Part shown: one piece after another, positions 1 to 64,000 of the stretch
How positions within the stretch are numbered: the first letter of the stretch is position 1
How the letters are laid out: each line of letters begins with the position of its first letter
Source of the DNA: Salinimonas lutimaris
Lineage (GTDB): Bacteria; Pseudomonadota; Gammaproteobacteria; Enterobacterales; Alteromonadaceae
Assembly (NCBI RefSeq): GCF_005222225.1
Contig: NZ_CP036536.1
Location: 1,016,001-1,080,000 of the forward strand
Reading direction: 5' to 3'
Length of the DNA: 64,000 bases
Notes under the pieces: generated by a model
Databases searched by the model: none
The model's input: only the letters and a program-made list of their open reading frames with translations
What the model was told of the DNA's origin: nothing
Position numbers and translations under genes: made by a program

Positions 1-1403
1 GGGTCAGTACTATTTATGCCAGTGCGATTACCCTGGGAAACATTTTTAACGATATTATTGATCTGGATAAACTTGACCGGGATAAGCTGGAACTTAGTCT
101 GAAAACCGTTTCTTTACGCGATTTCACCGAGGAATTGTCCAGTATTATCCGACTACTGGCTTCAGATAAGGGGCTGGAGCTGAAAACCAACATCATTGAC
201 CCGCTTCCGCAATTGGTGGAAGTGGACGGCACCCGTTTACGACAGATTTTGTGGAACCTGCTGTTTAACGCGGTCAAGTTTACCCAAAAAGGTGAGGTAC
301 GATTGTCCATATCAGCTACCCCGCCGGCCAATGAGACCAGTGTAGTAACCTTTGTGGTGGAGGATACCGGAGTCGGGATCCCTGATTCTGAAATAGAGAA
401 AATTTTTGCGATGTATTATCAGGTTGATCACCCTGATCATCAGTCTGCGACCGGTACTGGAATTGGTCTGGCAATTTGTAAGCAAATGGTCGATTTAATG
501 AGTGGCGATATCCGTGTGTCCAGTGAAGTTAACAATGGCACCCGCTTTGAAATCGAATTGCCGCTGCAGGTCACTGAGCGTCAGATGCAGGCTTCGAAGT
601 TACTGGTTACCGACTTAAATATTCTGCTGGTTGAGGATATTGAGCTTAACGTGATGGTTGCCAAGGCGCTGTTGGAAAAGCTTGGCCAGCATGTGGATGT
701 GGCTATGACCGGGCAAGAGGCGATAGACAAAATCAGACAAACACAGTATGACCTGATTTTACTTGATATCCAACTGCCTGATATGACCGGTTTTGATGTG
801 GCTAACGTGATTCGCGAAGAAGACCTTGTGATGCAGACGCCTATTGTTGCCCTTACCGCTAATGTCATTAAAAAGCGCGAAGAGTACCTGCAAAATGGAA
901 TGGACGATATCATCGCCAAGCCGATTAAGAAAAGCCGGGTTGTTCAGGTATTTAACGATCTGTTTGTTGAGCCAGCTGCCCCCGCTGAGCTCACCGCGCC
1001 TGTAAGCCAGCCAAGAAAGTCAAAGCAGGATAGCAGTAAATCACTGAACAATATTCTGGATATGGATCTGCTTCAGATGCTGGTTGATACCATTGGGGAG
1101 GATATGGTGCGGGCCAGTGTGAAAGTATTCCAGGATAAAATGCCCGAATATATGGAAATACTGCAGTTAAGTCTTAGTGCAGATGAAAAGTCGGAAGTAT
1201 GCTCGCAGGCACATAAAATAAAAGGCGCGGCAGGCTCAGTTGGTCTGTCCCGGGTCCAGCGCATTGCCAACCAGATTCAGCAAGGAGACCATCCTGCCTG
1301 GTGGCAAAATGTGCATGACTGGGTAGAAGAGCTGCAAATGGCGGTGGAGCATGACATGAAAGCACTTCATGAGTGGCTTAACGAGCAGATGATTGATGAT
1401 TAA
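1..1403 (+). CDS. arcB: Aerobic respiration control hybrid sensor kinase ArcB (5' end outside window)
   Basis: The reading frame is open from the left edge, so only the C-terminal ~466 residues are present. In order they show the end of the dimerisation/phosphoacceptor region, a HATPase domain (N box around DGTRLRQILWNLLFNAVKF, G box VEDTGVGIP, then TGTGIGLA), a receiver domain starting LLVEDIELNV with the phospho-Asp in LLDIQLPD (codon 765-767), and a C-terminal HPt domain with the phospho-His in AHKIKGAAGS (codon 1212-1214). This His-Asp-His order and the wording of the motifs match enterobacterial ArcB closely. ArcB is known to sense the redox state of the quinone pool and to phosphorylate ArcA. 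The N-terminal membrane, PAS and primary His parts lie upstream and cannot be checked here. Confidence 0.93.
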   Translation, partial: VSTIYASAITLGNIFNDIIDLDKLDRDKLELSLKTVSLRDFTEELSSIIRLLASDKGLELKTNIIDPLPQLVEVDGTRLRQILWNLLFNAVKFTQKGEVRLSISATPPANETSVVTFVVEDTGVGIPDSEIEKIFAMYYQVDHPDHQSATGTGIGLAICKQMVDLMSGDIRVSSEVNNGTRFEIELPLQVTERQMQASKLLVTDLNILLVEDIELNVMVAKALLEKLGQHVDVAMTGQEAIDKIRQTQYDLILLDIQLPDMTGFDVANVIREEDLVMQTPIVALTANVIKKREEYLQNGMDDIIAKPIKKSRVVQVFNDLFVEPAAPAELTAPVSQPRKSKQDSSKSLNNILDMDLLQMLVDTIGEDMVRASVKVFQDKMPEYMEILQLSLSADEKSEVCSQAHKIKGAAGSVGLSRVQRIANQIQQGDHPAWWQNVHDWVEELQMAVEHDMKALHEWLNEQMIDD

Positions 1404-1417
1404 CAGGTGTCGTCACA

Positions 1418-1957
1418 GTGGCTGACTCTTTTTTTTCAAATAATCAGATAGAAACAGCCTCTTTGCCGGCTATTCAAAATATTGCACTGGAGCCTGTTTC
1501 AGCGCGCTACCGGATGCTTAACCTGTGTGTATGTAGCAGCGTCACTGTAGCCATACTGCTTATGTTGGGGCTGCTTCTTTATCAACCCATTGTCAGGTTA
1601 CCTGAAGATGTCCGTGTGCTACTTCCGCTTTTGATGATTCTGACTGGGGGCGTAGGTGGCGCGCGCTTTGTTTATCATCTGATTGCAGATTCCAAGGTGC
1701 GCTTTGCGCTGCGAGAGAATGACCTGGTGTTGGAGCAGGGTTTATTTTTTAGCACATTACTATGCCAACCGATATTGCGAATCCAGCATGTTGAACTCTC
1801 GCGTGGTCTGTTACAGCGATGGGCGGGACTAGCGAGTTTGAAAGTTTACTCTGCCGGTGGCGCGGGACATACATTTGAAATCCCCGGGCTTGAACGAGAC
1901 GTTGCTCAGAAACTAAGACATTTTATTGTTCATCACAGTGCACTTGATGCGAAATAA
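1418..1957 (+). CDS. YdbS-like PH-domain (bPH2) membrane protein
   Basis: A 179-residue protein with two hydrophobic segments (about residues 35-55 and 65-85) followed by a bacterial PH-like domain (old DUF304) in which FALRENDLVLEQGLF and IQHVELSRGLLQRWAGLASLKVYSAGG are typical. The start is a GTG at 1418; no ATG is well placed nearby. It lies 14 bp after arcB and 6 bp before a longer protein of the same family, the arrangement known as ydbS-ydbT. The family's role is not settled; membrane-associated function is inferred from the helices. Family assignment is firm, function is not. Confidence 0.8.
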   Translation: MADSFFSNNQIETASLPAIQNIALEPVSARYRMLNLCVCSSVTVAILLMLGLLLYQPIVRLPEDVRVLLPLLMILTGGVGGARFVYHLIADSKVRFALRENDLVLEQGLFFSTLLCQPILRIQHVELSRGLLQRWAGLASLKVYSAGGAGHTFEIPGLERDVAQKLRHFIVHHSALDAK

Positions 1958-1963
1958 TTATTT

Positions 1964-3571
1964 ATGAAAGATTCGAGGCCGGCACGCTGGGCACGACTTG
2001 CACCATGGGCACTTATCTATTTCTTTGTACGACAACTCAAAGAGCTTGCCCAGGGGATGATTTATGCCATTCCCGCACTGGCTGTTAGCGTGTCTGTTTC
2101 TGATTTGTTTAATAATACCTGGCTGATGGCAGGTATAGCCCTGCTGATAATCAGCACATTGACTACCGCTTTTTTGCGTTTCTGGTTTTTCCGATACAGG
2201 GTTTATGAAGAGCAAATTGAAATTCAAAGCGGAGTCGTTGCAAAAACGCATATCAATCTGCCGTTCTGGCGAATTCAAAATATAAAAATAGAGCGGCCCT
2301 GGTATTACCGATTATCGACTTACGCTGTTCTTATTATAGATACCGCAGGTTCAGCCACGGAAGAAGCTACCATAGTTGCCATACCGCAGGCATCTGCGAT
2401 AGCGCTGCGTGATACGGTATCTGCTGTTAAAGCGCAGCATAGCGAAGTGTCTGATTCGCGTTCGACGGACAAAGACACCCATCGCAACATATACTCAAAC
2501 CAAGACCAAGACCAAGACCAAGACCAAAACACGCACGCCAACACTAGCCCAGAGCCCCACATTGCCAATACCGCAGACGTCTTAAATTCACGTACTCTGT
2601 CTGACCTCGTACTGCACGGCATGACAAACAACAGAATTTGGATTTTGTTGGGTGTACTAACGCCATTTTTAGATGACCTTAGCCAGTGGGGAGTCAACTG
2701 GTTGTCACAACATGGCATAGAGCCTGAACAGCTGATACAGAATATGTCGTTGCCCTGGTGGCAATGGGCGGCACTGGTACTTACCGGCGCAAGTTTTATT
2801 ATTGCCCTTCTGATGCTGTTTTCTGTGTGCGGAGCCATACTTACCTATTACGGCTTTACGCTAACCCGTGAAGGAGGGCGGTATATCCGGCGCAGTGGCT
2901 TACTTTCTCAACAGGAAGTGAGCATTCAACGAAGCCGTGTGCAGCGCATAACCATCAGGCAAAGTGCTCTGGATGTTTTGGTAAAAAGAGCGAATGTGAG
3001 TTTTGAGCAAAACAGAAATGGTCAGCGGGATAATAACGAAGGTAGTGCAGCCAGACTCCTGATCCCATCTGTTACATTAGAACAAGCTGCCAGTCTGACG
3101 ACGGATGTCTTAAGCCATGCTCACTCTCTTTATGCATCTTTTTGGAAAATCCATACCGCATTTTTGTTTCACCACTTGCTGATCAGGTTATTTCCGTTAG
3201 CAATTGTTGTGGGTGTCTTGCTAAACGTCAAGCTGCAAAGCTTTCCTACGGCAAGTTTTGTCGTCGGTATTGCCCTGTGTGCCATTCTTATACTGATGCG
3301 CTTTTTGCGATGGGGATATGCGCTTGACCAAGAGTACCTTTACATTCGCAAGGGGTTAATAGGAAAAACCTACCACACTATTCCTTTGTTTAAATTACAG
3401 CAGGTGGCAATGCAGCAAAGCGTCATGATGCGCCGAAAAGGACTGGTTCACTTAAAAATCATTCTTGCCAGTGGTGCCGCCCATATTCCATTTATGGAAC
3501 ATCGCCATGCGCAGTACATCATGGACTATGCGCTTTTCAAGTGTGAATCTGATGCTCGGTCATGGATGTGA
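1964..3571 (+). CDS. YdbT-like protein with repeated bPH2 domains
   Basis: A 535-residue membrane protein that continues the ydbS-like gene after 6 bp. It has several hydrophobic stretches (about residues 40-75, 255-300 and 400-445) alternating with PH-like units; WFFRYRVYEEQIEIQSGVV, YYGFTLTREGGRYIRRSGLL and GYALDQEYLYIRKGLIGKTYHTIP mark three copies of the DUF304 pattern. The loop after the first unit (about residues 160-205) is polar and low-complexity and contains four tandem Gln-Asp pairs encoded by a 6-bp direct repeat. The 3' end overlaps the convergent hydrolase gene by 12 bp. The stretch VVGVLLNV at 3209-3224 happens to contain the dispersed repeat core. Function unknown beyond the family. 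Confidence 0.8.
   Translation: MKDSRPARWARLAPWALIYFFVRQLKELAQGMIYAIPALAVSVSVSDLFNNTWLMAGIALLIISTLTTAFLRFWFFRYRVYEEQIEIQSGVVAKTHINLPFWRIQNIKIERPWYYRLSTYAVLIIDTAGSATEEATIVAIPQASAIALRDTVSAVKAQHSEVSDSRSTDKDTHRNIYSNQDQDQDQDQNTHANTSPEPHIANTADVLNSRTLSDLVLHGMTNNRIWILLGVLTPFLDDLSQWGVNWLSQHGIEPEQLIQNMSLPWWQWAALVLTGASFIIALLMLFSVCGAILTYYGFTLTREGGRYIRRSGLLSQQEVSIQRSRVQRITIRQSALDVLVKRANVSFEQNRNGQRDNNEGSAARLLIPSVTLEQAASLTTDVLSHAHSLYASFWKIHTAFLFHHLLIRLFPLAIVVGVLLNVKLQSFPTASFVVGIALCAILILMRFLRWGYALDQEYLYIRKGLIGKTYHTIPLFKLQQVAMQQSVMMRRKGLVHLKIILASGAAHIPFMEHRHAQYIMDYALFKCESDARSWM
2502..2525 (+). repeat. Hexanucleotide direct repeat (CAAGAC x4) inside ydbT-like gene
   Basis: Four perfect tandem copies of CAAGAC with partial units at both ends encode a (Gln-Asp) run in a linker. 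Because the unit is 6 bp, copy-number change would lengthen or shorten the linker without shifting the frame. Confidence 0.9.
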
Positions 3572-4531
3572 TCGGATCTTCTTTTGGGTGGTCTGGCCGC
3601 TGAGTTTAGGTTTACCGCGTGCTTTAGCCCGTTTTTTCTCTACACGCTTTTTTTCTGCTTTTTTAACATGTTTGGCAATCCAGTGAGTCATCTTTTCCAT
3701 CAGTACCGGCGGAAAATTATGCCCCATGCCTTCTATTACCTTTAACTTGGATTTACGTATTTGTTTGGCGGTGTCCATGCCCGCAGATACAGGAATAACA
3801 GGGTCGTGGCTACCATGAATAACCAGGGTGGGGGCTTTGATTTTTTTTAACATCCTATGCCGGTCGCCACTGACAGTGATGGCCACTAACTGACGTTTAA
3901 AGCCGGCCGGATTATAAGCCCGGTCAATGGTGTTAATTGCCTGCTCATATAGCAATTGTTCCTCAATGGGATAAGCCGGGCCACCAATCAGACGATTGAG
4001 CTTAACATTGTAACGGATTGCAGCTTCGCGATTGTCCCTACCGGGTCTTCGGGCAAGGCTAAGAAGCACCTTCAGGCTATCTTTATTATGAGAAACCAAG
4101 CCTGTACTCGACATAATAGATGTCAGGCTCAGTATTTTCTTTTTTTTCTTCGCTGCAATAATCTGTGCAATCATGCCTCCCATCGATGCGCCAACCAAAT
4201 GGGCTTTTTTTATTTTCAAAAAAGCCATTAGTGCTAATACATCGTCTGCCATATCTTCAAGTTTGTAAGGAACTGATGAACGGATAGAAAGCTTTTTGCT
4301 CAGCCACGCTTTTAACAGGCTCGGGTTGCCTAAATCATCAAGCTGGGAAGACAGCCCGGTATCGCGATTGTCAAACCGGATGACTCGAAAATCTTTTTTT
4401 ACTAAACCATAGTACAGCGCATCCGGCCATACGGTAAGTTGAGCACCCAGGCCCATAATTAAAATAATAGCAGGCGATGATGGATTACCCTCATCCTGAT
4501 AATGCAGCGTTATTCCTGCATCGGTAGTCAT
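3560..4531 (-). CDS. Alpha/beta hydrolase
   Basis: An alpha/beta-hydrolase fold protein of 323 residues from the ATG at 4531 (a TTG at 4594 would add 21 residues; neither has a clear Shine-Dalgarno). The catalytic triad is visible: nucleophile Ser in VGASMGGMIA, acid in HGSHDPVIPV, and His in GMGHNFPP. The strand leading to the oxyanion region reads ILIMGLGAQLTVWP. The last ~25 residues are rich in Lys and Arg, an unusual tail. It resembles the esterase/haloperoxidase-like group annotated broadly as alpha/beta hydrolases; substrate cannot be told. It converges on the ydbT-like gene with a 12-bp overlap of the coding ends, so no terminator separates them. Confidence 0.8.
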   Translation of the reverse strand: MTTDAGITLHYQDEGNPSSPAIILIMGLGAQLTVWPDALYYGLVKKDFRVIRFDNRDTGLSSQLDDLGNPSLLKAWLSKKLSIRSSVPYKLEDMADDVLALMAFLKIKKAHLVGASMGGMIAQIIAAKKKKKILSLTSIMSSTGLVSHNKDSLKVLLSLARRPGRDNREAAIRYNVKLNRLIGGPAYPIEEQLLYEQAINTIDRAYNPAGFKRQLVAITVSGDRHRMLKKIKAPTLVIHGSHDPVIPVSAGMDTAKQIRKSKLKVIEGMGHNFPPVLMEKMTHWIAKHVKKAEKKRVEKKRAKARGKPKLSGQTTQKKIRSHP

Positions 4532-4640
4532 TGCTTTTGTCTGCACCGCTATTCGACCTGATATGCCCGCTTGTTTCACTAAACGGTATGACAAAAGCGT
4601 GAAACTTTAATGAAGGGTAATCATCTTGCCTTTAATATTT

Positions 4641-4658
4641 AATAATCAGACACCCACG
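4641..4658 (-). repeat. Degenerate copy of the dispersed TGGGTGTCT repeat
   Basis: On the minus strand this reads CGTGGGTGTCTGATTATT, a variant of the window's dispersed core. It sits in the intergenic region 120 bp upstream of the Y1 transposase start. Confidence 0.6.
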
Positions 4659-4777
4659 CTATTTTGAGTTGAAGCGATGGTGCTGCAAAATTGCAGCAAA
4701 ACCCGCCTGTAGGCCAGTTTGATAACATTAAAAAGTTGCCTACCCTGACAGTTATCTTTTGTTATCAGGTGTTTGTT

Positions 4778-5767
4778 ATGCCAGCCGCCCGCCATGCTTT
4801 TATCAATTTAACCCAGACGCCGTATTACCACTGCATGTCACGCTGTGTTCGGCGTGCGCATTTATGCGGAAAAGATACAGCCGTTGGGAAAGTCTATGAA
4901 CATCGACGCGGCTGGGTTGAAAGGCGACTGTTACTTTTATCTGAGGTTTTTTCAATCCGGGTGATGACCTATGCCATTATGAGTAACCATTTTCATCTTG
5001 CAGTAAAAATAGAAGCGCATAGACCATCGGCGTGGGGAATTGACGAAGTGATTTCACGTTGGCATCGCTTGTTTAAAGGTACGTTATTAACCAGACGATA
5101 CTGTAATCATCAACAGCGGGAGCAAATGAGCCAGGCCCAGAAGCAAACTGTTGAACACATTGCCGCTGTATGGCGGGCTCGTCTGGCAGATATAAGCTGG
5201 TTTATGCGGTCTCTCAATGAATATATTGCGCGCAAGGCAAACAAAGAGGATAAATGCACGGGGCGCTTCTGGGAAGGACGATTTAAATGCCAGCCTTTAC
5301 TAAGTGACGCTGCGCTTATTGCCTGTATGGCCTATATTGACTTAAACCCGCTAAGGGCAAAAATGGTTCGCTACGCCAAACAGGCTAAATATACGGGTTT
5401 TTCACGACGTGCCGGCTGTTTCAAGCTTTGCAGAGCAACCACATTGCTCATGCCATTTTTTGAACGGGGTCGTGATAGGGCAAACACCATTCCCTGTCGA
5501 TTCTCTGATTACCAACAGCTCATCAGTTTATTAGAAGCAAATACACTGGCGAGTGCATCTGTTGCCAAATTATCCGTGCCAGAGACAGTTAGTCATCTTG
5601 GTATAAAGCCACAGTGCTGGCAGCTTTTAACTTCACGTTTTGAAGAGTTGTTTAACGGCGCGGTAGGTGCAGAAGCTGAACTGGAAGGTTTTTGTAAGGC
5701 GCAGCGCAAACAAAAGGTAAGGTCGCGCAGCATAGCCAGGCAAATATTTAACCCGGCTACAGCCTGA
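4778..5767 (+). CDS. REP-associated-type tyrosine (Y1/HUH) transposase
   Basis: A Y1-type transposase of 329 residues from the ATG at 4778, which follows a CAGGTG-like ribosome site; an upstream TTG at 4691 would add 29 residues with no family support. Seen motifs are YYHCMSRCVRR near the N-terminus, the HUH metal-binding motif in SNHFHLAVKI, a candidate catalytic Tyr in NEYIARKAN, then GRFWEGRFKCQPLL and AYIDLNPLRAKM, all characteristic of the REP-associated tyrosine transposase (RAYT/TnpA-REP) group. Such enzymes are usually single-copy, lack inverted repeats, and are linked to dispersed palindromic repeats. The enzyme looks intact. No long terminal repeats are visible. A degenerate copy of the window's dispersed repeat lies just upstream. 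Confidence 0.87.
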   Translation: MPAARHAFINLTQTPYYHCMSRCVRRAHLCGKDTAVGKVYEHRRGWVERRLLLLSEVFSIRVMTYAIMSNHFHLAVKIEAHRPSAWGIDEVISRWHRLFKGTLLTRRYCNHQQREQMSQAQKQTVEHIAAVWRARLADISWFMRSLNEYIARKANKEDKCTGRFWEGRFKCQPLLSDAALIACMAYIDLNPLRAKMVRYAKQAKYTGFSRRAGCFKLCRATTLLMPFFERGRDRANTIPCRFSDYQQLISLLEANTLASASVAKLSVPETVSHLGIKPQCWQLLTSRFEELFNGAVGAEAELEGFCKAQRKQKVRSRSIARQIFNPATA

Positions 5768-5779
5768 TTAGCACGTATT

Positions 5780-6781
5780 TCAGCGCTTTTTCATCCGACG
5801 GCTTTGAGCTTCACGCTTTTCATTGCGCTTTTCTTTTCTGTCGCGCTTATCTGGTGTTAACGAACCATCTTTAAATTTTTGTTTTCGCTTCGCTTTATCA
5901 GCTGCCTTTTTAGCGGCAGCCTCGGCCATTTCCTGCTTCTCATTGCTCACCATTTCCGGCGTTTCCAGCGAGATTCTCCCTAGTTTCCCAGACTGTAATT
6001 CTTTTAATAGTATTTCACATATTTTATGCAGGTTTACCCGGCCGCCTGCCATAATCGCACCACGCTTTTTGGCCGCAAGCTCCAGAAACTCCAGCTCGGT
6101 ATCTGGTACTTCCTCGTCCAGCTTAAACCGCTCTTTTAATACTTCAGGGTACGCTTTAATCAGATAGTCGGCAGCAAAAAAGCCAACATCATCATACTCC
6201 ATCGCGGTATTTTTTACCGCCCCTGAGGATGCCAGACGATAAATCGAATGCGGGTTTTCGACCTTGGGCCACAGTACGCCGGGGGTATCGTATAACACCA
6301 CACCGCTACCCAGGTTAATACGCTGCTGCCCTTTGGTTACAGCCGGCTCATTACCGGTTTTGGCAATAATGCGGTCTGCCAGAATGTTAATCAGTGTTGA
6401 TTTGCCAACATTGGGAATGCCGGTGATCATGGCATTGATGGATTTAACCTGGGTGTCTTTGTATCCGCAAATCGAGCGAATCAGATCGACGAGTTGCTTG
6501 CTGTTGCCTGGGTTGTCACTTGACGTAGTCAGGGTTTTCACTCCACGCTCGGATTCCAGATACTCCTGCCAGCGGGCTGTTATGTCAGGATCAGCCAAAT
6601 CATATTTATTAAGAATTTTGATGCAGGGCTTATCGCCGCGAATTTTTGCTATTTCAGGATTTTCACTGGAGTAGGGGATACGGGCATCCAATACTTCAAT
6701 AAGAATATCGACCTGACTTAAAGATTCTTTTATTTCTTTAAGTGCCTTGTGCATATGGCCTGGAAACCAGTGTAATGCCAC
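5780..6781 (-). CDS. YlqF/RbgA-type ribosome biogenesis GTPase
   Basis: A circularly permuted GTPase of 333 residues. The order of nucleotide motifs is G4 (NKYD, 58-61), then G1 (GIPNVGKST, 121-129), then G3 (DTPG, 165-168), which is diagnostic of the YlqF/YawG group. The N-terminus MALHWFPGHMHKAL is the classical start of YlqF proteins. Known members act in late assembly of the large ribosomal subunit. The last ~45 residues are strongly basic (Lys/Arg runs), consistent with rRNA contact. It ends 13 bp from the convergent transposase and shares the direction of the RNA methyltransferase gene upstream, 27 bp away, so the two may be co-transcribed. Confidence 0.9.
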   Translation of the reverse strand: MALHWFPGHMHKALKEIKESLSQVDILIEVLDARIPYSSENPEIAKIRGDKPCIKILNKYDLADPDITARWQEYLESERGVKTLTTSSDNPGNSKQLVDLIRSICGYKDTQVKSINAMITGIPNVGKSTLINILADRIIAKTGNEPAVTKGQQRINLGSGVVLYDTPGVLWPKVENPHSIYRLASSGAVKNTAMEYDDVGFFAADYLIKAYPEVLKERFKLDEEVPDTELEFLELAAKKRGAIMAGGRVNLHKICEILLKELQSGKLGRISLETPEMVSNEKQEMAEAAAKKAADKAKRKQKFKDGSLTPDKRDRKEKRNEKREAQSRRMKKR

Positions 6782-6808
6782 GCTAATGTTCCTTAATACT
6801 AAATGAGT

Positions 6809-7546
6809 TTAACTGACAGAAAGCTGGTAGACACAGATGTTCACCGCACTGGCCAGATTTAAAGAGTCAATCTTACCACTACCGTTGATAGTAAATGGAT
6901 CAGCTTGCATAGTTTCAAGCGCCCTGGTGGGAACGCCTCGTGCCTCATTACCAAACAGATAGCAATCATAATTTGAAAATGCAGGCTGACTGATAGATGC
7001 TCCATTCATATCCAGATAAGCAAACCGGGAAAATCTCTGCGCCAGGGTATCTAAAGGGACATCCGTTTCAACATCAACATGAAAGATGGCTCCCATACTG
7101 GCCCTGACTACCTTTGAATTATACGGGTCAACACTGTTAGGGCTTAGTAACAGTTTGAACGCGCCAAACCACGCCAGAGAGCGCAAAATAGTGCCCAGAT
7201 TTCCTGGGTCTTGCACCTCATGCAAATAAATATAGTTTGTCGTTTGGGCAAAGGCTTGCGAGATGGGTAAATTAATAGGTACGCAGGCAACAATGCCCTG
7301 TGGCGACGTGGTGTCACTGAGCTGGCTCATCTGCCGGCTATTGATTTGTTTTACTGAAAAAGCAAATGGCAGCGATGCTACCCATTGCGTATGTTCATCG
7401 GTGACAAACAGAGTTATGCCCCGGGCCGATTGTTCGTCAATGACCTTACAAAGCTCAAGCACCAGGTGCTCACCTTCAACGAGGTAATACCCTGATTGTG
7501 TACGGTATTTCTTTTGATGCAGCTTTTTTACATCATCAAACTTCAT
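6809..7546 (-). CDS. TrmH/SpoU-family RNA 2'-O-methyltransferase
   Basis: A SPOUT methyltransferase of 245 residues with an N-terminal substrate-binding part (VEGEHLVLEL) and the three SpoU motifs: motif 1 QDPGNLGTILR (112-122), motif 2 LFGNEARGVP (197-206), and motif 3 KIDSLNLASAVNICVYQ (225-241). These build the trefoil knot that holds S-adenosylmethionine. The family methylates ribose 2'-OH groups in tRNA or rRNA. The layout is closest to the TrmH/YsgA-like branch, but the RNA target cannot be assigned from sequence alone. It precedes the YlqF-type GTPase in the same direction, which fits a shared role in RNA or ribosome maturation. Confidence 0.85.
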   Translation of the reverse strand: MKFDDVKKLHQKKYRTQSGYYLVEGEHLVLELCKVIDEQSARGITLFVTDEHTQWVASLPFAFSVKQINSRQMSQLSDTTSPQGIVACVPINLPISQAFAQTTNYIYLHEVQDPGNLGTILRSLAWFGAFKLLLSPNSVDPYNSKVVRASMGAIFHVDVETDVPLDTLAQRFSRFAYLDMNGASISQPAFSNYDCYLFGNEARGVPTRALETMQADPFTINGSGKIDSLNLASAVNICVYQLSVS

Positions 7547-7676
7547 GAATAGGCCTTTAAAAATCAGCGATGCGGTATGGTGAAAGTCGCGCTGATCTTA
7601 CCTATTTACAAACACCGGAACAAACTTTTTGACAGGTGAAGGAAGGCAGGAGAACCAATGAACCTGCCTGAACAAG

Positions 7677-8855
7677 CTATTTATCGATGAAAGGCACTCG
7701 AATGTAGCCCTCCATTAATACTCTGGCGCTACGACTCATAATCGCTTTATCGACCTGCCAGCCTGTCGCTGCCAGAGAGGCTTTAGCACCGACTGTGAGG
7801 GTTCCGGAGGGATGCCCGAAAGTGACGGTTTCTCTGGGAACAGCACCTGCTGCTTCATATAGTAAGGTCCCTTCAATCGCCGCGGCAGTGCCGATGGCAA
7901 CCGCAGCCGTTCCCATCATGGCGTGATGAAGTTTACCCATGGATAAAGCACGAACAAGTAAATCAATATCGTGCTGCTCAATCTGCTTTTTACTGGATGA
8001 GACGTATGCCGCAGCGGGCGCCACAAAAGCAATTTTAGGAGTGTGCTGACGTCCCGCTGCTTCGCCAATATCCGATATCAGGCCCATTTTAAGCGCGGCA
8101 TGAGCCCGGATAGTTTCAAATGTTGCCAGTGCATCTGGATTCGTGTTTATCGCGTCCTGAAGTTCTGTTCCTGTATATCCGATATCTCTTGCGCGTAAGA
8201 AAACAGTTGGAATACCGGCCGTGATCATCGTGACGTCAAAAGAGCCTATATCCGGAACCGTAAGTGTATCTTTTGGGTTGCCGGTAGGAAATAGCGCCTG
8301 TGTGCTGTCTGCTGGATCCATAAACTCAATTTTTATTTCAGCCGCTGGAAAGGTCACACCATCAAGCTCAAAGTCACCGGTTTCCTGAACCTTATGATGG
8401 ATAATGGGAACATGCGCCACAATGGCTTTTTGTATATTTGTCTGCCAGATATTAATCGTGGCTGTGCCGTTTTCTGGAATCTTCTGTCTATTGACCAGTC
8501 CACTTTCAATGGCGAATGCGCCTACTGCTGCGGTCAGATTTCCACAGTTTCCGCTCCAGTCTATAAAGGGTTTATCAATACTGACCTGGCCAAACAGATA
8601 ATCGACATCATAATCTTTTCTGTTACTGGTCGACACGACCACAATTTTGCTGGTGCTCGATGTGGCGCCGCCCATGCCATCGGTGTGTTTTTCGTAAGGG
8701 TCTGGGCTGCCAATAACCCGAAGAAAGAAAGCATCACGTTGCGGGCCCGGTTGCTGCACGGCTTCGGGTAAATCCTGCAACCGAAAAAAGACCCCTTTAC
8801 TGGTGCCGCCCCGCATATAGGTGGCAGCGATGCGAAGTTGTGGAGGGTGTTGCAT
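7677..8855 (-). CDS. prpF: PrpF, AcnD-associated isomerase of the 2-methylcitrate pathway
   Basis: A 392-residue protein of the PrpF family, known as a cis-trans isomerase of 2-methylaconitate needed with AcnD. Family hallmarks seen are MRGGTSKGVFF at the N-terminus, GGATSSTSKIVVV, and GNCGNLTAAVGAFA carrying the conserved Cys. I place the start at the ATG at 8855, preceded by an AGGAC ribosome site. The frame stays open to an ATG at 8906, but those extra 17 residues (beginning MGVFLSS) come from the dispersed repeat and are not part of the family. It is the last gene of the leftward prp operon, 136 bp after acnD, an unusually wide gap filled by repeat copies. Confidence 0.92.
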   Translation of the reverse strand: MQHPPQLRIAATYMRGGTSKGVFFRLQDLPEAVQQPGPQRDAFFLRVIGSPDPYEKHTDGMGGATSSTSKIVVVSTSNRKDYDVDYLFGQVSIDKPFIDWSGNCGNLTAAVGAFAIESGLVNRQKIPENGTATINIWQTNIQKAIVAHVPIIHHKVQETGDFELDGVTFPAAEIKIEFMDPADSTQALFPTGNPKDTLTVPDIGSFDVTMITAGIPTVFLRARDIGYTGTELQDAINTNPDALATFETIRAHAALKMGLISDIGEAAGRQHTPKIAFVAPAAAYVSSSKKQIEQHDIDLLVRALSMGKLHHAMMGTAAVAIGTAAAIEGTLLYEAAGAVPRETVTFGHPSGTLTVGAKASLAATGWQVDKAIMSRSARVLMEGYIRVPFIDK

Positions 8856-8896
8856 AATTATGTCCTGGTACGACAGTTCCCTGATGCTGCTTAAGA

Positions 8897-8935
8897 AGAC
8901 ACCCATTCATTTATTCAATAAATGAGTGGGTGTCT
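8897..8935. repeat. 17-bp-stem hairpin made of inverted dispersed-repeat copies
   Basis: The arms 8897-8913 and 8919-8935 are complementary over 17 bp with one G:T-type mismatch and a 5-nt loop. Each outer arm is the AGACACCCA / TGGGTGTCT core of the dispersed repeat. It lies in the 136-bp gap between acnD and prpF, so the transcript of the operon would carry this stem. There is no T-run of the kind a terminator needs. Confidence 0.85.
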
Positions 8936-8955
8936 GGTTATATCAATCAGACAGG

Positions 8956-8971
8956 GTGGGTGTCTTGTTAT
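8956..8971 (+). repeat. Dispersed repeat copy (GTGGGTGTCTTGTTAT)
   Basis: An intact core copy in the acnD-prpF gap, 21 bp to the right of the hairpin. Together with it, three cores lie within 75 bp. Confidence 0.8.
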
Positions 8972-8990
8972 TGGGATTCATATGTCGAGG

Positions 8991-11585
8991 CTACTGGGCC
9001 GCCTCGGCTTCCAGAAAGTCCTGGGCAAAGCGCTGCAATACACCACCTGCACTATAGATAGACACTTCCTCAAATGTATCGAGTCGACAGGTGACCGGCA
9101 CGTGCTCTTGTTTCCCGTCTTTTCTGCATACTTTTAACACAAGTTCAGCGCCGGGCGAGGGCGTGCCTTCCACATCGTAGGTTTCAGTGCCATCGAGCTT
9201 CAGGGTGATTCGGGTCGTACCGGGTTTGAATTCCAATGGTAAGACACCCATCCCAATAAGATTGGTCCGGTGTATCCGCTCAAACCCTTCTGCCACAATA
9301 ACCTCAACACCAGCCAGTCTGACGCCCTTGGCCGCCCAGTCACGGGAGGAGCCCTGTCCGTAGTCCGCGCCAGCCACAATAATCAGTGGTTGTTTGCGCT
9401 TCATATAGGTTTCAATCGCATCCCACATACGCATTACTTTACCTTCCGGCTCCAGGCGTGCCAGTGAGCCTTGCTTAACTTCCCCGTCTTCTTTGACCAT
9501 TTCATTGAAAATCTTAGGGTTTGCTAAAGTGGCTCGCTGAGCGGTGAGGTGATCCCCCCGGTGGGTGGCATACGAGTTGTAATCCTCTTCCGGTACGCCC
9601 ATGCTACTCAGGTATTCACCTGCGGCGCTGGTGGCCATAATTGCGTTAGACGGAGACAGATGATCGGTGGTGATATTGTCAGGCAGAATGGCCAGCGGTC
9701 GCATTCCCTGCATAGTGCGTTCGGCCGCCAGAGCGCCTTCCCAGTAGGGAGGACGGCGAATATACGTGCTCATATCACGCCAGTCATACAGCGGATTAAT
9801 ATGCTCTCCGTAGTCCACTGACAAGTCGAACATAGGTTCATAAACTTTGGTGAAATGTTCTGGTTTGACAAAGTTGGCGACAATTTCATCAATTTCCTCA
9901 TCGCTGGGCCATAAATCTTTCAGCGTCACAGGCTGGCCGTCGCTGTCATAACCCAGCGTGTCTTTTTCTATATCAAACCGGATTGTACCGGCGATAGCAT
10001 AGGCTACGACCAGAGCCGGTGAGGCTAAAAATGCCTGCTTAGCAAAAGGATGAATACGTCCGTCAAAGTTGCGGTTGCCAGACAATACCGCTACCGAATA
10101 AAGGTCGCGCTCTTCCAGTTCTTTTTGGATAGCCGGGTCCAGCGCGCCGCTCATTCCGTTACAGGTTGTACAGGCAAATGCGACTATTCCGAAGCCCAGC
10201 TTTTCCAGTTCGGGTAGCAGGTTGGCCTCTTCCAGATACAGTTTCACGGCCTTCGAGCCTGGTGCCAGTGAGGTCTTTACCCATGGCTTTCTGACCAAGC
10301 CCAGTTCATTGGCTTTTTTGGCAAGTAAAGCGGCAGAAATCACATTGCGTGGATTACTGGTATTTGTGCAACTGGTAATGGCCGCAATAATGATAGCGCC
10401 ATCCGGCATCTGGTCGTCATTATGTGATGTGTTACCCAGTAGCCCGTGCTGCGCAAGTTGATTGGTGGGTAAGCGGGCGTGCGGATTGGATGGTCCGGCC
10501 ATGGTCCGCTCTACGCTGCTCAAATCAAACTCGAGCACACGCTCATACTGCACATTGTTTAGTGAATCAGCCCACAGGCCGGTATGTCTGGCGTAGTTTT
10601 CCACCAGTTCCACCTGCTTGGCATCCCGGCCTGTCAGTTTAAGATAGTCGATGGTCTGCTCATCGATATAAAACATGGCGGCCGTAGCCCCGTACTCGGG
10701 AGTCATATTAGAGATGGTGGCACGATCGCCCAATGTAAGGTGCGATGCTCCTTCACCAAAAAATTCCAGGTAGGCAGAAACAACCCGCTCTTTTCTTAAA
10801 AACTCGGTCAGACACAGCACGATATCGGTTGCCGTAACACCGGCAGCCGGTTTGCCAGTTAATCTGACACCCACAATGTCAGGCAGGCGCATGTAAGAGG
10901 CTCTGCCCAGCATAACGCTCTCAGCTTCAAGACCACCCACGCCAACCGCGATTACCCCCAGGGCATCAACGTGTGGCGTATGACTGTCGGTACCGACTAG
11001 CGTATCTGGAAAAGCAATACCGTCTTTGGCATGGACAACCGGCGACATACGTTCCAGGTTTATCTGATGCATGATGCCGTTACCCGGGCCGATGACATCT
11101 ACATTTTTAAACGCGGTCTTGGTCCAGTTAATGAAATGAAATCGATCATCGTTGCGACGATCTTCAATGACGCGATTTTTTTCAAAAGCATCAGGCTCAA
11201 AGCCGGCGTGTTCCACTGCCAGAGAATGATCTACTATAAGCTGTGTGGGAACCACCGGATTGACCTTCGACGGATCGCCTCCTTTCGCCGCGATGGCATC
11301 GCGCAGGCCAGCCAGATCTACCAGCGCGGTTTGCCCCAGAATGTCGTGACAAACCACACGGGCAGGAAACCACGGAAAGTCATGCTCGCGCTTACGATAC
11401 ACAATCTGCTCGAGTGACTGGGTCAGTATTTCAGCAGGACATTTTCGCACGAGATTCTCAGCCAGAACCCGAGAGGTATAGGGCAGAGTGTCATAGCTGT
11501 CAGGGGCAATCGCCTCAATAGCTGCACGGGCATCATAAAACGCCAGCTCACTACCGGGCAGCATTTTTTTGTAATCGTTATTCAT
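8991..11585 (-). CDS. acnD: Fe/S-dependent 2-methylisocitrate dehydratase AcnD
   Basis: An aconitase-superfamily enzyme of 864 residues, the usual AcnD length. The three cluster cysteines are seen as Cys406 in ITSCTNTSNP and Cys472/Cys475 in ACTTCNGMSG; the CTTCNG form distinguishes AcnD from AcnA (usually CQTCIG-like). Other landmarks are VGTDSHTPHVDALG and, in the C-terminal swivel domain, GADYGQGSSRDWAAKG and HRTNLIGMGVLPLEF. It dehydrates 2-methylcitrate to a 2-methylaconitate isomer, which PrpF then isomerises. It sits 29 bp after prpC and before prpF, which supports AcnD over a housekeeping aconitase. Confidence 0.95.
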   Translation of the reverse strand: MNNDYKKMLPGSELAFYDARAAIEAIAPDSYDTLPYTSRVLAENLVRKCPAEILTQSLEQIVYRKREHDFPWFPARVVCHDILGQTALVDLAGLRDAIAAKGGDPSKVNPVVPTQLIVDHSLAVEHAGFEPDAFEKNRVIEDRRNDDRFHFINWTKTAFKNVDVIGPGNGIMHQINLERMSPVVHAKDGIAFPDTLVGTDSHTPHVDALGVIAVGVGGLEAESVMLGRASYMRLPDIVGVRLTGKPAAGVTATDIVLCLTEFLRKERVVSAYLEFFGEGASHLTLGDRATISNMTPEYGATAAMFYIDEQTIDYLKLTGRDAKQVELVENYARHTGLWADSLNNVQYERVLEFDLSSVERTMAGPSNPHARLPTNQLAQHGLLGNTSHNDDQMPDGAIIIAAITSCTNTSNPRNVISAALLAKKANELGLVRKPWVKTSLAPGSKAVKLYLEEANLLPELEKLGFGIVAFACTTCNGMSGALDPAIQKELEERDLYSVAVLSGNRNFDGRIHPFAKQAFLASPALVVAYAIAGTIRFDIEKDTLGYDSDGQPVTLKDLWPSDEEIDEIVANFVKPEHFTKVYEPMFDLSVDYGEHINPLYDWRDMSTYIRRPPYWEGALAAERTMQGMRPLAILPDNITTDHLSPSNAIMATSAAGEYLSSMGVPEEDYNSYATHRGDHLTAQRATLANPKIFNEMVKEDGEVKQGSLARLEPEGKVMRMWDAIETYMKRKQPLIIVAGADYGQGSSRDWAAKGVRLAGVEVIVAEGFERIHRTNLIGMGVLPLEFKPGTTRITLKLDGTETYDVEGTPSPGAELVLKVCRKDGKQEHVPVTCRLDTFEEVSIYSAGGVLQRFAQDFLEAEAAQ

Positions 11586-11614
11586 AGCACCTCCACTGTT
11601 ATGCCTGTACCGGC

Positions 11615-12736
11615 CTATCTCTGGTCAATCGGTGGAACGGCCCGCAGAGCCTCACCAGTATATTCTGCCGACGGACGAATAATTCTGTTGTCAGCACGCT
11701 GTTCCATCACGTGAGCTGCCCAGCCGGTCAGACGAGACATAACAAAAATCGGAGTAAACAATTTGGTGGGGATGCCCATAAAATTGTACGCTGAGGCATG
11801 GAAAAAATCGGCGTTACAAAATAGCTTTTTCTCGCGCCACATAACCTCTTCACAACGCTCGGACACCGAATAGAGCACGGAATCTCCCACGTCCTGAGCG
11901 AGCTTTTTCGACCATTGCTTGATAATTTCATTGCGCGGATCGCTGGTGGAGTAAATGGCATGGCCGAAGCCCATGATTTTTTCCTTACGCTCAAGCTTAC
12001 CGAGCATTTCCTGTTCTGCATGGTCGGCAGAGGTAAATCCTTCAATCATCTCCATTGCCGCTTCATTTGCTCCACCGTGAAGCGGGCCGCGTAAGGAGCC
12101 GATAGCGCCCGTGATGCACGAATGCATGTCAGACAGGGTGGAGGCACACACACGCGCCGTAAATGTAGAAGCATTAAACTCGTGTTCAGCGTACAAAATT
12201 AACGAAACATGCATGACTTTTTCATGCAGTTCTTTTGGCTGCTCATCATGCAACATATGTAGGAAGTGGCCACCGATAGAATCGTCGTGGGTTTCTGTTT
12301 CTATCCGCACACCATCATGACTGAATCGATACCAGTAACAGATGATACTGGCAAAGCAGGCCAGCATGCGCTCAGTAACCTGCTGCTGCTCATCAAAGGA
12401 AGACTCGCCTTCCAGATTTCCCAGCATCGAGCACCCCGTTCGGAGCACGTCCATTGGATGAGCGTCTTTAGGGATTCGCTCGAGCACCTCTTTTAGCGCG
12501 TCTGGTAAAGCCCGCATTGACTTTAGCTTGTTCTTATATTCGGATAGTTCATCGCGGTTGGGTAGCTTGCCCTGTAAAATCAGGTATGCGACTTCTTCAA
12601 ACTGGCACTGTTCCGCCAGGTCTTTGACATCGTACCCTCGATAGGTCAGCCCGGAGCCAGACTGTCCAACGGTTGATAATGCTGTTTTTCCTGCTACCTG
12701 TCCACGCAAACCTGCGCCGCTAAGTGCTTTTGCCAT
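11615..12736 (-). CDS. prpC: 2-methylcitrate synthase PrpC
   Basis: A citrate-synthase-fold protein of 373 residues from the ATG at 12736, which follows a GGGAGAA ribosome site. An upstream in-frame start would add 41 residues of low-complexity Asn/Lys sequence overlapping prpB, which I reject. The N-terminus MAKALSGAGLRGQVAG and LTYRGYDVKDLAEQ are typical of PrpC; catalytic residues fall in PLHGGANEAAME and GFGHAIYSTSDPRNE, with the last Asp in the C-terminal part. It condenses propionyl-CoA with oxaloacetate. It is the second enzyme gene of the operon, 49 bp after prpB. Confidence 0.95.
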   Translation of the reverse strand: MAKALSGAGLRGQVAGKTALSTVGQSGSGLTYRGYDVKDLAEQCQFEEVAYLILQGKLPNRDELSEYKNKLKSMRALPDALKEVLERIPKDAHPMDVLRTGCSMLGNLEGESSFDEQQQVTERMLACFASIICYWYRFSHDGVRIETETHDDSIGGHFLHMLHDEQPKELHEKVMHVSLILYAEHEFNASTFTARVCASTLSDMHSCITGAIGSLRGPLHGGANEAAMEMIEGFTSADHAEQEMLGKLERKEKIMGFGHAIYSTSDPRNEIIKQWSKKLAQDVGDSVLYSVSERCEEVMWREKKLFCNADFFHASAYNFMGIPTKLFTPIFVMSRLTGWAAHVMEQRADNRIIRPSAEYTGEALRAVPPIDQR

Positions 12737-12785
12737 GAGGTTCTCCCGTTTAAAATGTAGAATACAAAGGTTAATATTATTTTGG

Positions 12786-13676
12786 TTATTGTTTGTTTTT
12801 GGCCTGGGCGAATAGCTCATCAAGCTTCTTTTCATAGTCGTGATAACCCAGATAATCATAAAGCTCCATGCGGGTTTGCATGTTATCGACTACCGCTTTC
12901 TGATCGCCATTTTCCAGAATGCTCTGATATACCAGTTCAGCCGCCTTACTCATGGCCCTGAAAGCACTGAGTGGATAGAGCACCATCGCGACTCCCCAGT
13001 CCGCCAGTTGAGCTTTGTTCCATAATTCAGTCTTGCCAAATTCGGTAATATTAGCCAGTACCGGTACATTTAAAGCATCGCAGAATGCTTTATAGTGCGA
13101 TTCAGTCTGAATTGCTTCAGCAAAAATGCCATCCGCGCCAGCTTCTACATAGGCTTGCGCCCGGGCAATAGCAGCTTCAAGGCCTTCCTGAGCAAATGCA
13201 TCCGTTCGCGCCATGATAAAAAAGTCGGGATCGTTGCGGGCATCCACAGCTGATTTAATTCTGTCGACCATCTCTGCTGTCGACACGATTTCTTTATTGG
13301 GCCGGTGACCACAGCGCTTCTGGGCTACCTGGTCTTCCATATGAACAGCTGCTGCTCCGGCTTTTTCCATATCTTTTACTGTTTTAGCGATATTAAATGC
13401 GCCGCCCCAGCCAGTATCAATATCCACCAGTAATGGCAGGTCGCAGGCACTGGTGATACGCTGAACATCAGTCAGCACATCGTTTAACGATGTCATCCCA
13501 AGGTCGGGTAAACCATAAGATGCGTTGGCCACACCGCCGCCGGATAAATAAATGGCCTGATGACCAATCTGCTGAGCCATCATGGCTGAATAGGCGTTGA
13601 TAGTGCCGACAATCTGAAGTGGCTGACTGGCTTTGAGTGCCATTCTGAATTTTTTGCCAGGGCTTAACGAGTGCAT
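12786..13676 (-). CDS. prpB: 2-methylisocitrate lyase PrpB
   Basis: A member of the isocitrate lyase/PEP mutase family with 296 residues. The catalytic loop motif KRCGH is at 120-124 and the metal-binding DID at 85-87; [21 protein letters not shown] near the N-terminus is typical of PrpB. It splits 2-methylisocitrate into pyruvate and succinate, the last step of the cycle. It is the first enzyme gene after the regulator, 24 bp downstream, and reads leftward with prpC, acnD and prpF. All four enzyme activities of the AcnD-type cycle after propionyl-CoA formation are therefore present; no propionyl-CoA synthetase (prpE) is in the window. Confidence 0.95.
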
Positions 13677-13700
13677 AAGATACCTTTCATCAATATAGGG

Positions 13701-14375
13701 TTAATTAGTTAGCTTTCGCTCAATATTGTTTTTCGAATAAAGGATGTGCCTGCGCATGAGCATTTCGGCCAGTTCGCCATCACGATTAGCAATCGCTTTT
13801 ACAATATGCCGGTGTTCATCAAAAGCCGTTGTGACTCGCGGGCCCGCCATCCCCAGTTGTACTCTGTACATTCTGACCAGATGATAGATCCCCTCTACCA
13901 ATACGCTGATCAGGTGACTGTTTTTGCTGCCCACGACAATCCGGTAGTGAAAGTCGACATCGCCGGCTTCCTGGTAATAAGACTCGCCCGGTTTGACCTT
14001 GTTATAGTGTGTATCCAGTAACTGTTCCATCGCCTTAATATCAGTGTCTTCCATGTTATATGCAGCCAGTCGTGCAGCCATACCCTCCAGCGCTTCTCTG
14101 ACCTGGTATAACTGAATAAGCCCCTGTTGACTCAAGGTCACTACGCGGGCGCCGACGTTGGCTTTTCGCTCTACCAGATGGCAGCTGGCTAACCGGTTGA
14201 TCGCTTCACGAATAACAGCCCGGCTGACTTCATATTTTGTCGACAGTTCTGTTTCGCTGAGTTTACTGCCAGCCAGGATCTCGCCCTCAACAATATCTGT
14301 GCGTAGTTTAAAAAACGTCTTATCAGCGCTGGTGACGGGGGCTTCTACCGGCAAAACCGAGATTTGTGATGACAA
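13701..14375 (-). CDS. GntR-family (FCD) regulator of the propionate operon
   Basis: A 224-residue regulator with an N-terminal GntR winged helix (KLRTDIVEGEILAGSKLSE, then SRAVIREAINRLASCHLVE) and a C-terminal FCD ligand domain of about residues 85-215, whose metal-binding histidines fall in DVDFHYRIVVGS, FDEHRHIVKAI and near the end. It is the first gene of the leftward cluster and lies 24 bp before prpB, so it probably controls the operon and itself. This differs from the sigma-54 PrpR of enterobacteria; GntR-type regulators occupy this position in Shewanella and relatives. Two copies of an ATTGTCGACAAT-like palindrome lie upstream. The inducer is inferred to be a pathway intermediate, not shown. 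Confidence 0.85.
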   Translation of the reverse strand: MSSQISVLPVEAPVTSADKTFFKLRTDIVEGEILAGSKLSETELSTKYEVSRAVIREAINRLASCHLVERKANVGARVVTLSQQGLIQLYQVREALEGMAARLAAYNMEDTDIKAMEQLLDTHYNKVKPGESYYQEAGDVDFHYRIVVGSKNSHLISVLVEGIYHLVRMYRVQLGMAGPRVTTAFDEHRHIVKAIANRDGELAEMLMRRHILYSKNNIERKLTN

Positions 14376-14398
14376 AGTTCGCTGTTTCCTAAAAATTT

Positions 14399-14410
14399 GT
14401 TGCCGACAAT
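14399..14410. promoter_or_regulatory. Second, imperfect GntR operator candidate
   Basis: GTTGCCGACAAT matches the perfect palindrome at 14451 in 10 of 12 positions. It is 24 bp upstream of the regulator's start codon. The two centres are 52 bp apart, about five helical turns, so both could be occupied on one face. Confidence 0.55.
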
Positions 14411-14450
14411 TTAGGCTTATTAGGCGGTTGAGTCAATCTTTAATCTTTGA

Positions 14451-14462
14451 ATTGTCGACAAT
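14451..14462. promoter_or_regulatory. Palindromic GntR operator candidate ATTGTCGACAAT
   Basis: A perfect 12-bp palindrome 76 bp upstream of the regulator gene. GntR/FCD proteins commonly bind short palindromes of the TTGTCGACAA kind. Assignment to the neighbouring regulator is inferred from position. Confidence 0.7.
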
Positions 14463-14544
14463 GTGTGAGCAGACATTGCTCCTCTACAGCTAACAAGTCG
14501 ACCTTGAATGAGCGGGCAGTGATAAGCAAAACACAGAGAAATGG

Positions 14545-14795
14545 CATGGGTGTCTTGCTATTGTTTTATCATTGTGCGGCGGGCAGACAGTCAAAATGAG
14601 AAAAGAACTAACCTTCATATCATGGTATGACGTCAGGTAGATAAGTGACATGGGTGTCTTACTACTGACTAATCAAAAAACGGTTTGGCAAAAAGTGATG
14701 AGGTGACGGTTTTGTTATGTCGGGCCTATACAGGTTAACTCAGAAACAAGCAGCGTGGGTGTCTTGCTAATAAATAACATGGGTGTCTTTGCAAA
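14545..14795 (+). repeat. Cluster of four dispersed-repeat copies
   Basis: Cores lie at 14545-14561, 14649-14665, 14754-14769 and 14779-14795, all on the plus strand. The first three are spaced 104 and 105 bp apart, but the DNA between them shows no similarity that I can see. The stretch from 14463 to 14826 otherwise holds no gene; it separates the prp operator from a convergent-side gene end. Confidence 0.8.
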
Positions 14796-14826
14796 CAGGC
14801 CGGGATCAGCCGGCCTGGAAGGAGCG

Positions 14827-15495
14827 TTATTCAGCGTGGCTTAATCTGGTTAGCGTATCTGCCTCTACTTCAAAATCTTCGGTAAGATCGTCATCAAAGG
14901 TAGTGGTAATAGACACACGATCCCCTTGACTGAGCTGATAATAGCCTTCCTTATCCAGAGGGTTATTGTCCAGGTCATCTGTTTCTACCGTAATGCTGTT
15001 TTTTCCGGTAGAAAACTGGAAGGCATCTTCTGAAATCGCGGTGATGGTTCCGGTCAGTGTCATTGCGCCGGTTTCTCGATCGACAGCGTTACCAGTGATC
15101 GCGTCAGCCTGTTGCGGAGATACGTCCGGGCTGACAAATGCTGTTCCCAGTGACTGCACATACAAGCCGGTAGCGGAAAGCCGATGACTTGTCATAAACT
15201 CATCACTCATCTGCGCAGTAACGGTCACCTTGCTATCTTTCATCTGCGCAAAGGCCGGCTGGTCTAACTGCAACAGGCTGGTATCGACTGTCATACTACC
15301 ATCGCCGGTATCAACAGTGATAAAATGTGAATCTACCTGCGTGACATCCCCCTGAATGGTGATCCAGGTTGCATCAGTAGCCATCGTACTGGCTGATGTT
15401 GCGGTTGTCTCAGCAAGCGCGGCTGCTGACAACAAAACAGAGCCCATCAGGCTGGCACCTACAAGCTTAACTGGTTGAAAACGTAGCTTTGTCAT
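14827..15495 (-). CDS. Secreted protein of unknown function with two similar beta-rich halves
   Basis: A 222-residue protein with a signal peptide (basic start, hydrophobic segment, cleavage likely after SAAALA at about residue 28). The mature part has two comparable stretches: WITIQGDVTQVDSHFITVDTG (about 44-64) and MTLTGTITAISEDAFQFSTG (about 145-164), each followed by an acidic segment and a V/T-rich strand (KVTVTAQM; RVSITTTFDDDL). This looks like a duplicated small beta-barrel, reminiscent of periplasmic OB-fold proteins, but I do not recognise the family. It stands alone: the prp operator region lies downstream and an MFS gene upstream, 160 bp away. Confidence 0.65.
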   Translation of the reverse strand: MTKLRFQPVKLVGASLMGSVLLSAAALAETTATSASTMATDATWITIQGDVTQVDSHFITVDTGDGSMTVDTSLLQLDQPAFAQMKDSKVTVTAQMSDEFMTSHRLSATGLYVQSLGTAFVSPDVSPQQADAITGNAVDRETGAMTLTGTITAISEDAFQFSTGKNSITVETDDLDNNPLDKEGYYQLSQGDRVSITTTFDDDLTEDFEVEADTLTRLSHAE

Positions 15496-15654
15496 ACTTT
15501 ACACCTCACTATATGTGAATGATCCATTTTATTCGCATAAAGCAGATTGCAAACAGTGTGCCTGCTATATTTTTCAACAAGTTAGCGTGTTTTAAGATGC
15601 CCGTGGCTGTAAAAGTTGGCTACCCGTTTTGTAAAGCCTGCCGGCGCCACCCCC

Positions 15655-17076
15655 TTACTTCTGCGCAGATGACATGCGTATTTTTCGTTTATTGAGAATG
15701 GCTTCACCTGCACTTTGCTTCAAAGATAAGCTATCAATAATCGACAGCATGGTGATAGCGGCCATCATCCACATGGTCAACTGAAAATCGGCAATGTTTG
15801 GGTCGGTATTGCTACCTTCCAGAAAAATGGTTGCCAGCGCGAGGGCGAGTGCGCCGATGGTAATTCCCAATCCCCGGTTCATTTGCATTAACACTGCGCT
15901 GAGCGTGTTGGCATCACGCATCTTATACTGAGGAATGTCGGCAAAGCCCAGCGTATTTAATACCGTCAGGTGCATTGAGCGCGCCATACCACTGAAAAAC
16001 AGAATCAGGCCCAGCACCAGGCCAGATGTACTCTTATCGCAGAAGGCCAGTGCGACAAAGCCGGCGGCAATGAGTATGGTGTTGCAAACCAGCACATTTT
16101 TAAATCCAAACTGATTCATGATCCAGGTAGTCGCCGGCTTGATTAGCAGGTTTCCGGCAAATAGCCATAAAAGTACTGTTCCGGCTTCCACCGCACTGTA
16201 GCCCATACCAAGCTGGAGCATAAGCGGAATTAAAAATGGCGTGGCAGAGAGCGAAATCCGGATTATTGATCCGCCCAGCATGGTTGTTCTGAATGTTTTA
16301 AACCGCAGCGCGTCAAGAGAGAATAAGGGAGCCGGCGCGCTGAGCATATGCCTGACCGTAATTATGAGCACCAGCAAGCCCGCAATAACCAGTACCGAGG
16401 GAAGGGTAATATCATCCGGTCGGCTACTAAAAGACTCCAGGCCAGCCATAAATAATCCGAATCCGGTCCCGCTTAACAAAAAGCCTTTCACGTCAAATTG
16501 CTGGTGTTCACCTTTTTGACTGTCCAGCAGCCAGAATGTAAAACCAAGTGCGACTAAGCCCAGCGGCACGTTCATATAAAATATCCATGACCAGTGCCAG
16601 TTCTCAGCAATCCAGCCTCCCAGCACCGGCCCAATCAATGGCGCAGACAACGCCGGCCAGGTCAGAATAGCCATGGATTTGACGATTTCTTCTTTGGGTA
16701 AGTTCCTCAGCACAACCAAACGGCCGACCGGAACCATCATTGCACCGCCGAGCCCCTGTAAAACTCTGGCTGCAGTAAATTCATTTAAGGTGGTACTGGC
16801 ACCGCAAAGCACAGAAGCAAGAATAAATACAATAATAGCTAAGGCAAAAATGCGCCGGGCGCCAAAGCGGTCGGCAGCCCAGCCACTGATAGGTATAAAA
16901 ATAGTTACCGCTACAAGATAGGCGCTGACGCCCACAGATAAATGCGCTGCAGGTACAGCAAAGTCCTGCGCCATCGCTGGTAACGCAGTCGTAATGATGG
17001 TGGAGTCTAAAATCTCCATAAACAAAGCAGCCGCAACCAGCAGTGCGGTTGCTGTTTTATGAGCAATTCTGGGCAT
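15655..17076 (-). CDS. MFS transporter, DHA2 (EmrB-like) drug exporter family
   Basis: A 473-residue polytopic membrane protein with many hydrophobic helices across its length. The N-terminal segment MEILDSTIITTALPAMAQDF carries the DHA2 motif D1 (LDxTIVNVALP-like), and GWAADRFGARRIFALA is the loop 2-3 motif A of the major facilitator superfamily; RVLQGLGGAMMVPVGR is motif B and APLIGPVLGGWI matches the motif C region of antiporters. The family exports drugs or other small compounds with proton exchange. No periplasmic adaptor (EmrA) or regulator gene is adjacent, so the substrate stays open. Confidence 0.87.
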   Translation of the reverse strand: MPRIAHKTATALLVAAALFMEILDSTIITTALPAMAQDFAVPAAHLSVGVSAYLVAVTIFIPISGWAADRFGARRIFALAIIVFILASVLCGASTTLNEFTAARVLQGLGGAMMVPVGRLVVLRNLPKEEIVKSMAILTWPALSAPLIGPVLGGWIAENWHWSWIFYMNVPLGLVALGFTFWLLDSQKGEHQQFDVKGFLLSGTGFGLFMAGLESFSSRPDDITLPSVLVIAGLLVLIITVRHMLSAPAPLFSLDALRFKTFRTTMLGGSIIRISLSATPFLIPLMLQLGMGYSAVEAGTVLLWLFAGNLLIKPATTWIMNQFGFKNVLVCNTILIAAGFVALAFCDKSTSGLVLGLILFFSGMARSMHLTVLNTLGFADIPQYKMRDANTLSAVLMQMNRGLGITIGALALALATIFLEGSNTDPNIADFQLTMWMMAAITMLSIIDSLSLKQSAGEAILNKRKIRMSSAQK

Positions 17077-17112
17077 GTATCAGTAACAACTTTTAAGAAG
17101 GGGAGATAACCA

Positions 17113-17147
17113 GGCCATCTGCTGGCCTGATTTATAGGCAGATGGCC
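17113..17147. repeat. 10-bp perfect inverted repeat downstream of dolP
   Basis: GGCCATCTGC (17113-17122) pairs perfectly with 17138-17147 across a 15-nt loop. It lies in the gap between dolP and the MFS gene. There is no good T-run, so it may be a processing or Rho-type end signal rather than an intrinsic terminator. Confidence 0.55.
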
Positions 17148-17184
17148 ATAGGCTAGATCAGTTTTTGAGCGGCATGGCTATTTA

Positions 17185-17766
17185 TCAGATAATCTCAAAG
17201 GCTCTGACTACACGCTTAACACCGTCAATATTTCGGGCAATATCCACCGCGTAAGTTGCTTCCTGATTGTTCAGCCGGCCCATGAGGAATACTTCTGAAT
17301 TCTGCACTACCACCCGCACCTGTAACGCCGGGACATCCTCATTGGCCAGCAGCTTAGCGCGTACTTTGTTGGCCAGCCAGATATCGTAGGCCTGACCTGA
17401 AGCACCAATTGGCTGGGCTACCCGAATCTGATTATGAATCTTGCGCACATAACCAACCTGTCTGACCTGCTCCTCAGCCTGGCTTATCAGTTGCTGATCA
17501 GGCGCCTGACCGGTTAGCAGGGCTACACCGTTATAGATATCAATTTCAATATTTGCATCGTCTTTCAGGCGTTCATTTTCAGCCCATCTGAAAGACACTT
17601 TTCCTTCTGCATTCTGGTCGTCTAGCTGCGTACCAACGGTCCGTCTGTCATTCGCCACTTTAGCCGCGGCGGCACCGGCACCAACCACAAATACCGCGCA
17701 GCCCTGCAGGCTGCCGGCGGCCAGAACCAGTGCTAAAGAGCAGGCTGTAAACCATCGTTTTGACAT
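17185..17766 (-). CDS. dolP: DolP (YraP) outer-membrane lipoprotein with two BON domains
   Basis: A 193-residue lipoprotein. The signal peptide ends in a lipobox, SLQGC, with Cys23 as the lipidated residue. Two BON domains follow: the first with DDANIEIDIYNGVALLTGQA (about 70-90), the second with ANKVRAKLLANEDVPALQVRVV (about 130-152) and EVFLMGRLNNQEA. DolP is known to bind anionic phospholipids in the outer membrane and to help its integrity and division. Its place 3 bp after diaA, following yraN and lpoA, is the standard gammaproteobacterial order and confirms the call. Confidence 0.93.
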   Translation of the reverse strand: MSKRWFTACSLALVLAAGSLQGCAVFVVGAGAAAAKVANDRRTVGTQLDDQNAEGKVSFRWAENERLKDDANIEIDIYNGVALLTGQAPDQQLISQAEEQVRQVGYVRKIHNQIRVAQPIGASGQAYDIWLANKVRAKLLANEDVPALQVRVVVQNSEVFLMGRLNNQEATYAVDIARNIDGVKRVVRAFEII

Positions 17767-17769
17767 TGA

Positions 17770-18734
<965 letters not shown>

Positions 18735-18739
18735 ACGAT

Positions 18740-20719
18740 TTACTCTGCCGTGGACTTAACCCGCCCTCCACTAATAATGGCTTTGGGAAGTGTGCGTACC
18801 ACCTCGCGCTTGTCATTCAGTGACAGGGCTCCGGTCAGGCCTGACAAAGAAGCCTGTGGTACCACGGCCATATTAGTGACATGAGGCAGCATGTGATAAG
18901 CATCTACACCAAATGCAAAAAAGCGCTGTTGCTGGGTACTGCGGTTGGGCCAGATTTGCGCTACCTCGTCACTTAGGGTGCTCCATTGATTGTCCGGCAG
19001 CATCCATGGCATATCAATAAATCGCACATTTTGCAGGTCTCGCCACTGATTTTTGCCACTGTCATATTCCATCGACCTGGAGGTGGCATAAACCGGAATG
19101 GTTTTGCCATCAAAGGGTGTCACACTGGCCTCAATCATGGGGTTGAGCAATTCGGTCTCCTGCGGAGAGGCAAATACCACAATAGCGTCAATGTCGTGTC
19201 TGCTGCGGGTAACGTTGTGTAGTTTTTCATTCACCATATACCGGATTTGGTCAATTCGGGTTTTGCTTTGCGCCACTCCCAGTGCACTGGTAATGCTGTC
19301 TTTAAGTGAGTTATTGTCAGTAAAACTGATATGAGTCAGGGTGTTATCGGCTGCGATACCGGTATCTTGCTGATGTTGCTGCCAGCGCAGTTGAAAGCTG
19401 TCTGACAGACGCTGATAAATGGAGGAACCGGCGGTAATAACAATAGGCGCGCGATAGCCTTTGGCAAAGATGTCGTCGGCCAGCTGATGCGCTTCATCTT
19501 CCGGTGCCAATGCAAACCAGGCTGCCGATGTGGTAGCTGAAAGGGTCGGTACACCTGGCTGTTCATCTATGGTGCTCGCCGCAACATTGAGTAGCGGTGA
19601 TATTACCTCATCGCTGTCTGATGAAACCGGCGTCTGGACAAATTGTTCCGGGCGGTTCAGCGCCAGCATTTGCGTGGTGGCAGGTAACAATGGCGCCAGC
19701 GCCTCTACATTTTCTTTAAGTAGCGGGCCAACCACCCAGTGAAAATCCTGCAATGCTTCAGCCAGTTGGCTGGCAGATTTGTTATTGGTATCAATAAACA
19801 CCAGCTGTTTGGCCGAGTTGCCTTGCGCGCCGGAAAGCTGCTGATAGTAGCCGGCCAGAATACCTTCTTTGATCGCTTTTCCGCTGGCGGCAAAGCGACC
19901 GCTTAGTGGTAACAACACCGCGGCTTTGGCAATCTGACCATGGCTGAGTAAATTTGCCTGCTGTACGCTGGTCGGTAGATTTTCTACTAATGGCGTGCCC
20001 CGGTATACCCGGGTAAACTGATTCAGTTCCTGCTGCAGTGACTGGGTTTGTAAACCGTATTGCTGCAAAATCTGCCGAAGGGCGATATAAGGTTCAAGCT
20101 CAGGATAGCTCCCCGTTGCTGCGGCCAGTTTATTGTCCGGCACTTTATTTACCCATTTCCACACTTGATTGACAGGATCTGCGCCGGGCTCCATCACCTG
20201 TGCCAGGGCGGAGGCGGCCTCAAGCCATTGTTGTTGCATAGGATAGAGTTGGGCCAGCACAGACAGCTGCAAACGCCGGGTTTCGCGATCTTCCGATAAT
20301 GGGTGTAAAGAGGCAATCAGCGCTGGAGGATCAATATCATCATGGTTAAGGTAACTTTGGGCGATCAAAGCATGGGCTCTGGCCTGCAAAGAGCCGGTCA
20401 GAGTGGCTGGAGCCAGTGACACCAGAATTTGTTGCGCTGATGAGATATCGCCCTGTTGCAAAAAGGCAGCTGCAGCATCAAGGAGCAGGGTATCACGCTG
20501 GCCCGGGTCAGCACCGTGCTGCCAGGCTGCCTGCGCTTCACTGAGCAGATCCTGAGGCGATGCCTCAATCTGGGTTACCGGCATTGACTGGGAAGCTGAC
20601 GTAACGGGGGCGTTGGTGGTGCGCTTTACCGCCGGCCCACTGCTACAGGCTGCCAGAGAAACAGCAACACCGATAACTGCAAATTTTGAAAGCCGGATAA
20701 ATTGAGCTGCCAGTTGCAC
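18740..20719 (-). CDS. lpoA: Penicillin-binding protein activator LpoA
   Basis: A 659-residue outer-membrane lipoprotein. The signal peptide ends SLAAC with Cys25 as lipid anchor. The N-terminal half is a TPR-like helical domain (residues ~45-240, many Ala/Gln/Leu helices); the C-terminal half has a periplasmic-binding-protein fold beginning about KAAVLLPLSGRFAASGKAI and including IDAIVVFASPQETELL. LpoA is known to reach through the peptidoglycan and stimulate the synthase PBP1A. It is divergent from rsmI and heads the leftward yraN-diaA-dolP cluster, as in E. coli. Confidence 0.93.
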   Translation of the reverse strand: MQLAAQFIRLSKFAVIGVAVSLAACSSGPAVKRTTNAPVTSASQSMPVTQIEASPQDLLSEAQAAWQHGADPGQRDTLLLDAAAAFLQQGDISSAQQILVSLAPATLTGSLQARAHALIAQSYLNHDDIDPPALIASLHPLSEDRETRRLQLSVLAQLYPMQQQWLEAASALAQVMEPGADPVNQVWKWVNKVPDNKLAAATGSYPELEPYIALRQILQQYGLQTQSLQQELNQFTRVYRGTPLVENLPTSVQQANLLSHGQIAKAAVLLPLSGRFAASGKAIKEGILAGYYQQLSGAQGNSAKQLVFIDTNNKSASQLAEALQDFHWVVGPLLKENVEALAPLLPATTQMLALNRPEQFVQTPVSSDSDEVISPLLNVAASTIDEQPGVPTLSATTSAAWFALAPEDEAHQLADDIFAKGYRAPIVITAGSSIYQRLSDSFQLRWQQHQQDTGIAADNTLTHISFTDNNSLKDSITSALGVAQSKTRIDQIRYMVNEKLHNVTRSRHDIDAIVVFASPQETELLNPMIEASVTPFDGKTIPVYATSRSMEYDSGKNQWRDLQNVRFIDMPWMLPDNQWSTLSDEVAQIWPNRSTQQQRFFAFGVDAYHMLPHVTNMAVVPQASLSGLTGALSLNDKREVVRTLPKAIISGGRVKSTAE

Positions 20720-20849
20720 GCGTGATTCCTTATTGATTTAGTCGCTGCCAAGTTTATCTGAACATACAGGAAAATCTACGTTTGCATCGATAAACTGGCC
20801 TTTAGTCGTGTTACACTTTTTGTTTTTATATACGATAGTGCAGGTGAGC

Positions 20850-21743
20850 ATGACAACGCACGACGGGCAACAAGATTTGCCACAGGGTACAGCGAATTCG
20901 ATAGTGCCGGGAACCCTTTATATTGTTCCGACGCCCATCGGAAATCTGGATGATATAACTACCCGGGCCCTTAAAGTGCTTGAAGGGGCGGACTGGATTG
21001 CTGCTGAAGATACCCGGCATACCAATAAACTGTTACAGCATTATCATATTAAAACCCGCACGATGTCATTGCACGATCACAATGAAGACAAGCGGGCAGC
21101 CATGTTGGTACACCGGTTACAGGATGGGGCGTCAGTGGCGCTGGTCAGTGATGCTGGCACGCCGCTCATCAGCGATCCGGGCTTTGTGCTGGTCAGAAAG
21201 TGCCGCGAAAATAATATTAATGTGGTGCCATTACCAGGTGCCTGTGCGGCAATTACAGCGCTAAGTGCTGCAGGGCTGCCTACTGACCGATTTGTGTTTG
21301 AAGGCTTTTTACCGGCTAAAAGTCAGGCCCGGACCAATCAGCTGAAGTTACTGGCTGAACGCAGCTGTACAACCGTGTTTTATGAAGCGCCACGGCGTAT
21401 AGTTGATACGGTGTCTGATATTCGCGAGATACTGGGAGCACAGCGCCAGCTGGTTATGGCCAAAGAGCTGACCAAAACCTTTGAACGGTTTATCAGTGGT
21501 ACGCCGGATGAAGTACTGGCCTGGCTGAACGAAAATAATGCCCATCAAAAAGGCGAATTTGTGTTGATGGTAGCGGGCATTCAGCCCACATCAACGGCGT
21601 TACCTGCCGATGCCCTGGCATTACTGCAGGAACTGGCTGAGGTATTGCCGCTGAAAAAGGCCGCGGCCATTGTGGCCTCGCACTGTAACCTGAAAAAAAA
21701 TGCGTTGTATCAGGCAGGGTTGTCATTTACTCAGGAGAAGTAG
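20850..21743 (+). CDS. rsmI: 16S rRNA (cytidine1402-2'-O)-methyltransferase RsmI
   Basis: A tetrapyrrole-methylase-fold enzyme of 297 residues from the ATG at 20850, chosen because AGGTGAGC precedes it; an upstream in-frame start at 20808 would add 14 hydrophobic residues without support. Motifs seen are GTLYIVPTPIGNLDDIT, AEDTRHTNKLLQHY, VSDAGTPLISDPGFVLV and LPGACAAITALSAAGLP. RsmI 2'-O-methylates C1402 in the decoding centre of 16S rRNA. It is divergent from lpoA; the 130-bp gap between the two start codons must hold both promoters. Confidence 0.95.
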   Translation: MTTHDGQQDLPQGTANSIVPGTLYIVPTPIGNLDDITTRALKVLEGADWIAAEDTRHTNKLLQHYHIKTRTMSLHDHNEDKRAAMLVHRLQDGASVALVSDAGTPLISDPGFVLVRKCRENNINVVPLPGACAAITALSAAGLPTDRFVFEGFLPAKSQARTNQLKLLAERSCTTVFYEAPRRIVDTVSDIREILGAQRQLVMAKELTKTFERFISGTPDEVLAWLNENNAHQKGEFVLMVAGIQPTSTALPADALALLQELAEVLPLKKAAAIVASHCNLKKNALYQAGLSFTQEK

Positions 21744-21808
21744 CCCGGCAGTAATCAATTTGGGTGTGATGGCCGTATGCACACTGAATTCATTAAATGG
21801 AGGTGAAG

Positions 21809-22072
21809 ATGGTCACCAAGACATTAAAGCTGGATATCAGTGATGGCAACTGGATGGTAAACGTGATTCATGAAAATAATGATGACGGTAAATACGAGTT
21901 GCTACACCCCAATAAGGAAGCGAGTGTTGAGGTCACCGAGCAGATGCAGGGATTTGACTACAACATTATTGCTTCGGCCGGCACGCCGTTTAAACTGATG
22001 CTGGATGACATTGTTCTGGCTGAAGGGCAAACCGGAGATGATGGCGTGGCCCGCGGAAAAGGGATTATTTAA
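21809..22072 (+). CDS. Small protein of unknown function
   Basis: An 87-residue protein from the ATG at 21809, which has a strong GGAGGT site 4 bp upstream; an in-frame ATG at 21797 would overlap that site. The protein is acidic, has no signal or membrane segment, and looks beta-rich: LKLDISDGNWMVNVIHENNDDGKYELL, then FDYNIIASAGTPFKLMLDD. It ends GDDGVARGKGII. I do not recognise the family. It is followed at once by a strong terminator shared with the convergent nspC. The good ribosome site and terminator support a real gene. Confidence 0.6.
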   Translation: MVTKTLKLDISDGNWMVNVIHENNDDGKYELLHPNKEASVEVTEQMQGFDYNIIASAGTPFKLMLDDIVLAEGQTGDDGVARGKGII

Positions 22073-22083
22073 CTGCTGTAAAC

Positions 22084-22124
22084 AAAAAAGCCACGGGTAG
22101 TATGCACTGCGCCGTGGCTTTTTT
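22084..22124. terminator. Bidirectional Rho-independent terminator
   Basis: A 13-bp stem (22084-22096 with 22112-22124, core GCCACGG/CCGTGGC) flanked by an A-run and a T-run, between the small protein gene and the convergent nspC. Confidence 0.9.
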
Positions 22125-22139
22125 ATGTCTGGTAGTTGC

Positions 22140-23270
22140 CTATGACAACCGACCTTTAAAGTCTTCGTAGCTAAACTGGCGCACCAGCTCAAACTCGCCA
22201 GAGGCTCTTAAGATGCCAATGGATGGATGCTCCACGCCATTAAAAAACGTGGTTTTGACCATGGTATAATGCATCATGTCCTCAAACTGAAGACGGTCTC
22301 CAGCTTGTAAGGGGCGGTCAAATGAGTAGGTATCAATGACATCGCCAGCCAGACAGGAATTGCCTCCCAGTTTAACATCATGGGCTTTTACCCCGGGCAT
22401 ATCGGCATTCACTACCGCAGGGCGGTAAGGCATTTCAAGTACATCAGGCATGTGGGCAGTGGCTGAGATATCCAGAATCGCAATATCTCCGTCATTGTGC
22501 ACCACATCAACCACTTCTGCGATGAGCGGTCCGGTTTGCCACGCCACAGCAGAGCCTGGCTCCAGAATCACATCTAAGTGCGGATACCGGGCCTTAAATG
22601 CTGACAGGGTGTTGATCAGGTGTTCCACATCATACCCCTCGCGGGTCATCAGATGTCCTCCGCCCAGGTTCAGCCATTTCAGCTGCCCAAGCCACTGACC
22701 AAATCTGGCTTCAATGGCTGCCAGGGTGCGTTCGGTGGCAAAGGAGTCGCATTCACACAAGTTGTGGCAGTGAAAACCCTCAATACCGGTCAGGTCGACC
22801 CCTTCAAGCTCACTGGCCCGGATCCCCAGACGTGAGCCGGGTGCGGCGGGATCATAAAGCGGAGTTTCAGCTTCCTGATGCTCAGGGTTAATTCTCAGTC
22901 CCACAGAGACGCCGTTTAAACTATCCTGATGTGCCTGCCACTGACTGAGGCTGTTGAATGACAAGTGCTGTACCAGCGTACTGAGCTCAGCAATGTCTGA
23001 AGCTTTGTAGGCCGGTGCATAGGCATGCACCTCTTTACCCATTTCACTGGCCAGTTTGGCTTCCCAGACAGAACTGGCGGTAGCACCGTGCAGATACTGC
23101 CCGATAATGTCGAAGCAAGACCACATTGAAAAGCCTTTCAGGGCCAGAATAATTCGTGCGCCTGACTCGTCCTGAACCCGCTTCATCAGCTCCAGATTAC
23201 GAATAAGCTTTGCTTCTTCAAGCACGTAGCACGGCGACGGTATATCGCTACGCTGGGTTAAGTCAGTCAA
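22140..23270 (-). CDS. nspC: Carboxynorspermidine decarboxylase NspC
   Basis: A PLP enzyme of the alanine-racemase-fold decarboxylase group, 376 residues. I place the start at a TTG at 23270 because an AGGAG site lies 7 nt before it; an ATG at 23312 would add 14 residues and overlap the upstream gene. The PLP lysine lies in IILALKGFSMWS, and landmarks include HNLCECDSFAT, LNLGGGHLMTREGYD and LGGNSCLAGDV with the catalytic Cys. It decarboxylates carboxynorspermidine (or carboxyspermidine) to the triamine. It follows the dehydrogenase gene by 14 bp, the two-gene pathway known in Vibrio. Confidence 0.92.
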   Translation of the reverse strand: MTDLTQRSDIPSPCYVLEEAKLIRNLELMKRVQDESGARIILALKGFSMWSCFDIIGQYLHGATASSVWEAKLASEMGKEVHAYAPAYKASDIAELSTLVQHLSFNSLSQWQAHQDSLNGVSVGLRINPEHQEAETPLYDPAAPGSRLGIRASELEGVDLTGIEGFHCHNLCECDSFATERTLAAIEARFGQWLGQLKWLNLGGGHLMTREGYDVEHLINTLSAFKARYPHLDVILEPGSAVAWQTGPLIAEVVDVVHNDGDIAILDISATAHMPDVLEMPYRPAVVNADMPGVKAHDVKLGGNSCLAGDVIDTYSFDRPLQAGDRLQFEDMMHYTMVKTTFFNGVEHPSIGILRASGEFELVRQFSYEDFKGRLS

Positions 23271-23284
23271 CGTTGGTCTCCTGA

Positions 23285-24487
23285 TTACTTTTTGAACGGG
23301 CTGGCGTCGCACTCAAGCACATGCCATGGCAGGCCGTGCTGGTTCAGCTGTTCCATAAACGGATCCGGGTCAAACTGTTCCATGTTCCACACACCAGGCT
23401 TTTTCCATGTGCCATTGAGCATCAGCATCGCACCAATCATGGCAGGTACACCTGTGGTGTAAGAAACGGCCTGTGCACCCACTTCTTCATTGGTTTTAGC
23501 ATGATCACAGTTGTTGTAAATGAAGATGGTTTTTTCCTGACCGTCTTTAATACCCGTGATATATGTACCGATACACGTCATGCCAGTATAACCTTCGGCC
23601 AGTGAGCCAGGGTTAGGCAGAACGGCTTTTAGGAACTCCAGAGGTACAATTTTCTGACCTTGATAATCGACAGGCTCGATGCTGGTCATGCCAATACCCT
23701 CAAGCACGCGCAGATGATTCAGATAGGCTTCACCGAAGGTCATCCAGAAACGGGCACGTTTAATGGTAGGGAAGTGCTTAACAATAGACTCAAGTTCTTC
23801 GTGATACATCAGGTAAGACGGGCGTACACCGATATTCTGATAATCCAGATCTTCGCGCACGCTTAGTGGATCCGTTTCTTTCCACTGGCCATCTTCAAAG
23901 AATTTACCGCGCTGGGTAATTTCACGAATATTGATTTCAGGGTTAAAGTTGGTGGCAAACGCCTGACCGTGGTCGCCGCCATTACAATCGACAATATCCA
24001 GATAATGAATTTCATCAAAGTAATGCTTTGCCGCATATGCTGTAAACACGTTGGTTACGCCCGGATCAAAACCTGAGCCCAGCAGCGCCATGATACCTGC
24101 ATCGCGGAACTTGTCCTGGTAAGCCCACTGCCAGCTGTATTCAAATTTCGCCTCATCCTTCGGCTCATAGTTTGCAGTATCCAGATAATCAGTGTTGGTT
24201 GTCAGACATGCATCCATGATCGGCAAATCCTGGTAGGGCAGTGCAAGGTTGATAACCAGATCCGGTTTTACCTCATTGATAAGCTTTTCAACTTCGCTGG
24301 CATTGTCGGCATCTACCGCAAACACAGCTTTAACGCGGTCAGCACCCACTTCTTGCTGCAACGCTTCACATTTAGAAACAGTGCGGCTGGCCAGGTAAAT
24401 CTCGTCAAAGAATTCTGGCAGACGAGCACATTTTTTAACGGTTACAGTAGAGACGCCACCGGCGCCAATAATTAAAACTCGAGACAT
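23285..24487 (-). CDS. Carboxynorspermidine dehydrogenase (saccharopine-dehydrogenase-like)
   Basis: A 400-residue NAD(P)-dependent oxidoreductase from the ATG at 24487; a TTG 15 bp upstream is a weaker option. The Rossmann motif VLIIGAGGVSTVTVKKCA is at the N-terminus and INLALPYQDLPIMDACL and LGSGFDPGVTNVFTAYA follow, as in the saccharopine-dehydrogenase family. Next to nspC this is the enzyme that condenses aspartate semialdehyde with a diamine to make carboxynorspermidine or carboxyspermidine. Which diamine is used cannot be read here. The 224 bp upstream hold the promoter and a terminator of the neighbouring gene. Confidence 0.9.
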   Translation of the reverse strand: MSRVLIIGAGGVSTVTVKKCARLPEFFDEIYLASRTVSKCEALQQEVGADRVKAVFAVDADNASEVEKLINEVKPDLVINLALPYQDLPIMDACLTTNTDYLDTANYEPKDEAKFEYSWQWAYQDKFRDAGIMALLGSGFDPGVTNVFTAYAAKHYFDEIHYLDIVDCNGGDHGQAFATNFNPEINIREITQRGKFFEDGQWKETDPLSVREDLDYQNIGVRPSYLMYHEELESIVKHFPTIKRARFWMTFGEAYLNHLRVLEGIGMTSIEPVDYQGQKIVPLEFLKAVLPNPGSLAEGYTGMTCIGTYITGIKDGQEKTIFIYNNCDHAKTNEEVGAQAVSYTTGVPAMIGAMLMLNGTWKKPGVWNMEQFDPDPFMEQLNQHGLPWHVLECDASPFKK

Positions 24488-24655
24488 AAGGTCGGTTCCC
24501 AAGGCGTTGAAATTTGCGCTGAATCCTAGCAGACATCATCAAATTGGCAAGCAAAGTTGCATCTGCCGGGCACGAATGTATTTAAACTACCTTATATGGA
24601 GCATATTCGCTCAACAAGGCTGATTATCGATTATACCGACAAGTTAATCGTCAGG

Positions 24656-24684
24656 TAAAAAATGACCAGCAGATGCTGGTCATT
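24656..24684 (-). terminator. Rho-independent terminator of the gene at 24712
   Basis: A perfect 10-bp stem, AATGACCAGC with its complement across a 4-nt loop, followed on the minus strand by a run of six T. Confidence 0.85.
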
Positions 24685-24711
24685 AATAATTAGGCTTTAT
24701 TACTACTGTGC

Positions 24712-25113
24712 TCAGGTATTGAGCGGAGGAGACACCACAATTTTTTTGTTGATACGAAAATAAGGGTACAACAACATAGTTTCTTCACCGTTAGGCGCAG
24801 TGGCAGCAATCGCGATAGCATCGAGCTTTTTCAAATGCTCGGTCTGCACAGTGGCGGCATATACTAATACGCTATAGCCGTTCGTATCGGTGGTCGTATC
24901 GATAATACGCCATTGTAGTTGCTCAATCAGATAACTTTCATTGCTGGCTGACAGCATATCGTCGGAAAACAGACAATCTACTTCACCCTCATTATAAACC
25001 GCAGCAAAAGGATAGATGGCATCGCAATGTGGCAGCATTAACTCACACAGCTGTAAAGCCCGATCTATCAGTGTTTGTAACGGGGTTGCCAGTTTTGTTG
25101 GGCCATTTATCAC
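24712..25113 (-). CDS. Conserved-looking protein of unknown function
   Basis: A 133-residue acidic protein from a GTG at 25113, preceded at 7 nt by a full GGAGGA site; the longer frame to 25155 has no such support. It begins VINGPTKLATPLQTLIDRAL and contains MLPHCDAIYPFAAVYNEGEVDCLF, then a strand-rich part (WRIIDTTTDTNGYSVLVYAATV, AIAIAATAPNGEETMLLYPYFR). The pattern suggests a small alpha/beta cytosolic protein; there is no signal peptide or membrane helix. I cannot name the family. It has its own terminator and is followed in the opposite sense only by the norspermidine operon's promoter region. Confidence 0.6.
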   Translation of the reverse strand: MINGPTKLATPLQTLIDRALQLCELMLPHCDAIYPFAAVYNEGEVDCLFSDDMLSASNESYLIEQLQWRIIDTTTDTNGYSVLVYAATVQTEHLKKLDAIAIAATAPNGEETMLLYPYFRINKKIVVSPPLNT

Positions 25114-25244
25114 AATTACTTCCTCCGGGTGCCTGGCAGGCATCAAACACCTCACACGGTTGCCGCCTGATCATTATCATGCGCCGCAACGATCAAAAAA
25201 ACGTCGCCTGCCTGTCATAAAAACGTGATAACCGCCTTGGTAGA

Positions 25245-26153
25245 TCATTTTCTGGCACCTTGCAAGCCGCCAGTGTGTAAAATTAACACATTACTGTTTG
25301 TAGAAAATACCTCCTGTTTAAGCATCTCCCTGATACCAAACAGTAACTTACCCGAGTAGACCGGCTCAATGGGCACCTGTAGCTCATCGGTAGTTTGCTG
25401 GCAAAACTGGTAAAGCTGCTCACAGACTTTGGCATAACCACCGCCGTGAAACGCATGCTTAATACGCCAGTTGGAGCGCGACTCTGGCATGAGTGAGCTC
25501 ACCAGGTCTTCTAAATAGCCTTCACCTTTTAATACAGCCACGCCTAGTGCTATCGCCGGTGGTTTAATAGAAGTGGCAATACCGGCTAGAGTTGCGCCAC
25601 TGGCCACCGGGCACACAATATAATCATAGGTTCGGCAGCATTCACTGATAATAGACTGGGTTCCTGTCAGGGCAGCAGATTCGCTGCCGCCTTCGGCGAT
25701 GACGTGATAGCCCGGCCACTGTGAGGAAAGCGAGTTGATATAGTCAGGGTCGGTACGCTGTTTATAGGTGATACGGTTAACATAATGCACGGTCGCACCC
25801 CACGAGTGCAGGTCTCTTAACATGGGTGTCTTGTTATTGTGGTAGTTTCCTCTGACCACAGCAACAAAGGGAAGGTTGAGTTGATGGCACAGATAGCCAA
25901 GAGCATGCAGATGGTTTGAGTACCCGCCACCAAAGCTGATAATACCCTTCGGCAAAGACGTCCACTGGCTGAATATGCCAGACAATTTGCGCCACTTGTT
26001 GCCTGAAATTACAGGGTGAATCAGATCATCTCGCTTTATCCACATTTTTACCCGCTCAGCACCTGGCCATGGGGGGCAGAAAGGTTGTTCAGGGCTCGGC
26101 AGCTGAATGCCAAGCTGGTCACTGATTTGTTGGCTAAGCGGTGAATACGGCAT
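25245..26153 (-). CDS. PLP-dependent ACC deaminase / D-cysteine desulfhydrase family enzyme
   Basis: A fold-type II PLP enzyme of 302 residues. The PLP lysine lies in ISGNKWRKLSGI, the substrate loop in SFGGGYSNHLHALGYL, and the phosphate-binding loop in CPVASGATLAGIA. Family members deaminate 1-aminocyclopropane-1-carboxylate or remove sulfide from D-cysteine; the sequence does not decide between these, and D-cysteine desulfhydrase activity is more usual in gammaproteobacteria. In the middle, NNKTPML is encoded by a perfect 17-bp copy of the window's dispersed repeat at 25821-25837. It is divergent from the chalcone-isomerase-like gene. Confidence 0.83.
   Translation of the reverse strand: MPYSPLSQQISDQLGIQLPSPEQPFCPPWPGAERVKMWIKRDDLIHPVISGNKWRKLSGIFSQWTSLPKGIISFGGGYSNHLHALGYLCHQLNLPFVAVVRGNYHNNKTPMLRDLHSWGATVHYVNRITYKQRTDPDYINSLSSQWPGYHVIAEGGSESAALTGTQSIISECCRTYDYIVCPVASGATLAGIATSIKPPAIALGVAVLKGEGYLEDLVSSLMPESRSNWRIKHAFHGGGYAKVCEQLYQFCQQTTDELQVPIEPVYSGKLLFGIREMLKQEVFSTNSNVLILHTGGLQGARK
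25821..25837 (+). repeat. Perfect dispersed-repeat core inside the PLP enzyme gene
   Basis: CATGGGTGTCTTGTTAT, identical to the majority core of the tandem array at 32.3 kb, lies antisense within the coding region and encodes NNKTPM(L) on the minus strand. The gene's frame is intact. Confidence 0.85.
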
Positions 26154-26240
26154 AACGGACTATTCTTAACTCTGTGTAATGGGTGATCAGAACGGGTCAG
26201 GGCAGGGTAATGAATGTTAAATACATCAGTCGATAAATTT

Positions 26241-26762
26241 ATGAAAAAACATATTGTTGCTGCAGCCTTTGTGGCGCTCTCCGGTTCGGTTTCTGCCGCG
26301 CCGGATGTTATTTCCGATGCAGTTCCCCAGGCGACAATCGTTGGTGAGGGTAAGTTTACCTATTATTTGTGGGATGTGTACAAGGCATCGCTTTATGCAC
26401 CAAATGGTAAATGGGAAGGAGCGCCTCCTTATGCACTCAAGCTTACCTATTTACGAGACCTGACGGGCCAGAAAATTGCCGAACGCAGCACTAAGGAAAT
26501 GCGCAAACAAGGTGGCCTGGATAACGCTCAGCTAGACGAGTGGGATCAGAAAATGAAGTCGATTTTCCCGGATGTTGAAGAGGACGATACATTGACTGGC
26601 GTTGCCACCGATGCGGGTCACACCAAATTTTTCTTCAACGGTGAGCCAATTGGCTCGGTCGAAGACGCTGAATTTACCGAGCGTTTTTTTGGGATCTGGC
26701 TCAGTGAAAAAACATCAGAGCCAGAATTCAGAGAAAAATTACTTAACGGAGCAAGTGAATGA
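26241..26762 (+). CDS. Secreted chalcone-isomerase-like protein
   Basis: A 173-residue protein from the ATG at 26241 (an earlier in-frame ATG at 26214 would put nine residues before the signal peptide). The signal peptide is MKKHIVAAAFVALSGSVSAA. The mature part, with VGEGKFTYYLWDVYKASLYAP, ALKLTYLRDLTGQKIAERS and FFNGEPIGSVEDAEF, is the chalcone isomerase-like family found widely in marine gammaproteobacteria. True chalcone isomerase activity is not expected; members of this fold can bind fatty acids. Its stop codon overlaps the start of the next gene (ATGA), so the two are translationally coupled. Confidence 0.82.
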   Translation: MKKHIVAAAFVALSGSVSAAPDVISDAVPQATIVGEGKFTYYLWDVYKASLYAPNGKWEGAPPYALKLTYLRDLTGQKIAERSTKEMRKQGGLDNAQLDEWDQKMKSIFPDVEEDDTLTGVATDAGHTKFFFNGEPIGSVEDAEFTERFFGIWLSEKTSEPEFREKLLNGASE

Positions 26763-27301
26763 AAACGCTTATTATGACGGGTATGCTGACCATGGGCGGG
26801 TTAGCATTATCAGGGTGCAGTACGGCGCCGCAGGGGGAAGATTATACCGCAGTGTCTCCAAAACTGGATATACAGCGCTTTTTTAACGGTGAGGTAAAGG
26901 CGTGGGGGATCGCTCAAAACCGCTCCGGCGAAGTAGTGCAACGTTTCAAAGTTGATATATCAGGTCGCATGGAAGGCAATACGCTGATTATGGACGAGCA
27001 ATTTGAGTATGGCGTTGGGGAAGGTCCCACACAGCGTACCTGGCGTATTACACCCAATGGCGGGGGGAACTTTACCGGCCGGGCTGGCGATATCGACGGA
27101 CCGGCTGATGGTAAGAGTTACGGTAATGCCTTTAACTTTACCTATGAAATGGATTTACCGGTTGACGATACCAGCTACCATGTGAGTTTTGATGACTGGT
27201 TTTTTGCCTTTGACGACACCACGCTGATGAACCGCTCATACATTAAAAAGTTTGGTGTCACCATGGCAGAAGTGACTATCTTTATGCAAAAGCAGCCGTA
27301 A
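26759..27301 (+). CDS. DUF3833 family lipoprotein
   Basis: A 180-residue lipoprotein: the signal peptide ends in ALSGC with Cys20 as the anchor. The mature protein reads LDIQRFFNGEVKAWGIAQNRSGEVVQRF, then WRITPNGGGNFTGRAGDIDG and MNRSYIKKFGVTMAEVTIFM, which is the DUF3833 pattern. Function unknown. It overlaps the chalcone-isomerase-like gene by 4 bp, a pairing common in related bacteria, and ends 1 bp before the convergent histidine kinase gene with no terminator between. Confidence 0.82.
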   Translation: MKTLIMTGMLTMGGLALSGCSTAPQGEDYTAVSPKLDIQRFFNGEVKAWGIAQNRSGEVVQRFKVDISGRMEGNTLIMDEQFEYGVGEGPTQRTWRITPNGGGNFTGRAGDIDGPADGKSYGNAFNFTYEMDLPVDDTSYHVSFDDWFFAFDDTTLMNRSYIKKFGVTMAEVTIFMQKQP

Positions 27302-27302
27302 C

Positions 27303-28670
27303 TTATTGTTCTGCTACCAGCAGGGGTTTGGGAAACGTCAGGGTGACACCTAATCCGCGCTGCTGGCACAGCGGGTCTATCACGTAGTATAAGTTTCCGT
27401 CGTGTAAATCGCACACGGCCTTGACCATTGATAATCCCAGCCCGTTACCTGCAGTGGTGCGGCTCGACTGGGCCCGGTAAAAACGCCGGTCGAGCTGCTC
27501 AAAGTGCGCAGCATCCACTCCCAGACCACTGTCGTTAACGCTGAAGTAAAAACGTTTGTTGGTTTGCCCGGTTTCAACCCGGATATGCGCTCCATCGCCG
27601 GCATATTTGACGGCGTTATCCAGCAAATTCGCCACTGCCTGAAACAACAGGTTACTGTCACCACGCATCGCAACTTTATTAATATTGAAACTCAGCGCCA
27701 TATGATGCTCTTCAATATACGGTTCGTACAAGTCCACCACATCAGATACCACATCGGCTAAATCCAGCTGGGCAAAGCCCTCTTTTTGCCGTTTGCTTTC
27801 AATATCTGCAATACGCAACAAGCCATTAAACATGCCCAGCAGGTTTTCCGCTTCAGCCTGGGCCTCGTATTTCAGATCGCTGTCGGGCAAGCGGTCAAGC
27901 TTGGAGCGCATGCGGGTCAAAGGAGTACGTAAATCATGCGCAATATTATCGGTCACAGACTTTATATTGCGAACAGAGCTTTCGATTTTGTCCAGCATGC
28001 GATTAAACATCACGGCCAGCTTACTTAAATCGTCCCAGTTGCTGTCTATTGCCAGCCTTTCTGTCAGATTGCCGGTTTGCATAATGCTATCTGCCGTGCT
28101 CGACATTCGGTTTATCCGGTTAACTACGTAAATGGCTACGCCAAAACTCAAGCCAGATATACAGCCCAGAATAATCACAAATACCCAGCTAAGCGACTGA
28201 CCTATCCACTGAGCGGTGTACAGCTCGTTAATATCGCGGGCGACAAACAGCTTCATGCCGTTTTCAAGCTGCTGCTGACGAAACACCACTGCGCGTTTGT
28301 CAGTGGCATCAGCGTTAATGCTAAAATGAAAAAAGTCACTGTCGGCGGGAGGCCTGAGGTGCTTAGTGGAGGACAGGTTACCGGCAACATAACGGCCTTG
28401 AGAGTCTTCAAGGTAAACGAGAAGCCCTGAGCCGGCATCATGTTTTTGATTGACAGCCCGCAGCAGGGCCTGTTCGCCGCCCAACTCGTAAATCGATACA
28501 AACCCCCACATACGTGCATTGGTAGCGGCACGTGCTTCATCTAGCAGGGTGTCTTCATTTGCCAGCGACCAGAAATAAATAATAAACGCAATGGCCGCAC
28601 TGGATAACAGGGTAAACAGTGCGCCTACCCGAAAGCTTGAGCTTCGGGTAAAGGTGCCAATGGCTATCAC
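27303..28670 (-). CDS. Sensor histidine kinase of an OmpR-type two-component system
   Basis: A 455-residue membrane kinase with a GTG start that overlaps the regulator's stop (GTGA). Transmembrane helices are near residues 14-34 and 160-185, bounding a periplasmic sensor of about 125 residues without a known motif. A HAMP region follows, then the phosphoacceptor in DNIAHDLRTPLTRM (His near 244), the N box FQAVANLLDNAVKYA and G boxes DSGLGVD and GNGLGLSMVKAV. The stimulus is unknown. It is co-transcribed with the response regulator. Confidence 0.88.
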   Translation of the reverse strand: MIAIGTFTRSSSFRVGALFTLLSSAAIAFIIYFWSLANEDTLLDEARAATNARMWGFVSIYELGGEQALLRAVNQKHDAGSGLLVYLEDSQGRYVAGNLSSTKHLRPPADSDFFHFSINADATDKRAVVFRQQQLENGMKLFVARDINELYTAQWIGQSLSWVFVIILGCISGLSFGVAIYVVNRINRMSSTADSIMQTGNLTERLAIDSNWDDLSKLAVMFNRMLDKIESSVRNIKSVTDNIAHDLRTPLTRMRSKLDRLPDSDLKYEAQAEAENLLGMFNGLLRIADIESKRQKEGFAQLDLADVVSDVVDLYEPYIEEHHMALSFNINKVAMRGDSNLLFQAVANLLDNAVKYAGDGAHIRVETGQTNKRFYFSVNDSGLGVDAAHFEQLDRRFYRAQSSRTTAGNGLGLSMVKAVCDLHDGNLYYVIDPLCQQRGLGVTLTFPKPLLVAEQ

Positions 28671-29341
28671 GCAGTCTGTTCCGCGATTCTGTATCCGGTG
28701 CCGCGCACAGTTTCAATTAGCGGAACATTAAAGGTTTTGTCCACCTTTTGCCGTAGCCGACTGATATGCACGTCTATTACGTTGGTTTGTGGGTCAAAAT
28801 GATAATTCCATACGTGTTCAAGCAGCATGCTGCGGGTAACCACCTTACCGCGATTTCGCATCAGGCACTCCAGCAGTTGGAATTCCTTGGACTGCAAATC
28901 AATCTCGATATCACCCCGGGTCACTTTTCTGTTCAGTAGGTCGAGGGTCAGGTCGCCCACCTTAAGGGCTGTGGCCGAGTCTTGCTGGCGGCCGGCAAGC
29001 CCCTCAACTCTGGCCAGCAGCTCCTCAATGGCAAACGGCTTAGTCAGGTAGTCGTTAGCACCGGACCGTAGCCCCTGTACTTTATCCTCCACCTGACTTT
29101 TGGCGCTGAGCAAAAGAACCGGTGTATTGACGTCAGCATCGCGCATCGAGCGCAGTACCGACATGCCATCCTGCCCAGGCAACATGATATCCAGAATCAC
29201 AATATCAAAAGGCTCTTCAAGTGCCATTGCCAGCCCACGGGTACCGTCAGACGATACCTTACACTCGTGACCCGCTGAACTAAGCCCGTTGTGGACATGC
29301 TCAGCTACTGTTACATCGTCTTCAACAATTAGTGCTTTCAT
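28667..29341 (-). CDS. OmpR/PhoB-type response regulator
   Basis: A 224-residue regulator from the ATG at 29341; the frame extends upstream to 29452 but those 37 residues are not receiver-like. The receiver has the acidic pair in LIVEDDVTVAEHV, phospho-Asp in VILDIMLPGQDG (near residue 51) and Lys in YLTKPFAIEEL. The C-terminal winged helix is seen as FQLLECLMRNRGKVVTRSMLLEHVW and NVIDVHISRLRQKVD. Paired with the kinase that overlaps it by 4 bp. The target genes are unknown; the system belongs broadly with QseB/CzcR-like regulators. Confidence 0.9.
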   Translation of the reverse strand: MKALIVEDDVTVAEHVHNGLSSAGHECKVSSDGTRGLAMALEEPFDIVILDIMLPGQDGMSVLRSMRDADVNTPVLLLSAKSQVEDKVQGLRSGANDYLTKPFAIEELLARVEGLAGRQQDSATALKVGDLTLDLLNRKVTRGDIEIDLQSKEFQLLECLMRNRGKVVTRSMLLEHVWNYHFDPQTNVIDVHISRLRQKVDKTFNVPLIETVRGTGYRIAEQTA

Positions 29342-29470
29342 GGTTTTTAATCTTCTGATGAGCCAATAATCCGTTTGGTTTACTACACTACGTCTTTTAC
29401 TGAATATAGGGCACCTTGCGATCACTTCAAGAAAGCAGGCCGGCACTGGCAAATCGTCATGCTGTCAGAT

Positions 29471-31195
29471 TTATGGTCGCGGAAAACGGGCCTCAGCATT
29501 ATATGGGGTGAAATTCTGCACCTCATTTTTAGCCGCAATGGCCTGTAATTCGCGCCAGTAGGATGCTTGCATCAAATCGCCGTGAAGCCCTTTCAGTAAG
29601 TCTTTCAGGTGTTTTTTGCCAACAATAAAATGCTCGAACTGTTCGGGGAAAACATCATTGGGAGCCACCGACAAGGTGTCGAGTGCATAAGGGTCATCAG
29701 ATTTGGGAATGTCGCGGAAATTACGCTCTTTCATTAAACATATTTCATCGTAATCATAGAAAATAACCCGCCCGACCCGGGTAATGCCGAAGTTTTTATG
29801 CAGCATGTCGCCGGGAAAAATATTCGCCAGTGCGATTTGTTTAATACATAGCCCCAACTCGTTTATCGCATTGTGAATTTTATCCGGGTCTGTTTCCTGC
29901 TCAAGATACAGGTTCAGCGGTGTCATTTTGCGTTCGATATACAGATGGCTGATAATCAGTTCATCGTCGGTCACTGTCACGCTGGAGGCACAGGTGTCCT
30001 GAAGTTCCTGTAACAACTCAGGACTGATGCGCTTTAACGGAAACCGAAAATTAACATATTCATGCGTATCGGCCATACGACCCACACGGTCTGACATTTT
30101 GACCAGTTTGTAGCAGTCTTTAACGTGCTGTCGGGTGATCTTTTTGCTCTCGGCAAACTCGTCTTTAATAATTTTAAATACTACCCCATATGAGGGCAGA
30201 TGAAACACCATCATGACCAGTCCGCGAATTCCCGGAGCGGCTTCAAACTGATCATCTGAGTTGTCCATATGGTGCAGAAAATTACGATAAAATACTGTTT
30301 TTCCGTGTTTAAAATGACCCAGTGCCATGTACAGTTCAAAATGTTTTTTATGAGGTAGCAGTTCTTGCAAAAAAGCGGCAACTTCGGCTGGGTAGAGGGT
30401 ATCAGCCATAAAATAGCTTCGCGCAAAACCAAAAATAATACTTAAGTCTTTTCGGTCGGTAAGCAGGGCATCAACAAACAGGGTTTGTGCTTCACTGGTT
30501 TGCAGGGCAATAACAAAAGGCAGGGTTTCATCAGGCATGCAAATCCGGCCTATCATGTAGGCGGCCTTTGAACGGTAAAATACCGGCTTCAGCATCTCAA
30601 CCGCAGTGACACTGGCCAGTTGCTCTGTGGTCAGACGCTTGCGTAACGCCGCTTCCAGGTGGACCAGATCCCGGGCTTTATCCTCAAACGGAATATTAAA
30701 CCGGTAAACACTGAATAACGTGTAGTACATTTCAGCCACCGTGGTTGAAGGGTCAAAGCTGTTAATGACTTTGTGGCGGTCCTGACCGGGCAGGTAGCAG
30801 CGGCTGGGTAACAAAAACATGATATTGTCATCGATAGCGGTATGCCTGAATAGCCGCCCGATGACAGAATTATAAAAAGTTTCGGCCAGTTCAAACTGAG
30901 GGTGCCCTTCAAGCAGAAAAGCAAAGTTCTGCTTCATGGTCTGCCAGAACGCTGTATTTTTCTGATGAACCGTAACATCGTGGTAAATGTCTGATACCGC
31001 GTCCGCCAGGCTTTGCTCATAAATGGTAATACGCTCTTTGGAAGCGGTCTGAGTCTCTTTCCATAAGCCTTTTTCAAATCGCTCCTGCGCGCCGCGGGTA
31101 ATTCGGGAAAACCACCGGTAGCTTTTATCAAAGTGCTGGATAATACGATAGGCGATTTTGCGCGCCTGTTCTTTTTCGCTCACTGCGTTATTCAT
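29471..31195 (-). CDS. aceK: Isocitrate dehydrogenase kinase/phosphatase AceK
   Basis: A 574-residue protein, the usual AceK length, from the ATG at 31195; a longer frame to 31243 adds 16 residues without family support. The N-terminal regulatory part begins ARKIAYRIIQHFDKSYRWFSRITRGAQ, and the kinase core contains MVMMVFHLPSYGVVFKIIKDEF, in which the invariant ATP-binding Lys lies, and ILANIFPGDMLHKNFGITRVGRVIFYDYDE with the catalytic-loop Asp and DYDE metal site. AceK switches isocitrate dehydrogenase off and on to open the glyoxylate shunt. It stands apart from aceA/aceB here, unlike in E. coli. Confidence 0.94.
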   Translation of the reverse strand: MNNAVSEKEQARKIAYRIIQHFDKSYRWFSRITRGAQERFEKGLWKETQTASKERITIYEQSLADAVSDIYHDVTVHQKNTAFWQTMKQNFAFLLEGHPQFELAETFYNSVIGRLFRHTAIDDNIMFLLPSRCYLPGQDRHKVINSFDPSTTVAEMYYTLFSVYRFNIPFEDKARDLVHLEAALRKRLTTEQLASVTAVEMLKPVFYRSKAAYMIGRICMPDETLPFVIALQTSEAQTLFVDALLTDRKDLSIIFGFARSYFMADTLYPAEVAAFLQELLPHKKHFELYMALGHFKHGKTVFYRNFLHHMDNSDDQFEAAPGIRGLVMMVFHLPSYGVVFKIIKDEFAESKKITRQHVKDCYKLVKMSDRVGRMADTHEYVNFRFPLKRISPELLQELQDTCASSVTVTDDELIISHLYIERKMTPLNLYLEQETDPDKIHNAINELGLCIKQIALANIFPGDMLHKNFGITRVGRVIFYDYDEICLMKERNFRDIPKSDDPYALDTLSVAPNDVFPEQFEHFIVGKKHLKDLLKGLHGDLMQASYWRELQAIAAKNEVQNFTPYNAEARFPRP

Positions 31196-31308
31196 TATTG
31201 TTATCTCACATAGGGCAATGCAGACTGCATTTTTATCGGGCAATCACATTATTAATGTAGCGGAAAAGACAAGTGGGCGTCACTGAGAAAAAAAGCAATT
31301 TGAAAGAA

Positions 31309-31332
31309 ACCGGCGATGTGAGTATCGCCGGT
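31309..31332 (-). terminator. Probable terminator of the SDR gene
   Basis: A perfect 9-bp stem, ACCGGCGAT with its complement across GTGAGT; on the minus strand it is followed by a T-rich stretch ending in seven T. It lies just after the SDR stop codon. Confidence 0.65.
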
Positions 31333-31365
31333 CAGAGATACGCGGGTGATTCAGCCGTCAGAAAA

Positions 31366-32040
31366 TCAGTTTGTTGGCATCAGATAAACTTCTCTGATGC
31401 TGTTTCTCTGATTGGCATCAATGGCGTATACCACTGCATCAGCCACATCTTCGGGTTGTAACTTATCTTCTTTAGGCTCATCAAAAAATGGCGTGTTGAC
31501 CATGCCAGGCGCAATCGTGGTGCAGCGGCCACCCCATTCTTTCATTTCTTCAGCCAGGTTTTGGCCAAATCCATAGGCGAACCATTTGGTGGCGCTGTAT
31601 ACCGAACCTTTCATGACTTTTCTGCCTGCCGCAGAGCTGGTCAGAACAAACTGGCCTTTGGTTTGCTGCAAGTAGGGCATCGCCAGTTTGGCACTCCAAA
31701 GTAAGGCTTTAATGTTGATGTCGACCATGTTATCCCATTCATCGGCATCACCGTTTTCAACACCCGCAGCCGACACCCCGGTCCCCGCATTAGCAAAGAC
31801 AACGTCGAGCTGACCAAAGTGAGCAACCGCTTCTTCAAAAACGCGTTGCTGTTCATTAAAAGAAGTGGCGTCAGCTACAAAAGCAGCAGCGTTATCTGTG
31901 CCAAGCTCGCTGACCAGAGCATCTAGTTTGTCCTGACTTCGTGCTGTTAGCGCTACTTTGTGTCCGGCTTTAACAACCGCCTGCGCTGTGGCTTTTCCAA
32001 TCCCGCTTGAGGCTCCGGTAATAAGAACAACCTTTGACAT
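31366..32040 (-). CDS. Short-chain dehydrogenase/reductase
   Basis: A classical SDR of 224 residues. The cofactor motif TGASSGIG is at 8-15, VFANAGTG follows (NNAG-type), the catalytic Ser lies in LTSSAAGRKV and the Tyr/Lys pair in VYSATKWFAYG. The C-terminus NSIREVYLMPTN is typical of the YdfG-like NADP-dependent group acting on small hydroxy compounds. The substrate cannot be named. Upstream of its start lies the long repeat-containing region. Confidence 0.86.
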   Translation of the reverse strand: MSKVVLITGASSGIGKATAQAVVKAGHKVALTARSQDKLDALVSELGTDNAAAFVADATSFNEQQRVFEEAVAHFGQLDVVFANAGTGVSAAGVENGDADEWDNMVDINIKALLWSAKLAMPYLQQTKGQFVLTSSAAGRKVMKGSVYSATKWFAYGFGQNLAEEMKEWGGRCTTIAPGMVNTPFFDEPKEDKLQPEDVADAVVYAIDANQRNSIREVYLMPTN

Positions 32041-32177
32041 TTTATCTTCTCCTACGAATTACAGTGAAGTTGTATACCTGTAAGGTCAGGACTTTGATCG
32101 CTATAAAAAGCAAACAAAGATGAGTTACTTGTGAGTAAGACCAGTGCATCTGTCTGGCAGGTGCTATCGATAACAAC

Positions 32178-32230
32178 GATAACAAGACACCCATCGAGTT
32201 TTACCAGAGCCAATGCATAGACACCCACAG
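32178..32230 (-). repeat. Inverted dispersed-repeat copies facing the tandem array
   Basis: 32178-32194 is the exact reverse complement of ATGGGTGTCTTGTTATC, the array core; 32219-32230 is a second, shorter inverted match (AGACACCCACAG). They lie 110 bp to the left of the array and in the opposite orientation. Confidence 0.8.
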
Positions 32231-32302
32231 TAAAAAGCGTACTGCCAGACACTCACAGACCGTAAAAACTGCCTGACACTGAGTATCGAACACGGAGCGA
32301 TG

Positions 32303-32648
32303 CATGGGTGCTTGTTATCAGGGAGGCCGGCTAGCATGGATGTCTTGTTATCAGGGAGCCCGGCTAGCATGGGTGACTTGTTATGAGGGAGGCTGGGTAG
32401 CATGGGTGTCTTGTTATGAGGGAGGCTGGCTAGCATGGGTGTCTTGTTATGAGGGAGGCCGGCTAGCATGGGTGTCTTGTTATGAGGGAGGCCGGCTAGC
32501 ATGGGTGTCTTGTTATCAGGGAGGCTGGATAGCATGGGTGTCTTGATATCAGGGAGGCTGGGTAGCATGGGTGTCTTGTTATGAGGGAGGCTGGGTAGCA
32601 TGGGTGTCTTGTTATGAGTCAGGCCGGATAGCATGGGTGTCTTACTAT
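32303..32648 (+). repeat. 33-bp tandem array, eleven cores of the dispersed repeat
   Basis: Cores of 17 bp (majority CATGGGTGTCTTGTTAT) start at 32303, 32335, 32368, 32401, 32434, 32467, 32500, 32533, 32566, 32599 and 32632. The ten gaps are 16 bp with a conserved pattern of the type CAGGGAGGCYGGCTAG, so the period is 33 bp; only the first unit is 32 bp because one T is missing in its core. Cores differ at one or two bases and spacers at a few. The last core decays into unique sequence. Because the period is a multiple of three, frames stay open on both strands, but composition and lack of a ribosome site argue against coding. Confidence 0.95.
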
Positions 32649-32923
32649 TTAATGGTCGGAGGGCTGTAAAATGGGGAGTATGGGGCGGTGGATTATGCTA
32701 TTATCGTGAAAGATTGGTGACAAAAAATAAAAACAATTCAAAATCAATCTGTTAGATGCTTTGTGTTGTACGCTTCGGCTGCGCAAATTAAGCACTATCC
32801 TAGCGACAGAAAAATAAAATTATAAACCGGTGCAGGCGTAAGCCTGACAGGCAGCATGCTGTGTATACAAAAAATGTGGTGTGCTGTCTGAATTATCTCC
32901 TGTGAATAAATAGATCAATGCGG
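32649..32923. other. Non-coding stretch between the array and the thr promoter
   Basis: AT-rich DNA with no ORF that I can support. Small inverted repeats are visible near 32831-32845 (CAGGCGTAAGCCTG) and 32851-32862 (GCAGCATGCTGT). It may hold upstream control sites for the thr operon. Confidence 0.5.
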
Positions 32924-32929
32924 TTGACA
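32924..32929 (+). promoter_or_regulatory. Possible -35 element upstream of thrL
   Basis: A perfect TTGACA 29 bp before the leader peptide start, followed by the GACGTC palindrome. The matching -10 (CAAATT at 32947-32952 with 17-bp spacing) is weak and would put the transcript start very near the leader ATG, so the true promoter may lie further upstream. Confidence 0.3.
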
Positions 32930-32958
32930 TATAGACGTCTATACGGCAAATTGAACTT

Positions 32959-33027
32959 ATGAAAACGATTATTCGCACCACCGGCATGATTATGATTACC
33001 ACCTCTTTGAGGGCGGTCGCTGGTTAG
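32959..33027 (+). CDS. thrL: thr operon leader peptide ThrL
   Basis: A 22-residue peptide, MKTIIRTTGMIMITTSLRAV plus AG, too short for ordinary ORF lists. It holds five Thr and four Ile codons, mostly clustered as ACG-ATT-ATT, ACC-ACC and ATT-ACC-ACC. It lies 114 bp before thrA and is followed by a terminator whose 5' arm can pair alternatively with DNA overlapping the peptide's end. This is the standard layout of ribosome-mediated attenuation by threonyl- and isoleucyl-tRNA supply, as in E. coli, although the peptide sequence differs. Confidence 0.88.
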   Translation: MKTIIRTTGMIMITTSLRAVAG

Positions 33028-33085
33028 TGCATGTTTATCACAGATACCAAGAAACCCGCCCTCACTGAGGAGCGGGTTTTTTTTT
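33009..33085 (+). terminator. thr operon attenuator with competing antiterminator
   Basis: The terminator stem pairs 33052-33062 (AAACCCGCCCT) with 33068-33079 (AGG, a bulged A, GCGGGTTT) and runs into nine T. GAGGGCGG at 33009-33016, inside the last codons of thrL, is perfectly complementary to CCGCCCTC at 33056-33063 and so competes with the terminator. A ribosome stalled at the Thr/Ile codons would leave 33009-33016 free to form the antiterminator. Confidence 0.88.
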
Positions 33086-33141
33086 AAGTTTAATCTGTAA
33101 ATCATTGATGCAGTAAATGTCGAATCAATAAGGAGCAACAA

Positions 33142-35607
33142 ATGAAAGTGTTAAAGTTTGGTGGATCTTCTCTTGCCGATGCACAGCGATACCTGCGTGT
33201 TACGGAGATTAGTATTTCCACCCACCAAACCGATGGCGCTGCGGTGGTGCTGTCTGCTCCGAAGGGTGTTACCAATGCACTTTCGCTGCTGTGTGAGCAG
33301 GCTGCCGCAGATGAAGACTACTTACCGTTGTTTGATAAATTAACCACTTTGGTCGCAGGGATTGCCAGTGATTTAGATAAAGAACTGGACGGATTCGACT
33401 ACAGCACTGTTATTGCATTTATTGAAAAAACACTGACTCACCTTAAAAAACAATTGGATGGCATTAAGTTATTAGGCTGTGCGCCGGAATCTGTCACGGC
33501 CGGTATCCTAAGCATGGGTGAGTACATCAGCGTGACGCTTTTCAGTGCGATTCTGAGCGCAAAAGGTATAGTGAATTCTATCATTGACCCGGTCAAATAC
33601 ATTCTGGCTCAGGGCGATTATCTGGACAGCATCGCGGATGTGGCGGTCAGTAAGGCGAATTTTTCTGATGTCACCAGTGACGGCAGTGTCTTTTTGGTCA
33701 TGCCTGGTTTTGTGGCTGCCAACGAGCATAACGAAAAGGTAACCTTAGGGCGTAACGGCTCAGACTACTCGGCGGCGATTCTGGCTGCTTGTATTGATGC
33801 GCAGGCGTGCGAAATCTGGACAGATGTGGATGGTGTGTATAACGCTGACCCGAACCAGGTAGAAAATGCGGTACTGCTGGACAAGCTGACCTATCAGGAG
33901 GCCATGGAGCTGTCTTATTTTGGGGCCAAAGTTCTGCACCCAAAAACGATTGGTCCCATTGCCCAGCATCACATTCCCTGCCTGATTCGTAATACGCTGA
34001 ATCCTGCTGCGCCGGGTACGCTAATCTCGAATGAAGCCAGCTCAACCTGGACGTCGGTAAAAGGTATCTCGCAGCTGGATAACATCACCATGTTCAACGT
34101 GGCCGGCCCGGGTCTTAAAGGTATGGTTGGTATGGCCAGCCGGGTGTTTGAGGTAATGTCGAATGCACATATTTCTATCAGCCTGATCACCCAGTCGAGT
34201 TCTGAATACAGCATCAGTTTTTGTATTCAGAGCAAGGATGCCGACAAGGCACTGACAGTGCTGGAAGATGCATTTGCCCTTGAGCTGCAAAATCAGCTGC
34301 TGGACCCGATAGAAGTGCGTCGCGATCTGGCGATTGTGACGCTGGTGGGCGATGGTATGCGCCATACTAAAGGCTTAGCAGCCCGCTTCTTTAACGCTCT
34401 GGCACAGGCCCGGGTGAATAATGTGGCCATTGCACAGGGCTCATCAGAGCGTTCTATTTCTACGGTTATTGAGGCTAATCGCGCCAAAAAAGCGGTCCGG
34501 GTTATCCATCAGAATTTCTTTTCCAACCGTCACAACATTGATGTATTTCTGATCGGCTGCGGAAATGTGGGTCAGGAGCTGTTAGGACAAATCTCTCGTC
34601 AGCAGCCAGAACTGCTGAAGCGCAATATACAACTGCGGGTTTACGGCATTGCCAATAGCCGCAAACTATTACTGGATGCCAATGGTGTGGATATCAGTGG
34701 TGACTGGCAGTCGCGGCTGAATGACTCGCAGGATGCGCTGAGCATTGATGGTCTGCGTGAATTTGTAAATACCAATAGTCTGGTTAACCCGGTCATTGTT
34801 GATTGTACCAGTAATTCCAGCGTGGCCAGCCAGTACGTAGATATGATGGAAAACGGCTTTCACGTTGTCACACCGAATAAGAAAGCCAACACCGACAGCA
34901 TCGAATATTACCGCAAGCTACGTAAAACAGCGCTGCAGACCAACCGGCAGTATTTATATGAAACCACTGTCGGGGCGGGTCTTCCGGTTATCGACAACCT
35001 GCAAAAATTATTCAGTGCAGGAGATACGCTGCACCGTTTTGAGGGAATTTTGTCAGGCAGTCTGTCGTATGTATTTGGCAAGCTGGAAGAGGGCATGAGT
35101 CTGTCTCAGGCTACTCAGGCGGCAAAAGATAATGGCTACACAGAGCCGGATCCGCGTGATGATCTGAGCGGCATGGATGTGGCGCGCAAATTACTGATTA
35201 TGGCCCGTGAAGCCGACCTGCCACTGGAGCTATCTGATATAGAAATAGAGTCAGTATTGCCGGAAGGCTTTGCAGAAGACTGCTCGGTAGATGAATTTAT
35301 GGCTAGCTTGCCACAGATTGATGGCCCCTTTGGTGAGCGCATCGCCCAGGCAAAAGCCGACAATAAAGTGCTGCGCTATATCGGCAGTATTGAAGATAAC
35401 AAGTGTAAGGTATCGATTCAGGCGGTGCCGCTGGAGCACCCGCTGGCAGCGGTGAAAGATGGCGAGAACGCGCTGGCCATCAGCAGTGATTATTACCAGC
35501 CTATTCCGTACGTGATTCGTGGCTACGGGGCAGGAGGCACGGTTACCGCAGCGGGCGTGTTTGCAGATATTCTGCGTACCATGCCATGGAAACAGATTGC
35601 CGGATAA
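33142..35607 (+). CDS. thrA: Bifunctional aspartokinase I / homoserine dehydrogenase I
   Basis: An 821-residue fusion. The aspartokinase part begins MKVLKFGGSSLADAQRY and contains VTLGRNGSDYSAAILAAC and WTDVDGVYNADPN; two ACT regulatory units follow (NAHISISLITQSSSEYSISFCI around 345-366, and VNNVAIAQGSSERSISTVIE around 421-440). The homoserine dehydrogenase part starts with the Rossmann motif VFLIGCGNVGQELLG near residue 467 and has VTPNKKAN and LSGSLSYVFGKLEEG. It catalyses the first and third steps from aspartate to threonine. First structural gene of the thr operon, with an AAGGAGCAACAA ribosome site. Confidence 0.96.
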   Translation: MKVLKFGGSSLADAQRYLRVTEISISTHQTDGAAVVLSAPKGVTNALSLLCEQAAADEDYLPLFDKLTTLVAGIASDLDKELDGFDYSTVIAFIEKTLTHLKKQLDGIKLLGCAPESVTAGILSMGEYISVTLFSAILSAKGIVNSIIDPVKYILAQGDYLDSIADVAVSKANFSDVTSDGSVFLVMPGFVAANEHNEKVTLGRNGSDYSAAILAACIDAQACEIWTDVDGVYNADPNQVENAVLLDKLTYQEAMELSYFGAKVLHPKTIGPIAQHHIPCLIRNTLNPAAPGTLISNEASSTWTSVKGISQLDNITMFNVAGPGLKGMVGMASRVFEVMSNAHISISLITQSSSEYSISFCIQSKDADKALTVLEDAFALELQNQLLDPIEVRRDLAIVTLVGDGMRHTKGLAARFFNALAQARVNNVAIAQGSSERSISTVIEANRAKKAVRVIHQNFFSNRHNIDVFLIGCGNVGQELLGQISRQQPELLKRNIQLRVYGIANSRKLLLDANGVDISGDWQSRLNDSQDALSIDGLREFVNTNSLVNPVIVDCTSNSSVASQYVDMMENGFHVVTPNKKANTDSIEYYRKLRKTALQTNRQYLYETTVGAGLPVIDNLQKLFSAGDTLHRFEGILSGSLSYVFGKLEEGMSLSQATQAAKDNGYTEPDPRDDLSGMDVARKLLIMAREADLPLELSDIEIESVLPEGFAEDCSVDEFMASLPQIDGPFGERIAQAKADNKVLRYIGSIEDNKCKVSIQAVPLEHPLAAVKDGENALAISSDYYQPIPYVIRGYGAGGTVTAAGVFADILRTMPWKQIAG

Positions 35608-35619
35608 GGACACATAACA

Positions 35620-36573
35620 ATGACTGTAAAAACCACCGCCTATGCGCCGGCTTCTATCGGCAATGTAAGTTTAGGTTTCGATGTACTGGGCGCTGCGCTG
35701 GAGCCGGTTAATGGCGACACACTTGGCGATGTGGTCGACGTAGAGCAGGCTGAACAGTTTTCTTTGAAAGTCAGCGGGCCATTTGCGCATAAACTGCCAG
35801 CGGATGAAAACACCAATATCGTCACCCACTGCTATGAACATTTTCTTGAAGCCTGTGTGAAGTTTGGTCATGCGACCCATCCGGTGGCCATGACGCTACA
35901 CAAGAATCTGCCCATTGGCAGTGGCCTGGGCTCCAGTGCCAGCTCTATCGTGGCAGCGCTGCATGCCCTGAATGTTCACTTTGGCTCGCCGTTTGATAAA
36001 GACGCCCTGCTGCATATGATGGGTGAGCTGGAAGGGCAGATTAGCGGTAGTGTGCATTACGACAATGTCGCCCCCTGCTTTCTAGGTGGGATGACGCTGA
36101 TGACCGGGCAAAGCTCACCGGTTACCGTGTCGCTGCCGTTACAAAAAGACTGGTACTGGGCAATTTGCTATTCGGGGATCAGTGTGTCAACGTCAGCAGC
36201 ACGGGATATTCTGCCCACACAGATTGGTCTGGGCACCGCACTGGATTTTGGTCGGCAGCTGGGTGTGTTTGTACATGCCCTGCACAGTGGTGATACTACT
36301 CTGGCGGCCAGCGTGATGCAGGATGTTATTGCCGAGCCATACCGAAAATCGCTGCTTCCGGGGTTTGATGAAGCCCGGGCCTTTAGTATGCAAAACGGCG
36401 CACTGGCATTTGGAATCTCCGGGTCCGGCCCGACTGTGTTTGCGGTATGTCAGAGTCAGCAGGACGCGCAGATTATTGCCGACTGGCTGGAAAACAACTA
36501 TAAGCAGAATGAAGATGGCTTTAGCCACGTATGTAGCATCCCGGCTGTGGGTGCTCAGGACAAGCAAGGGTAA
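35620..36573 (+). CDS. thrB: Homoserine kinase
   Basis: A GHMP-family kinase of 317 residues. The N-terminus VKTTAYAPASIGNVSLGFDVLG and the ATP-binding loop LPIGSGLGSSASSIVAALHA are diagnostic of ThrB, and SGSGPTVFAVC is the third GHMP motif. It phosphorylates homoserine to O-phosphohomoserine. It starts 12 bp after thrA and ends 6 bp before thrC, so all three genes form one transcript controlled by the leader. Confidence 0.96.
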   Translation: MTVKTTAYAPASIGNVSLGFDVLGAALEPVNGDTLGDVVDVEQAEQFSLKVSGPFAHKLPADENTNIVTHCYEHFLEACVKFGHATHPVAMTLHKNLPIGSGLGSSASSIVAALHALNVHFGSPFDKDALLHMMGELEGQISGSVHYDNVAPCFLGGMTLMTGQSSPVTVSLPLQKDWYWAICYSGISVSTSAARDILPTQIGLGTALDFGRQLGVFVHALHSGDTTLAASVMQDVIAEPYRKSLLPGFDEARAFSMQNGALAFGISGSGPTVFAVCQSQQDAQIIADWLENNYKQNEDGFSHVCSIPAVGAQDKQG

Positions 36574-36579
36574 ATCATA

Positions 36580-37869
36580 GTGGAATTAGTTAATTTAAAA
36601 GATGCCAGCGATGTCGTATCTTTTTCTCAAGCAGTAAAGCGCGGTCTGGGTAAACACCAGGGCCTGTATTTTCCAACCGCCATCCCAAAACTGGCGAACA
36701 TCGACACACTGCTCGAAAAGCCGTTTGTTGAGCGTAGTATCGAAGTATTGCATGCGCTGATCGGTGATGAACTGGGCGACGGTGTGCTTAATGAGATTGT
36801 CGAGCAGGCATTTGACTTTCCGGCGCCGGTAGAAAAGGTCACCGACAAGGTCTACTCGCTGGAGCTTTTTCATGGCCCGACGCTGGCATTTAAAGACTTC
36901 GGTGGTCGTTTCATGGCCCAGTGTCTGTCCCGTATTTCACAAGGCAAGCCGGTTACTATTTTAACCGCTACCTCAGGCGATACTGGCGCGGCTGTGGCGC
37001 ATGCGTTTCACGGTATCGACAACATTAATGTAGTGATCCTGTTTCCCAAAGGAAAAATCAGCCCGCTGCAGGAAAAGCTGTTTTCGACCCTGGGTGATAA
37101 TATTCACACCGTGGCAATTGAGTCAGATTTTGATGCCTGTCAGTCAATGGTTAAACAGGCATTTGATGATCCGGAAGTACGTGAAGGCCTGCATCTAAAC
37201 TCGGCTAACTCTATCAATATCAGCCGACTGATGGCGCAGGTCTGTTACTACTTTGAAGCGGTCAGTCAGATTCCTGAAGAAGATCGTGATGAGCTGGTAT
37301 TTTCAGTACCCAGCGGCAACTTTGGTAATCTTACCGCGGGTATGATTGCTAAAGCCATGGGACTGCCGATTAAGCGTTTTATTGCCGCCACCAACCTTAA
37401 CGATACAGTGCCGCGTTATCTGAAAACCGGTGAGTGGGCGCCTAAAGCCACTGTCGCGACCATATCAAATGCGATGGATGTCAGTCAGCCAAACAACTGG
37501 CCCCGGATTGAAGCGCTGATTGAGCGTGGTTACCTGGATAAAGCCTGTTTGCGCGGAGAGTCGGTTGACGAGCAGTACACCCAAATGGCGATGCGTCAGC
37601 TGGCCCAGTCTGGCTATACCAGCGAGCCGCACGCCGCGATTGCCTATCGTGCGGTCAGCCATGACCTGCAGGAGCAGGAAAAAGGGGTGTTCCTGGGTAC
37701 CGCACATCCGGCAAAATTCCGTGAAACAGTGGAAAATGTACTGGGTCAGCCTATTAGTCTGCCCAAAGCCCTGGCGGATGTGGCTGGAGAAGACAGCCTG
37801 GCCGTAGACGTGGCAGCCGACTATGAAGCGCTTAAAGCGCATATGTTCAGTCTGCTGAAAGATAAATAA
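36580..37869 (+). CDS. thrC: Threonine synthase
   Basis: A PLP-dependent lyase of 429 residues with a GTG start at 36580. The PLP lysine is in [14 protein letters not shown] (near residue 107) and [17 protein letters not shown] binds substrate; [20 protein letters not shown] is the glycine-rich phosphate site. It converts O-phosphohomoserine to threonine. It closes the thr operon, and its TAA overlaps the ATG of ung by one base, which couples DNA repair gene ung to threonine synthesis genes in expression, an arrangement worth noting. Confidence 0.96.
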
Positions 37870-38525
37870 TGCAGTGGCAGGATGTCCTGGGGCCGGAAAA
37901 GGAAAAACCGTATTTTCGGGCCTTACTTGACCGGGTTGAACAGGCCCGGCAAAACGGCAAGGCGGTGTTTCCGTCTGCCGGTGATGTATTTAATGCATTG
38001 AAGTATACAGCGCTGGATGAGGTGAAAGTGGTGATTCTCGGACAGGACCCCTATCACGGTCCGCACCAGGCGCACGGCCTGAGCTTTTCGGTATTGCCGG
38101 GAGTAAAGGTGCCACCTTCACTTAAAAATATCTATAAAGAGCTCGCGGCTGATATTAATGGGTTTCAAATACCTGAACACGGCCACCTGACCGCATGGGC
38201 ACAGCAGGGAGTATTGCTGCTAAATGCTGTGCTGACGGTCGAGCAGGGCAAAGCGCATAGCCATGCAAAATATGGCTGGGAAACCTTCACTGATGCAGTT
38301 ATTGAGGCGGTAAACCAGCATGGTGACAATGTGGTCTTTTTACTGTGGGGGAGTCATGCCCAGAAAAAAGGCAAGTACATTGATACCCAGCGCCATCATG
38401 TTCTGACGGCACCGCATCCGTCTCCGTTGTCGGCGCATCGGGGCTTCTTAGGTTGCAGACACTTTAGTCAGACGAATTCATTGTTGCAGGCGCATGGCAA
38501 AACGCCCATCACCTGGCAAGTTTAA
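37869..38525 (+). CDS. ung: Uracil-DNA glycosylase
   Basis: A family 1 uracil-DNA glycosylase of 218 residues. The catalytic water-activating loop [20 protein letters not shown] (catalytic Asp in GQDPYHG) and the minor-groove loop [18 protein letters not shown] are both intact. It removes uracil from DNA in the cytoplasm as the start of base excision repair. Its ATG overlaps the thrC stop (TAATG), so it may be translated by coupling from the thr transcript; no separate promoter is evident. A strong terminator follows. Confidence 0.96.
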
Positions 38526-38545
38526 GTTTATCAGACGCTATAACG

Positions 38546-38579
38546 AAAAACGGCCACCTTTGAGCAGGTGGCCGTTTTT
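38546..38579. terminator. Strong bidirectional terminator after ung
   Basis: A 14-bp stem (AAAAACGGCCACCT with its complement) with a 6-nt loop and T-runs on both strands; serves ung and the convergent DUF3545 gene. Confidence 0.92.
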
Positions 38580-38582
38580 GCA

Positions 38583-38759
38583 TTATCTTTCCATTGTTTC
38601 TAATTCGTATTCGAAATTGTAGTCAATTTCCGATAGTTCCTTTTCTAGTTTATATCTATCCTGCAGTGCTTCTATCTCTCTCCATTTACGCTTTTTGCTT
38701 TTGGTTTTTGCCGGAGTTGCTTCGATATCTAACATGGTAAATAGATCTGACTTATCCAC
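38583..38759 (-). CDS. DUF3545 family small protein
   Basis: A 58-residue protein from a GTG at 38759, which has an AAGGAG site 6 nt upstream; a more upstream GTG at 38795 (70 residues) has no such site, and the family is usually about 60 residues. The core KSKKRKWREIEALQDRYKLE followed by KELSEIDYNFEYE is the DUF3545 pattern: a basic segment then an acidic helix. Function unknown. It stands alone between ung and pgi, with about 190 bp upstream. Confidence 0.75.
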   Translation of the reverse strand: MDKSDLFTMLDIEATPAKTKSKKRKWREIEALQDRYKLEKELSEIDYNFEYELETMER

Positions 38760-38983
38760 GTGGATCTCCTTATTGTTACCACTAACTTCAGTCACAGAGC
38801 GAACGAATTAAATCCCTCTGGTCATTTTTGTATCACAGCCACATGCAAAATAAAATAAAAAAGTTAACCTTTTATTTACAAAGCGTGACAGTTTCATGAC
38901 ACGAGTGGTGAGCAGGATGTGGATAAGCGGCCAGTGAACCTGGCCGCGAATTGCACTACAGTAGCGCGTCTGCTGGCTACTGT

Positions 38984-40639
38984 TTATTTTGGTGCATTAG
39001 CGTTGCGGAACTTCTCGATAAGCTGGAGAGTAGATGCATCAAACTGGTCGGCATCAGCTTTACCCTGAATACCATCAAGTACCTGATTACCAAGTACTTT
39101 ACCAAGTTCTACACCCCATTGATCAAAGGAGTTAACCTGCCAAATCACACCCTGAACAAACACCTTATGTTCATATAGAGCAACAAGTGAGCCAAGTGTT
39201 TTTGGATCAAGCTGATTGAACAGTAATGTGTTGCTGGGCTTGTTGCCTGGCATGGTTTTATGCAGGGCAATATGCTGACGGGTTTCATCGTCCAGGCCAG
39301 CGCCTTCAAGGTCGGCATAACACTCATCAAAGGTTTTACCCTGCATCAGTGCCTGGGTCTGACCAAAGCAGTTAGATGCCAGCATCGCGTGATGCGTGTC
39401 GTCCTGATTCGGCACATTCAATGGCAGCATAAAGTCAGCAGGGATAAGGCTTGTGCCCTGGTGAATCAGCTGGTGAAAGCTGTGCTGACCGTTGGTTCCT
39501 TCGCTGCCCCAGATGATAGGACCGGTCTCATGGTCAACCACTTCACCGTCTTTGGTTACCTGCTTACCGTTACTTTCCATATCCAGCTGCTGCACATAGG
39601 CAGGCAGGCCTCGCAGATAATGATAATACGGCAGCATGACGGTCGACTGGGCATCAAAGAAGTTGCGATACCATACGCCCAGCATGGCCATGATGACCGG
39701 CAGGTTGCTCTTTAGTGGTGCATCTTTGAAATGATTGTCCATTTCGTGTGCACCTTCCAGCAGACCTTTGAAGTTTTCAAAACCCAGACTCAGGGAAATA
39801 GGCAGACCGATGGCCGACCACAATGAATAGCGTCCGCCAACCCAGTCCCACATAGGAAAGATGTTATGCTCTGCAATGCCAAAGTCAGTGGCTGCTTTTA
39901 CATTGGATGATACGGCAACAAAATGTTTGGCAACATCTTCCTGAGTGCCGCCCTGAGCTAAAAACCAATCACGGGCAGTGACGGTGTTCTGCAGGGTTTC
40001 CTGTGTCGAGAACGACTTGGAGGACATTACAACCAGCGTTTCTTCGTGATCGACTCCGGCCAGCACATCTTTAATATGGCAACCATCCACATTGGCAACA
40101 AAATGCACATTAACCGCATCACTGCGATAGGGTTTTAGTGCTTCGGTCATGATTTTAGGGCCCAGGAAAGAGCCGCCAATACCAATGGCCACCACATCTT
40201 TTACCGGCTTGCCGGTATAACCTTTATGCTCACCAGAATGCACAGATTCAGTAAACGTACGAATTTTTTCAAGTGTCGCCAGTACTTCTGGCATTACATC
40301 TTCGCCGTCAACCATCACCGGCTGACCGGAGAAATTACGCAAAGCAGTGTGCAGCACAGCGCGATTTTCAGTGGTATTGATAGGCTCACCACCAAACATT
40401 TCACTGCGGGCGCTATCCAGACCGCGTGCGCTGGCTAGCTCGAATAACCCGTCAAGTACTTCCTGGGTGACACGGTTTTTTGAGTAATCAAGGTGAATAC
40501 CACAGGCTTCGGCCTGCATGGTTTCAGCACGGGATGGATCCTGCGCAAACCAGTCCCGCATATGGGCATCTTTTACAGATGCTGCGAGCTCGCTTAGACG
40601 TTGCCATTCCGGCTGACTGGTAAGTGTGGTCATCATCAA
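38984..40639 (-). CDS. pgi: Glucose-6-phosphate isomerase
   Basis: A phosphoglucose isomerase of 551 residues. The family signatures are seen as [56 protein letters not shown] and, near the C-terminus, [34 protein letters not shown] carries the catalytic Glu and His region. Three ATG codons lie in a row at the start; the AGGA site 4 nt upstream allows any of them. It interconverts glucose-6-phosphate and fructose-6-phosphate. It follows talB by 81 bp in the same direction, so the two sugar-phosphate genes may be one unit. Confidence 0.96.
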
Positions 40640-40720
40640 TTCCTATAGTCGTTTAGATAAGCAAAAAGGTTATGCTCGAAGAACATAACCTTTGTATAGG
40701 GTAAACAATACGCGATAAAA

Positions 40721-41680
40721 CTAGGCGTCCAGTTTTTCTCTCAGCATTGTTTCCAGTTTGACCTGATCTTTCGCAAAGTTGCGGATACCTTCGGCCAGCT
40801 TTTCGGTCGCCATAGGGTCTTCATTCATCTCCCAGCGGAAACTGATTTCATCAAGTTTCTCACCCGGAGTTTCAGAGGCGCCTTTATCTTCAAGCACGGG
40901 CTTAAGCTCGGCGGTTTCGTTAGCCAGCTCTTCCAGCAGCGCAGGGCTGATAGTTAAGCGGTCACAGCCTGCCAGGGCCTGAATCTCACCAATGTTACGG
41001 AAGCTTGCGCCCATCACGATGGTATTGTAGCCGTGCTCTTTATAATAATTATAAATTTGGGTCACTGACTGCACGCCCGGATCTTCATGCGGGGCATATT
41101 CAGCGGTGCCAGTATTTGCTTTGTACCAGTCCAGAATCCGGCCAACAAATGGCGAAATCAAAAATACACCGGCTTCGGCACAGGCCCGGGCCTGAGCAAA
41201 ACTGAACAGCAATGTCAGATTACAGTTAATTCCCTTTTGTTCAAGTACTTCTGCAGCGCGAATACCTTCCCAGGTAGATGCAATCTTGATTAAGATACGC
41301 TCTTTATCAATGCCTTCGTCTGCATACAGCTCGATCAGGCGCTCTGCTTTGGCGATCGTCGCTTCGGTATCAAACGATAAACGTGCATCAACCTCGGTAG
41401 AGATACGGCCAGGTACAGAGCCGGAAATTTCTTTACCAATTAATACATTAAGTTTGTCTGCTGCATCAACCAGTTGCTGGTCGGCGTCCTTGGACTGCAA
41501 TTTTGCCCAGGCTACAGCATCTTCAATGATTTGCTCATAATGCGGTAAACCAGCAGCCTTCAGCAATAGTGACGGGTTGGTGGTGGCATCTACCGGCTCA
41601 TATTTTTTGATCGCTTCGATATCGCCTGTGTCAGCGACAACAGTGGTCATTTCGCGTAGCGCTTGTAACTGATTGCTCAT
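40721..41680 (-). CDS. talB: Transaldolase
   Basis: A 319-residue transaldolase of the enterobacterial TalB type. The Schiff-base lysine lies in [20 protein letters not shown] (near residue 131), the N-terminal signature is [19 protein letters not shown] and the second motif is [22 protein letters not shown]. It transfers a dihydroxyacetone unit in the non-oxidative pentose phosphate pathway. It is the first gene of a leftward pair with pgi and is divergent from yaaA. Confidence 0.95.
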
Positions 41681-42025
41681 AGTTCTCTCTGAATCTGTAG
41701 CGGTTAAAAAAACACATCAGCACACCCACAACAATGGAGTTTGCGGATAAAAATAAGTGACATCCTGATGATGTAATCAATGTTGTCAGGTTTGTATGCC
41801 TGTCGGTGGCATTCAGATCGATGATGTGACTGTTGTTACATCAAACCATCTTCTTTATTAAACTACAAACCCGTGAACAGTCGATTTATGCTCGTACAGT
41901 GTACATTGGGGTTGTTGACAGGTATTCAACCAGTTAATTGATTAACCTGATAGGGTAATTTTTCTTTAAGTGCCTGAAAGGTCTGGGTAGACTTGCCAGA
42001 TAAATCAAGAATTAACGGAGTTATC
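41681..42025. other. Divergent promoter region between talB and yaaA
   Basis: 345 bp with no supportable gene. It is AT-rich, contains TTGACA at 41915-41920 facing yaaA (its -10 is poor) and several direct GATGATGT-like motifs near 41767 and 41820 of unknown meaning. Confidence 0.5.
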
Positions 42026-42799
42026 ATGCTTGTTGTCGTTTCCCCTGCTAAAAATCTGGATTACGAAACTCAGTTACCGGTGACTAAGCACACGCAGCCT
42101 GAGTTGCTGTCATCGGCAGAGACCCTGGTTGAGCGCTGTTGTGAATTGTCACCGGCAGATTTATCCTCGCTGATGCACATCAGCGACAAACTGGCAGCCC
42201 TCAATGCTAACCGGTTTGCTGAATTTTCAACTCCGTTCACGCAGAACAATGCCCGCCAGGCTGTGTTTGCTTTTAACGGTGATGTTTATACCGGTCTGGA
42301 TGCTTACTCGCTCAGTGAGACCTCACTGGATTATGCTCAGGACCACTTGCGGATTTTGTCTGGTCTATATGGCGTGTTGCGTCCGCTGGATTTAATGCAG
42401 GCCTACCGGCTGGAGATGGGAACTAAACTGGATAATGCGCAGGGTAAAGATCTGTATGCATTCTGGGGCGACCAGATAACCCTGAACCTGAATAAAGCCC
42501 TGGCAGCACAGGGCGATAATGTGCTGGTCAATCTGGCCTCAAATGAGTACTTTAAATCAGTAAAGAAAAAACAGCTGGACGGTATGATTGTTACGCCGCA
42601 GTTTAAGGATCAGAAAAACGGCCAGTATAAAGTTATCAGCTTTTACGCCAAAAAAGCCCGTGGTCTGATGGCCCGCTATATTCTGGACAATCAGGTTGAA
42701 GATGTGGCTGGCTTAAAAGCGTTTAGTGAGCAGGGCTATTATTTCAGCGAAGAGCAAAGCAGTGCCACTGATTTGGTGTTCCTGCGCGACGAACAATAA
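42026..42799 (+). CDS. yaaA: Peroxide stress protein YaaA
   Basis: A 257-residue protein of the DUF328/UPF0246 family from the ATG at 42026, which has a CGGAG site 9 nt upstream; a TTG at 41993 extends the frame without support. The start [18 protein letters not shown] is the family hallmark, and [39 protein letters not shown] and [13 protein letters not shown] follow. In E. coli YaaA is induced by hydrogen peroxide and limits damage from free iron. It precedes a glutathione transferase gene by 26 bp in the same direction. Confidence 0.93.
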
Positions 42800-42825
42800 A
42801 TCTGGTGGCTAGAGGAGGCTGCGCA

Positions 42826-43455
42826 ATGTATACCCTTTATGGATTTCCCGGCACCCGGTCATTGCGGGTGGTCTGGGCGCTCGAAGAGATGGGCCTGCCG
42901 TACGAGTATAAGGTGGTGAACCTGCTTAAAGGTGAACATCGCGAGGCCGCCTACAAAGCCCTGACCCCCACATCGAAAGTGCCGCTGCTGGTAGGCCATG
43001 GCCTGAGCATGACCGAATCGTCTGCCATTTTGTGTCAACTGGCCGACACCCACGGTTATCAGGAATTTATTCCGGCTGTAGCAACACCCGAACGAGCCAG
43101 CTTTGAGCAGGCCATGTTCTTTTTAGCCACAGAATTGGAGCAGCCACTGTGGTCGATGGTAAAGCATTCTTTTGCTTTACCTGAAGCTTACCGGCTGGCC
43201 GGCATGAAAGACTGCGGCACTTATGAGTATCAGCATGCCCTTGAGGTGTTTGCCAATACTCTGGGAGACAACGAGTTTGTGGTGGGTAATATGTTTACCG
43301 TGGCGGATATTCTGGCCGGCCACACACTGATGTGGGCCCGTGAAGCCGGACAGGAACTGCTGCATGATAATGTCCGCAATTATTGCGCACGCCTGGAGGC
43401 CCGTGATGCATTTGCAGCGGCAAAGCGGTGTGAAGACAGTTACAAACCTGGCTAA
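42826..43455 (+). CDS. Glutathione S-transferase family protein
   Basis: A 209-residue protein from the ATG at 42826, which follows a full AGGAGG site; a longer frame to 42805 lies across that site. The N-terminal thioredoxin-like domain reads YTLYGFPGTRSLRVVWALEEMGLPY, then KVPLLVGHGLSMTESSAILC with the Glu-Ser pair that binds glutathione. The C-terminal helical domain has NTLGDNEFVVGNMFTVADILAGHTL, the N-capping/hydrophobic staple region. The substrate is unknown. Next to yaaA it may share a role in oxidative stress. Confidence 0.88.
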   Translation: MYTLYGFPGTRSLRVVWALEEMGLPYEYKVVNLLKGEHREAAYKALTPTSKVPLLVGHGLSMTESSAILCQLADTHGYQEFIPAVATPERASFEQAMFFLATELEQPLWSMVKHSFALPEAYRLAGMKDCGTYEYQHALEVFANTLGDNEFVVGNMFTVADILAGHTLMWAREAGQELLHDNVRNYCARLEARDAFAAAKRCEDSYKPG

Positions 43456-43739
43456 GTAAGACAACTTATTAACAACACATGCCGGACAGCGCGACACAGG
43501 ATAGCTGCATTGACAGGCAGCTATCGAATAGTGCGGGCCCGGTCCGAGCAAATCCAGACAGTGCACAGCCAGGCAGCGCTTAATCCAACAGTGTTTAAAC
43601 ACTTAATGACGATAGATGGTGGGAGCGGCCGGTGACTACGGTTTCAAAGACCCGTTTTATCCGTCAGCGTTAACGCCTGCTAGCTTCAGCGGCCCTCAGC
43701 TTTAAGGCCCTTTATCTTCGAAAGTTGGGGGAGCGCTTT
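43456..43739. other. Gap between GST gene and DUF4426 gene
   Basis: 284 bp between convergent gene ends; I see no gene, clear terminator or repeat in it. Confidence 0.4.
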
Positions 43740-44174
43740 TTATTCTGCGTAGAGCTTTTGCTTAAATTTCAGTGTGCGTGTGGCGTTGCCCTGCTGCACA
43801 TCAATAGCAAACCGGAAGGTTTCCGGGTCGTCAAAGGACAAAGTAGCCAGATAATAAATGGCATCACCTTCTTCAACTTTACGAAAGCTCAGCGACTTTT
43901 TTACGCCAAGCAGGTTTGTGGCAGTGCCGGTCAGGGCGGCATTCTGAGCTTGCTGGGAGGAGCTGTCGAGCACAGAGATATTGACCAGTGCGCTGTATTT
44001 GCTGCGCACGATATTGTAGGTGCTGGCGACATCCGGGCTTAAAAACGTGGTATTAACCACCATATAATGCACATCCCAGTTACCCAGCACCTGTTTTTGC
44101 TCTGCCTGTGCTGCACCACTGAAAAACAGTGAGCAGAATATCATTACCACGCAAAATGAAGATAAACGACGCAT
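43740..44174 (-). CDS. DUF4426 family secreted protein
   Basis: A 144-residue protein with a signal peptide (MRRLSSFCVVMIFCSLFFSG, cleavage likely after AAQA). The mature part begins EQKQVLGNWDVHYMVVNTTFLSPDVAS and continues with YSALVNISVLDSS and EGDAIYYLATLSFDDPETFRFAIDV, the DUF4426 pattern: a single beta-sandwich-like domain. Function unknown, but the family often lies downstream of yggT-proC, as here. A hairpin with T-runs separates it from yggT, so it may have its own promoter in part. Confidence 0.8.
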   Translation of the reverse strand: MRRLSSFCVVMIFCSLFFSGAAQAEQKQVLGNWDVHYMVVNTTFLSPDVASTYNIVRSKYSALVNISVLDSSSQQAQNAALTGTATNLLGVKKSLSFRKVEEGDAIYYLATLSFDDPETFRFAIDVQQGNATRTLKFKQKLYAE

Positions 44175-44194
44175 ATCGACCCCCTGAGATAAAG

Positions 44195-44217
44195 AAAAGC
44201 GGCTCAGAGCCGCTTTT
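44195..44217. terminator. Terminator-like hairpin between yggT and the DUF4426 gene
   Basis: An 11-bp perfect stem, AAAAGCGGCTC with its complement across a single base, with T-rich flanks on both strands. A 1-nt loop means the inner pairs will open. Confidence 0.7.
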
Positions 44218-44228
44218 TTATATTCAGG

Positions 44229-44771
44229 TTAGTATAAACCGAAGGTGTCCTGCAAAAGCAACTGAATAAATTGCAATGCAATAATGGCCACCAGTACCGA
44301 CAGGTCCAGCCCGCCAATAGGCGGCAGTACTTTGCGAATAGGGGCCAGGAAAGGTTCGGTAAGCTGGTGTAATACATACTCTACCGGATTTTGTCCCTGT
44401 GACACCCAGCTTAGGATTGCCCGCAGAATCAGTACCCAGAACACCAGGCTGAACGCCTCTTTAATGACATCCACCACAGATAGCAGCAGTACAGCCAGCG
44501 GGTTATTCAGTCCAGAGCCGAATAAAAAGGATAAGGCCGCCAGCTTGGCGAACGATACGATAATCGCAAACACAAAGGTGGCGGTGTCAAATCGACCCAG
44601 CGACGGAATAATACGACGCATCGGTCCGACAACCGGGTGTGTTGCTTTGACCACAAACTGACTTAGCGGATTGTAAAAATCCGCTCTGACAAGTTGTAAC
44701 CACAATCGTAAAATCACTACCATCAGGTACAGGTTGAACAGGGTAGAGATTAAAAATACCGATGCGCTCAT
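44229..44771 (-). CDS. yggT: YggT family membrane protein
   Basis: A 180-residue integral membrane protein with two copies of the YggT unit: LFNLYLMVVILRLWLQLVRADFYNPLSQF near the N-terminus and VFWVLILRAILSWVSQGQNPVEYVLHQLTEPFLAPIRKVLP in the second half. Four main hydrophobic segments are seen. The role is not fixed; family members have been linked to osmotic or ion stress tolerance. It lies 19 bp after proC in the yggS-proC-yggT order of gammaproteobacteria. Confidence 0.9.
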   Translation of the reverse strand: MSASVFLISTLFNLYLMVVILRLWLQLVRADFYNPLSQFVVKATHPVVGPMRRIIPSLGRFDTATFVFAIIVSFAKLAALSFLFGSGLNNPLAVLLLSVVDVIKEAFSLVFWVLILRAILSWVSQGQNPVEYVLHQLTEPFLAPIRKVLPPIGGLDLSVLVAIIALQFIQLLLQDTFGLY

Positions 44772-44790
44772 CTATGAATATCCTGTTAGA

Positions 44791-45612
44791 TTAAAATTGT
44801 TTTGCCATTTCTTCGGCACGTGAAACTGCGGCCCGCATTGCTTTTGACACAATATCAGACAAGCCTTCATCAATTAGCGTATTGACCGCCGCGGCGGTTG
44901 TCCCGCCTTTTGAGGTCACCTGAGCACGTAATTCGCTCAGTTCCAGCTGTGGGTTCTGGCAAACCATTTCAGCGGCGCCCAGACAGGCTTGCTGAACCAT
45001 AGTACGGGCTGCGTCTTTATCAAAGCCCATATTCATGGCTTCTTCCTGCATCGCTTGCAAGAACAGGAAAAAATAAGCAGGACTGCTACCGGCAGCAGCA
45101 ATCACACCGTTAATTTCATCTTCTTTTTCTGCCCAGACGGTTTTACCCACCCCATTCATCATGTCTTCAACAAACTGGCGGTTATCGCTGGTGATGGTTT
45201 CATCGGCATACAGCCCTGACATGCCTTTACCCAGCAGACTTGGTGTGTTTGGCATAACCCGGACTACCGGATATTCACCGCCCAGCATGTCCTGCAAACG
45301 GCTGACGGTCAGGCCAGCAGCAATAGAGATAAACAGTTTGTCGGAAAGCGTGTTGTTCTGCTGTAAATCGGCGCACATGTCACCCATCAGCTGAGGTTTT
45401 ACCGAAAGAACAATGGCATCAGCAAATGCACAGGCTTCATCGTTTGACTGGGTAATATGAATGCCAAAGTCAGCCTTCAGCGCATCCAGTTTTGGGGTCG
45501 ACGGATTGCTGGCCATAATCAGATCTTTATCGTAACCAGAATTAACCAGTCCGCTGATGATGCTGCGGCTCATATTACCGGCGCCAATGAAAGCGAGTTT
45601 TTTCTGTTGCAT
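44791..45612 (-). CDS. proC: Pyrroline-5-carboxylate reductase
   Basis: A 273-residue enzyme. The NADPH-binding motif KLAFIGAGNMSRSIISGLVNSG starts at residue 5, and the C-terminal signature LRAQVTSKGGTTAAAVNTLID is the ProC pattern. VRVMPNTPSLLGKGMSGLYA and GSSPAYFFLFLQAMQEEA lie between. It catalyses the last step of proline synthesis. It is 39 bp downstream of yggS and 19 bp upstream of yggT, likely one transcript. Confidence 0.95.
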   Translation of the reverse strand: MQQKKLAFIGAGNMSRSIISGLVNSGYDKDLIMASNPSTPKLDALKADFGIHITQSNDEACAFADAIVLSVKPQLMGDMCADLQQNNTLSDKLFISIAAGLTVSRLQDMLGGEYPVVRVMPNTPSLLGKGMSGLYADETITSDNRQFVEDMMNGVGKTVWAEKEDEINGVIAAAGSSPAYFFLFLQAMQEEAMNMGFDKDAARTMVQQACLGAAEMVCQNPQLELSELRAQVTSKGGTTAAAVNTLIDEGLSDIVSKAMRAAVSRAEEMAKQF

Positions 45613-45651
45613 ATGTATCCTTATGGTTTGAAGTCAAATAATTGGTGACAA

Positions 45652-46341
45652 TCAGGGCGTGCGGGCACCAAAAATAGCCGTACCGATACGCACCATTGTC
45701 GAGCCATGGGCAATGGCTTCGTCCATATCACCACTCATACCTACGGACAGGGTATCAAAATTGCTCAGCTTTGTACGATAGTGGTCAAACAATTCAGCCA
45801 GTGTTTGCAAAGTGCGCTGTTGTTGTTCGGCACTGGCGTCCGCTTTGGGAATCGCCATCAGGCCGCGTAACTGTAATCGCTCAAATCCGGACACTGCATT
45901 GACAAGTCCGTCAAGCTCATCCACGTGAACGCCGGATTTACTACCTTCTTCATCAATGTTGACCTGAATACAGACATTCAGCGCCGGCAAGTGTTCAGGA
46001 CGCTGATCATTCAGGCGCCGGGCAATTTTCTCCCGGTCTATGGACTGCACCCAGTCAAAGTGCGCGGCCACGTCGCGGGTTTTGTTAGACTGGATGGGGC
46101 CAATCAAATGCCACACAATATCGGTAAGTTCAGACAGCGTCTGCACTTTTTCCACACCTTCCTGAATGTAGTTTTCACCAAATAAACGTTGTCCGGCTTC
46201 ATACGCTAACCTGATATCAGATACCGGTTTAGTCTTTGATACCGCTAGTAATTGAATAGAATCTGAAGGACGATTAGCACTAGCAGCGGCCTGATCCTTG
46301 CGTTCACAGGCGAATTTCAGTCGTTCTGCTATTGTTTGCAT
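45652..46341 (-). CDS. yggS: PLP homeostasis protein YggS
   Basis: A 229-residue protein of the YggS/PROSC family, from the ATG at 46341 (the frame runs on to 46455 but through pilT-side DNA with no family match). The PLP lysine lies in IQLLAVSKTKPVSDIRLAYEAG (near residue 36), and GENYIQEGVEKVQTL, WHLIGPIQSNKT and LSVGMSGDMDEAIAHGSTMVRIGTAIFGAR are typical. It is known to buffer free pyridoxal phosphate rather than to catalyse a reaction. Divergent from pilT with only 31 bp between the start codons. Confidence 0.93.
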   Translation of the reverse strand: MQTIAERLKFACERKDQAAASANRPSDSIQLLAVSKTKPVSDIRLAYEAGQRLFGENYIQEGVEKVQTLSELTDIVWHLIGPIQSNKTRDVAAHFDWVQSIDREKIARRLNDQRPEHLPALNVCIQVNIDEEGSKSGVHVDELDGLVNAVSGFERLQLRGLMAIPKADASAEQQQRTLQTLAELFDHYRTKLSNFDTLSVGMSGDMDEAIAHGSTMVRIGTAIFGARTP

Positions 46342-46372
46342 TAGGCACCTAAAACGATGTGGAGAAGTAATC

Positions 46373-47410
46373 GTGGATATTACCGAACTTTTAGCTTTCA
46401 GTGTAAAGAATAACGCCTCGGATTTACACTTGTCAGCAGGCCTGCCGCCTATCATCCGGGTTGACGGACAGATGCGCAGGCTGAATATCCCCGAGCTGGA
46501 TCATAAGCAGGTTCATGGCCTGATTTATGAAATTATGAATGATGCCCAGCGCAAGGAGTATGAAGAAAACCTGGAAGTTGACTTTTCCTTTGAAGTGAAA
46601 GACTTATCACGTTTCCGGGTGAATGCATTTGTTCAGAACCGGGGCGCTGCTGCGGTGTTACGTACCATTCCGTCCCGGGTTCTGACCCTGGATGAACTGG
46701 GCGCACCGGAAATCTTTAAATCGATTATTAACCAGCCCACAGGACTGGTGCTGGTAACCGGCGCCACCGGCTCAGGTAAAAGTACCACGCTGGCGGCGAT
46801 GATAGACCATATCAATGCCCATCAGCGTCATCATATTCTGACTATCGAAGATCCAATCGAGTTTGTGCACGACAATAAGTTGAGTCTGCTCAACCAGCGT
46901 GAAGTGCACCGTGATACCAAGAGCTTTAATAACGCGCTGCGCTCGGCGCTGCGTGAAGACCCGGATGTTATTCTGGTGGGTGAATTGCGGGATCTGGAAA
47001 CCATCCGGCTGGCGATGTCAGCGGCAGAAACCGGCCATCTGGTATTTGGTACACTGCATACTAACTCGGCGCCGAAAACCATCGACCGGATTATTGATGT
47101 ATTTCCGGCGGCCGAAAAGTCGATGATACGCTCAATGTTGTCAGAGTCTCTGCGGGCGGTTATTTCACAAACCCTGCTTAAAAAAATCGGCGGTGGCCGG
47201 GTGGCGGCCCATGAGATTATGCTGGGTGTACCGGCGATCCGAAACCTGATTCGTGAAGATAAGGTTCCGCAGATGTATTCGGTGATTCAGACCGGCCAGG
47301 CCATGGGCATGCAAACCATGGATCAGTGTCTGCAGCGGCTGGTGGCAAAAGGGGTCATTACCCAGCAGGATGCCGCTGAAAAATCGATTGATAAACAAAA
47401 CTCTTTTTAG
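46373..47410 (+). CDS. pilT: Type IV pilus retraction ATPase PilT
   Basis: A 345-residue ATPase from a GTG at 46373, preceded by GGAGAAG; longer frames start inside yggS. It begins (M)DITELLAFSVKNNASDLHLSAG as PilT does. Walker A is GATGSGKSTT, the Asp box IEDPIEFVHDNK, Walker B LREDPDVILVGELRDLETIR and the His box HLVFGTLHTNSAPKTIDRI; the C-terminal AIRNLIREDK is the PilT retraction motif. It depolymerises type IV pili for twitching and DNA uptake. It is followed by pilU after 11 bp. Confidence 0.96.
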   Translation: MDITELLAFSVKNNASDLHLSAGLPPIIRVDGQMRRLNIPELDHKQVHGLIYEIMNDAQRKEYEENLEVDFSFEVKDLSRFRVNAFVQNRGAAAVLRTIPSRVLTLDELGAPEIFKSIINQPTGLVLVTGATGSGKSTTLAAMIDHINAHQRHHILTIEDPIEFVHDNKLSLLNQREVHRDTKSFNNALRSALREDPDVILVGELRDLETIRLAMSAAETGHLVFGTLHTNSAPKTIDRIIDVFPAAEKSMIRSMLSESLRAVISQTLLKKIGGGRVAAHEIMLGVPAIRNLIREDKVPQMYSVIQTGQAMGMQTMDQCLQRLVAKGVITQQDAAEKSIDKQNSF

Positions 47411-47421
47411 GAACAGACTGG

Positions 47422-48528
47422 ATGTTAATTGATTATTTGCGCCAGGCCACCGAACAGGGCGCCTCGGATATTTTTGTGACAGCCGGTTTTCCGGTCAGCG
47501 CTAAAATCAATGGCGAACTGGTGGCGATAGCGGATGCCCCGTTGTCTCAGTTTCAGGCCAAGGAGCTGGTGCACAGCATCATGGAGCCGCGGTACATTGA
47601 AGAGCTGAATGTTCAAAAAGAAGCAAACTTTGCTGTGGGTATCAGCGGACTGGGGCGGTTTCGGTGCAGTGCATTCTGGCAGCGCGATTCTGTTGGCATG
47701 GTGATTCGCCGGATTGTCACCGAAATTCCTAAAGCCGACGATCTGGGGCTGCCGCCTATTTTAAAAGATGTAATCATGAGCAAGCGCGGGCTGGTTCTGA
47801 TGGTAGGGGCGACCGGCACGGGTAAGTCGACCTCGCTGGCGGCGCTGATAAATCACCGTAATCACAATTCAAAAGGCCATATACTGACCATTGAGGACCC
47901 GATTGAATTTATCCACCGCCACGGTCAGTGTGTAGTGACCCAGCGTGAAGTGGGCATTGATACTCATTCATTTGACGAAGCACTGAAAAGCTCTTTGCGC
48001 CAGGCCCCGGATGTGATTTTGCTTGGTGAGATTCGCAGCATGGAAACCATGGAGTATGCCATGTCTTTTGCTGACACCGGGCATTTGTGTGTTGCCACTT
48101 TGCATGCCAACAATGCCAATCAGGCTATTGAGCGGATCATGCACCTGGCCCCCCGTGAGCTGCACAACAAGCTGCTGTTTGATTTGAGTCTGAATCTGCG
48201 TGCTATTGTGGCTCAGCAACTGGTGCCACGTAATGATGGTGGACGGGTGGCGGCCATTGAAGTGCTGCTCAATACCCCGTTTGTCAGCGAATTGATACAA
48301 AATAACCGGATTGGTGAGCTTAAAGAAGCGATGGCAAAAAGCAAAGAGGCTGGTATGCAGACCTTCGATATGGCACTGTATGAGCTGCTCAATGCAGATA
48401 TTATCAATATGGAGCAGGCCCTGCATCATGCTGACTCTCCAAATGATCTTCGTCTGATGGTAAAACTGGATACCAACGAAGGCTCTAACCTGGGTTCACT
48501 GAGTAATGTATCCATTGATATGGATTAA
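47422..48528 (+). CDS. pilU: Type IV pilus accessory retraction ATPase PilU
   Basis: A 368-residue PilT-like ATPase. Walker A is GATGTGKSTSLAALI, the Asp box LTIEDPIEFIHRHGQC, Walker B RQAPDVILLGEIRSMETMEYA and the His box HLCVATLHANNANQAIERI; the C-terminus VSELIQNNRIGELKEAM matches PilU rather than PilT. It works with PilT in pilus retraction under load. It lies 11 bp after pilT and 2 bp before the DUF2007 gene. Confidence 0.95.
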   Translation: MLIDYLRQATEQGASDIFVTAGFPVSAKINGELVAIADAPLSQFQAKELVHSIMEPRYIEELNVQKEANFAVGISGLGRFRCSAFWQRDSVGMVIRRIVTEIPKADDLGLPPILKDVIMSKRGLVLMVGATGTGKSTSLAALINHRNHNSKGHILTIEDPIEFIHRHGQCVVTQREVGIDTHSFDEALKSSLRQAPDVILLGEIRSMETMEYAMSFADTGHLCVATLHANNANQAIERIMHLAPRELHNKLLFDLSLNLRAIVAQQLVPRNDGGRVAAIEVLLNTPFVSELIQNNRIGELKEAMAKSKEAGMQTFDMALYELLNADIINMEQALHHADSPNDLRLMVKLDTNEGSNLGSLSNVSIDMD

Positions 48529-48530
48529 CC

Positions 48531-48899
48531 ATGCATAAATTGTTTGGTAGTGAGGATCGCTTTCTCATTCAGCGGCTACGCAGTGAGCTGGAAGAGGTAG
48601 GCATTCCTTACCTGATGAAAAACGAGTTTATAGCCGGTGCTGTAGGGGAGCTTCCCTGGCAGGATATTCAGCAGGAAGTCTGGCTGGTGGATGACAGCTG
48701 GTATCACCGGGCTATTCAGGTTGTCGAAGGGTTAAGCAGCGACACCGCCTGTGTGTGCGAAAATGCCGACTGGCGGTGTGCTAAATGTCATGAAATAAAC
48801 GAAGGTGCCTTTGGTATTTGCTGGCAGTGCCAGGCGCCGCAGGAAGAGCCCTGCTGTCATCGCAAAAAAGACGGCAGCTGTAGCCGCGCTCAGCTTTAA
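48531..48899 (+). CDS. DUF2007-type protein with C-terminal zinc ribbon
   Basis: A 122-residue protein. The first part, [31 protein letters not shown], is the DUF2007 signal-transducing-like domain; the second has cysteine pairs in [22 protein letters not shown], a RanBP2-like zinc-ribbon spacing (C-x2-C...C-x2-C), and ends with further Cys/His residues. Function unknown. It follows pilU after 2 bp, so a link with pilus function or its regulation is possible, but the family is also found elsewhere. Its end overlaps the convergent ruvX by 4 bp. Confidence 0.78.
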
Positions 48900-49324
48900 T
48901 ACTGATTTTCTGCCCAGCTGGTGAAGATGACGCAGGCAGACACACTGTCGACTTTCTCTTTGGTCAGCTTCTTGTATCCACCCAGCTCAAATAACATGGC
49001 TTTGGCATCAGCGGTAGATAACCGCTCGTCCCAGGTCTGTACCTGCGTTTTGAACCGGCCGTGCAGACGATTGGCAAACTTTTTTGCCCGCTGGGTAACA
49101 TCCTGCTCGGTCCCGTCCATATTCAGTGGTAGGCCGACCACAGCCAAATCGGGTCGCCATTCTTCAAATAACCGTCCCACACTGTCCCAGTCGGGGATGC
49201 CATCACGGGCTTTCAGGGCTGCCAGTGGCGAGGCTGTACCCGTCACTTCCTGACCCACTGCCACACCAATACTTTTGGTACCAAAATCAAATGCCAGTAC
49301 GGTACGCTGGCCCGCCTCACGCAT
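48896..49324 (-). CDS. ruvX: RuvX/YqgF Holliday-junction resolvase-like nuclease
   Basis: A 142-residue RNase-H-fold protein. The catalytic Asp lies in [17 protein letters not shown], the middle motif [23 protein letters not shown] and the later [14 protein letters not shown] with the second acidic residue; the C-terminal [13 protein letters not shown] holds the third. The family matures pre-16S rRNA or resolves DNA junctions. It overlaps yqgE by 8 bp in the usual gshB-yqgE-ruvX order. Confidence 0.93.
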
Positions 49325-49883
49325 GACCGATCTCTGGGGTCAGCTGCCACACATCAATGCCCAGTTTATTGACCGCGGCCTGCCACTTACGATGCATCGG
49401 GGTATTAAACAGAATGTCCGGGTCGGCCTCGATGGTCAGCCAGGCATTTTCCTGTAACTCTTTTTCCAGCTGACCCGCTGACCAGCCTGCATAACCCAGC
49501 GCTACCAGTGATTTTTCCGGGCCACTGTTATTGCCAATGGCGGTCAGAATATCTTTAGAGGTAGTGACCACAACATTGTCTGCCAGGGTCAGGCTGGAAC
49601 TCCATTGCCCCTGATCAGAGTGCAATACAAAACCGCGCTCCTGACTGACCGGGCCTCCGGCCAGTACAATCTGCTCAGCTTTGTCGGCGCTGATTTCCAG
49701 TTCCTTGTCAGTTTGCTCAAGTAACTGCTTTAAGTTCATACTGGAGGGCTGATTAAGCACAATGCCCATGGCACCTTCATCGTTATGCTCACAGATGTAG
49801 GTCAGCGACCGCTCAAAGTAAGGGTCATCCAGCGATGGCATCGCAATCAGTAAATGGTTTTGCAGGCTTTTCAGCTCAGTCAT
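49317..49883 (-). CDS. yqgE: YqgE/AlgH family protein (UPF0301)
   Basis: A 188-residue protein from the ATG at 49883; a GTG at 49895 would add four residues and overlap gshB. The start [34 protein letters not shown] is the UPF0301 pattern, and [37 protein letters not shown] and [18 protein letters not shown] follow. Biochemical role is unknown. Its genomic place between gshB and ruvX is conserved. Confidence 0.92.
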
Positions 49884-49887
49884 ACGC

Positions 49888-50847
49888 TCACTCACTTAGT
49901 GACTTCAGGCGGCGTTCTATGGCATCGAACAACATCGCCATAATGTTAATATCAAACTCGGCTTCTATTTCTCTTACGCAAGTCGGGCTGGTTACGTTTA
50001 TTTCAGTAATTTTATCACCGATAACATCCAGCCCCACAAAAATTAATCCGTGCTCTTTGAGTACCGGCGCAATGTGCTCTGCGAGGGCTTTGTCTGACTC
50101 ACTCAAAGGCTGCGGACGACCGGTACCGCCGGCGGCCAGGTTGCCCCGGGTTTCACCGGCGCTGGGCAAGCGGGCCAGGGCATAGGGCACCACCTCACCA
50201 TCGACAATCAGAATGCGCTTATCGCCGTCTTTGATCTCCGGCATATATTTTTGCACCATCATGTAGCGACTACCATGCGCGGTCAGCGTCTCAATCACCA
50301 CGCCCAGGTTATTGCCATCTTCTTTAATACGAAAGATAGAGGCGCCACCCATTCCGTCCAGCGGTTTACAGATAATGTCTTTGTGACGGGAATGAAATTC
50401 ACGGACCCGACCGGCATCACTGGTAACCATGGTGTCGGGAATTTTGTCGCCAAACCAGGATGTAAACAGCTTTTCATTATAGTCGCGCAGACCTTGCGGG
50501 TTATTCACCACCAGGGCGCCGTCGCGCTCGGCCAGTGATAAAATCTGCGTCGCGTATAAAAATTCACTGTCGAAGGGAGGATCTTTACGCATCAGCAGCA
50601 CATCCACCTCGCCAAGAGGTATCAGGGCGGCCTCTCCCAGGGTATAAAAATCTTCGTTACGGTCGACCACCGATACTGGCCGCGCAATTCCCATCGGCTT
50701 GCCATTATCAATGTACAAGTCGCTCAGCTCAAAATACAACACCGTTGCACCGCGGCGCTGGGCTTCCAGCATCATAGCAAAACTGGTGTCTTTATAAGGT
50801 TTAATTTTGGCGATTGGGTCCATTACGACGCCGACAGTATAGCTCAT
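49888..50847 (-). CDS. gshB: Glutathione synthetase
   Basis: An ATP-grasp enzyme of 319 residues. The start SYTVGVVMDPIAKIKPYKDTSFAMMLEAQ is characteristic of bacterial GshB, and DIICKPLDGMGGASIFRI, YMMVQKYMPEIKDGDKRILIVDGE and GLDVIGDKITEINVTSPTCVREIE hold the ATP and metal sites. It adds glycine to gamma-glutamylcysteine. It is 112 bp after rsmE and 4 bp before yqgE. Confidence 0.96.
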   Translation of the reverse strand: MSYTVGVVMDPIAKIKPYKDTSFAMMLEAQRRGATVLYFELSDLYIDNGKPMGIARPVSVVDRNEDFYTLGEAALIPLGEVDVLLMRKDPPFDSEFLYATQILSLAERDGALVVNNPQGLRDYNEKLFTSWFGDKIPDTMVTSDAGRVREFHSRHKDIICKPLDGMGGASIFRIKEDGNNLGVVIETLTAHGSRYMMVQKYMPEIKDGDKRILIVDGEVVPYALARLPSAGETRGNLAAGGTGRPQPLSESDKALAEHIAPVLKEHGLIFVGLDVIGDKITEINVTSPTCVREIEAEFDINIMAMLFDAIERRLKSLSE

Positions 50848-50959
50848 GGTTTCAACTCACTTAGCAAGGTTATGTGGGGATATGGCTGCCATGGCAGGTT
50901 TTTTCAAGGTGCAGCAAGGCGCTGTCACCTTTTTTGCGGCCATGACCATAAAGCCGTTT

Positions 50960-51688
50960 TTATAAGTCGCCGTGCAGCGCCTGCAAAACACTCAAGCTGG
51001 TAATCGCGGCGGTTTCGGTGCGCAAAATGCGCGGCCCCATACTAACCGGGTTATACCCGCACTCGCTGGCATGATGGACTTCACTTTCGGTCAGACCGCC
51101 CTCGGGGCCGATAATCAGCCGATACCCCTGTGAGCAATAAGGTGTTCTGCCAAACGCGGTGGCTGCACCCGGAGACAGAATCAGGCGATGCTCACTGGTA
51201 GAGGCCGCAGTAAACTCATTGAGGGTCTGGATAGGATTTAGCACAGGAACAATATTGCGGCCACTTTGCTCACAGGCGCCGATAATGATTTTTTGCCACT
51301 GGGCAAGTTTCTTTTCCCAGCGCTTTTCGTCCAGTTTGACGGTGCAGCGCTCGGTCAGAAGCGGGGTGATCTGCGTTACGCCCAGCTCCACGCTTTTTTG
51401 CAGCACAGTATCCATCCGGTCGCCCTTTGATATCCCCTGACCTAAATGCAGAGGCAAAGCCGACTCTGTGCTGACTGACAAACAGGCATCCATTTCCACA
51501 ATCACTTCTTTGCGTGCAACACTGATAATCTGACCACTGTATTCATTGCCATCACCATTAAACAGCACAATGCGCTGATTAGCTTTCAGGCGTAATACGG
51601 TACTGGCATGATGGGCAGCCTCTGAGGCAAGCGCAAATTCCTGGTCGACGGGAATGGTATCAGGATAGAAAAAACGGGGAATACGCAT
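50960..51688 (-). CDS. rsmE: 16S rRNA (uracil1498-N3)-methyltransferase RsmE
   Basis: A SPOUT methyltransferase of 242 residues. It begins MRIPRFFYPDTIPVDQEFALASEAAHHASTVLRLK, the N-terminal PUA-like domain; the knot motifs are GISKGDRMDTVLQKSVELGVTQITPL, RLIIGPEGGLTESEVHHAS and MGPRILRTETAAITSLSVLQ. It methylates U1498 of 16S rRNA. Its place before gshB is the same as in E. coli. Confidence 0.95.
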   Translation of the reverse strand: MRIPRFFYPDTIPVDQEFALASEAAHHASTVLRLKANQRIVLFNGDGNEYSGQIISVARKEVIVEMDACLSVSTESALPLHLGQGISKGDRMDTVLQKSVELGVTQITPLLTERCTVKLDEKRWEKKLAQWQKIIIGACEQSGRNIVPVLNPIQTLNEFTAASTSEHRLILSPGAATAFGRTPYCSQGYRLIIGPEGGLTESEVHHASECGYNPVSMGPRILRTETAAITSLSVLQALHGDL

Positions 51689-51768
51689 ACAAACAATCCG
51701 CTACAAAAAGTCGCTATGATAGCGACCCGAGCCGGACTAAAGCAATCACTCCCTGTGATTGCCGGGGA

Positions 51769-51939
51769 TTAGTTGACGGAAATAAACCTCGCAGTGGCTT
51801 TTTTAGGGCCTGTCGGAACAGCTTTTAACGGAGTCTGAGCACTACGTCGTGCATGCGGGGTATTTTTGCCTTTGTCGCCTGTCAGCGAAAATGCTAACAG
51901 AACTCCTACAATGACAAACAGCACTGTAAGAAATAACAT
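51769..51939 (-). CDS. Small single-pass membrane protein candidate
   Basis: A 56-residue ORF upstream of rsmE, below the usual length limit. From the ATG at 51939 it reads MLFLTVLFVIVGVLLAFSLT, one transmembrane helix, then a basic, Pro/Ala-rich tail. An AAGGA site lies 7 nt upstream. I do not recognise a family. The ribosome site and the sharp helix make a real small gene plausible; conservation would be needed to be sure. Confidence 0.45.
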   Translation of the reverse strand: MLFLTVLFVIVGVLLAFSLTGDKGKNTPHARRSAQTPLKAVPTGPKKATARFISVN

Positions 51940-52372
51940 TGTATGTTCCTTTATCTCGTCTGGTTAACGATGAAGTTTTGGTGATTCGAAATGAACGGGG
52001 ATACAGCTTCCATAAAAAAGCTTCGATTCATCGGTCTGGCTAGTGTATTCAGCACATTCCCTGGCGCAAAATTCTACGGCGGATATTTTAAATCGTTTGG
52101 CCAGGATTGGCTACCAATTTCTTCTGCAAACGGCACTACCCCGCAGAAGGAACCCAACCGCGTGCATTTGTTACGACAAGCCACAATGACGGGACAACAC
52201 TCCTATTTTCACAATAGGTTAGTGGTAAAATTCAGGGACAGAGTGAATTAAGGGATAAAATTTTATACTTCCGTATGATATTTTCCCGTCAGACCAGCTT
52301 AGGCGTTGCACCAGTGTATAAAAGACTGCTAGCTTAACGTTGAATTATTTAACAACCCAGAAGGATCCGAAT
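51940..52372. other. Intergenic region upstream of mscS-like gene
   Basis: About 430 bp without a gene I can support. The 86-codon frame at 51991-52251 has no ribosome site. Near 52308 the DNA reads TTGCAC-8 bp-TATAAA, too short a spacing for one sigma-70 promoter. Confidence 0.4.
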
Positions 52373-53233
52373 ATGGAAGAAAATCTCAACATGTTCAGTG
52401 CTGAAAACATTGAAATGTATATTAACGATTATGCCATTCCGTGGGGCATCAATATTGCCATGGCCATCGTTATCTATGTTGTCGGTCGATTTGTCGTTGG
52501 CATGATTCTCTCGGTGTTTCGCCGGCTGATGGCAAAATCGAAATATGATGAGATGTTGATCAACTTTCTGGAATCGATCATCAGTGCGATTCTGATGCTG
52601 TTTGTTATCGTGGCCTCATTGAATGAGCTTGGTGTTGATACGACGTCGTTAGTAGCGATTGTCGGTGCCGCCGGTCTGGCCATTGGCTTATCGCTGCAAG
52701 ATTCTCTGAAAAATTTTGCCGCCGGCGTTATGCTGCTGGTCTTTAAACCCTTTAAAGCCGGTAACTTCATTGAAGCGGCAGGCACCATGGGTACGGTTCA
52801 GAAAATCGGTATCTTCCATAGCACCATGACATCTGTGGATAACAAAGAAATTACCATTCCTAACGGGAATATTTATAACGGTAATATTACTAACTATTCT
52901 GCCAAGGATACTCGCCGTGCGGATATGACATTTGGTATTGGCTACGATGACGATTTGCTAAAAGCCAAACGCATTTTAATTGAAATGCTTGAAGCCGATG
53001 AGCGTGTTCACGCAAAACCTGCTCCGCTGGTGGGTGTGTCTGAGCTAGGTGATAGCAGTGTGAACTTCACGGTACGTCCGTGGTGTAATGCATCAGACTT
53101 TCTGAAACTGAAGCTGGATTTCACCGAGCAGGTTAAACTGCGCTTTGACCAGGAAGGTATCTCCATTCCTTATCCGCAAATGGATGTACACTTCTTCAAA
53201 GAAGCCGATAACACATCCAACAAAGACGCGTAA
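52373..53233 (+). CDS. MscS-type mechanosensitive channel
   Basis: A small-conductance channel of 286 residues from the ATG at 52373 (AAGGA 9 nt upstream). Three N-terminal helices are seen; the pore-lining third one is AIVGAAGLAIGLSLQDSLKNFAAGVMLLVFKP, the MscS signature with its Ala/Gly pattern. The beta domain follows: GTVQKIGIFHSTMTSVDNKEITIPNGNIY, then the C-terminal cage ending near PYPQMDVHFFKE. It opens under membrane tension to release solutes in the inner membrane. Monocistronic, with a terminator after it. Confidence 0.94.
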   Translation: MEENLNMFSAENIEMYINDYAIPWGINIAMAIVIYVVGRFVVGMILSVFRRLMAKSKYDEMLINFLESIISAILMLFVIVASLNELGVDTTSLVAIVGAAGLAIGLSLQDSLKNFAAGVMLLVFKPFKAGNFIEAAGTMGTVQKIGIFHSTMTSVDNKEITIPNGNIYNGNITNYSAKDTRRADMTFGIGYDDDLLKAKRILIEMLEADERVHAKPAPLVGVSELGDSSVNFTVRPWCNASDFLKLKLDFTEQVKLRFDQEGISIPYPQMDVHFFKEADNTSNKDA

Positions 53234-53248
53234 TGGTTGTCAGATAAA

Positions 53249-53280
53249 AAAAACGCCACGGTTATTGCCGTGGCGTTTTT
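53249..53280. terminator. Bidirectional terminator between mscS-like and M48 genes
   Basis: A 13-bp stem (AAAAACGCCACGG with its complement) with A- and T-runs, serving both convergent genes. Confidence 0.92.
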
Positions 53281-53305
53281 GTTTGTATGGTCAATATGGC
53301 CGCTG

Positions 53306-54103
53306 TTATTTGCACTTGGGGCGGTTTGAAGTGGCCTGGTAATCGGCCAGCGCAGGTTCCATATTCGCCTGTAAGTTACTGATACGGGTTTGTGGTGCAG
53401 GGTGGGTGGAGAGCATTTCCATCGGCCGCTCGCCATCACTGGCGGCTTCCATATTCTGCCAGAGATCAACCGACTGACGAGGGTCAAATCCTGATTTTGC
53501 CATCAGCTGTAAACCAATTACATCAGCCTCTGACTCGTGAGCCCGGCTAAATGGCAGTTGAACACCCACCTGCATACCCAAACCGATTGCCGCCATAATC
53601 GGACCGGTCTGCGGCACCTCATTGGCTGCCAAAACCTGGCCTACCGCCTGACTGCCCATGTTTATCAACGTTCCCTGCGACATGCGCTCGTTACCATGCT
53701 GGGCGATAACGTGGCCAACTTCGTGACCAATAACCGCGGCCAGCTGGTCCTGATTTTTTGCCACATTCAGCAGGCCGGTATACACACCAATTTTACCGCC
53801 GGGTAGTGCAAAGGCGTTAACCTGTTCATCGTCAAAAACAACAACTTCCCACTGACCGTCATAAACCTCTTTAGGCACGTAAGGGGTGATGGCATCTGCT
53901 ACACACTCAACATAAGCATTCTCGACCCGCTGATTAGACACTTTCAGCTCTTCTTTCATACTACTGAATGCCTGGTCACCCATCTGGGCAAGCTGATCAG
54001 ACGAATACAGTAATACCTGATTACGGCCGGTAGGAGAGGTTGCACAGCCACCCAGCAATGCAGCCACGCTCACCGCGGCAAGGGTTTTTATCCATGTACT
54101 CAT
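53306..54103 (-). CDS. M48 family metalloprotease lipoprotein
   Basis: A 265-residue lipoprotein: lipobox LLGGC with Cys20. The zinc motif HEVGH is at 127-131, with the third ligand in RAHESEADVIGLQLM near residue 187. DDEQVNAFALPGGKIGVYTGLL before the motif is typical of the periplasmic M48C group (LoiP/YcaL/BepA-like). There is no TPR tail, so BepA itself is excluded; LoiP or YcaL-type envelope quality control is more likely. Monocistronic, convergent with the mscS-like gene. Confidence 0.88.
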   Translation of the reverse strand: MSTWIKTLAAVSVAALLGGCATSPTGRNQVLLYSSDQLAQMGDQAFSSMKEELKVSNQRVENAYVECVADAITPYVPKEVYDGQWEVVVFDDEQVNAFALPGGKIGVYTGLLNVAKNQDQLAAVIGHEVGHVIAQHGNERMSQGTLINMGSQAVGQVLAANEVPQTGPIMAAIGLGMQVGVQLPFSRAHESEADVIGLQLMAKSGFDPRQSVDLWQNMEAASDGERPMEMLSTHPAPQTRISNLQANMEPALADYQATSNRPKCK

Positions 54104-54417
54104 GAAGGGTCCTTATTGGTTGTTCGCAAATTATCTGGTTATCTTAATGGAAGTGTACTGACTTGGTATATATCGCGCCAGACTTATTGAGCGGTAGTAA
54201 AAAAACATTACCAGTGGCTTATGTAAAAGGATCAGATAAGCGATGGCCTTATCAGCAACACTGCATGAATACACGATTTTCCGGCACTTTTCATGCGGAT
54301 AGCAGCAGGATACCCCAAGGATGTTTCATGACATTTTTGTCACAACGCGCTAAGCTAAGCCCATCAACATGAGCGCATGATTTGCCTGTTGCGCTCCAGG
54401 ACATGAAAGAGAATCAA
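54104..54417. other. Divergent promoter region, M48 gene / KASIII gene
   Basis: 314 bp with no gene. An inverted repeat TGACA-TTTT-TGTCA lies at 54329-54342, about 75 bp before the KASIII start, and could be an operator. Confidence 0.4.
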
Positions 54418-55542
54418 ATGGCACATAATATTGTTGTTAGCGGCGTGGGTGTCTGGAACCCTGATTACACGATTACCAACGAGGAGCTGGTCGCCAGCTA
54501 TAATGCCTATGCAGATGCCTATAATGCACAGCATCAGGCGCAGATTGAGGCCGGTGAGCTAGACCCTAAACCGCACTCCAGCGCAGAATTTATTGAAAAA
54601 GCCTCAGGCATTAAGCAGCGTTATATTTATCGCAAAGAAGGCGCACTGGAGCTGGATCGGATGCGCCCGAAAATTCCCGAGCGTGCCGACAACGAAGTAT
54701 CTGACCAGGCTCAGATTGCGATTGAAGCCGCCAAAAAAGCACTTAAAGAAGCCAACAAATCCGCAGCCGATGTCGATGCTGTGATTGTATCGTGCGCCTA
54801 CACCCAGCGATCATATCCAGCCATTGCTATTGAAGTTCAGCAGGAACTGGGCATTGATGGATTTGGTTTTGACATGCTGGTGGCCTGTTCGGCGGCTACA
54901 TTTGGTATGCACCGGGCCTATGAAATGATTGCAGCGGGTAATGCAGGTTGTGTACTGGTTATTAATCCGGAGCTGGTGTCTCCACAGGTCAATTATACCG
55001 ACCGCGACAGCCACTTTATTTTTGGTGATGTGGCTACCGCCACCGTGCTGGAAAAAGCCGAAACGGCCACAGCTGAGCATGTGTATGATGTGCTGAGCAC
55101 CAAGGCGTTAACCAAGTTTTCTAATAATATCCGTTCCAACTTCGGCTATATCAGTCGTGCTACGGACGCTGATCCGTACGGGGCAGATAAGCTGTTTCAT
55201 CAGGCGGGTCGCAAGGTGTTTAAGGAAGTGTGTCCGATGGCCGCCGAGCATATTGAAAACCATCTTAAACAGCATGATCTGGGGGCTGCGGATGTGGCGC
55301 GCTGGTGGTTACATCAGGCCAACATTAATATGAACTTATTGATCTGCAAACGATTGCTGGGCCGCGAAGCCAGTCAGCAGGAAGCGCCGATTGTGCTGGA
55401 TGAATATGCTAATACCGCCTCTGCCGGGTCGGTGATTGCGTTTGGTCTGCATCATAAGGACCTAACCGCCGGGGATGTGGGCGTACTGTGTTCGTTCGGG
55501 GCGGGTTACTCTATCGGCAGTCTGGTGCTGAAAAAGCGCTGA
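54418..55542 (+). CDS. Beta-ketoacyl-ACP synthase III family enzyme
   Basis: A 374-residue thiolase-fold condensing enzyme from the ATG at 54418; in-frame starts at 54382 and 54403 are possible but add nothing conserved. The catalytic Cys lies in DMLVACSAATFGMHRAYEM (near residue 157), His in RWWLHQANINMN and Asn in EYANTASAGSVIAFG, so the full Cys-His-Asn triad is intact. It has an insertion after the first helix compared with short FabH, like the longer KASIII group of gammaproteobacteria. It may start fatty acid synthesis or condense other acyl groups. It precedes prsK by 33 bp. Confidence 0.86.
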   Translation: MAHNIVVSGVGVWNPDYTITNEELVASYNAYADAYNAQHQAQIEAGELDPKPHSSAEFIEKASGIKQRYIYRKEGALELDRMRPKIPERADNEVSDQAQIAIEAAKKALKEANKSAADVDAVIVSCAYTQRSYPAIAIEVQQELGIDGFGFDMLVACSAATFGMHRAYEMIAAGNAGCVLVINPELVSPQVNYTDRDSHFIFGDVATATVLEKAETATAEHVYDVLSTKALTKFSNNIRSNFGYISRATDADPYGADKLFHQAGRKVFKEVCPMAAEHIENHLKQHDLGAADVARWWLHQANINMNLLICKRLLGREASQQEAPIVLDEYANTASAGSVIAFGLHHKDLTAGDVGVLCSFGAGYSIGSLVLKKR

Positions 55543-55575
55543 TCTAGACACTGCTATTGCGACGCAGGGACGTAA

Positions 55576-57621
55576 ATGATTTCAGATATCGGCTATTTCA
55601 TGAATGCACTGGGTTACCTGGTGCTCATGTTGTTGTTATTTACGGTACGCAAGGCGGGGCTGGCCAAACATCTATTGGTGCTGGCCTCGGTGGTGACCTT
55701 TTGCTGGTCGGCCGGGTTTGTCACCAGCCTGTTCGGGCCCATCAGTATGCGCTATCTGCTGACCGCGGATACGGTGAAGCTGCTGGTCTGGCTGTTGTTT
55801 CTGGCCAGTTGCCTGCGTAACGACTTTACTTCCTTATTCAGTGTTTTGCAGCGTCCGGCCACCCTGTTTATTCTGGCGCCACCGGTAGCGGTGCTGGCCA
55901 CCGGGTTCTTATTCCCGATGTCCACCAGTACCTACTTTTTACTGCTGACGCTGTTATCTCTGGAAGTGCTGGTATTACTGGAAGTTCTTTACCGGCAAGC
56001 CGGCGAAGAGCGCTGGGCATTTAAGCCACTGGTGATCTACTTAGGCGCTACCCACCTGTTTGAGTTTGTGACATATGTTAATGCCACCATGCTCAATAAA
56101 GTGGAGCTGGGCTTTATTGCCGCCCGTGGATATTTTTACCTGTTCTTACTGGCTTTGCTGGTCATGGCCATCAGGCGAATCCGGCACTGGGGGGTGGATA
56201 TTTTTATCTCCCGGCAAGTGGTACTGCACACCTCAATGCTCATGGTCGCCGGCGCATTTCTGGCCATCGTGGCACTGGCTGGTTATGCCGTAAACTACTT
56301 TGGTGGCAACTGGAGCGCCACTCTGCAGATTATATCCCTGGCCTTGTCACTGACCATGCTGGCCGCGGTGTTTTTATCCAACAGTCTGCGTAACCGTTTT
56401 CGGGTGTTTATCACCAAGCACTTTTTTTCCAATAAGTTTGATTACCGGGTAGAGTGGGTTAAGCTGACCAAATCTCTGACCAGTCAGACCGCCGGTATTC
56501 ATGAAGTGTACGCCAATGCCCTTACCGGCACGGCGAATGCGATTAACTACGACACCGGAGTGCTGGTTAAGATTGCCTCTGAACAGCTGGAAGTGGTGGC
56601 TGAGATGGGCTATCCGGAATATACCGATCGCGAGCAGAGCATTTTGCGCCATCTGATCCCGTTTTGTGCCACTACGAGCTGGCTAATTGACTTGCAGGAA
56701 TATCAGGTTAACCCTTTCAATTATGAAGGGTTGCAGCTGGATCGTGATGCGGTAGGAGCCAGCGAGTTTCATCTGGTAATTCCGTTATTTTATCAGGAAA
56801 AAGTCTGGGGCTTTGCCCTGTTGCAGTCCTCCGGTGAACAGGTCAAGCTGGACTGGGAGGTACGCGATTATCTCAACGCGGTGGGTGAGCAGGTATCCAC
56901 GTATATTCTGCACAGTGAAGCTGCTAAAGCGGTGGCTGAGAACGCGCAGTTTGCCGCGTTCAGCCGAATGTCTGCGTTTGTACTGCACGACTTAAAAAAT
57001 GTTATGGCGCAAATCGATTTGATTCTGTGTAATGCAGAGCAGCATAAAGATAATCCTGAGTTTATCGACGATACCTTTGAAACCCTGCATTATACCAAAG
57101 CACGCATGGACAAAATGCTGCGCCAGCTGACTGAGAAAAAGGTGGACGAAAAAGGCATCGACTCGGCGCAGGCGTTGTCGCCCATCGTCAGACAGGTGAT
57201 CGAAAATCGCTGTCAGTCACTACAACCCATTCCACAACTGATCTGTGAACAGGAAAGTCAGGTACTGGTCGATGCTGAAAAGTTCGCCAATGTGCTTTAT
57301 CATTTAATTAGCAATGCACAACAGGCCACCGACGCCAATGGGCAGGTGATTGTCACCCTGCGCCAGAGTCATGCCGGCACCCAGCAGTGGGTGCAAATAG
57401 AAGATACCGGTTGCGGAATGGACAAAGCCTTTATTGAGCAGCGTTTGTTTAAACCGTTTGATACGACCAAAGGGAACGCCGGTATGGGCATTGGTGCGTA
57501 TGATGCAAAACAGTACATGGAATCTGTTGGAGGCAGCCTGACGGTAAGTAGTCGGGTGGGTGAGGGAAGCTGCTTTACCATGGCGTTTCCTTTGCAAAGC
57601 GCCCTGAGTTCTGCAAGTTAA
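55576..57621 (+). CDS. prsK: PrsK-type histidine kinase (exosortase-system family)
   Basis: A 681-residue kinase. The first ~270 residues form about eight transmembrane helices; a GAF-like domain follows (about 300-450, with TGVLVKIASEQLEVVAEMG). The phosphoacceptor lies in SAFVLHDLKNVMAQIDLIL (His near 471), the N box is YHLISNAQQATDANG, and G boxes are EDTGCGMD and GMGIGAYDAKQYMESVGG. This architecture and the HDLKN box are those of PrsK, the kinase found with PEP-CTERM/XrtA exosortase systems. No exosortase gene is visible in this window. It is followed by prsR after 23 bp. Confidence 0.87.
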   Translation: MISDIGYFMNALGYLVLMLLLFTVRKAGLAKHLLVLASVVTFCWSAGFVTSLFGPISMRYLLTADTVKLLVWLLFLASCLRNDFTSLFSVLQRPATLFILAPPVAVLATGFLFPMSTSTYFLLLTLLSLEVLVLLEVLYRQAGEERWAFKPLVIYLGATHLFEFVTYVNATMLNKVELGFIAARGYFYLFLLALLVMAIRRIRHWGVDIFISRQVVLHTSMLMVAGAFLAIVALAGYAVNYFGGNWSATLQIISLALSLTMLAAVFLSNSLRNRFRVFITKHFFSNKFDYRVEWVKLTKSLTSQTAGIHEVYANALTGTANAINYDTGVLVKIASEQLEVVAEMGYPEYTDREQSILRHLIPFCATTSWLIDLQEYQVNPFNYEGLQLDRDAVGASEFHLVIPLFYQEKVWGFALLQSSGEQVKLDWEVRDYLNAVGEQVSTYILHSEAAKAVAENAQFAAFSRMSAFVLHDLKNVMAQIDLILCNAEQHKDNPEFIDDTFETLHYTKARMDKMLRQLTEKKVDEKGIDSAQALSPIVRQVIENRCQSLQPIPQLICEQESQVLVDAEKFANVLYHLISNAQQATDANGQVIVTLRQSHAGTQQWVQIEDTGCGMDKAFIEQRLFKPFDTTKGNAGMGIGAYDAKQYMESVGGSLTVSSRVGEGSCFTMAFPLQSALSSAS

Positions 57622-57644
57622 CACGTTTACAGGAAGCAAAAGTA

Positions 57645-59009
57645 ATGACGGATACCATACTGGTAGTTGATGACGATCTGGGAATTCAAAAGCAGCTGAA
57701 ATGGAGTTTCACCGATTATAATGTGGTGTTTGCTGATGATCGCACTTCAGCAATTGCCCAGTTGCGTCGCCATGAGCCCAAAGTGGTCACGCTGGACCTG
57801 GGCCTGCCGCCTGACCCTGCCAATGCCTCAGAAGGGCTTAAAACTCTTGAAGAGATGATTGCCCTGTCGCCGCGTACCAAGGTAATTGTGGTGACCGGTA
57901 ATAACGATAAAGAAAATGCGTTAAAAGCGATTGAGCTGGGCGCCTATGATTTTTACCAGAAGCCGATTGATTCAGACACCATCAAGCTGCTGGTTAACCG
58001 GGCGCTCAATCTGGCCAAGCTGGAAGAAGAAAACCGGATTCTGGCCAAAACCCGTCCGGGTATGGGCCGTATTATCGGCAACAGCGATGCAATTCAGGCG
58101 GCGGTACGCAAGGCCGAAAAAATTGCCAGCACGGATGTCAGCACCCTGTTGCTGGGGGAAAGTGGCACCGGTAAAGAAGTGTTTGCCCGCAGTATTCATG
58201 AGCACAGCCCGCGCAAAGACAAACCGTTTGTGGCCATTAACTGTGCCTCCATTCCTGAAAATCTGCTGGAAAGTGAGCTGTTTGGTTATGAAAAAGGCGC
58301 GTTTACCGGCGCTAACAAAACCACTCTGGGGAAAATTGAAACCGCACAGGGCGGTACGCTGTTTCTTGATGAAATCGGTGATATGCCCATCGGCCTGCAG
58401 GCAAAAATGCTGCGCTTTTTGCAGGAGCGGGTCATTGAGCGGGTTGGCGGCCGGGCTGAAATTCCGGTGGATATCCGGGTGATTTGCGCCACGCACCGTG
58501 ATTTGCAGACTATGGTGACAGAAGAAACATTCCGGGAAGATTTGTATTACCGTATTGGCGAAATCCCGATTATGATTCCGCCGCTGCGCCAGCGTGAGCA
58601 GGACATCATTCTGCTGGCCAGGACGTTTCTGGGCCAGTACCGCGAAGAATTTAATGCTAAAGCCAAAAGCTTTTCCGACGGCGCTATTAATGCCATGCTG
58701 GCCCACCGCTGGCCGGGCAATATCCGCGAACTGCAGAACAAGCTGAAGTCGGCGGTGATCATGGCTGAAGGCACACTGGTACAGGCGGACGATCTGGGAC
58801 TGGCGGAAAGTGAAGACGGGCAGGGCGGCCCGGAAACCCTGAATCTGCGCGAGGTGCGTGAACTGGCAGAAAGCCGGGCGATTCGAAAAGCCTATCAGAA
58901 TGCTGATAAAAACATGTCAAAAACTGCCGAGTTGCTTGGTGTGACCCGGCCCACGCTGTATTCCCTGATTGATAAATATCATATGGAAGACTTAAAAAGC
59001 GGTGTGTAA
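57645..59009 (+). CDS. prsR: PrsR-type sigma-54-dependent response regulator
   Basis: A 454-residue NtrC-like regulator. The receiver has phospho-Asp51 in VVTLDLGLPPD. The AAA+ domain has Walker A GESGTGKE (171-178), the sigma-54 contact loop GAFTGA (218-223) and Walker B GTLFLDEIGD. A Fis-type helix-turn-helix ends the protein, KTAELLGVTRPTLYSLIDKY. It pairs with the upstream PrsK. PrsR-type regulators activate sigma-54 promoters of exopolysaccharide and PEP-CTERM genes in other bacteria. A strong terminator follows. Confidence 0.9.
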   Translation: MTDTILVVDDDLGIQKQLKWSFTDYNVVFADDRTSAIAQLRRHEPKVVTLDLGLPPDPANASEGLKTLEEMIALSPRTKVIVVTGNNDKENALKAIELGAYDFYQKPIDSDTIKLLVNRALNLAKLEEENRILAKTRPGMGRIIGNSDAIQAAVRKAEKIASTDVSTLLLGESGTGKEVFARSIHEHSPRKDKPFVAINCASIPENLLESELFGYEKGAFTGANKTTLGKIETAQGGTLFLDEIGDMPIGLQAKMLRFLQERVIERVGGRAEIPVDIRVICATHRDLQTMVTEETFREDLYYRIGEIPIMIPPLRQREQDIILLARTFLGQYREEFNAKAKSFSDGAINAMLAHRWPGNIRELQNKLKSAVIMAEGTLVQADDLGLAESEDGQGGPETLNLREVRELAESRAIRKAYQNADKNMSKTAELLGVTRPTLYSLIDKYHMEDLKSGV

Positions 59010-59013
59010 TCCG

Positions 59014-59049
59014 ATAACGCCGGCGCAGATACCGGCGTTATATTTTTTC
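59014..59049 (+). terminator. Rho-independent terminator after prsR
   Basis: A 10-bp stem (ATAACGCCGG, 59014-59023, with 59032-59041) across an 8-nt loop, followed by a T-run. Confidence 0.9.
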
Positions 59050-59102
59050 TTCCTGCCTGTTGGTTTCTTTTTCATCCTGCTGTATTCAAGGAGAGCGTGT
59101 TA

Positions 59103-60200
59103 ATGACGCGTATTATCTGGTTTGTGAGTCTGTTGATGACCACCCCGGCCATAGCCGACACCCTGTCATCTGTGATGGATGAGTTTTCTGCGACCTATAA
59201 AAAAGAACTGGGCAGCGTAAAGCCCTGCGCTGAACGCCAGGCACAGCGTTACAGCGTATGTTCAGATACACTGCGAAATGAGGGCAACAGCCCGTTTATT
59301 TTGCACCATGATAAACCGGTTAACAATGTGGCGGTGTTGTTTCATGGGCTGAGCGACTCGCCTTACTTTATGCAAGCCATTGCCGGGGTACTGTTTGATA
59401 ATGGCTTTAATGTAGTGGTGCCGCTGTTACCGGGTCATGGTAAACGTGAAGCTGACGCAGATATGTCTGATTCACAACTGGCGGAGCGCTGGCAGACCCA
59501 TGTGGACGAGATAATGACACTCGCCGCGCCGCTGGGGGAAAAGGTCTATATCGGTGGTTTTTCTACCGGCGGGGCACTGGCCGTGGATCAGTATCTGGAT
59601 GAACCGGATAGTGTCGATGGCATCATGCTGTTTTCCGGTGCGCTGGCGCTGTCGGATAACGCCGAAACCATGTGGAAGATATGGGGCATTAAGCTGCTGG
59701 CCAGACTGATTGACGGTGATTATGCCACCCGTGGTCCCAATCCTTATAAATATCCGGCCGTCGCCGGGTTCGCCGGGCTCGAGTTGATGGATATCATTGA
59801 CCATATCCGCGAACGGCTGGACGCCGGTCGGCACATTGAGGTCCCGGTATTTGTGGCTCACTCACAGGCCGACAATACGACGCCCGTGCACGGAGTGACC
59901 GATCTGCTTGGCTACGCCAACGGTAAAAACACGCTGTTTGAAATTGATGAGGAATATGACTTGTGCCATGCCGACTTGCCGCTAAATCGTAAGCTGGTAG
60001 CTGACATGCATTTTGATAAAAGTCAGGTTAATGCTCAGGAACGCTGCGCTGTGCCCAAACCAAATCCGCTGTTCCGGCAGATGTCGATGATGCTAAAAGC
60101 CTTTGTCGCCGAACAGACGCCGGCGCAGGATGAAGCGCTTGACTCAGGTGAGGCGCGACCGTACATTAGTTATGACGACTTTCAGGAAAAGACCCGATGA
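59103..60200 (+). CDS. Secreted alpha/beta hydrolase
   Basis: A 365-residue protein from the ATG at 59103 (AAGGAG 9 nt upstream; a GTG at 59097 is too close to that site). A signal peptide precedes ADTLSS. The hydrolase core has the oxyanion strand VAVLFHGLSDSPYFMQ, the nucleophile Ser in YIGGFSTGGALAVDQYL, an acid in FVAHSQADNTTPVHG and a late His in YDLCHADLPLN. It resembles the carboxylesterase/monoacylglycerol-lipase-like group exported to the periplasm. Substrate unknown. It stands alone after the prsR terminator. Confidence 0.82.
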   Translation: MTRIIWFVSLLMTTPAIADTLSSVMDEFSATYKKELGSVKPCAERQAQRYSVCSDTLRNEGNSPFILHHDKPVNNVAVLFHGLSDSPYFMQAIAGVLFDNGFNVVVPLLPGHGKREADADMSDSQLAERWQTHVDEIMTLAAPLGEKVYIGGFSTGGALAVDQYLDEPDSVDGIMLFSGALALSDNAETMWKIWGIKLLARLIDGDYATRGPNPYKYPAVAGFAGLELMDIIDHIRERLDAGRHIEVPVFVAHSQADNTTPVHGVTDLLGYANGKNTLFEIDEEYDLCHADLPLNRKLVADMHFDKSQVNAQERCAVPKPNPLFRQMSMMLKAFVAEQTPAQDEALDSGEARPYISYDDFQEKTR

Positions 60201-60284
60201 CGGTATTTGCACAACGTATTGCTATTCTCATTCTCGCTATTATCAAGCAATGGCGGGTTTAGTTGTGCAGCAAACAAATTAAAC

Positions 60285-60312
60285 AAAAACCCGCCGCGAA
60301 GGCGGGTTTTTT
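60285..60312 (+). terminator. Rho-independent terminator after the secreted hydrolase
   Basis: An 11-bp stem (AAAAACCCGCC with its complement) across a 5-nt loop, ending in a T-run, 85 bp after the hydrolase stop. Confidence 0.88.
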
Positions 60313-60352
60313 GTATCTACTCTCTTTTGCGGCTAAATCAGGAAAGAGAATC

Positions 60353-60730
60353 ATGCAACATCCTGCTTCACGCCAGCTGGCTCAGTTACATCATGCTGTA
60401 AATACTCGCGACATGTCTGCCTTAATGCAGTGCTACTGCCACGACGCCCGTTTGATTGAAAAGCCGGTGCTGTCGATGACCGCGCAGCTTGATGATGCAC
60501 TGTCTGCATTTCGCCATCGTTATATGCCCGAGCATCAGGTAGTGGCCGGCGATGAGGTGGTGGTTGAGCAGGGAGATATTGCGCTGGTGATGTGTAAGCT
60601 GTATTTACAGCAGGGCTCCACCACCTGTAATGCTGAAAAAGCCGTGTATGTGTTTCGCCGGGAGGCGGATGGTCAGTGGCGCTGCGCTATCGATAATTTC
60701 TTTGGTGTGAAACTGCTTGATTACGTTTGA
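60353..60730 (+). CDS. NTF2-like (SnoaL-type) protein
   Basis: A 125-residue protein from the ATG at 60353, preceded by AGGAAAGAG; the frame runs back to 60263 only through the terminator. It begins with the helix-turn HHAVNTRDMSALMQCYCHDARLIEKP, which is the NTF2-like fold pattern of ketosteroid-isomerase relatives, and ends FRREADGQWRCAIDNFFGV, the last strands. No catalytic residues can be assigned. Such proteins serve as small ligand-binding or isomerase domains. Monocistronic between a terminator and a convergent dipeptidase. Confidence 0.72.
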   Translation: MQHPASRQLAQLHHAVNTRDMSALMQCYCHDARLIEKPVLSMTAQLDDALSAFRHRYMPEHQVVAGDEVVVEQGDIALVMCKLYLQQGSTTCNAEKAVYVFRREADGQWRCAIDNFFGVKLLDYV

Positions 60731-60780
60731 TGCGGGACGCTGATTTGCCAGGTTATGTGCCTGATATCAGTCAGGCAAGC

Positions 60781-60800
60781 AGGCACGTTTGAACGTGCCT
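60781..60800. repeat. Hairpin between convergent genes
   Basis: AGGCACGTT and its complement across 2 nt make a 20-bp near-palindrome with no T-run; it may still end transcription with Rho. Confidence 0.5.
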
Positions 60801-60812
60801 GTCCGTTGCAAA

Positions 60813-62015
60813 TTAACTCTTAGAATGCTGGCTGGCGTATTGCTCAACCTGCTCCCATACCCGCAAAAAGTTTTCACCCAAAATCTTTTTGATGTCTGCT
60901 TCACTGTACCCACGCTCTAGTAAACCGGCCACCAGGTTTGGAAAGGCAGAGACATCCTTCAGGCCTTCTGGCAGGGTATCGCCAACACCATCGTAGTCAG
61001 AGCCAATACCAACATGCTCAATACCAATCAGGTTAACGACATAATCGATATGATCCAGTACTTCACTTAACGTGGAGTACGGATAAGGATGCTGTTGCTG
61101 ATAGGTTTGCTCGGCATTACTGACCTGTTCGCTGTCAGCGCCATATTCCTTAATCTGTGCGTTGGTAAATTTACTCAGGCCATCACGCCACTGGCGGGCT
61201 TCTTTGGTCACAAATCCGGAGCCAAAGTTAATCATGACAATACCGCCGTTCTGCCCCAGCTTTTTAAGCATGTCATCATTCATATTACGCTCAAATCCGG
61301 GAGTGAAATGACGTAACGAGGAGTGAGAGGCAATGACCGGGGTTTTGGTCAGCTCGACCACCTGATAAAACGCGTCATCAGAAACATGAGAGATGTCTAT
61401 CAGCATGCCGATATTATTCATCTCACGGACCAGCTCTTTGCCAAACGGGCTCAACCCTTTCCACTTACGACGCAGGTCATATGAAGAGTCACTGATATGA
61501 TTGGACTGAGAATGAGCCAGCGTGATGTAGCGAATACCGCGATCAAAAAAGATTTGCAGGTTGTCCAGTTTGCCCTGTATCGGTGAGCCATTTTCCATGC
61601 CCATCGGCAGAGATATGACACCTTTTTCAAATTGCTCACGAACCTCGGCAGCATTGCCGGCCAGGGCAAATTTATCCGGGGCGCGCTGAACGATCGCTTC
61701 TACTGAATCAATCAACTGGTGCGCCAACTGGGTCGACTGGTCAGAATTATCCAGAGAAGCAGGCACATAAATTGACATAAATGGCGCATTCAACCCGCCT
61801 TTTCTGGCTCGGGGATAATCAAAATCACCATCACTGGTCGCCTGGGTTACATCCACCCATTGGTTGTGAACCCGATAGGGAACATCAATGTGACCGTCCA
61901 CAATGATGCTATTTTGAGCAATGTCACGGGCCTGGTCACCGGTTGTGGCACAGGCAACATTCAATGTTGATAACGCGCCCACTGCCAGTGCCAGCAGACT
62001 TGGTTTAAACCCCAT
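60813..62015 (-). CDS. Secreted membrane-type (renal) dipeptidase, M19 family
   Basis: A 400-residue protein with a signal peptide (hydrophobic segment ending near CATTGDQA). The M19 metal sites are visible: NSIIVDGHIDVPYRVH (the HxD pair), GMENGSPIQG with the bridging Glu, MLIDISHVSDDAFYQVVE and VIASHSSLRHFTPGFERNMND. GIGSDYDGVGDTLPEGL is the late conserved Asp. It cleaves dipeptides in the periplasm. A variant lipobox (LNVAC) at residues 19-23 means it could be a lipoprotein. It is convergent with the NTF2-like gene. Confidence 0.92.
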   Translation of the reverse strand: MGFKPSLLALAVGALSTLNVACATTGDQARDIAQNSIIVDGHIDVPYRVHNQWVDVTQATSDGDFDYPRARKGGLNAPFMSIYVPASLDNSDQSTQLAHQLIDSVEAIVQRAPDKFALAGNAAEVREQFEKGVISLPMGMENGSPIQGKLDNLQIFFDRGIRYITLAHSQSNHISDSSYDLRRKWKGLSPFGKELVREMNNIGMLIDISHVSDDAFYQVVELTKTPVIASHSSLRHFTPGFERNMNDDMLKKLGQNGGIVMINFGSGFVTKEARQWRDGLSKFTNAQIKEYGADSEQVSNAEQTYQQQHPYPYSTLSEVLDHIDYVVNLIGIEHVGIGSDYDGVGDTLPEGLKDVSAFPNLVAGLLERGYSEADIKKILGENFLRVWEQVEQYASQHSKS

Positions 62016-62165
62016 AGTGTGTTTCCTTTTTATTTTAATTCAGAAGGTTAGCCGTTTTATCAGGGCTTTTTTTATCATGTTATGAAGGGTATTTTATAGC
62101 AGGTTTACCCGGCGGTTGTAATAGGCTGTCGCAGCCAACCGGAAAAAAAGTGTGTTAATCTGTTG

Positions 62166-62408
62166 TCATAAAAACTTAAAACTTGATATGGTTTTGACGC
62201 GTGACTTAAACCCGTAAATACGGGATACTGCCCGCCACCCTGTAAAAGAAGTACGCGCAAGAAAGTACATCATCTCAGGGCGATTGTTGAAGTAAATTTC
62301 GTGGTAATACTTTTCATCCAATGTTAAGCCGTGTGGTTGTCCGCAGGCGACGCAGGGAAAGCGTGAAGCAACACTTGATGGTTGCAGCATTCTTGTCAAT
62401 TTATGCAT
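62166..62408 (-). CDS. Small ORF of uncertain status
   Basis: An 80-residue frame from the ATG at 62408, with AAGGG upstream, in the 424-bp gap between the dipeptidase and the SapC-like gene. It contains CVACG and YYHEIYFNNRPEMMYFLARTSFTGW. The composition looks protein-like and no other gene uses this DNA, but I recognise no family and the sequence may be non-coding. Outside it the gap holds nothing that I can name. Confidence 0.3.
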   Translation of the reverse strand: MHKLTRMLQPSSVASRFPCVACGQPHGLTLDEKYYHEIYFNNRPEMMYFLARTSFTGWRAVSRIYGFKSRVKTISSFKFL

Positions 62409-62439
62409 TACCACCCTTAACTGTTACGAGATTGAGATT

Positions 62440-63213
62440 ATGGCAATTAACTATATCCCGCTAGATAAAGAAAAACACAAAGACACAAAGATAGCGGTGA
62501 ATAACGCATTCGCATTCGCCAAAAATACGCACCTGGCTGCGGCGTCTATCAAAGAGTTTGCGCAGCTGGCATCGACAATGCCAATCGTATTTATCAAAGA
62601 TCCCAACATGGATCGTCATCACGTTGTAACGATGCTGGGCATGGAACAAAACCAGAACCTGTTTTTAGCAACAGACCGCTGGAAAGGCCCGCATGTACCT
62701 ATGAACGTATTGCGCTACCCGTTTGATGTACGTCCTGACGGCGATAAGCTGGGCGTTTACATTGACGAGAACAGTGACCTGATTGGCGAAGAAGGCCAGT
62801 CGCTGTTTACCGAAGCTGGTGAACCCTCTGATTTCCTGAAAAACCGTCAGCAGTTCCTGTCTGATCTGGCCAACAGTGAAATGATGACACAACGCTTTGT
62901 CAAGCAGGTACTGGAGCTGGATCTGCTGGAAGAAATTCAGATTCGTCTGGTTTATGCCAGTGGCCAGCAGCGTAATGTTACCGGCATGATGAGCATCAAT
63001 GAGAAGAAGCTGCTTGAACTGCCAGAAGATAAAGTGATGGAACTGCACAAGTCAGGTTTCCTGGGTGCCATGTATGCCATCATGATGTCACTGGGTCAGC
63101 TAAACCGTCTGGTTGAGCTGTCCAAAGACACTGACAATCCGATTCAGACGATGCAACTGTCCTCTGTATCTGGCAATGCCGAGCAACAACAGGCTCAGGC
63201 AACCGCCGAGTAA
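62440..63213 (+). CDS. SapC family protein
   Basis: A 257-residue protein of the SapC family (named after the S-layer-linked SapC of Campylobacter). It starts MAINYIPLDKEKHKDTKI and has HLAAASIKEFAQLASTMPIVFIKD, VPMNVLRYPFDVRPDGDKLGVYIDE and FLKNRQQFLSDLANSEMMTQRFVKQVLELDLLEE, all typical. There is no signal peptide. In marine bacteria it is often next to polysaccharide-utilisation genes but here it is alone. Function is not known. A terminator follows. Confidence 0.87.
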   Translation: MAINYIPLDKEKHKDTKIAVNNAFAFAKNTHLAAASIKEFAQLASTMPIVFIKDPNMDRHHVVTMLGMEQNQNLFLATDRWKGPHVPMNVLRYPFDVRPDGDKLGVYIDENSDLIGEEGQSLFTEAGEPSDFLKNRQQFLSDLANSEMMTQRFVKQVLELDLLEEIQIRLVYASGQQRNVTGMMSINEKKLLELPEDKVMELHKSGFLGAMYAIMMSLGQLNRLVELSKDTDNPIQTMQLSSVSGNAEQQQAQATAE

Positions 63214-63230
63214 GTTGTTATCTCACACTA

Positions 63231-63257
63231 AAAACGGGCTTTTACAGCCCGTTTTTT
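63231..63257 (+). terminator. Rho-independent terminator after the SapC-like gene
   Basis: A 10-bp stem AAAACGGGCT with its complement across a 5-nt loop, followed by TTTTTT. Confidence 0.88.
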
Positions 63258-63288
63258 ATTGGAGCAGTTGTTTAAAGAATCCTGTCTT

Positions 63289-64000
63289 ATGTCCGCTATT
63301 CGTATTTCTCTGCGCCAGCTGGTAGCAAGCCCACACCGCAACTTTACCCTGCACACTGACAATCTGGATTTGTATCCGGGCCAGCACTGTTTGCTGACCG
63401 GCGCAAATGGTGGCGGCAAGTCAGCATTACTGGCGGTACTGGCTGGTGAGATGATGCCGCAGCAGGGGGGATGTGAAGTCAGCGGGACTCTGGAGTGGGT
63501 GAGCAGTTATCAGCAGCAGGCCTTGTTGGAACAAGAACGTAAAAAAGACAGTGCTGATATTCTCGATGTGATTGCCACGCCAACCCTGGCCGTTGAGATA
63601 TTGCTGGAGGAATCGCAGGATGTCAGTGGCTGTGATACACGCTATGAGTTAACCGGCCAAGCTCGCAGAATAACCGATGCGCTGTGTATCACCGATATAC
63701 TCAAGCGCCCCTTTACGGCGTTATCTACCGGAGAAACCCGCAAGTTACTGCTGGCCCGGGCGTTTTTACGTCAGCCAGACTGGTTACTGCTGGATGAGCC
63801 GTTTGCCGGGCTGGATGAGAAAACCACACACGCGTTACAACAGTTGCTGGTGGAGATTGCGCCGCATACCACGCTGGTTGTAGCAACCGCGCGCTGGCAG
63901 GATTTACCGGCCGGGCTGTTTTGTCATTGTGGCTGGATGGAAAACGGACGACTGGGAGCCTTAACGGTAACCTGCACCACCGATGAACTGAATGGGCACC
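63289..64000 (+). CDS. modF: ModF-like ATP-binding protein, 5' part (runs off the right edge)
   Basis: 237 codons of an ABC ATPase, open to the right edge. From the ATG at 63289 the first nucleotide-binding domain shows Walker A LLTGANGGGKSALLAVLAGE, the ABC signature LSTGETRKLLLARAFL and Walker B WLLLDEPFAGLD. The H-loop position reads TARWQDLP with no His, as also occurs in the first domain of E. coli ModF. The short N-terminal part and LSTGETRK wording match ModF, a protein with two ATPase domains and no membrane part, linked to molybdenum metabolism. The second domain is outside the window. Confidence 0.8.
   Translation, partial: MSAIRISLRQLVASPHRNFTLHTDNLDLYPGQHCLLTGANGGGKSALLAVLAGEMMPQQGGCEVSGTLEWVSSYQQQALLEQERKKDSADILDVIATPTLAVEILLEESQDVSGCDTRYELTGQARRITDALCITDILKRPFTALSTGETRKLLLARAFLRQPDWLLLDEPFAGLDEKTTHALQQLLVEIAPHTTLVVATARWQDLPAGLFCHCGWMENGRLGALTVTCTTDELNGH

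What the first reader, a model, noticed from the sequence alone, without database searches (positions are those of the whole stretch)
32303..32648. 33-bp tandem array of a dispersed repeat core, between an SDR gene and the thr operon
Eleven cores of 17 bp alternate with ten 16-bp spacers, both conserved. The same core occurs singly elsewhere in the window, so the array looks like local amplification of a mobile or functional unit. The 33-bp period is about three helical turns, which would place a bound protein on nearly the same face each time. It is not a CRISPR, because the spacers are conserved, and not clearly coding. I know no named element with this sequence; that is a limit of my knowledge, not proof of novelty.
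Basis: partly seen in the sequence, partly recalled or inferred. Interest (0 to 1): 0.75.

Follow-up and report, generated by a model that had tools for sequence, protein, structure and literature searches.

The report
A transposase's private repeat territory
This tandem repeat is one of many clusters of a nine-letter DNA word that crowd the neighbourhood of genes for one type of transposase, predicted to work on single-stranded DNA, in marine bacteria; the enzyme likely cuts and rejoins these words close to its own gene, and enzyme lineages differ in their version of the word in step with a single amino acid of the enzyme.

Summary
The array is real: 33-bp units, 10.4 copies, window 32302-32643. 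Its core, RTGGGTGTC, is not local. In the own genome all 44 extended sites lie within 50 kb of one of three REP-associated tyrosine transposase (RAYT) genes of this word class; one is in the window, 27 kb from the array. Other species show the same around RAYTs elsewhere; none of 20 same-genus relatives has the array upstream of thrA. Word counting around RAYT paralogues gave one format, RTG-NN-TGTC, with NN set by lineage (GG, AC, CC, TC, AG). Of 51 same-genus RAYT loci, 45 have at least five copies of one such word; the reversed word does so in none. Residue 163 tracks NN: Arg in 36 of 36 GG, His in 21 of 21 AC or CC, Tyr in 5 of 5 TC. Sites mostly bracket the gene in inverted orientation. 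The protein resembles TnpAY1 subclass 2.3, for which a published survey found no repeats. Best reading: these are its missing cognate sites, likely processed near the gene. Binding and cutting are inferred; outside the genus the link is weaker. Helical phasing is not general; not CRISPR, no coding constraint.

The parts
32302..32643 (+). 33-bp tandem array, 10.4 copies of core RTGGGTGTCTTGTTAT plus 17-bp spacer
   Evidence: (TRF)
32186..32194 (-). inverted RTGGGTGTC site left of the array (divergent arrangement)
32220..32228 (-). second inverted RTGGGTGTC site left of the array
4778..5767 (+). RAYT / TnpAY1 subclass 2.3-like HUH tyrosine transposase, 329 aa (end includes the stop; start chosen by alignment, the open frame begins at 4691); H71-x-H73, W165-E166, Y186-x-D-L-N-P, R163; predicted cognate enzyme of the sites
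4649..4657 (-). RTGGGTGTC site 120 bp upstream of the RAYT start, opposite strand, as in most copies
3209..3217 (+). RTGGGTGTC site followed by TTGCTA, inside an ORF (1964-3571)
8898..8906 (-). site, left half of a divergent pair whose inner arms are also palindromic (9 of 9 inner positions match)
8926..8934 (+). site, right half of the same divergent pair
8956..8964 (+). site
9243..9251 (-). site, in an ORF; lacks the NNNTA extension
14546..14554 (+). intergenic site cluster, first of four
14650..14658 (+). intergenic site cluster, second
14755..14763 (+). intergenic site cluster, third
14779..14787 (+). intergenic site cluster, fourth; lacks the NNNTA extension
25822..25830 (+). single site inside an ORF on the other strand (25245-26153)

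Best explanation
The array is a locally amplified cluster of the 9-bp site RTGGGTGTC, one of many such clusters found almost only within about 50 kb of RAYT (REP-associated tyrosine transposase, TnpAY1 subclass 2.3-like) genes, and the sites are likely the single-stranded substrate that the RAYT 27 kb away nicks and rejoins, predicted to act mainly near its own gene. Shown by the calls: in each of seven genomes counted the sites concentrate around RAYT genes of the matching class and lie elsewhere where the gene lies elsewhere; RAYT lineages have their own word of the form RTG-NN-TGTC; NN tracks the protein tree and one residue (163, two before the W of the W-E motif); sites mostly bracket the gene in inverted orientation; clusters differ between related species by single units. 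Inferred: the RAYT binds the site as a single strand through RTGNN (the counterpart of the GTAG guide of REPs), residue 163 reads NN, HUH/Tyr cleavage and strand transfer seed new sites nearby, and seeded sites then grow into tandem arrays by unequal strand transfer or replication slippage. The 33-bp unit is then the core plus whatever spacer was caught in the first duplication.
Against: No biochemical test of binding or cleavage. In G028, 5 of 16 GG sites lie beyond 50 kb of a GG-class RAYT. In 6 of 51 same-genus and 52 of 80 GTDB loci no RTGNNTGTC word reaches 5 copies, and 0 of 9 loci from other families of the order do, so the association is weak or the word differs outside the genus. Residue 163 and NN both follow phylogeny: only 3 well-supported independent pairs (5-6 on all branches), agreeing in 2.9 of 3 on average, too few for significance; by simple purity column 163 (0.82) is only a little ahead of other variable columns (0.78). 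One AG locus has His and one Arg. Sites are clustered, so the binomial P values overstate the evidence. Only 8 of 42 indels of 10 bp or more between related loci carry a core. Array growth could be plain slippage; passages of PMC8049555 attribute local REPIN amplification probably to the host replication machinery.
Confidence: 0.8

Rival explanations
1. The RAYT gene with its bracketing inverted sites is itself the mobile unit (a TIRtron-like insertion element), and the scattered sites are relics of its ends and of partial copies, not repeats mobilised on their own. (Rival odds overlap with the best explanation and need not sum to one.)
For: Sites bracket the gene in inverted orientation; 9 RAYT copies in the own genome, 18 and 36 in G025 and G057; two own-genome AC-class RAYTs (1588472 and 2528281; L121 and L125) are near identical on the tree (end branches 0.015 and 0.006), so gene copies do arise; flanking inverted repeats are described for the related TIRYT/subclass 2.1.
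Against: Many clusters hold several sites with spacings of 17-150 bp and no RAYT gene; sites lie within tens of kb of a resident gene rather than genome-wide.
Confidence: 0.2
2. Arrays grow by replication slippage or recombination alone; the word is prone to this, and the RAYT only happens to sit among or use the same word.
For: Several indels between related species are simple tandem duplications of unit length; most indels there carry no core (34 of 42); PMC8049555 passages attribute local REPIN copy change probably to replication.
Against: Does not explain why the words sit near RAYT genes, why NN differs by RAYT lineage, or why NN matches residue 163. Plausible for the tandem-growth step only.
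Confidence: 0.12
3. The sites are binding sites for a chromosome-organising or regulatory protein (parS-, matS- or regulator-like).
For: Short conserved core, concentrated in few chromosomal regions per word class; 344 of 490 class-matched sites lie outside ORFs of 100 aa or more that cover 82% of the same DNA.
Against: dif is at 2.066 Mb, the array at 1.048 Mb; the region differs between species and follows the RAYT gene; several different words in one genome concentrate at different RAYTs.
Confidence: 0.04
4. The array is a protein-coding repeat (156-aa minus-strand ORF with an 11-residue period).
For: ORF 32164-32634 (-) is open.
Against: A 33-bp period keeps a frame open without selection; substitutions are 1 synonymous to 17 non-synonymous in that frame; sister arrays have periods not divisible by 3.
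Confidence: 0.01

Closest known systems
TnpAY1 subclass 2.3 (Quentin et al. 2018, PMC6006769)
   Same: About 325 aa, N-H-x-H, W-E, Y-V/I-D-L-N-P, Alteromonadales and Chromatiales, several copies per genome, no palindromic REP at the gene
   Different: That survey reports no associated repeats and gives NHYH; here each lineage has RTGNNTGTC repeats around the gene, and the third HuH letter is Thr in 83 of 138 and Tyr in 17 of 138 proteins
REP / REPIN and RAYT (E. coli TnpAREP, 4er8; Corneloup et al. 2021, PMC8266576)
   Same: HUH-Tyr enzyme with matching fold; repeats flank the gene; inverted pairs and tandem clusters; GT[AG]G-like start (GTGG in the GG class)
   Different: Core is not palindromic; sites are concentrated within about 50 kb of the gene instead of being spread genome-wide; fourth and fifth bases vary by lineage
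TIRtron / TIRYT, subclass 2.1 (Di Nocera et al. 2013, PMC3733652; passages read)
   Same: Non-REP inverted repeats bracket a Y1 transposase gene; G-rich core
   Different: TIR consensus GGGGWSAS against RTGNNTGTC here; no territory around the gene is mentioned in the passages read
CRISPR arrays
   Same: Regular repeats with short spacers
   Different: Spacers conserved; Cas genes were not searched for

Membership tests
RAYT / TnpAREP (TnpAY1 class 2) | HUH motif and catalytic Tyr followed by N-P (Y---NP) | tested here: met
   N70-H71-x-H73 and Y186-x-D-L-N-P invariant in 15 homologues; Y-x-D-L-N-P in 137 of 138
RAYT / TnpAREP (TnpAY1 class 2) | Fold of E. coli TnpAREP | tested here: met
RAYT / TnpAREP (TnpAY1 class 2) | Curated family scores | tested here: inconclusive
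   NCBIfam NF047646 E 7.4e-9 but 35.6 bits under its cut-off of 80; Pfam Y1_Tnp 20.2 under 23
TnpAY1 subclass 2.3 | W-E and YVDLNP motifs, median 325 aa, Chromatiales and Alteromonadales | tested here: met
   WE in 138 of 138, YVDLNP in 133 of 138 (window YIDLNP), orders include Alteromonadales and Chromatiales; window protein 329 aa; definition
TnpAY1 subclass 2.3 | HuH written NHYH | tested here: inconclusive
   NHYH in 17 of 138, NHTH in 83; window NHFH; whether the published NHYH is a strict consensus is not known to me
TnpAY1 subclass 2.3 | Assignment by the authors' clustering or tree | not tested
   their sequences and HMMs were not held
REP / REPIN | Palindromic hairpin preceded by GT[AG]G | tested here: not met
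   no palindrome in the logos of the word classes; arms between divergent cores match at 37-46% next to the core and 19-40% further in
REP / REPIN | Dispersed over the genome | tested here: not met
   sites concentrated near the gene
TIRtron / TIRYT | Inverted repeats bracket the transposase gene | tested here: met
   upstream opposite 75 of 97, downstream same strand 41 of 50
TIRtron / TIRYT | TIR motif GGGGWSAS | tested here: not met
   core TGGGTGTC or other NN forms
CRISPR | Unique spacers | tested here: not met
   spacers near identical
Cleavage and transposition by RAYT | Site-specific ssDNA cutting at the repeat | not testable with these tools
   needs purified protein

The most novel reading that the evidence does not exclude
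A whole branch of RAYT enzymes (TnpAY1 subclass 2.3) rules 'territories': each enzyme writes and multiplies its own 9-bp word, RTG-NN-TGTC, within about 50 kb of its gene because it acts in cis, and a one-residue code at position 163 (Arg-GG, His-AC/CC, Tyr-TC) sets which word, so that paralogues in one chromosome keep largely separate repeat populations that also build arrays inside genes and lengthen proteins.
Probability: 0.45. Interest if true: 0.88.

Novelty: new variant of a known kind. Interest (0 to 1): 0.76.

Why it matters
The authors of PMC6006769 call subclass 2.3 one of their larger TnpAY1 subclasses and report that no associated repeat was found. This gives a concrete word for several lineages, a candidate specificity residue, and a very large supply of natural homologues (7371 of 8000 scored candidates at E 1e-10). 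It makes three open questions testable in vitro and by genome comparison: how RAYTs choose sites without a hairpin, how short repeats multiply, and whether a bacterial transposase can be confined to the neighbourhood of its own gene. It also offers an explanation for unannotated tandem arrays and low-complexity protein inserts in marine gammaproteobacteria.

Tried and rejected
Canonical RAYT by Pfam Y1_Tnp in the own genome first gave one match, at 4026835, away from the clusters; the relevant RAYTs score below that model's cut-off, so the idea was dropped for a while and revived by reading ORFs around clusters. Terminus or macrodomain system: dif at 2065959, no match to the clusters. Nucleotide synteny of cluster regions between species: one match of over 150 bp, 170 bp, inside the RAYT gene. 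Coding repeat: rejected. Rfam: 0 matches at gathering threshold in the whole window. Phage relatives of window 32150-32700: none. Plasmids: 13 of 72,556 records hold a RAYT relative at E 1e-20, 7 of them Pseudoalteromonas. REP-like extended hairpins between divergent cores: one full case (window 8898-8934, 9 of 9 inner positions) and two partial ones (L147 and L078, 7 of 10) among the 30 pairs spaced 40 bp or less. PDB sequence search of the RAYT gave no meaningful hit, best E 0.063. Search of papers for six motif strings: 35 papers hold at least one; 15 listed, titles unrelated to bacterial repeats, none opened. No paper on repeats of subclass 2.3 other than PMC6006769 was seen in the listings of searches; the library lacks most subscription journals and preprints. 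Bertels et al. 2017 is not held. Rows dropped before counts: G027 for GG (16 of 28 sites listed) and G018 for TC (18 of 21 listed) were left out because the tables were cut off, G018 has no GG site, and AC was not computed; RAYT classes there are my assignment. The 60 RAYT loci are a selection from the matches listed. In one search six loci with two RAYTs, ORFs under 280 aa and identical proteins were dropped. Four further RTGGGTGTC 9-mers in the window (2474-2482, 10866-10874, 43045-43053, 54445-54453) lie in ORFs without the TA extension and are taken as chance. The class list includes nine loci chosen because they held clusters. A separate structure search of the C-terminal domain was not done.

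Full report
Observation. The array exists as described: period 33, 10.4 copies at 32302-32643, 92% matches, 17 core matches in the window against a mean of 0.16 in shuffles. The first core lacks a base and the last is degenerate. Two inverted cores lie at 32186-32194 and 32220-32228. Between units the core half is nearly constant and the spacer half carries most changes; in neither long-open frame is there any sign of coding constraint.

Genome scale. The window is G000:C1:1016001-1080000 of a 4.12-Mb genome without a name. Sites of the core are grouped at 945, 950, 1007, 1015, 1019-1026, 1030, 1042, 1048, 1797-1810, 1828 and 1845 kb. The clusters share RTGGGTGTC but have their own spacers and spacings (33, 55, 38/48, 45, 19 bp). 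So the core is the unit and the 33-bp period looks like a local accident. Same-genus genomes also have clusters, mostly confined to one or a few stretches of some tens of kb.

The sites follow the gene. The own genome has 9 RAYTs. For RTGGGTGTCTNNNTA all 44 sites lie within 50 kb of the three RAYTs that I class as GG; in five other genomes 19/19, 23/23, 24/25, 7/7 and 11/16 do. For AGTGTCTGTCC the counts are 33/34, 35/36, 18/20 and 27/31. Three genomes with no RAYT classed TC have 7, 3 and 1 such sites; two RAYTs there were not fetched, and 2 of the 3 G009 sites lie within 40 kb of one of them. Median distance is about 14 kb (GG) and 10 kb (TC). Sites are clustered, so the printed P values are too small, but the pattern repeats in all seven genomes counted. 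Six same-genus genomes without a RAYT have no excess of the motif, 13 hits against 10 for the control. In the window the RAYT sits beside propionate-type catabolic genes, in G008 and G009 beside acyl-CoA catabolic genes (gene names by my reading of ORFs), and the sites sit around each. None of 20 same-genus relatives has the array upstream of thrA; one has a single site.

One word per lineage. Ranking 8-mers in +-10 kb around 60 RAYT copies picked by the gene alone put a word such as TGGGTGTC, TGACTGTC, TGCCTGTC, GTGTCTGT or TGAGTGTC (or an overlapping 8-mer) first in 42 of 51 same-genus loci by my reading: one format, RTG-NN-TGTC. In 45 of 51 same-genus loci one such word occurs at least five times; the reversed word does so in 0 of 51. 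In 80 GTDB loci with names (Alteromonas, Salinimonas, Ferrimonas, Colwellia, Shewanella, Marinomonas, Pseudoalteromonas and others) 28 do, control 0; in nine loci from other families of the order, 0 do. The GTDB set overlaps the same-genus set in part. Three loci outside the genus are rich in TGGGTGGC instead (L192, L215, L235).

Protein-word match. On a tree of 65 RAYTs the NN class needs 8 changes against 27.1 for shuffled labels (quick tree, several long branches, among them the window's). By normalised mutual information residue 163, two before the W of W-E, separates the classes best: R in 36/36 GG, H in 11/11 AC and 10/10 CC, Y in 5/5 TC, C in the one GC, R and H in the two AG. By plain purity its lead is small (0.82 against 0.78). 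L158 (CC, His) is nested as sister of L170 (GG, Arg). In 73 loci too weak or mixed to classify the residue still predicts the word: R163 GG 105 against AC+CC 40, H163 5 against 82; reversed controls 14 against 14 and 3 against 5 (loci are related and sites clustered, so the Fisher P of 1e-25 is too strong). Well-supported independent pairs number only three. PMC8266576 (abstract, passages, sections 24 and 29) states that in E. coli the residues touching GTAG lie in beta-1, around beta-4 and at the C-terminal end; W165-E166 here corresponds by motif to the beta-4 region, so residue 163 is a plausible reader of NN. This is inference; I did not superpose DNA.

Anatomy. Around the gene, upstream sites are on the opposite strand in 75 of 97 and downstream sites on the same strand in 41 of 50; in clusters divergent neighbours outnumber convergent ones 60 to 14. 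The given array repeats this layout: two minus sites, then eleven plus sites. Class-matched sites avoid genes (146 of 490 inside ORFs that make up 82% of the DNA), but some sit inside them: a membrane-protein-like ORF about 17 kb from the RAYT in G008 is 461-471 aa in four species, with a KTP-rich insert where the sites lie, and 404 aa in two species without it. Orthologous clusters differ by whole units, including a 32-bp gap and an 18-bp gap that each carry one core; but only 8 of the 42 indels of 10 bp or more carry a core.

Mechanism. Shown: association, lineage-specific words, residue match, orientation, local concentration, unit-wise differences. Inferred: single-strand recognition of RTGNN, HUH/Tyr nicking and strand transfer, preference for DNA near the gene (as in cis-acting bacterial transposases; general knowledge), growth of arrays by strand transfer or slippage. 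Slippage is quite possible for the last step; passages of PMC8049555 attribute local REPIN copy change probably to replication.

Verdict. A real, unannotated repeat system that appears to fill a stated gap for a known enzyme subclass, with a strong sequence-level link and no biochemistry yet. New variant of a known kind.

Noticed in passing
window 32959-33086: Thr/Ile-rich leader peptide (MKTIIRTTGMIMITTSLRAVAG, read) followed by a GC-rich hairpin and T-run upstream of thrA: a likely thr attenuator; Rfam gave no match.
   Followed up: no
L083 8835-10247 and orthologues in L077, L079, L081: Membrane-protein-like ORF longer by 57-67 residues, with a KTP-rich insert where RTGGGTGTC sites lie; orthologues in L074 and L088 lack the insert.
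   Followed up: partly
G000:C1:2554743-2555023 and 2586058-2586668: Two further tandem arrays of the AC word (AGTGACTGTCC) in the own genome, with steps of 27 and 50 bp.
   Followed up: no
G000:C1:1868602-1868992 (L041 18600-19000): Repeat patch in which GG and AC words mix (ATGGGTGTCTGTGCGCGAT in 19-bp steps, AGTGACTGTCC); possibly a relic or a zone shared by two enzymes.
   Followed up: no
L126, L160, L167, L168, L169: TCCCCTAG / CCTAGGGG 8-mers 8-12 times near several RAYTs, mostly of TC class; suggests a separate palindromic repeat.
   Followed up: no
G028:C1:2636943-2637091 (L089): GG cluster about 100 kb from the nearest RAYT classed GG; may mark a lost gene.
   Followed up: no
G025 and G057: 18 and 36 RAYT-like matches in one genome; in the four G057 loci examined (L175, L176, L178, L179) no RTGNNTGTC word is enriched, so their word may differ.
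   Followed up: no
G009:C1:2627082 and G028:C1:1581760: Two unfetched RAYTs have AC-word (and, in G009, TC-word) sites nearby in the whole-genome lists.
   Followed up: no
L192, L215, L235: Words TGGGTGGC / GCCACCCA enriched at RAYT loci outside the genus, so the last bases of the word may vary too.
   Followed up: no
window 8898-8934: Divergent pair of cores with fully palindromic inner arms, the only full REP-like hairpin among the 30 divergent pairs spaced 40 bp or less; two others match at 7 of 10.
   Followed up: partly
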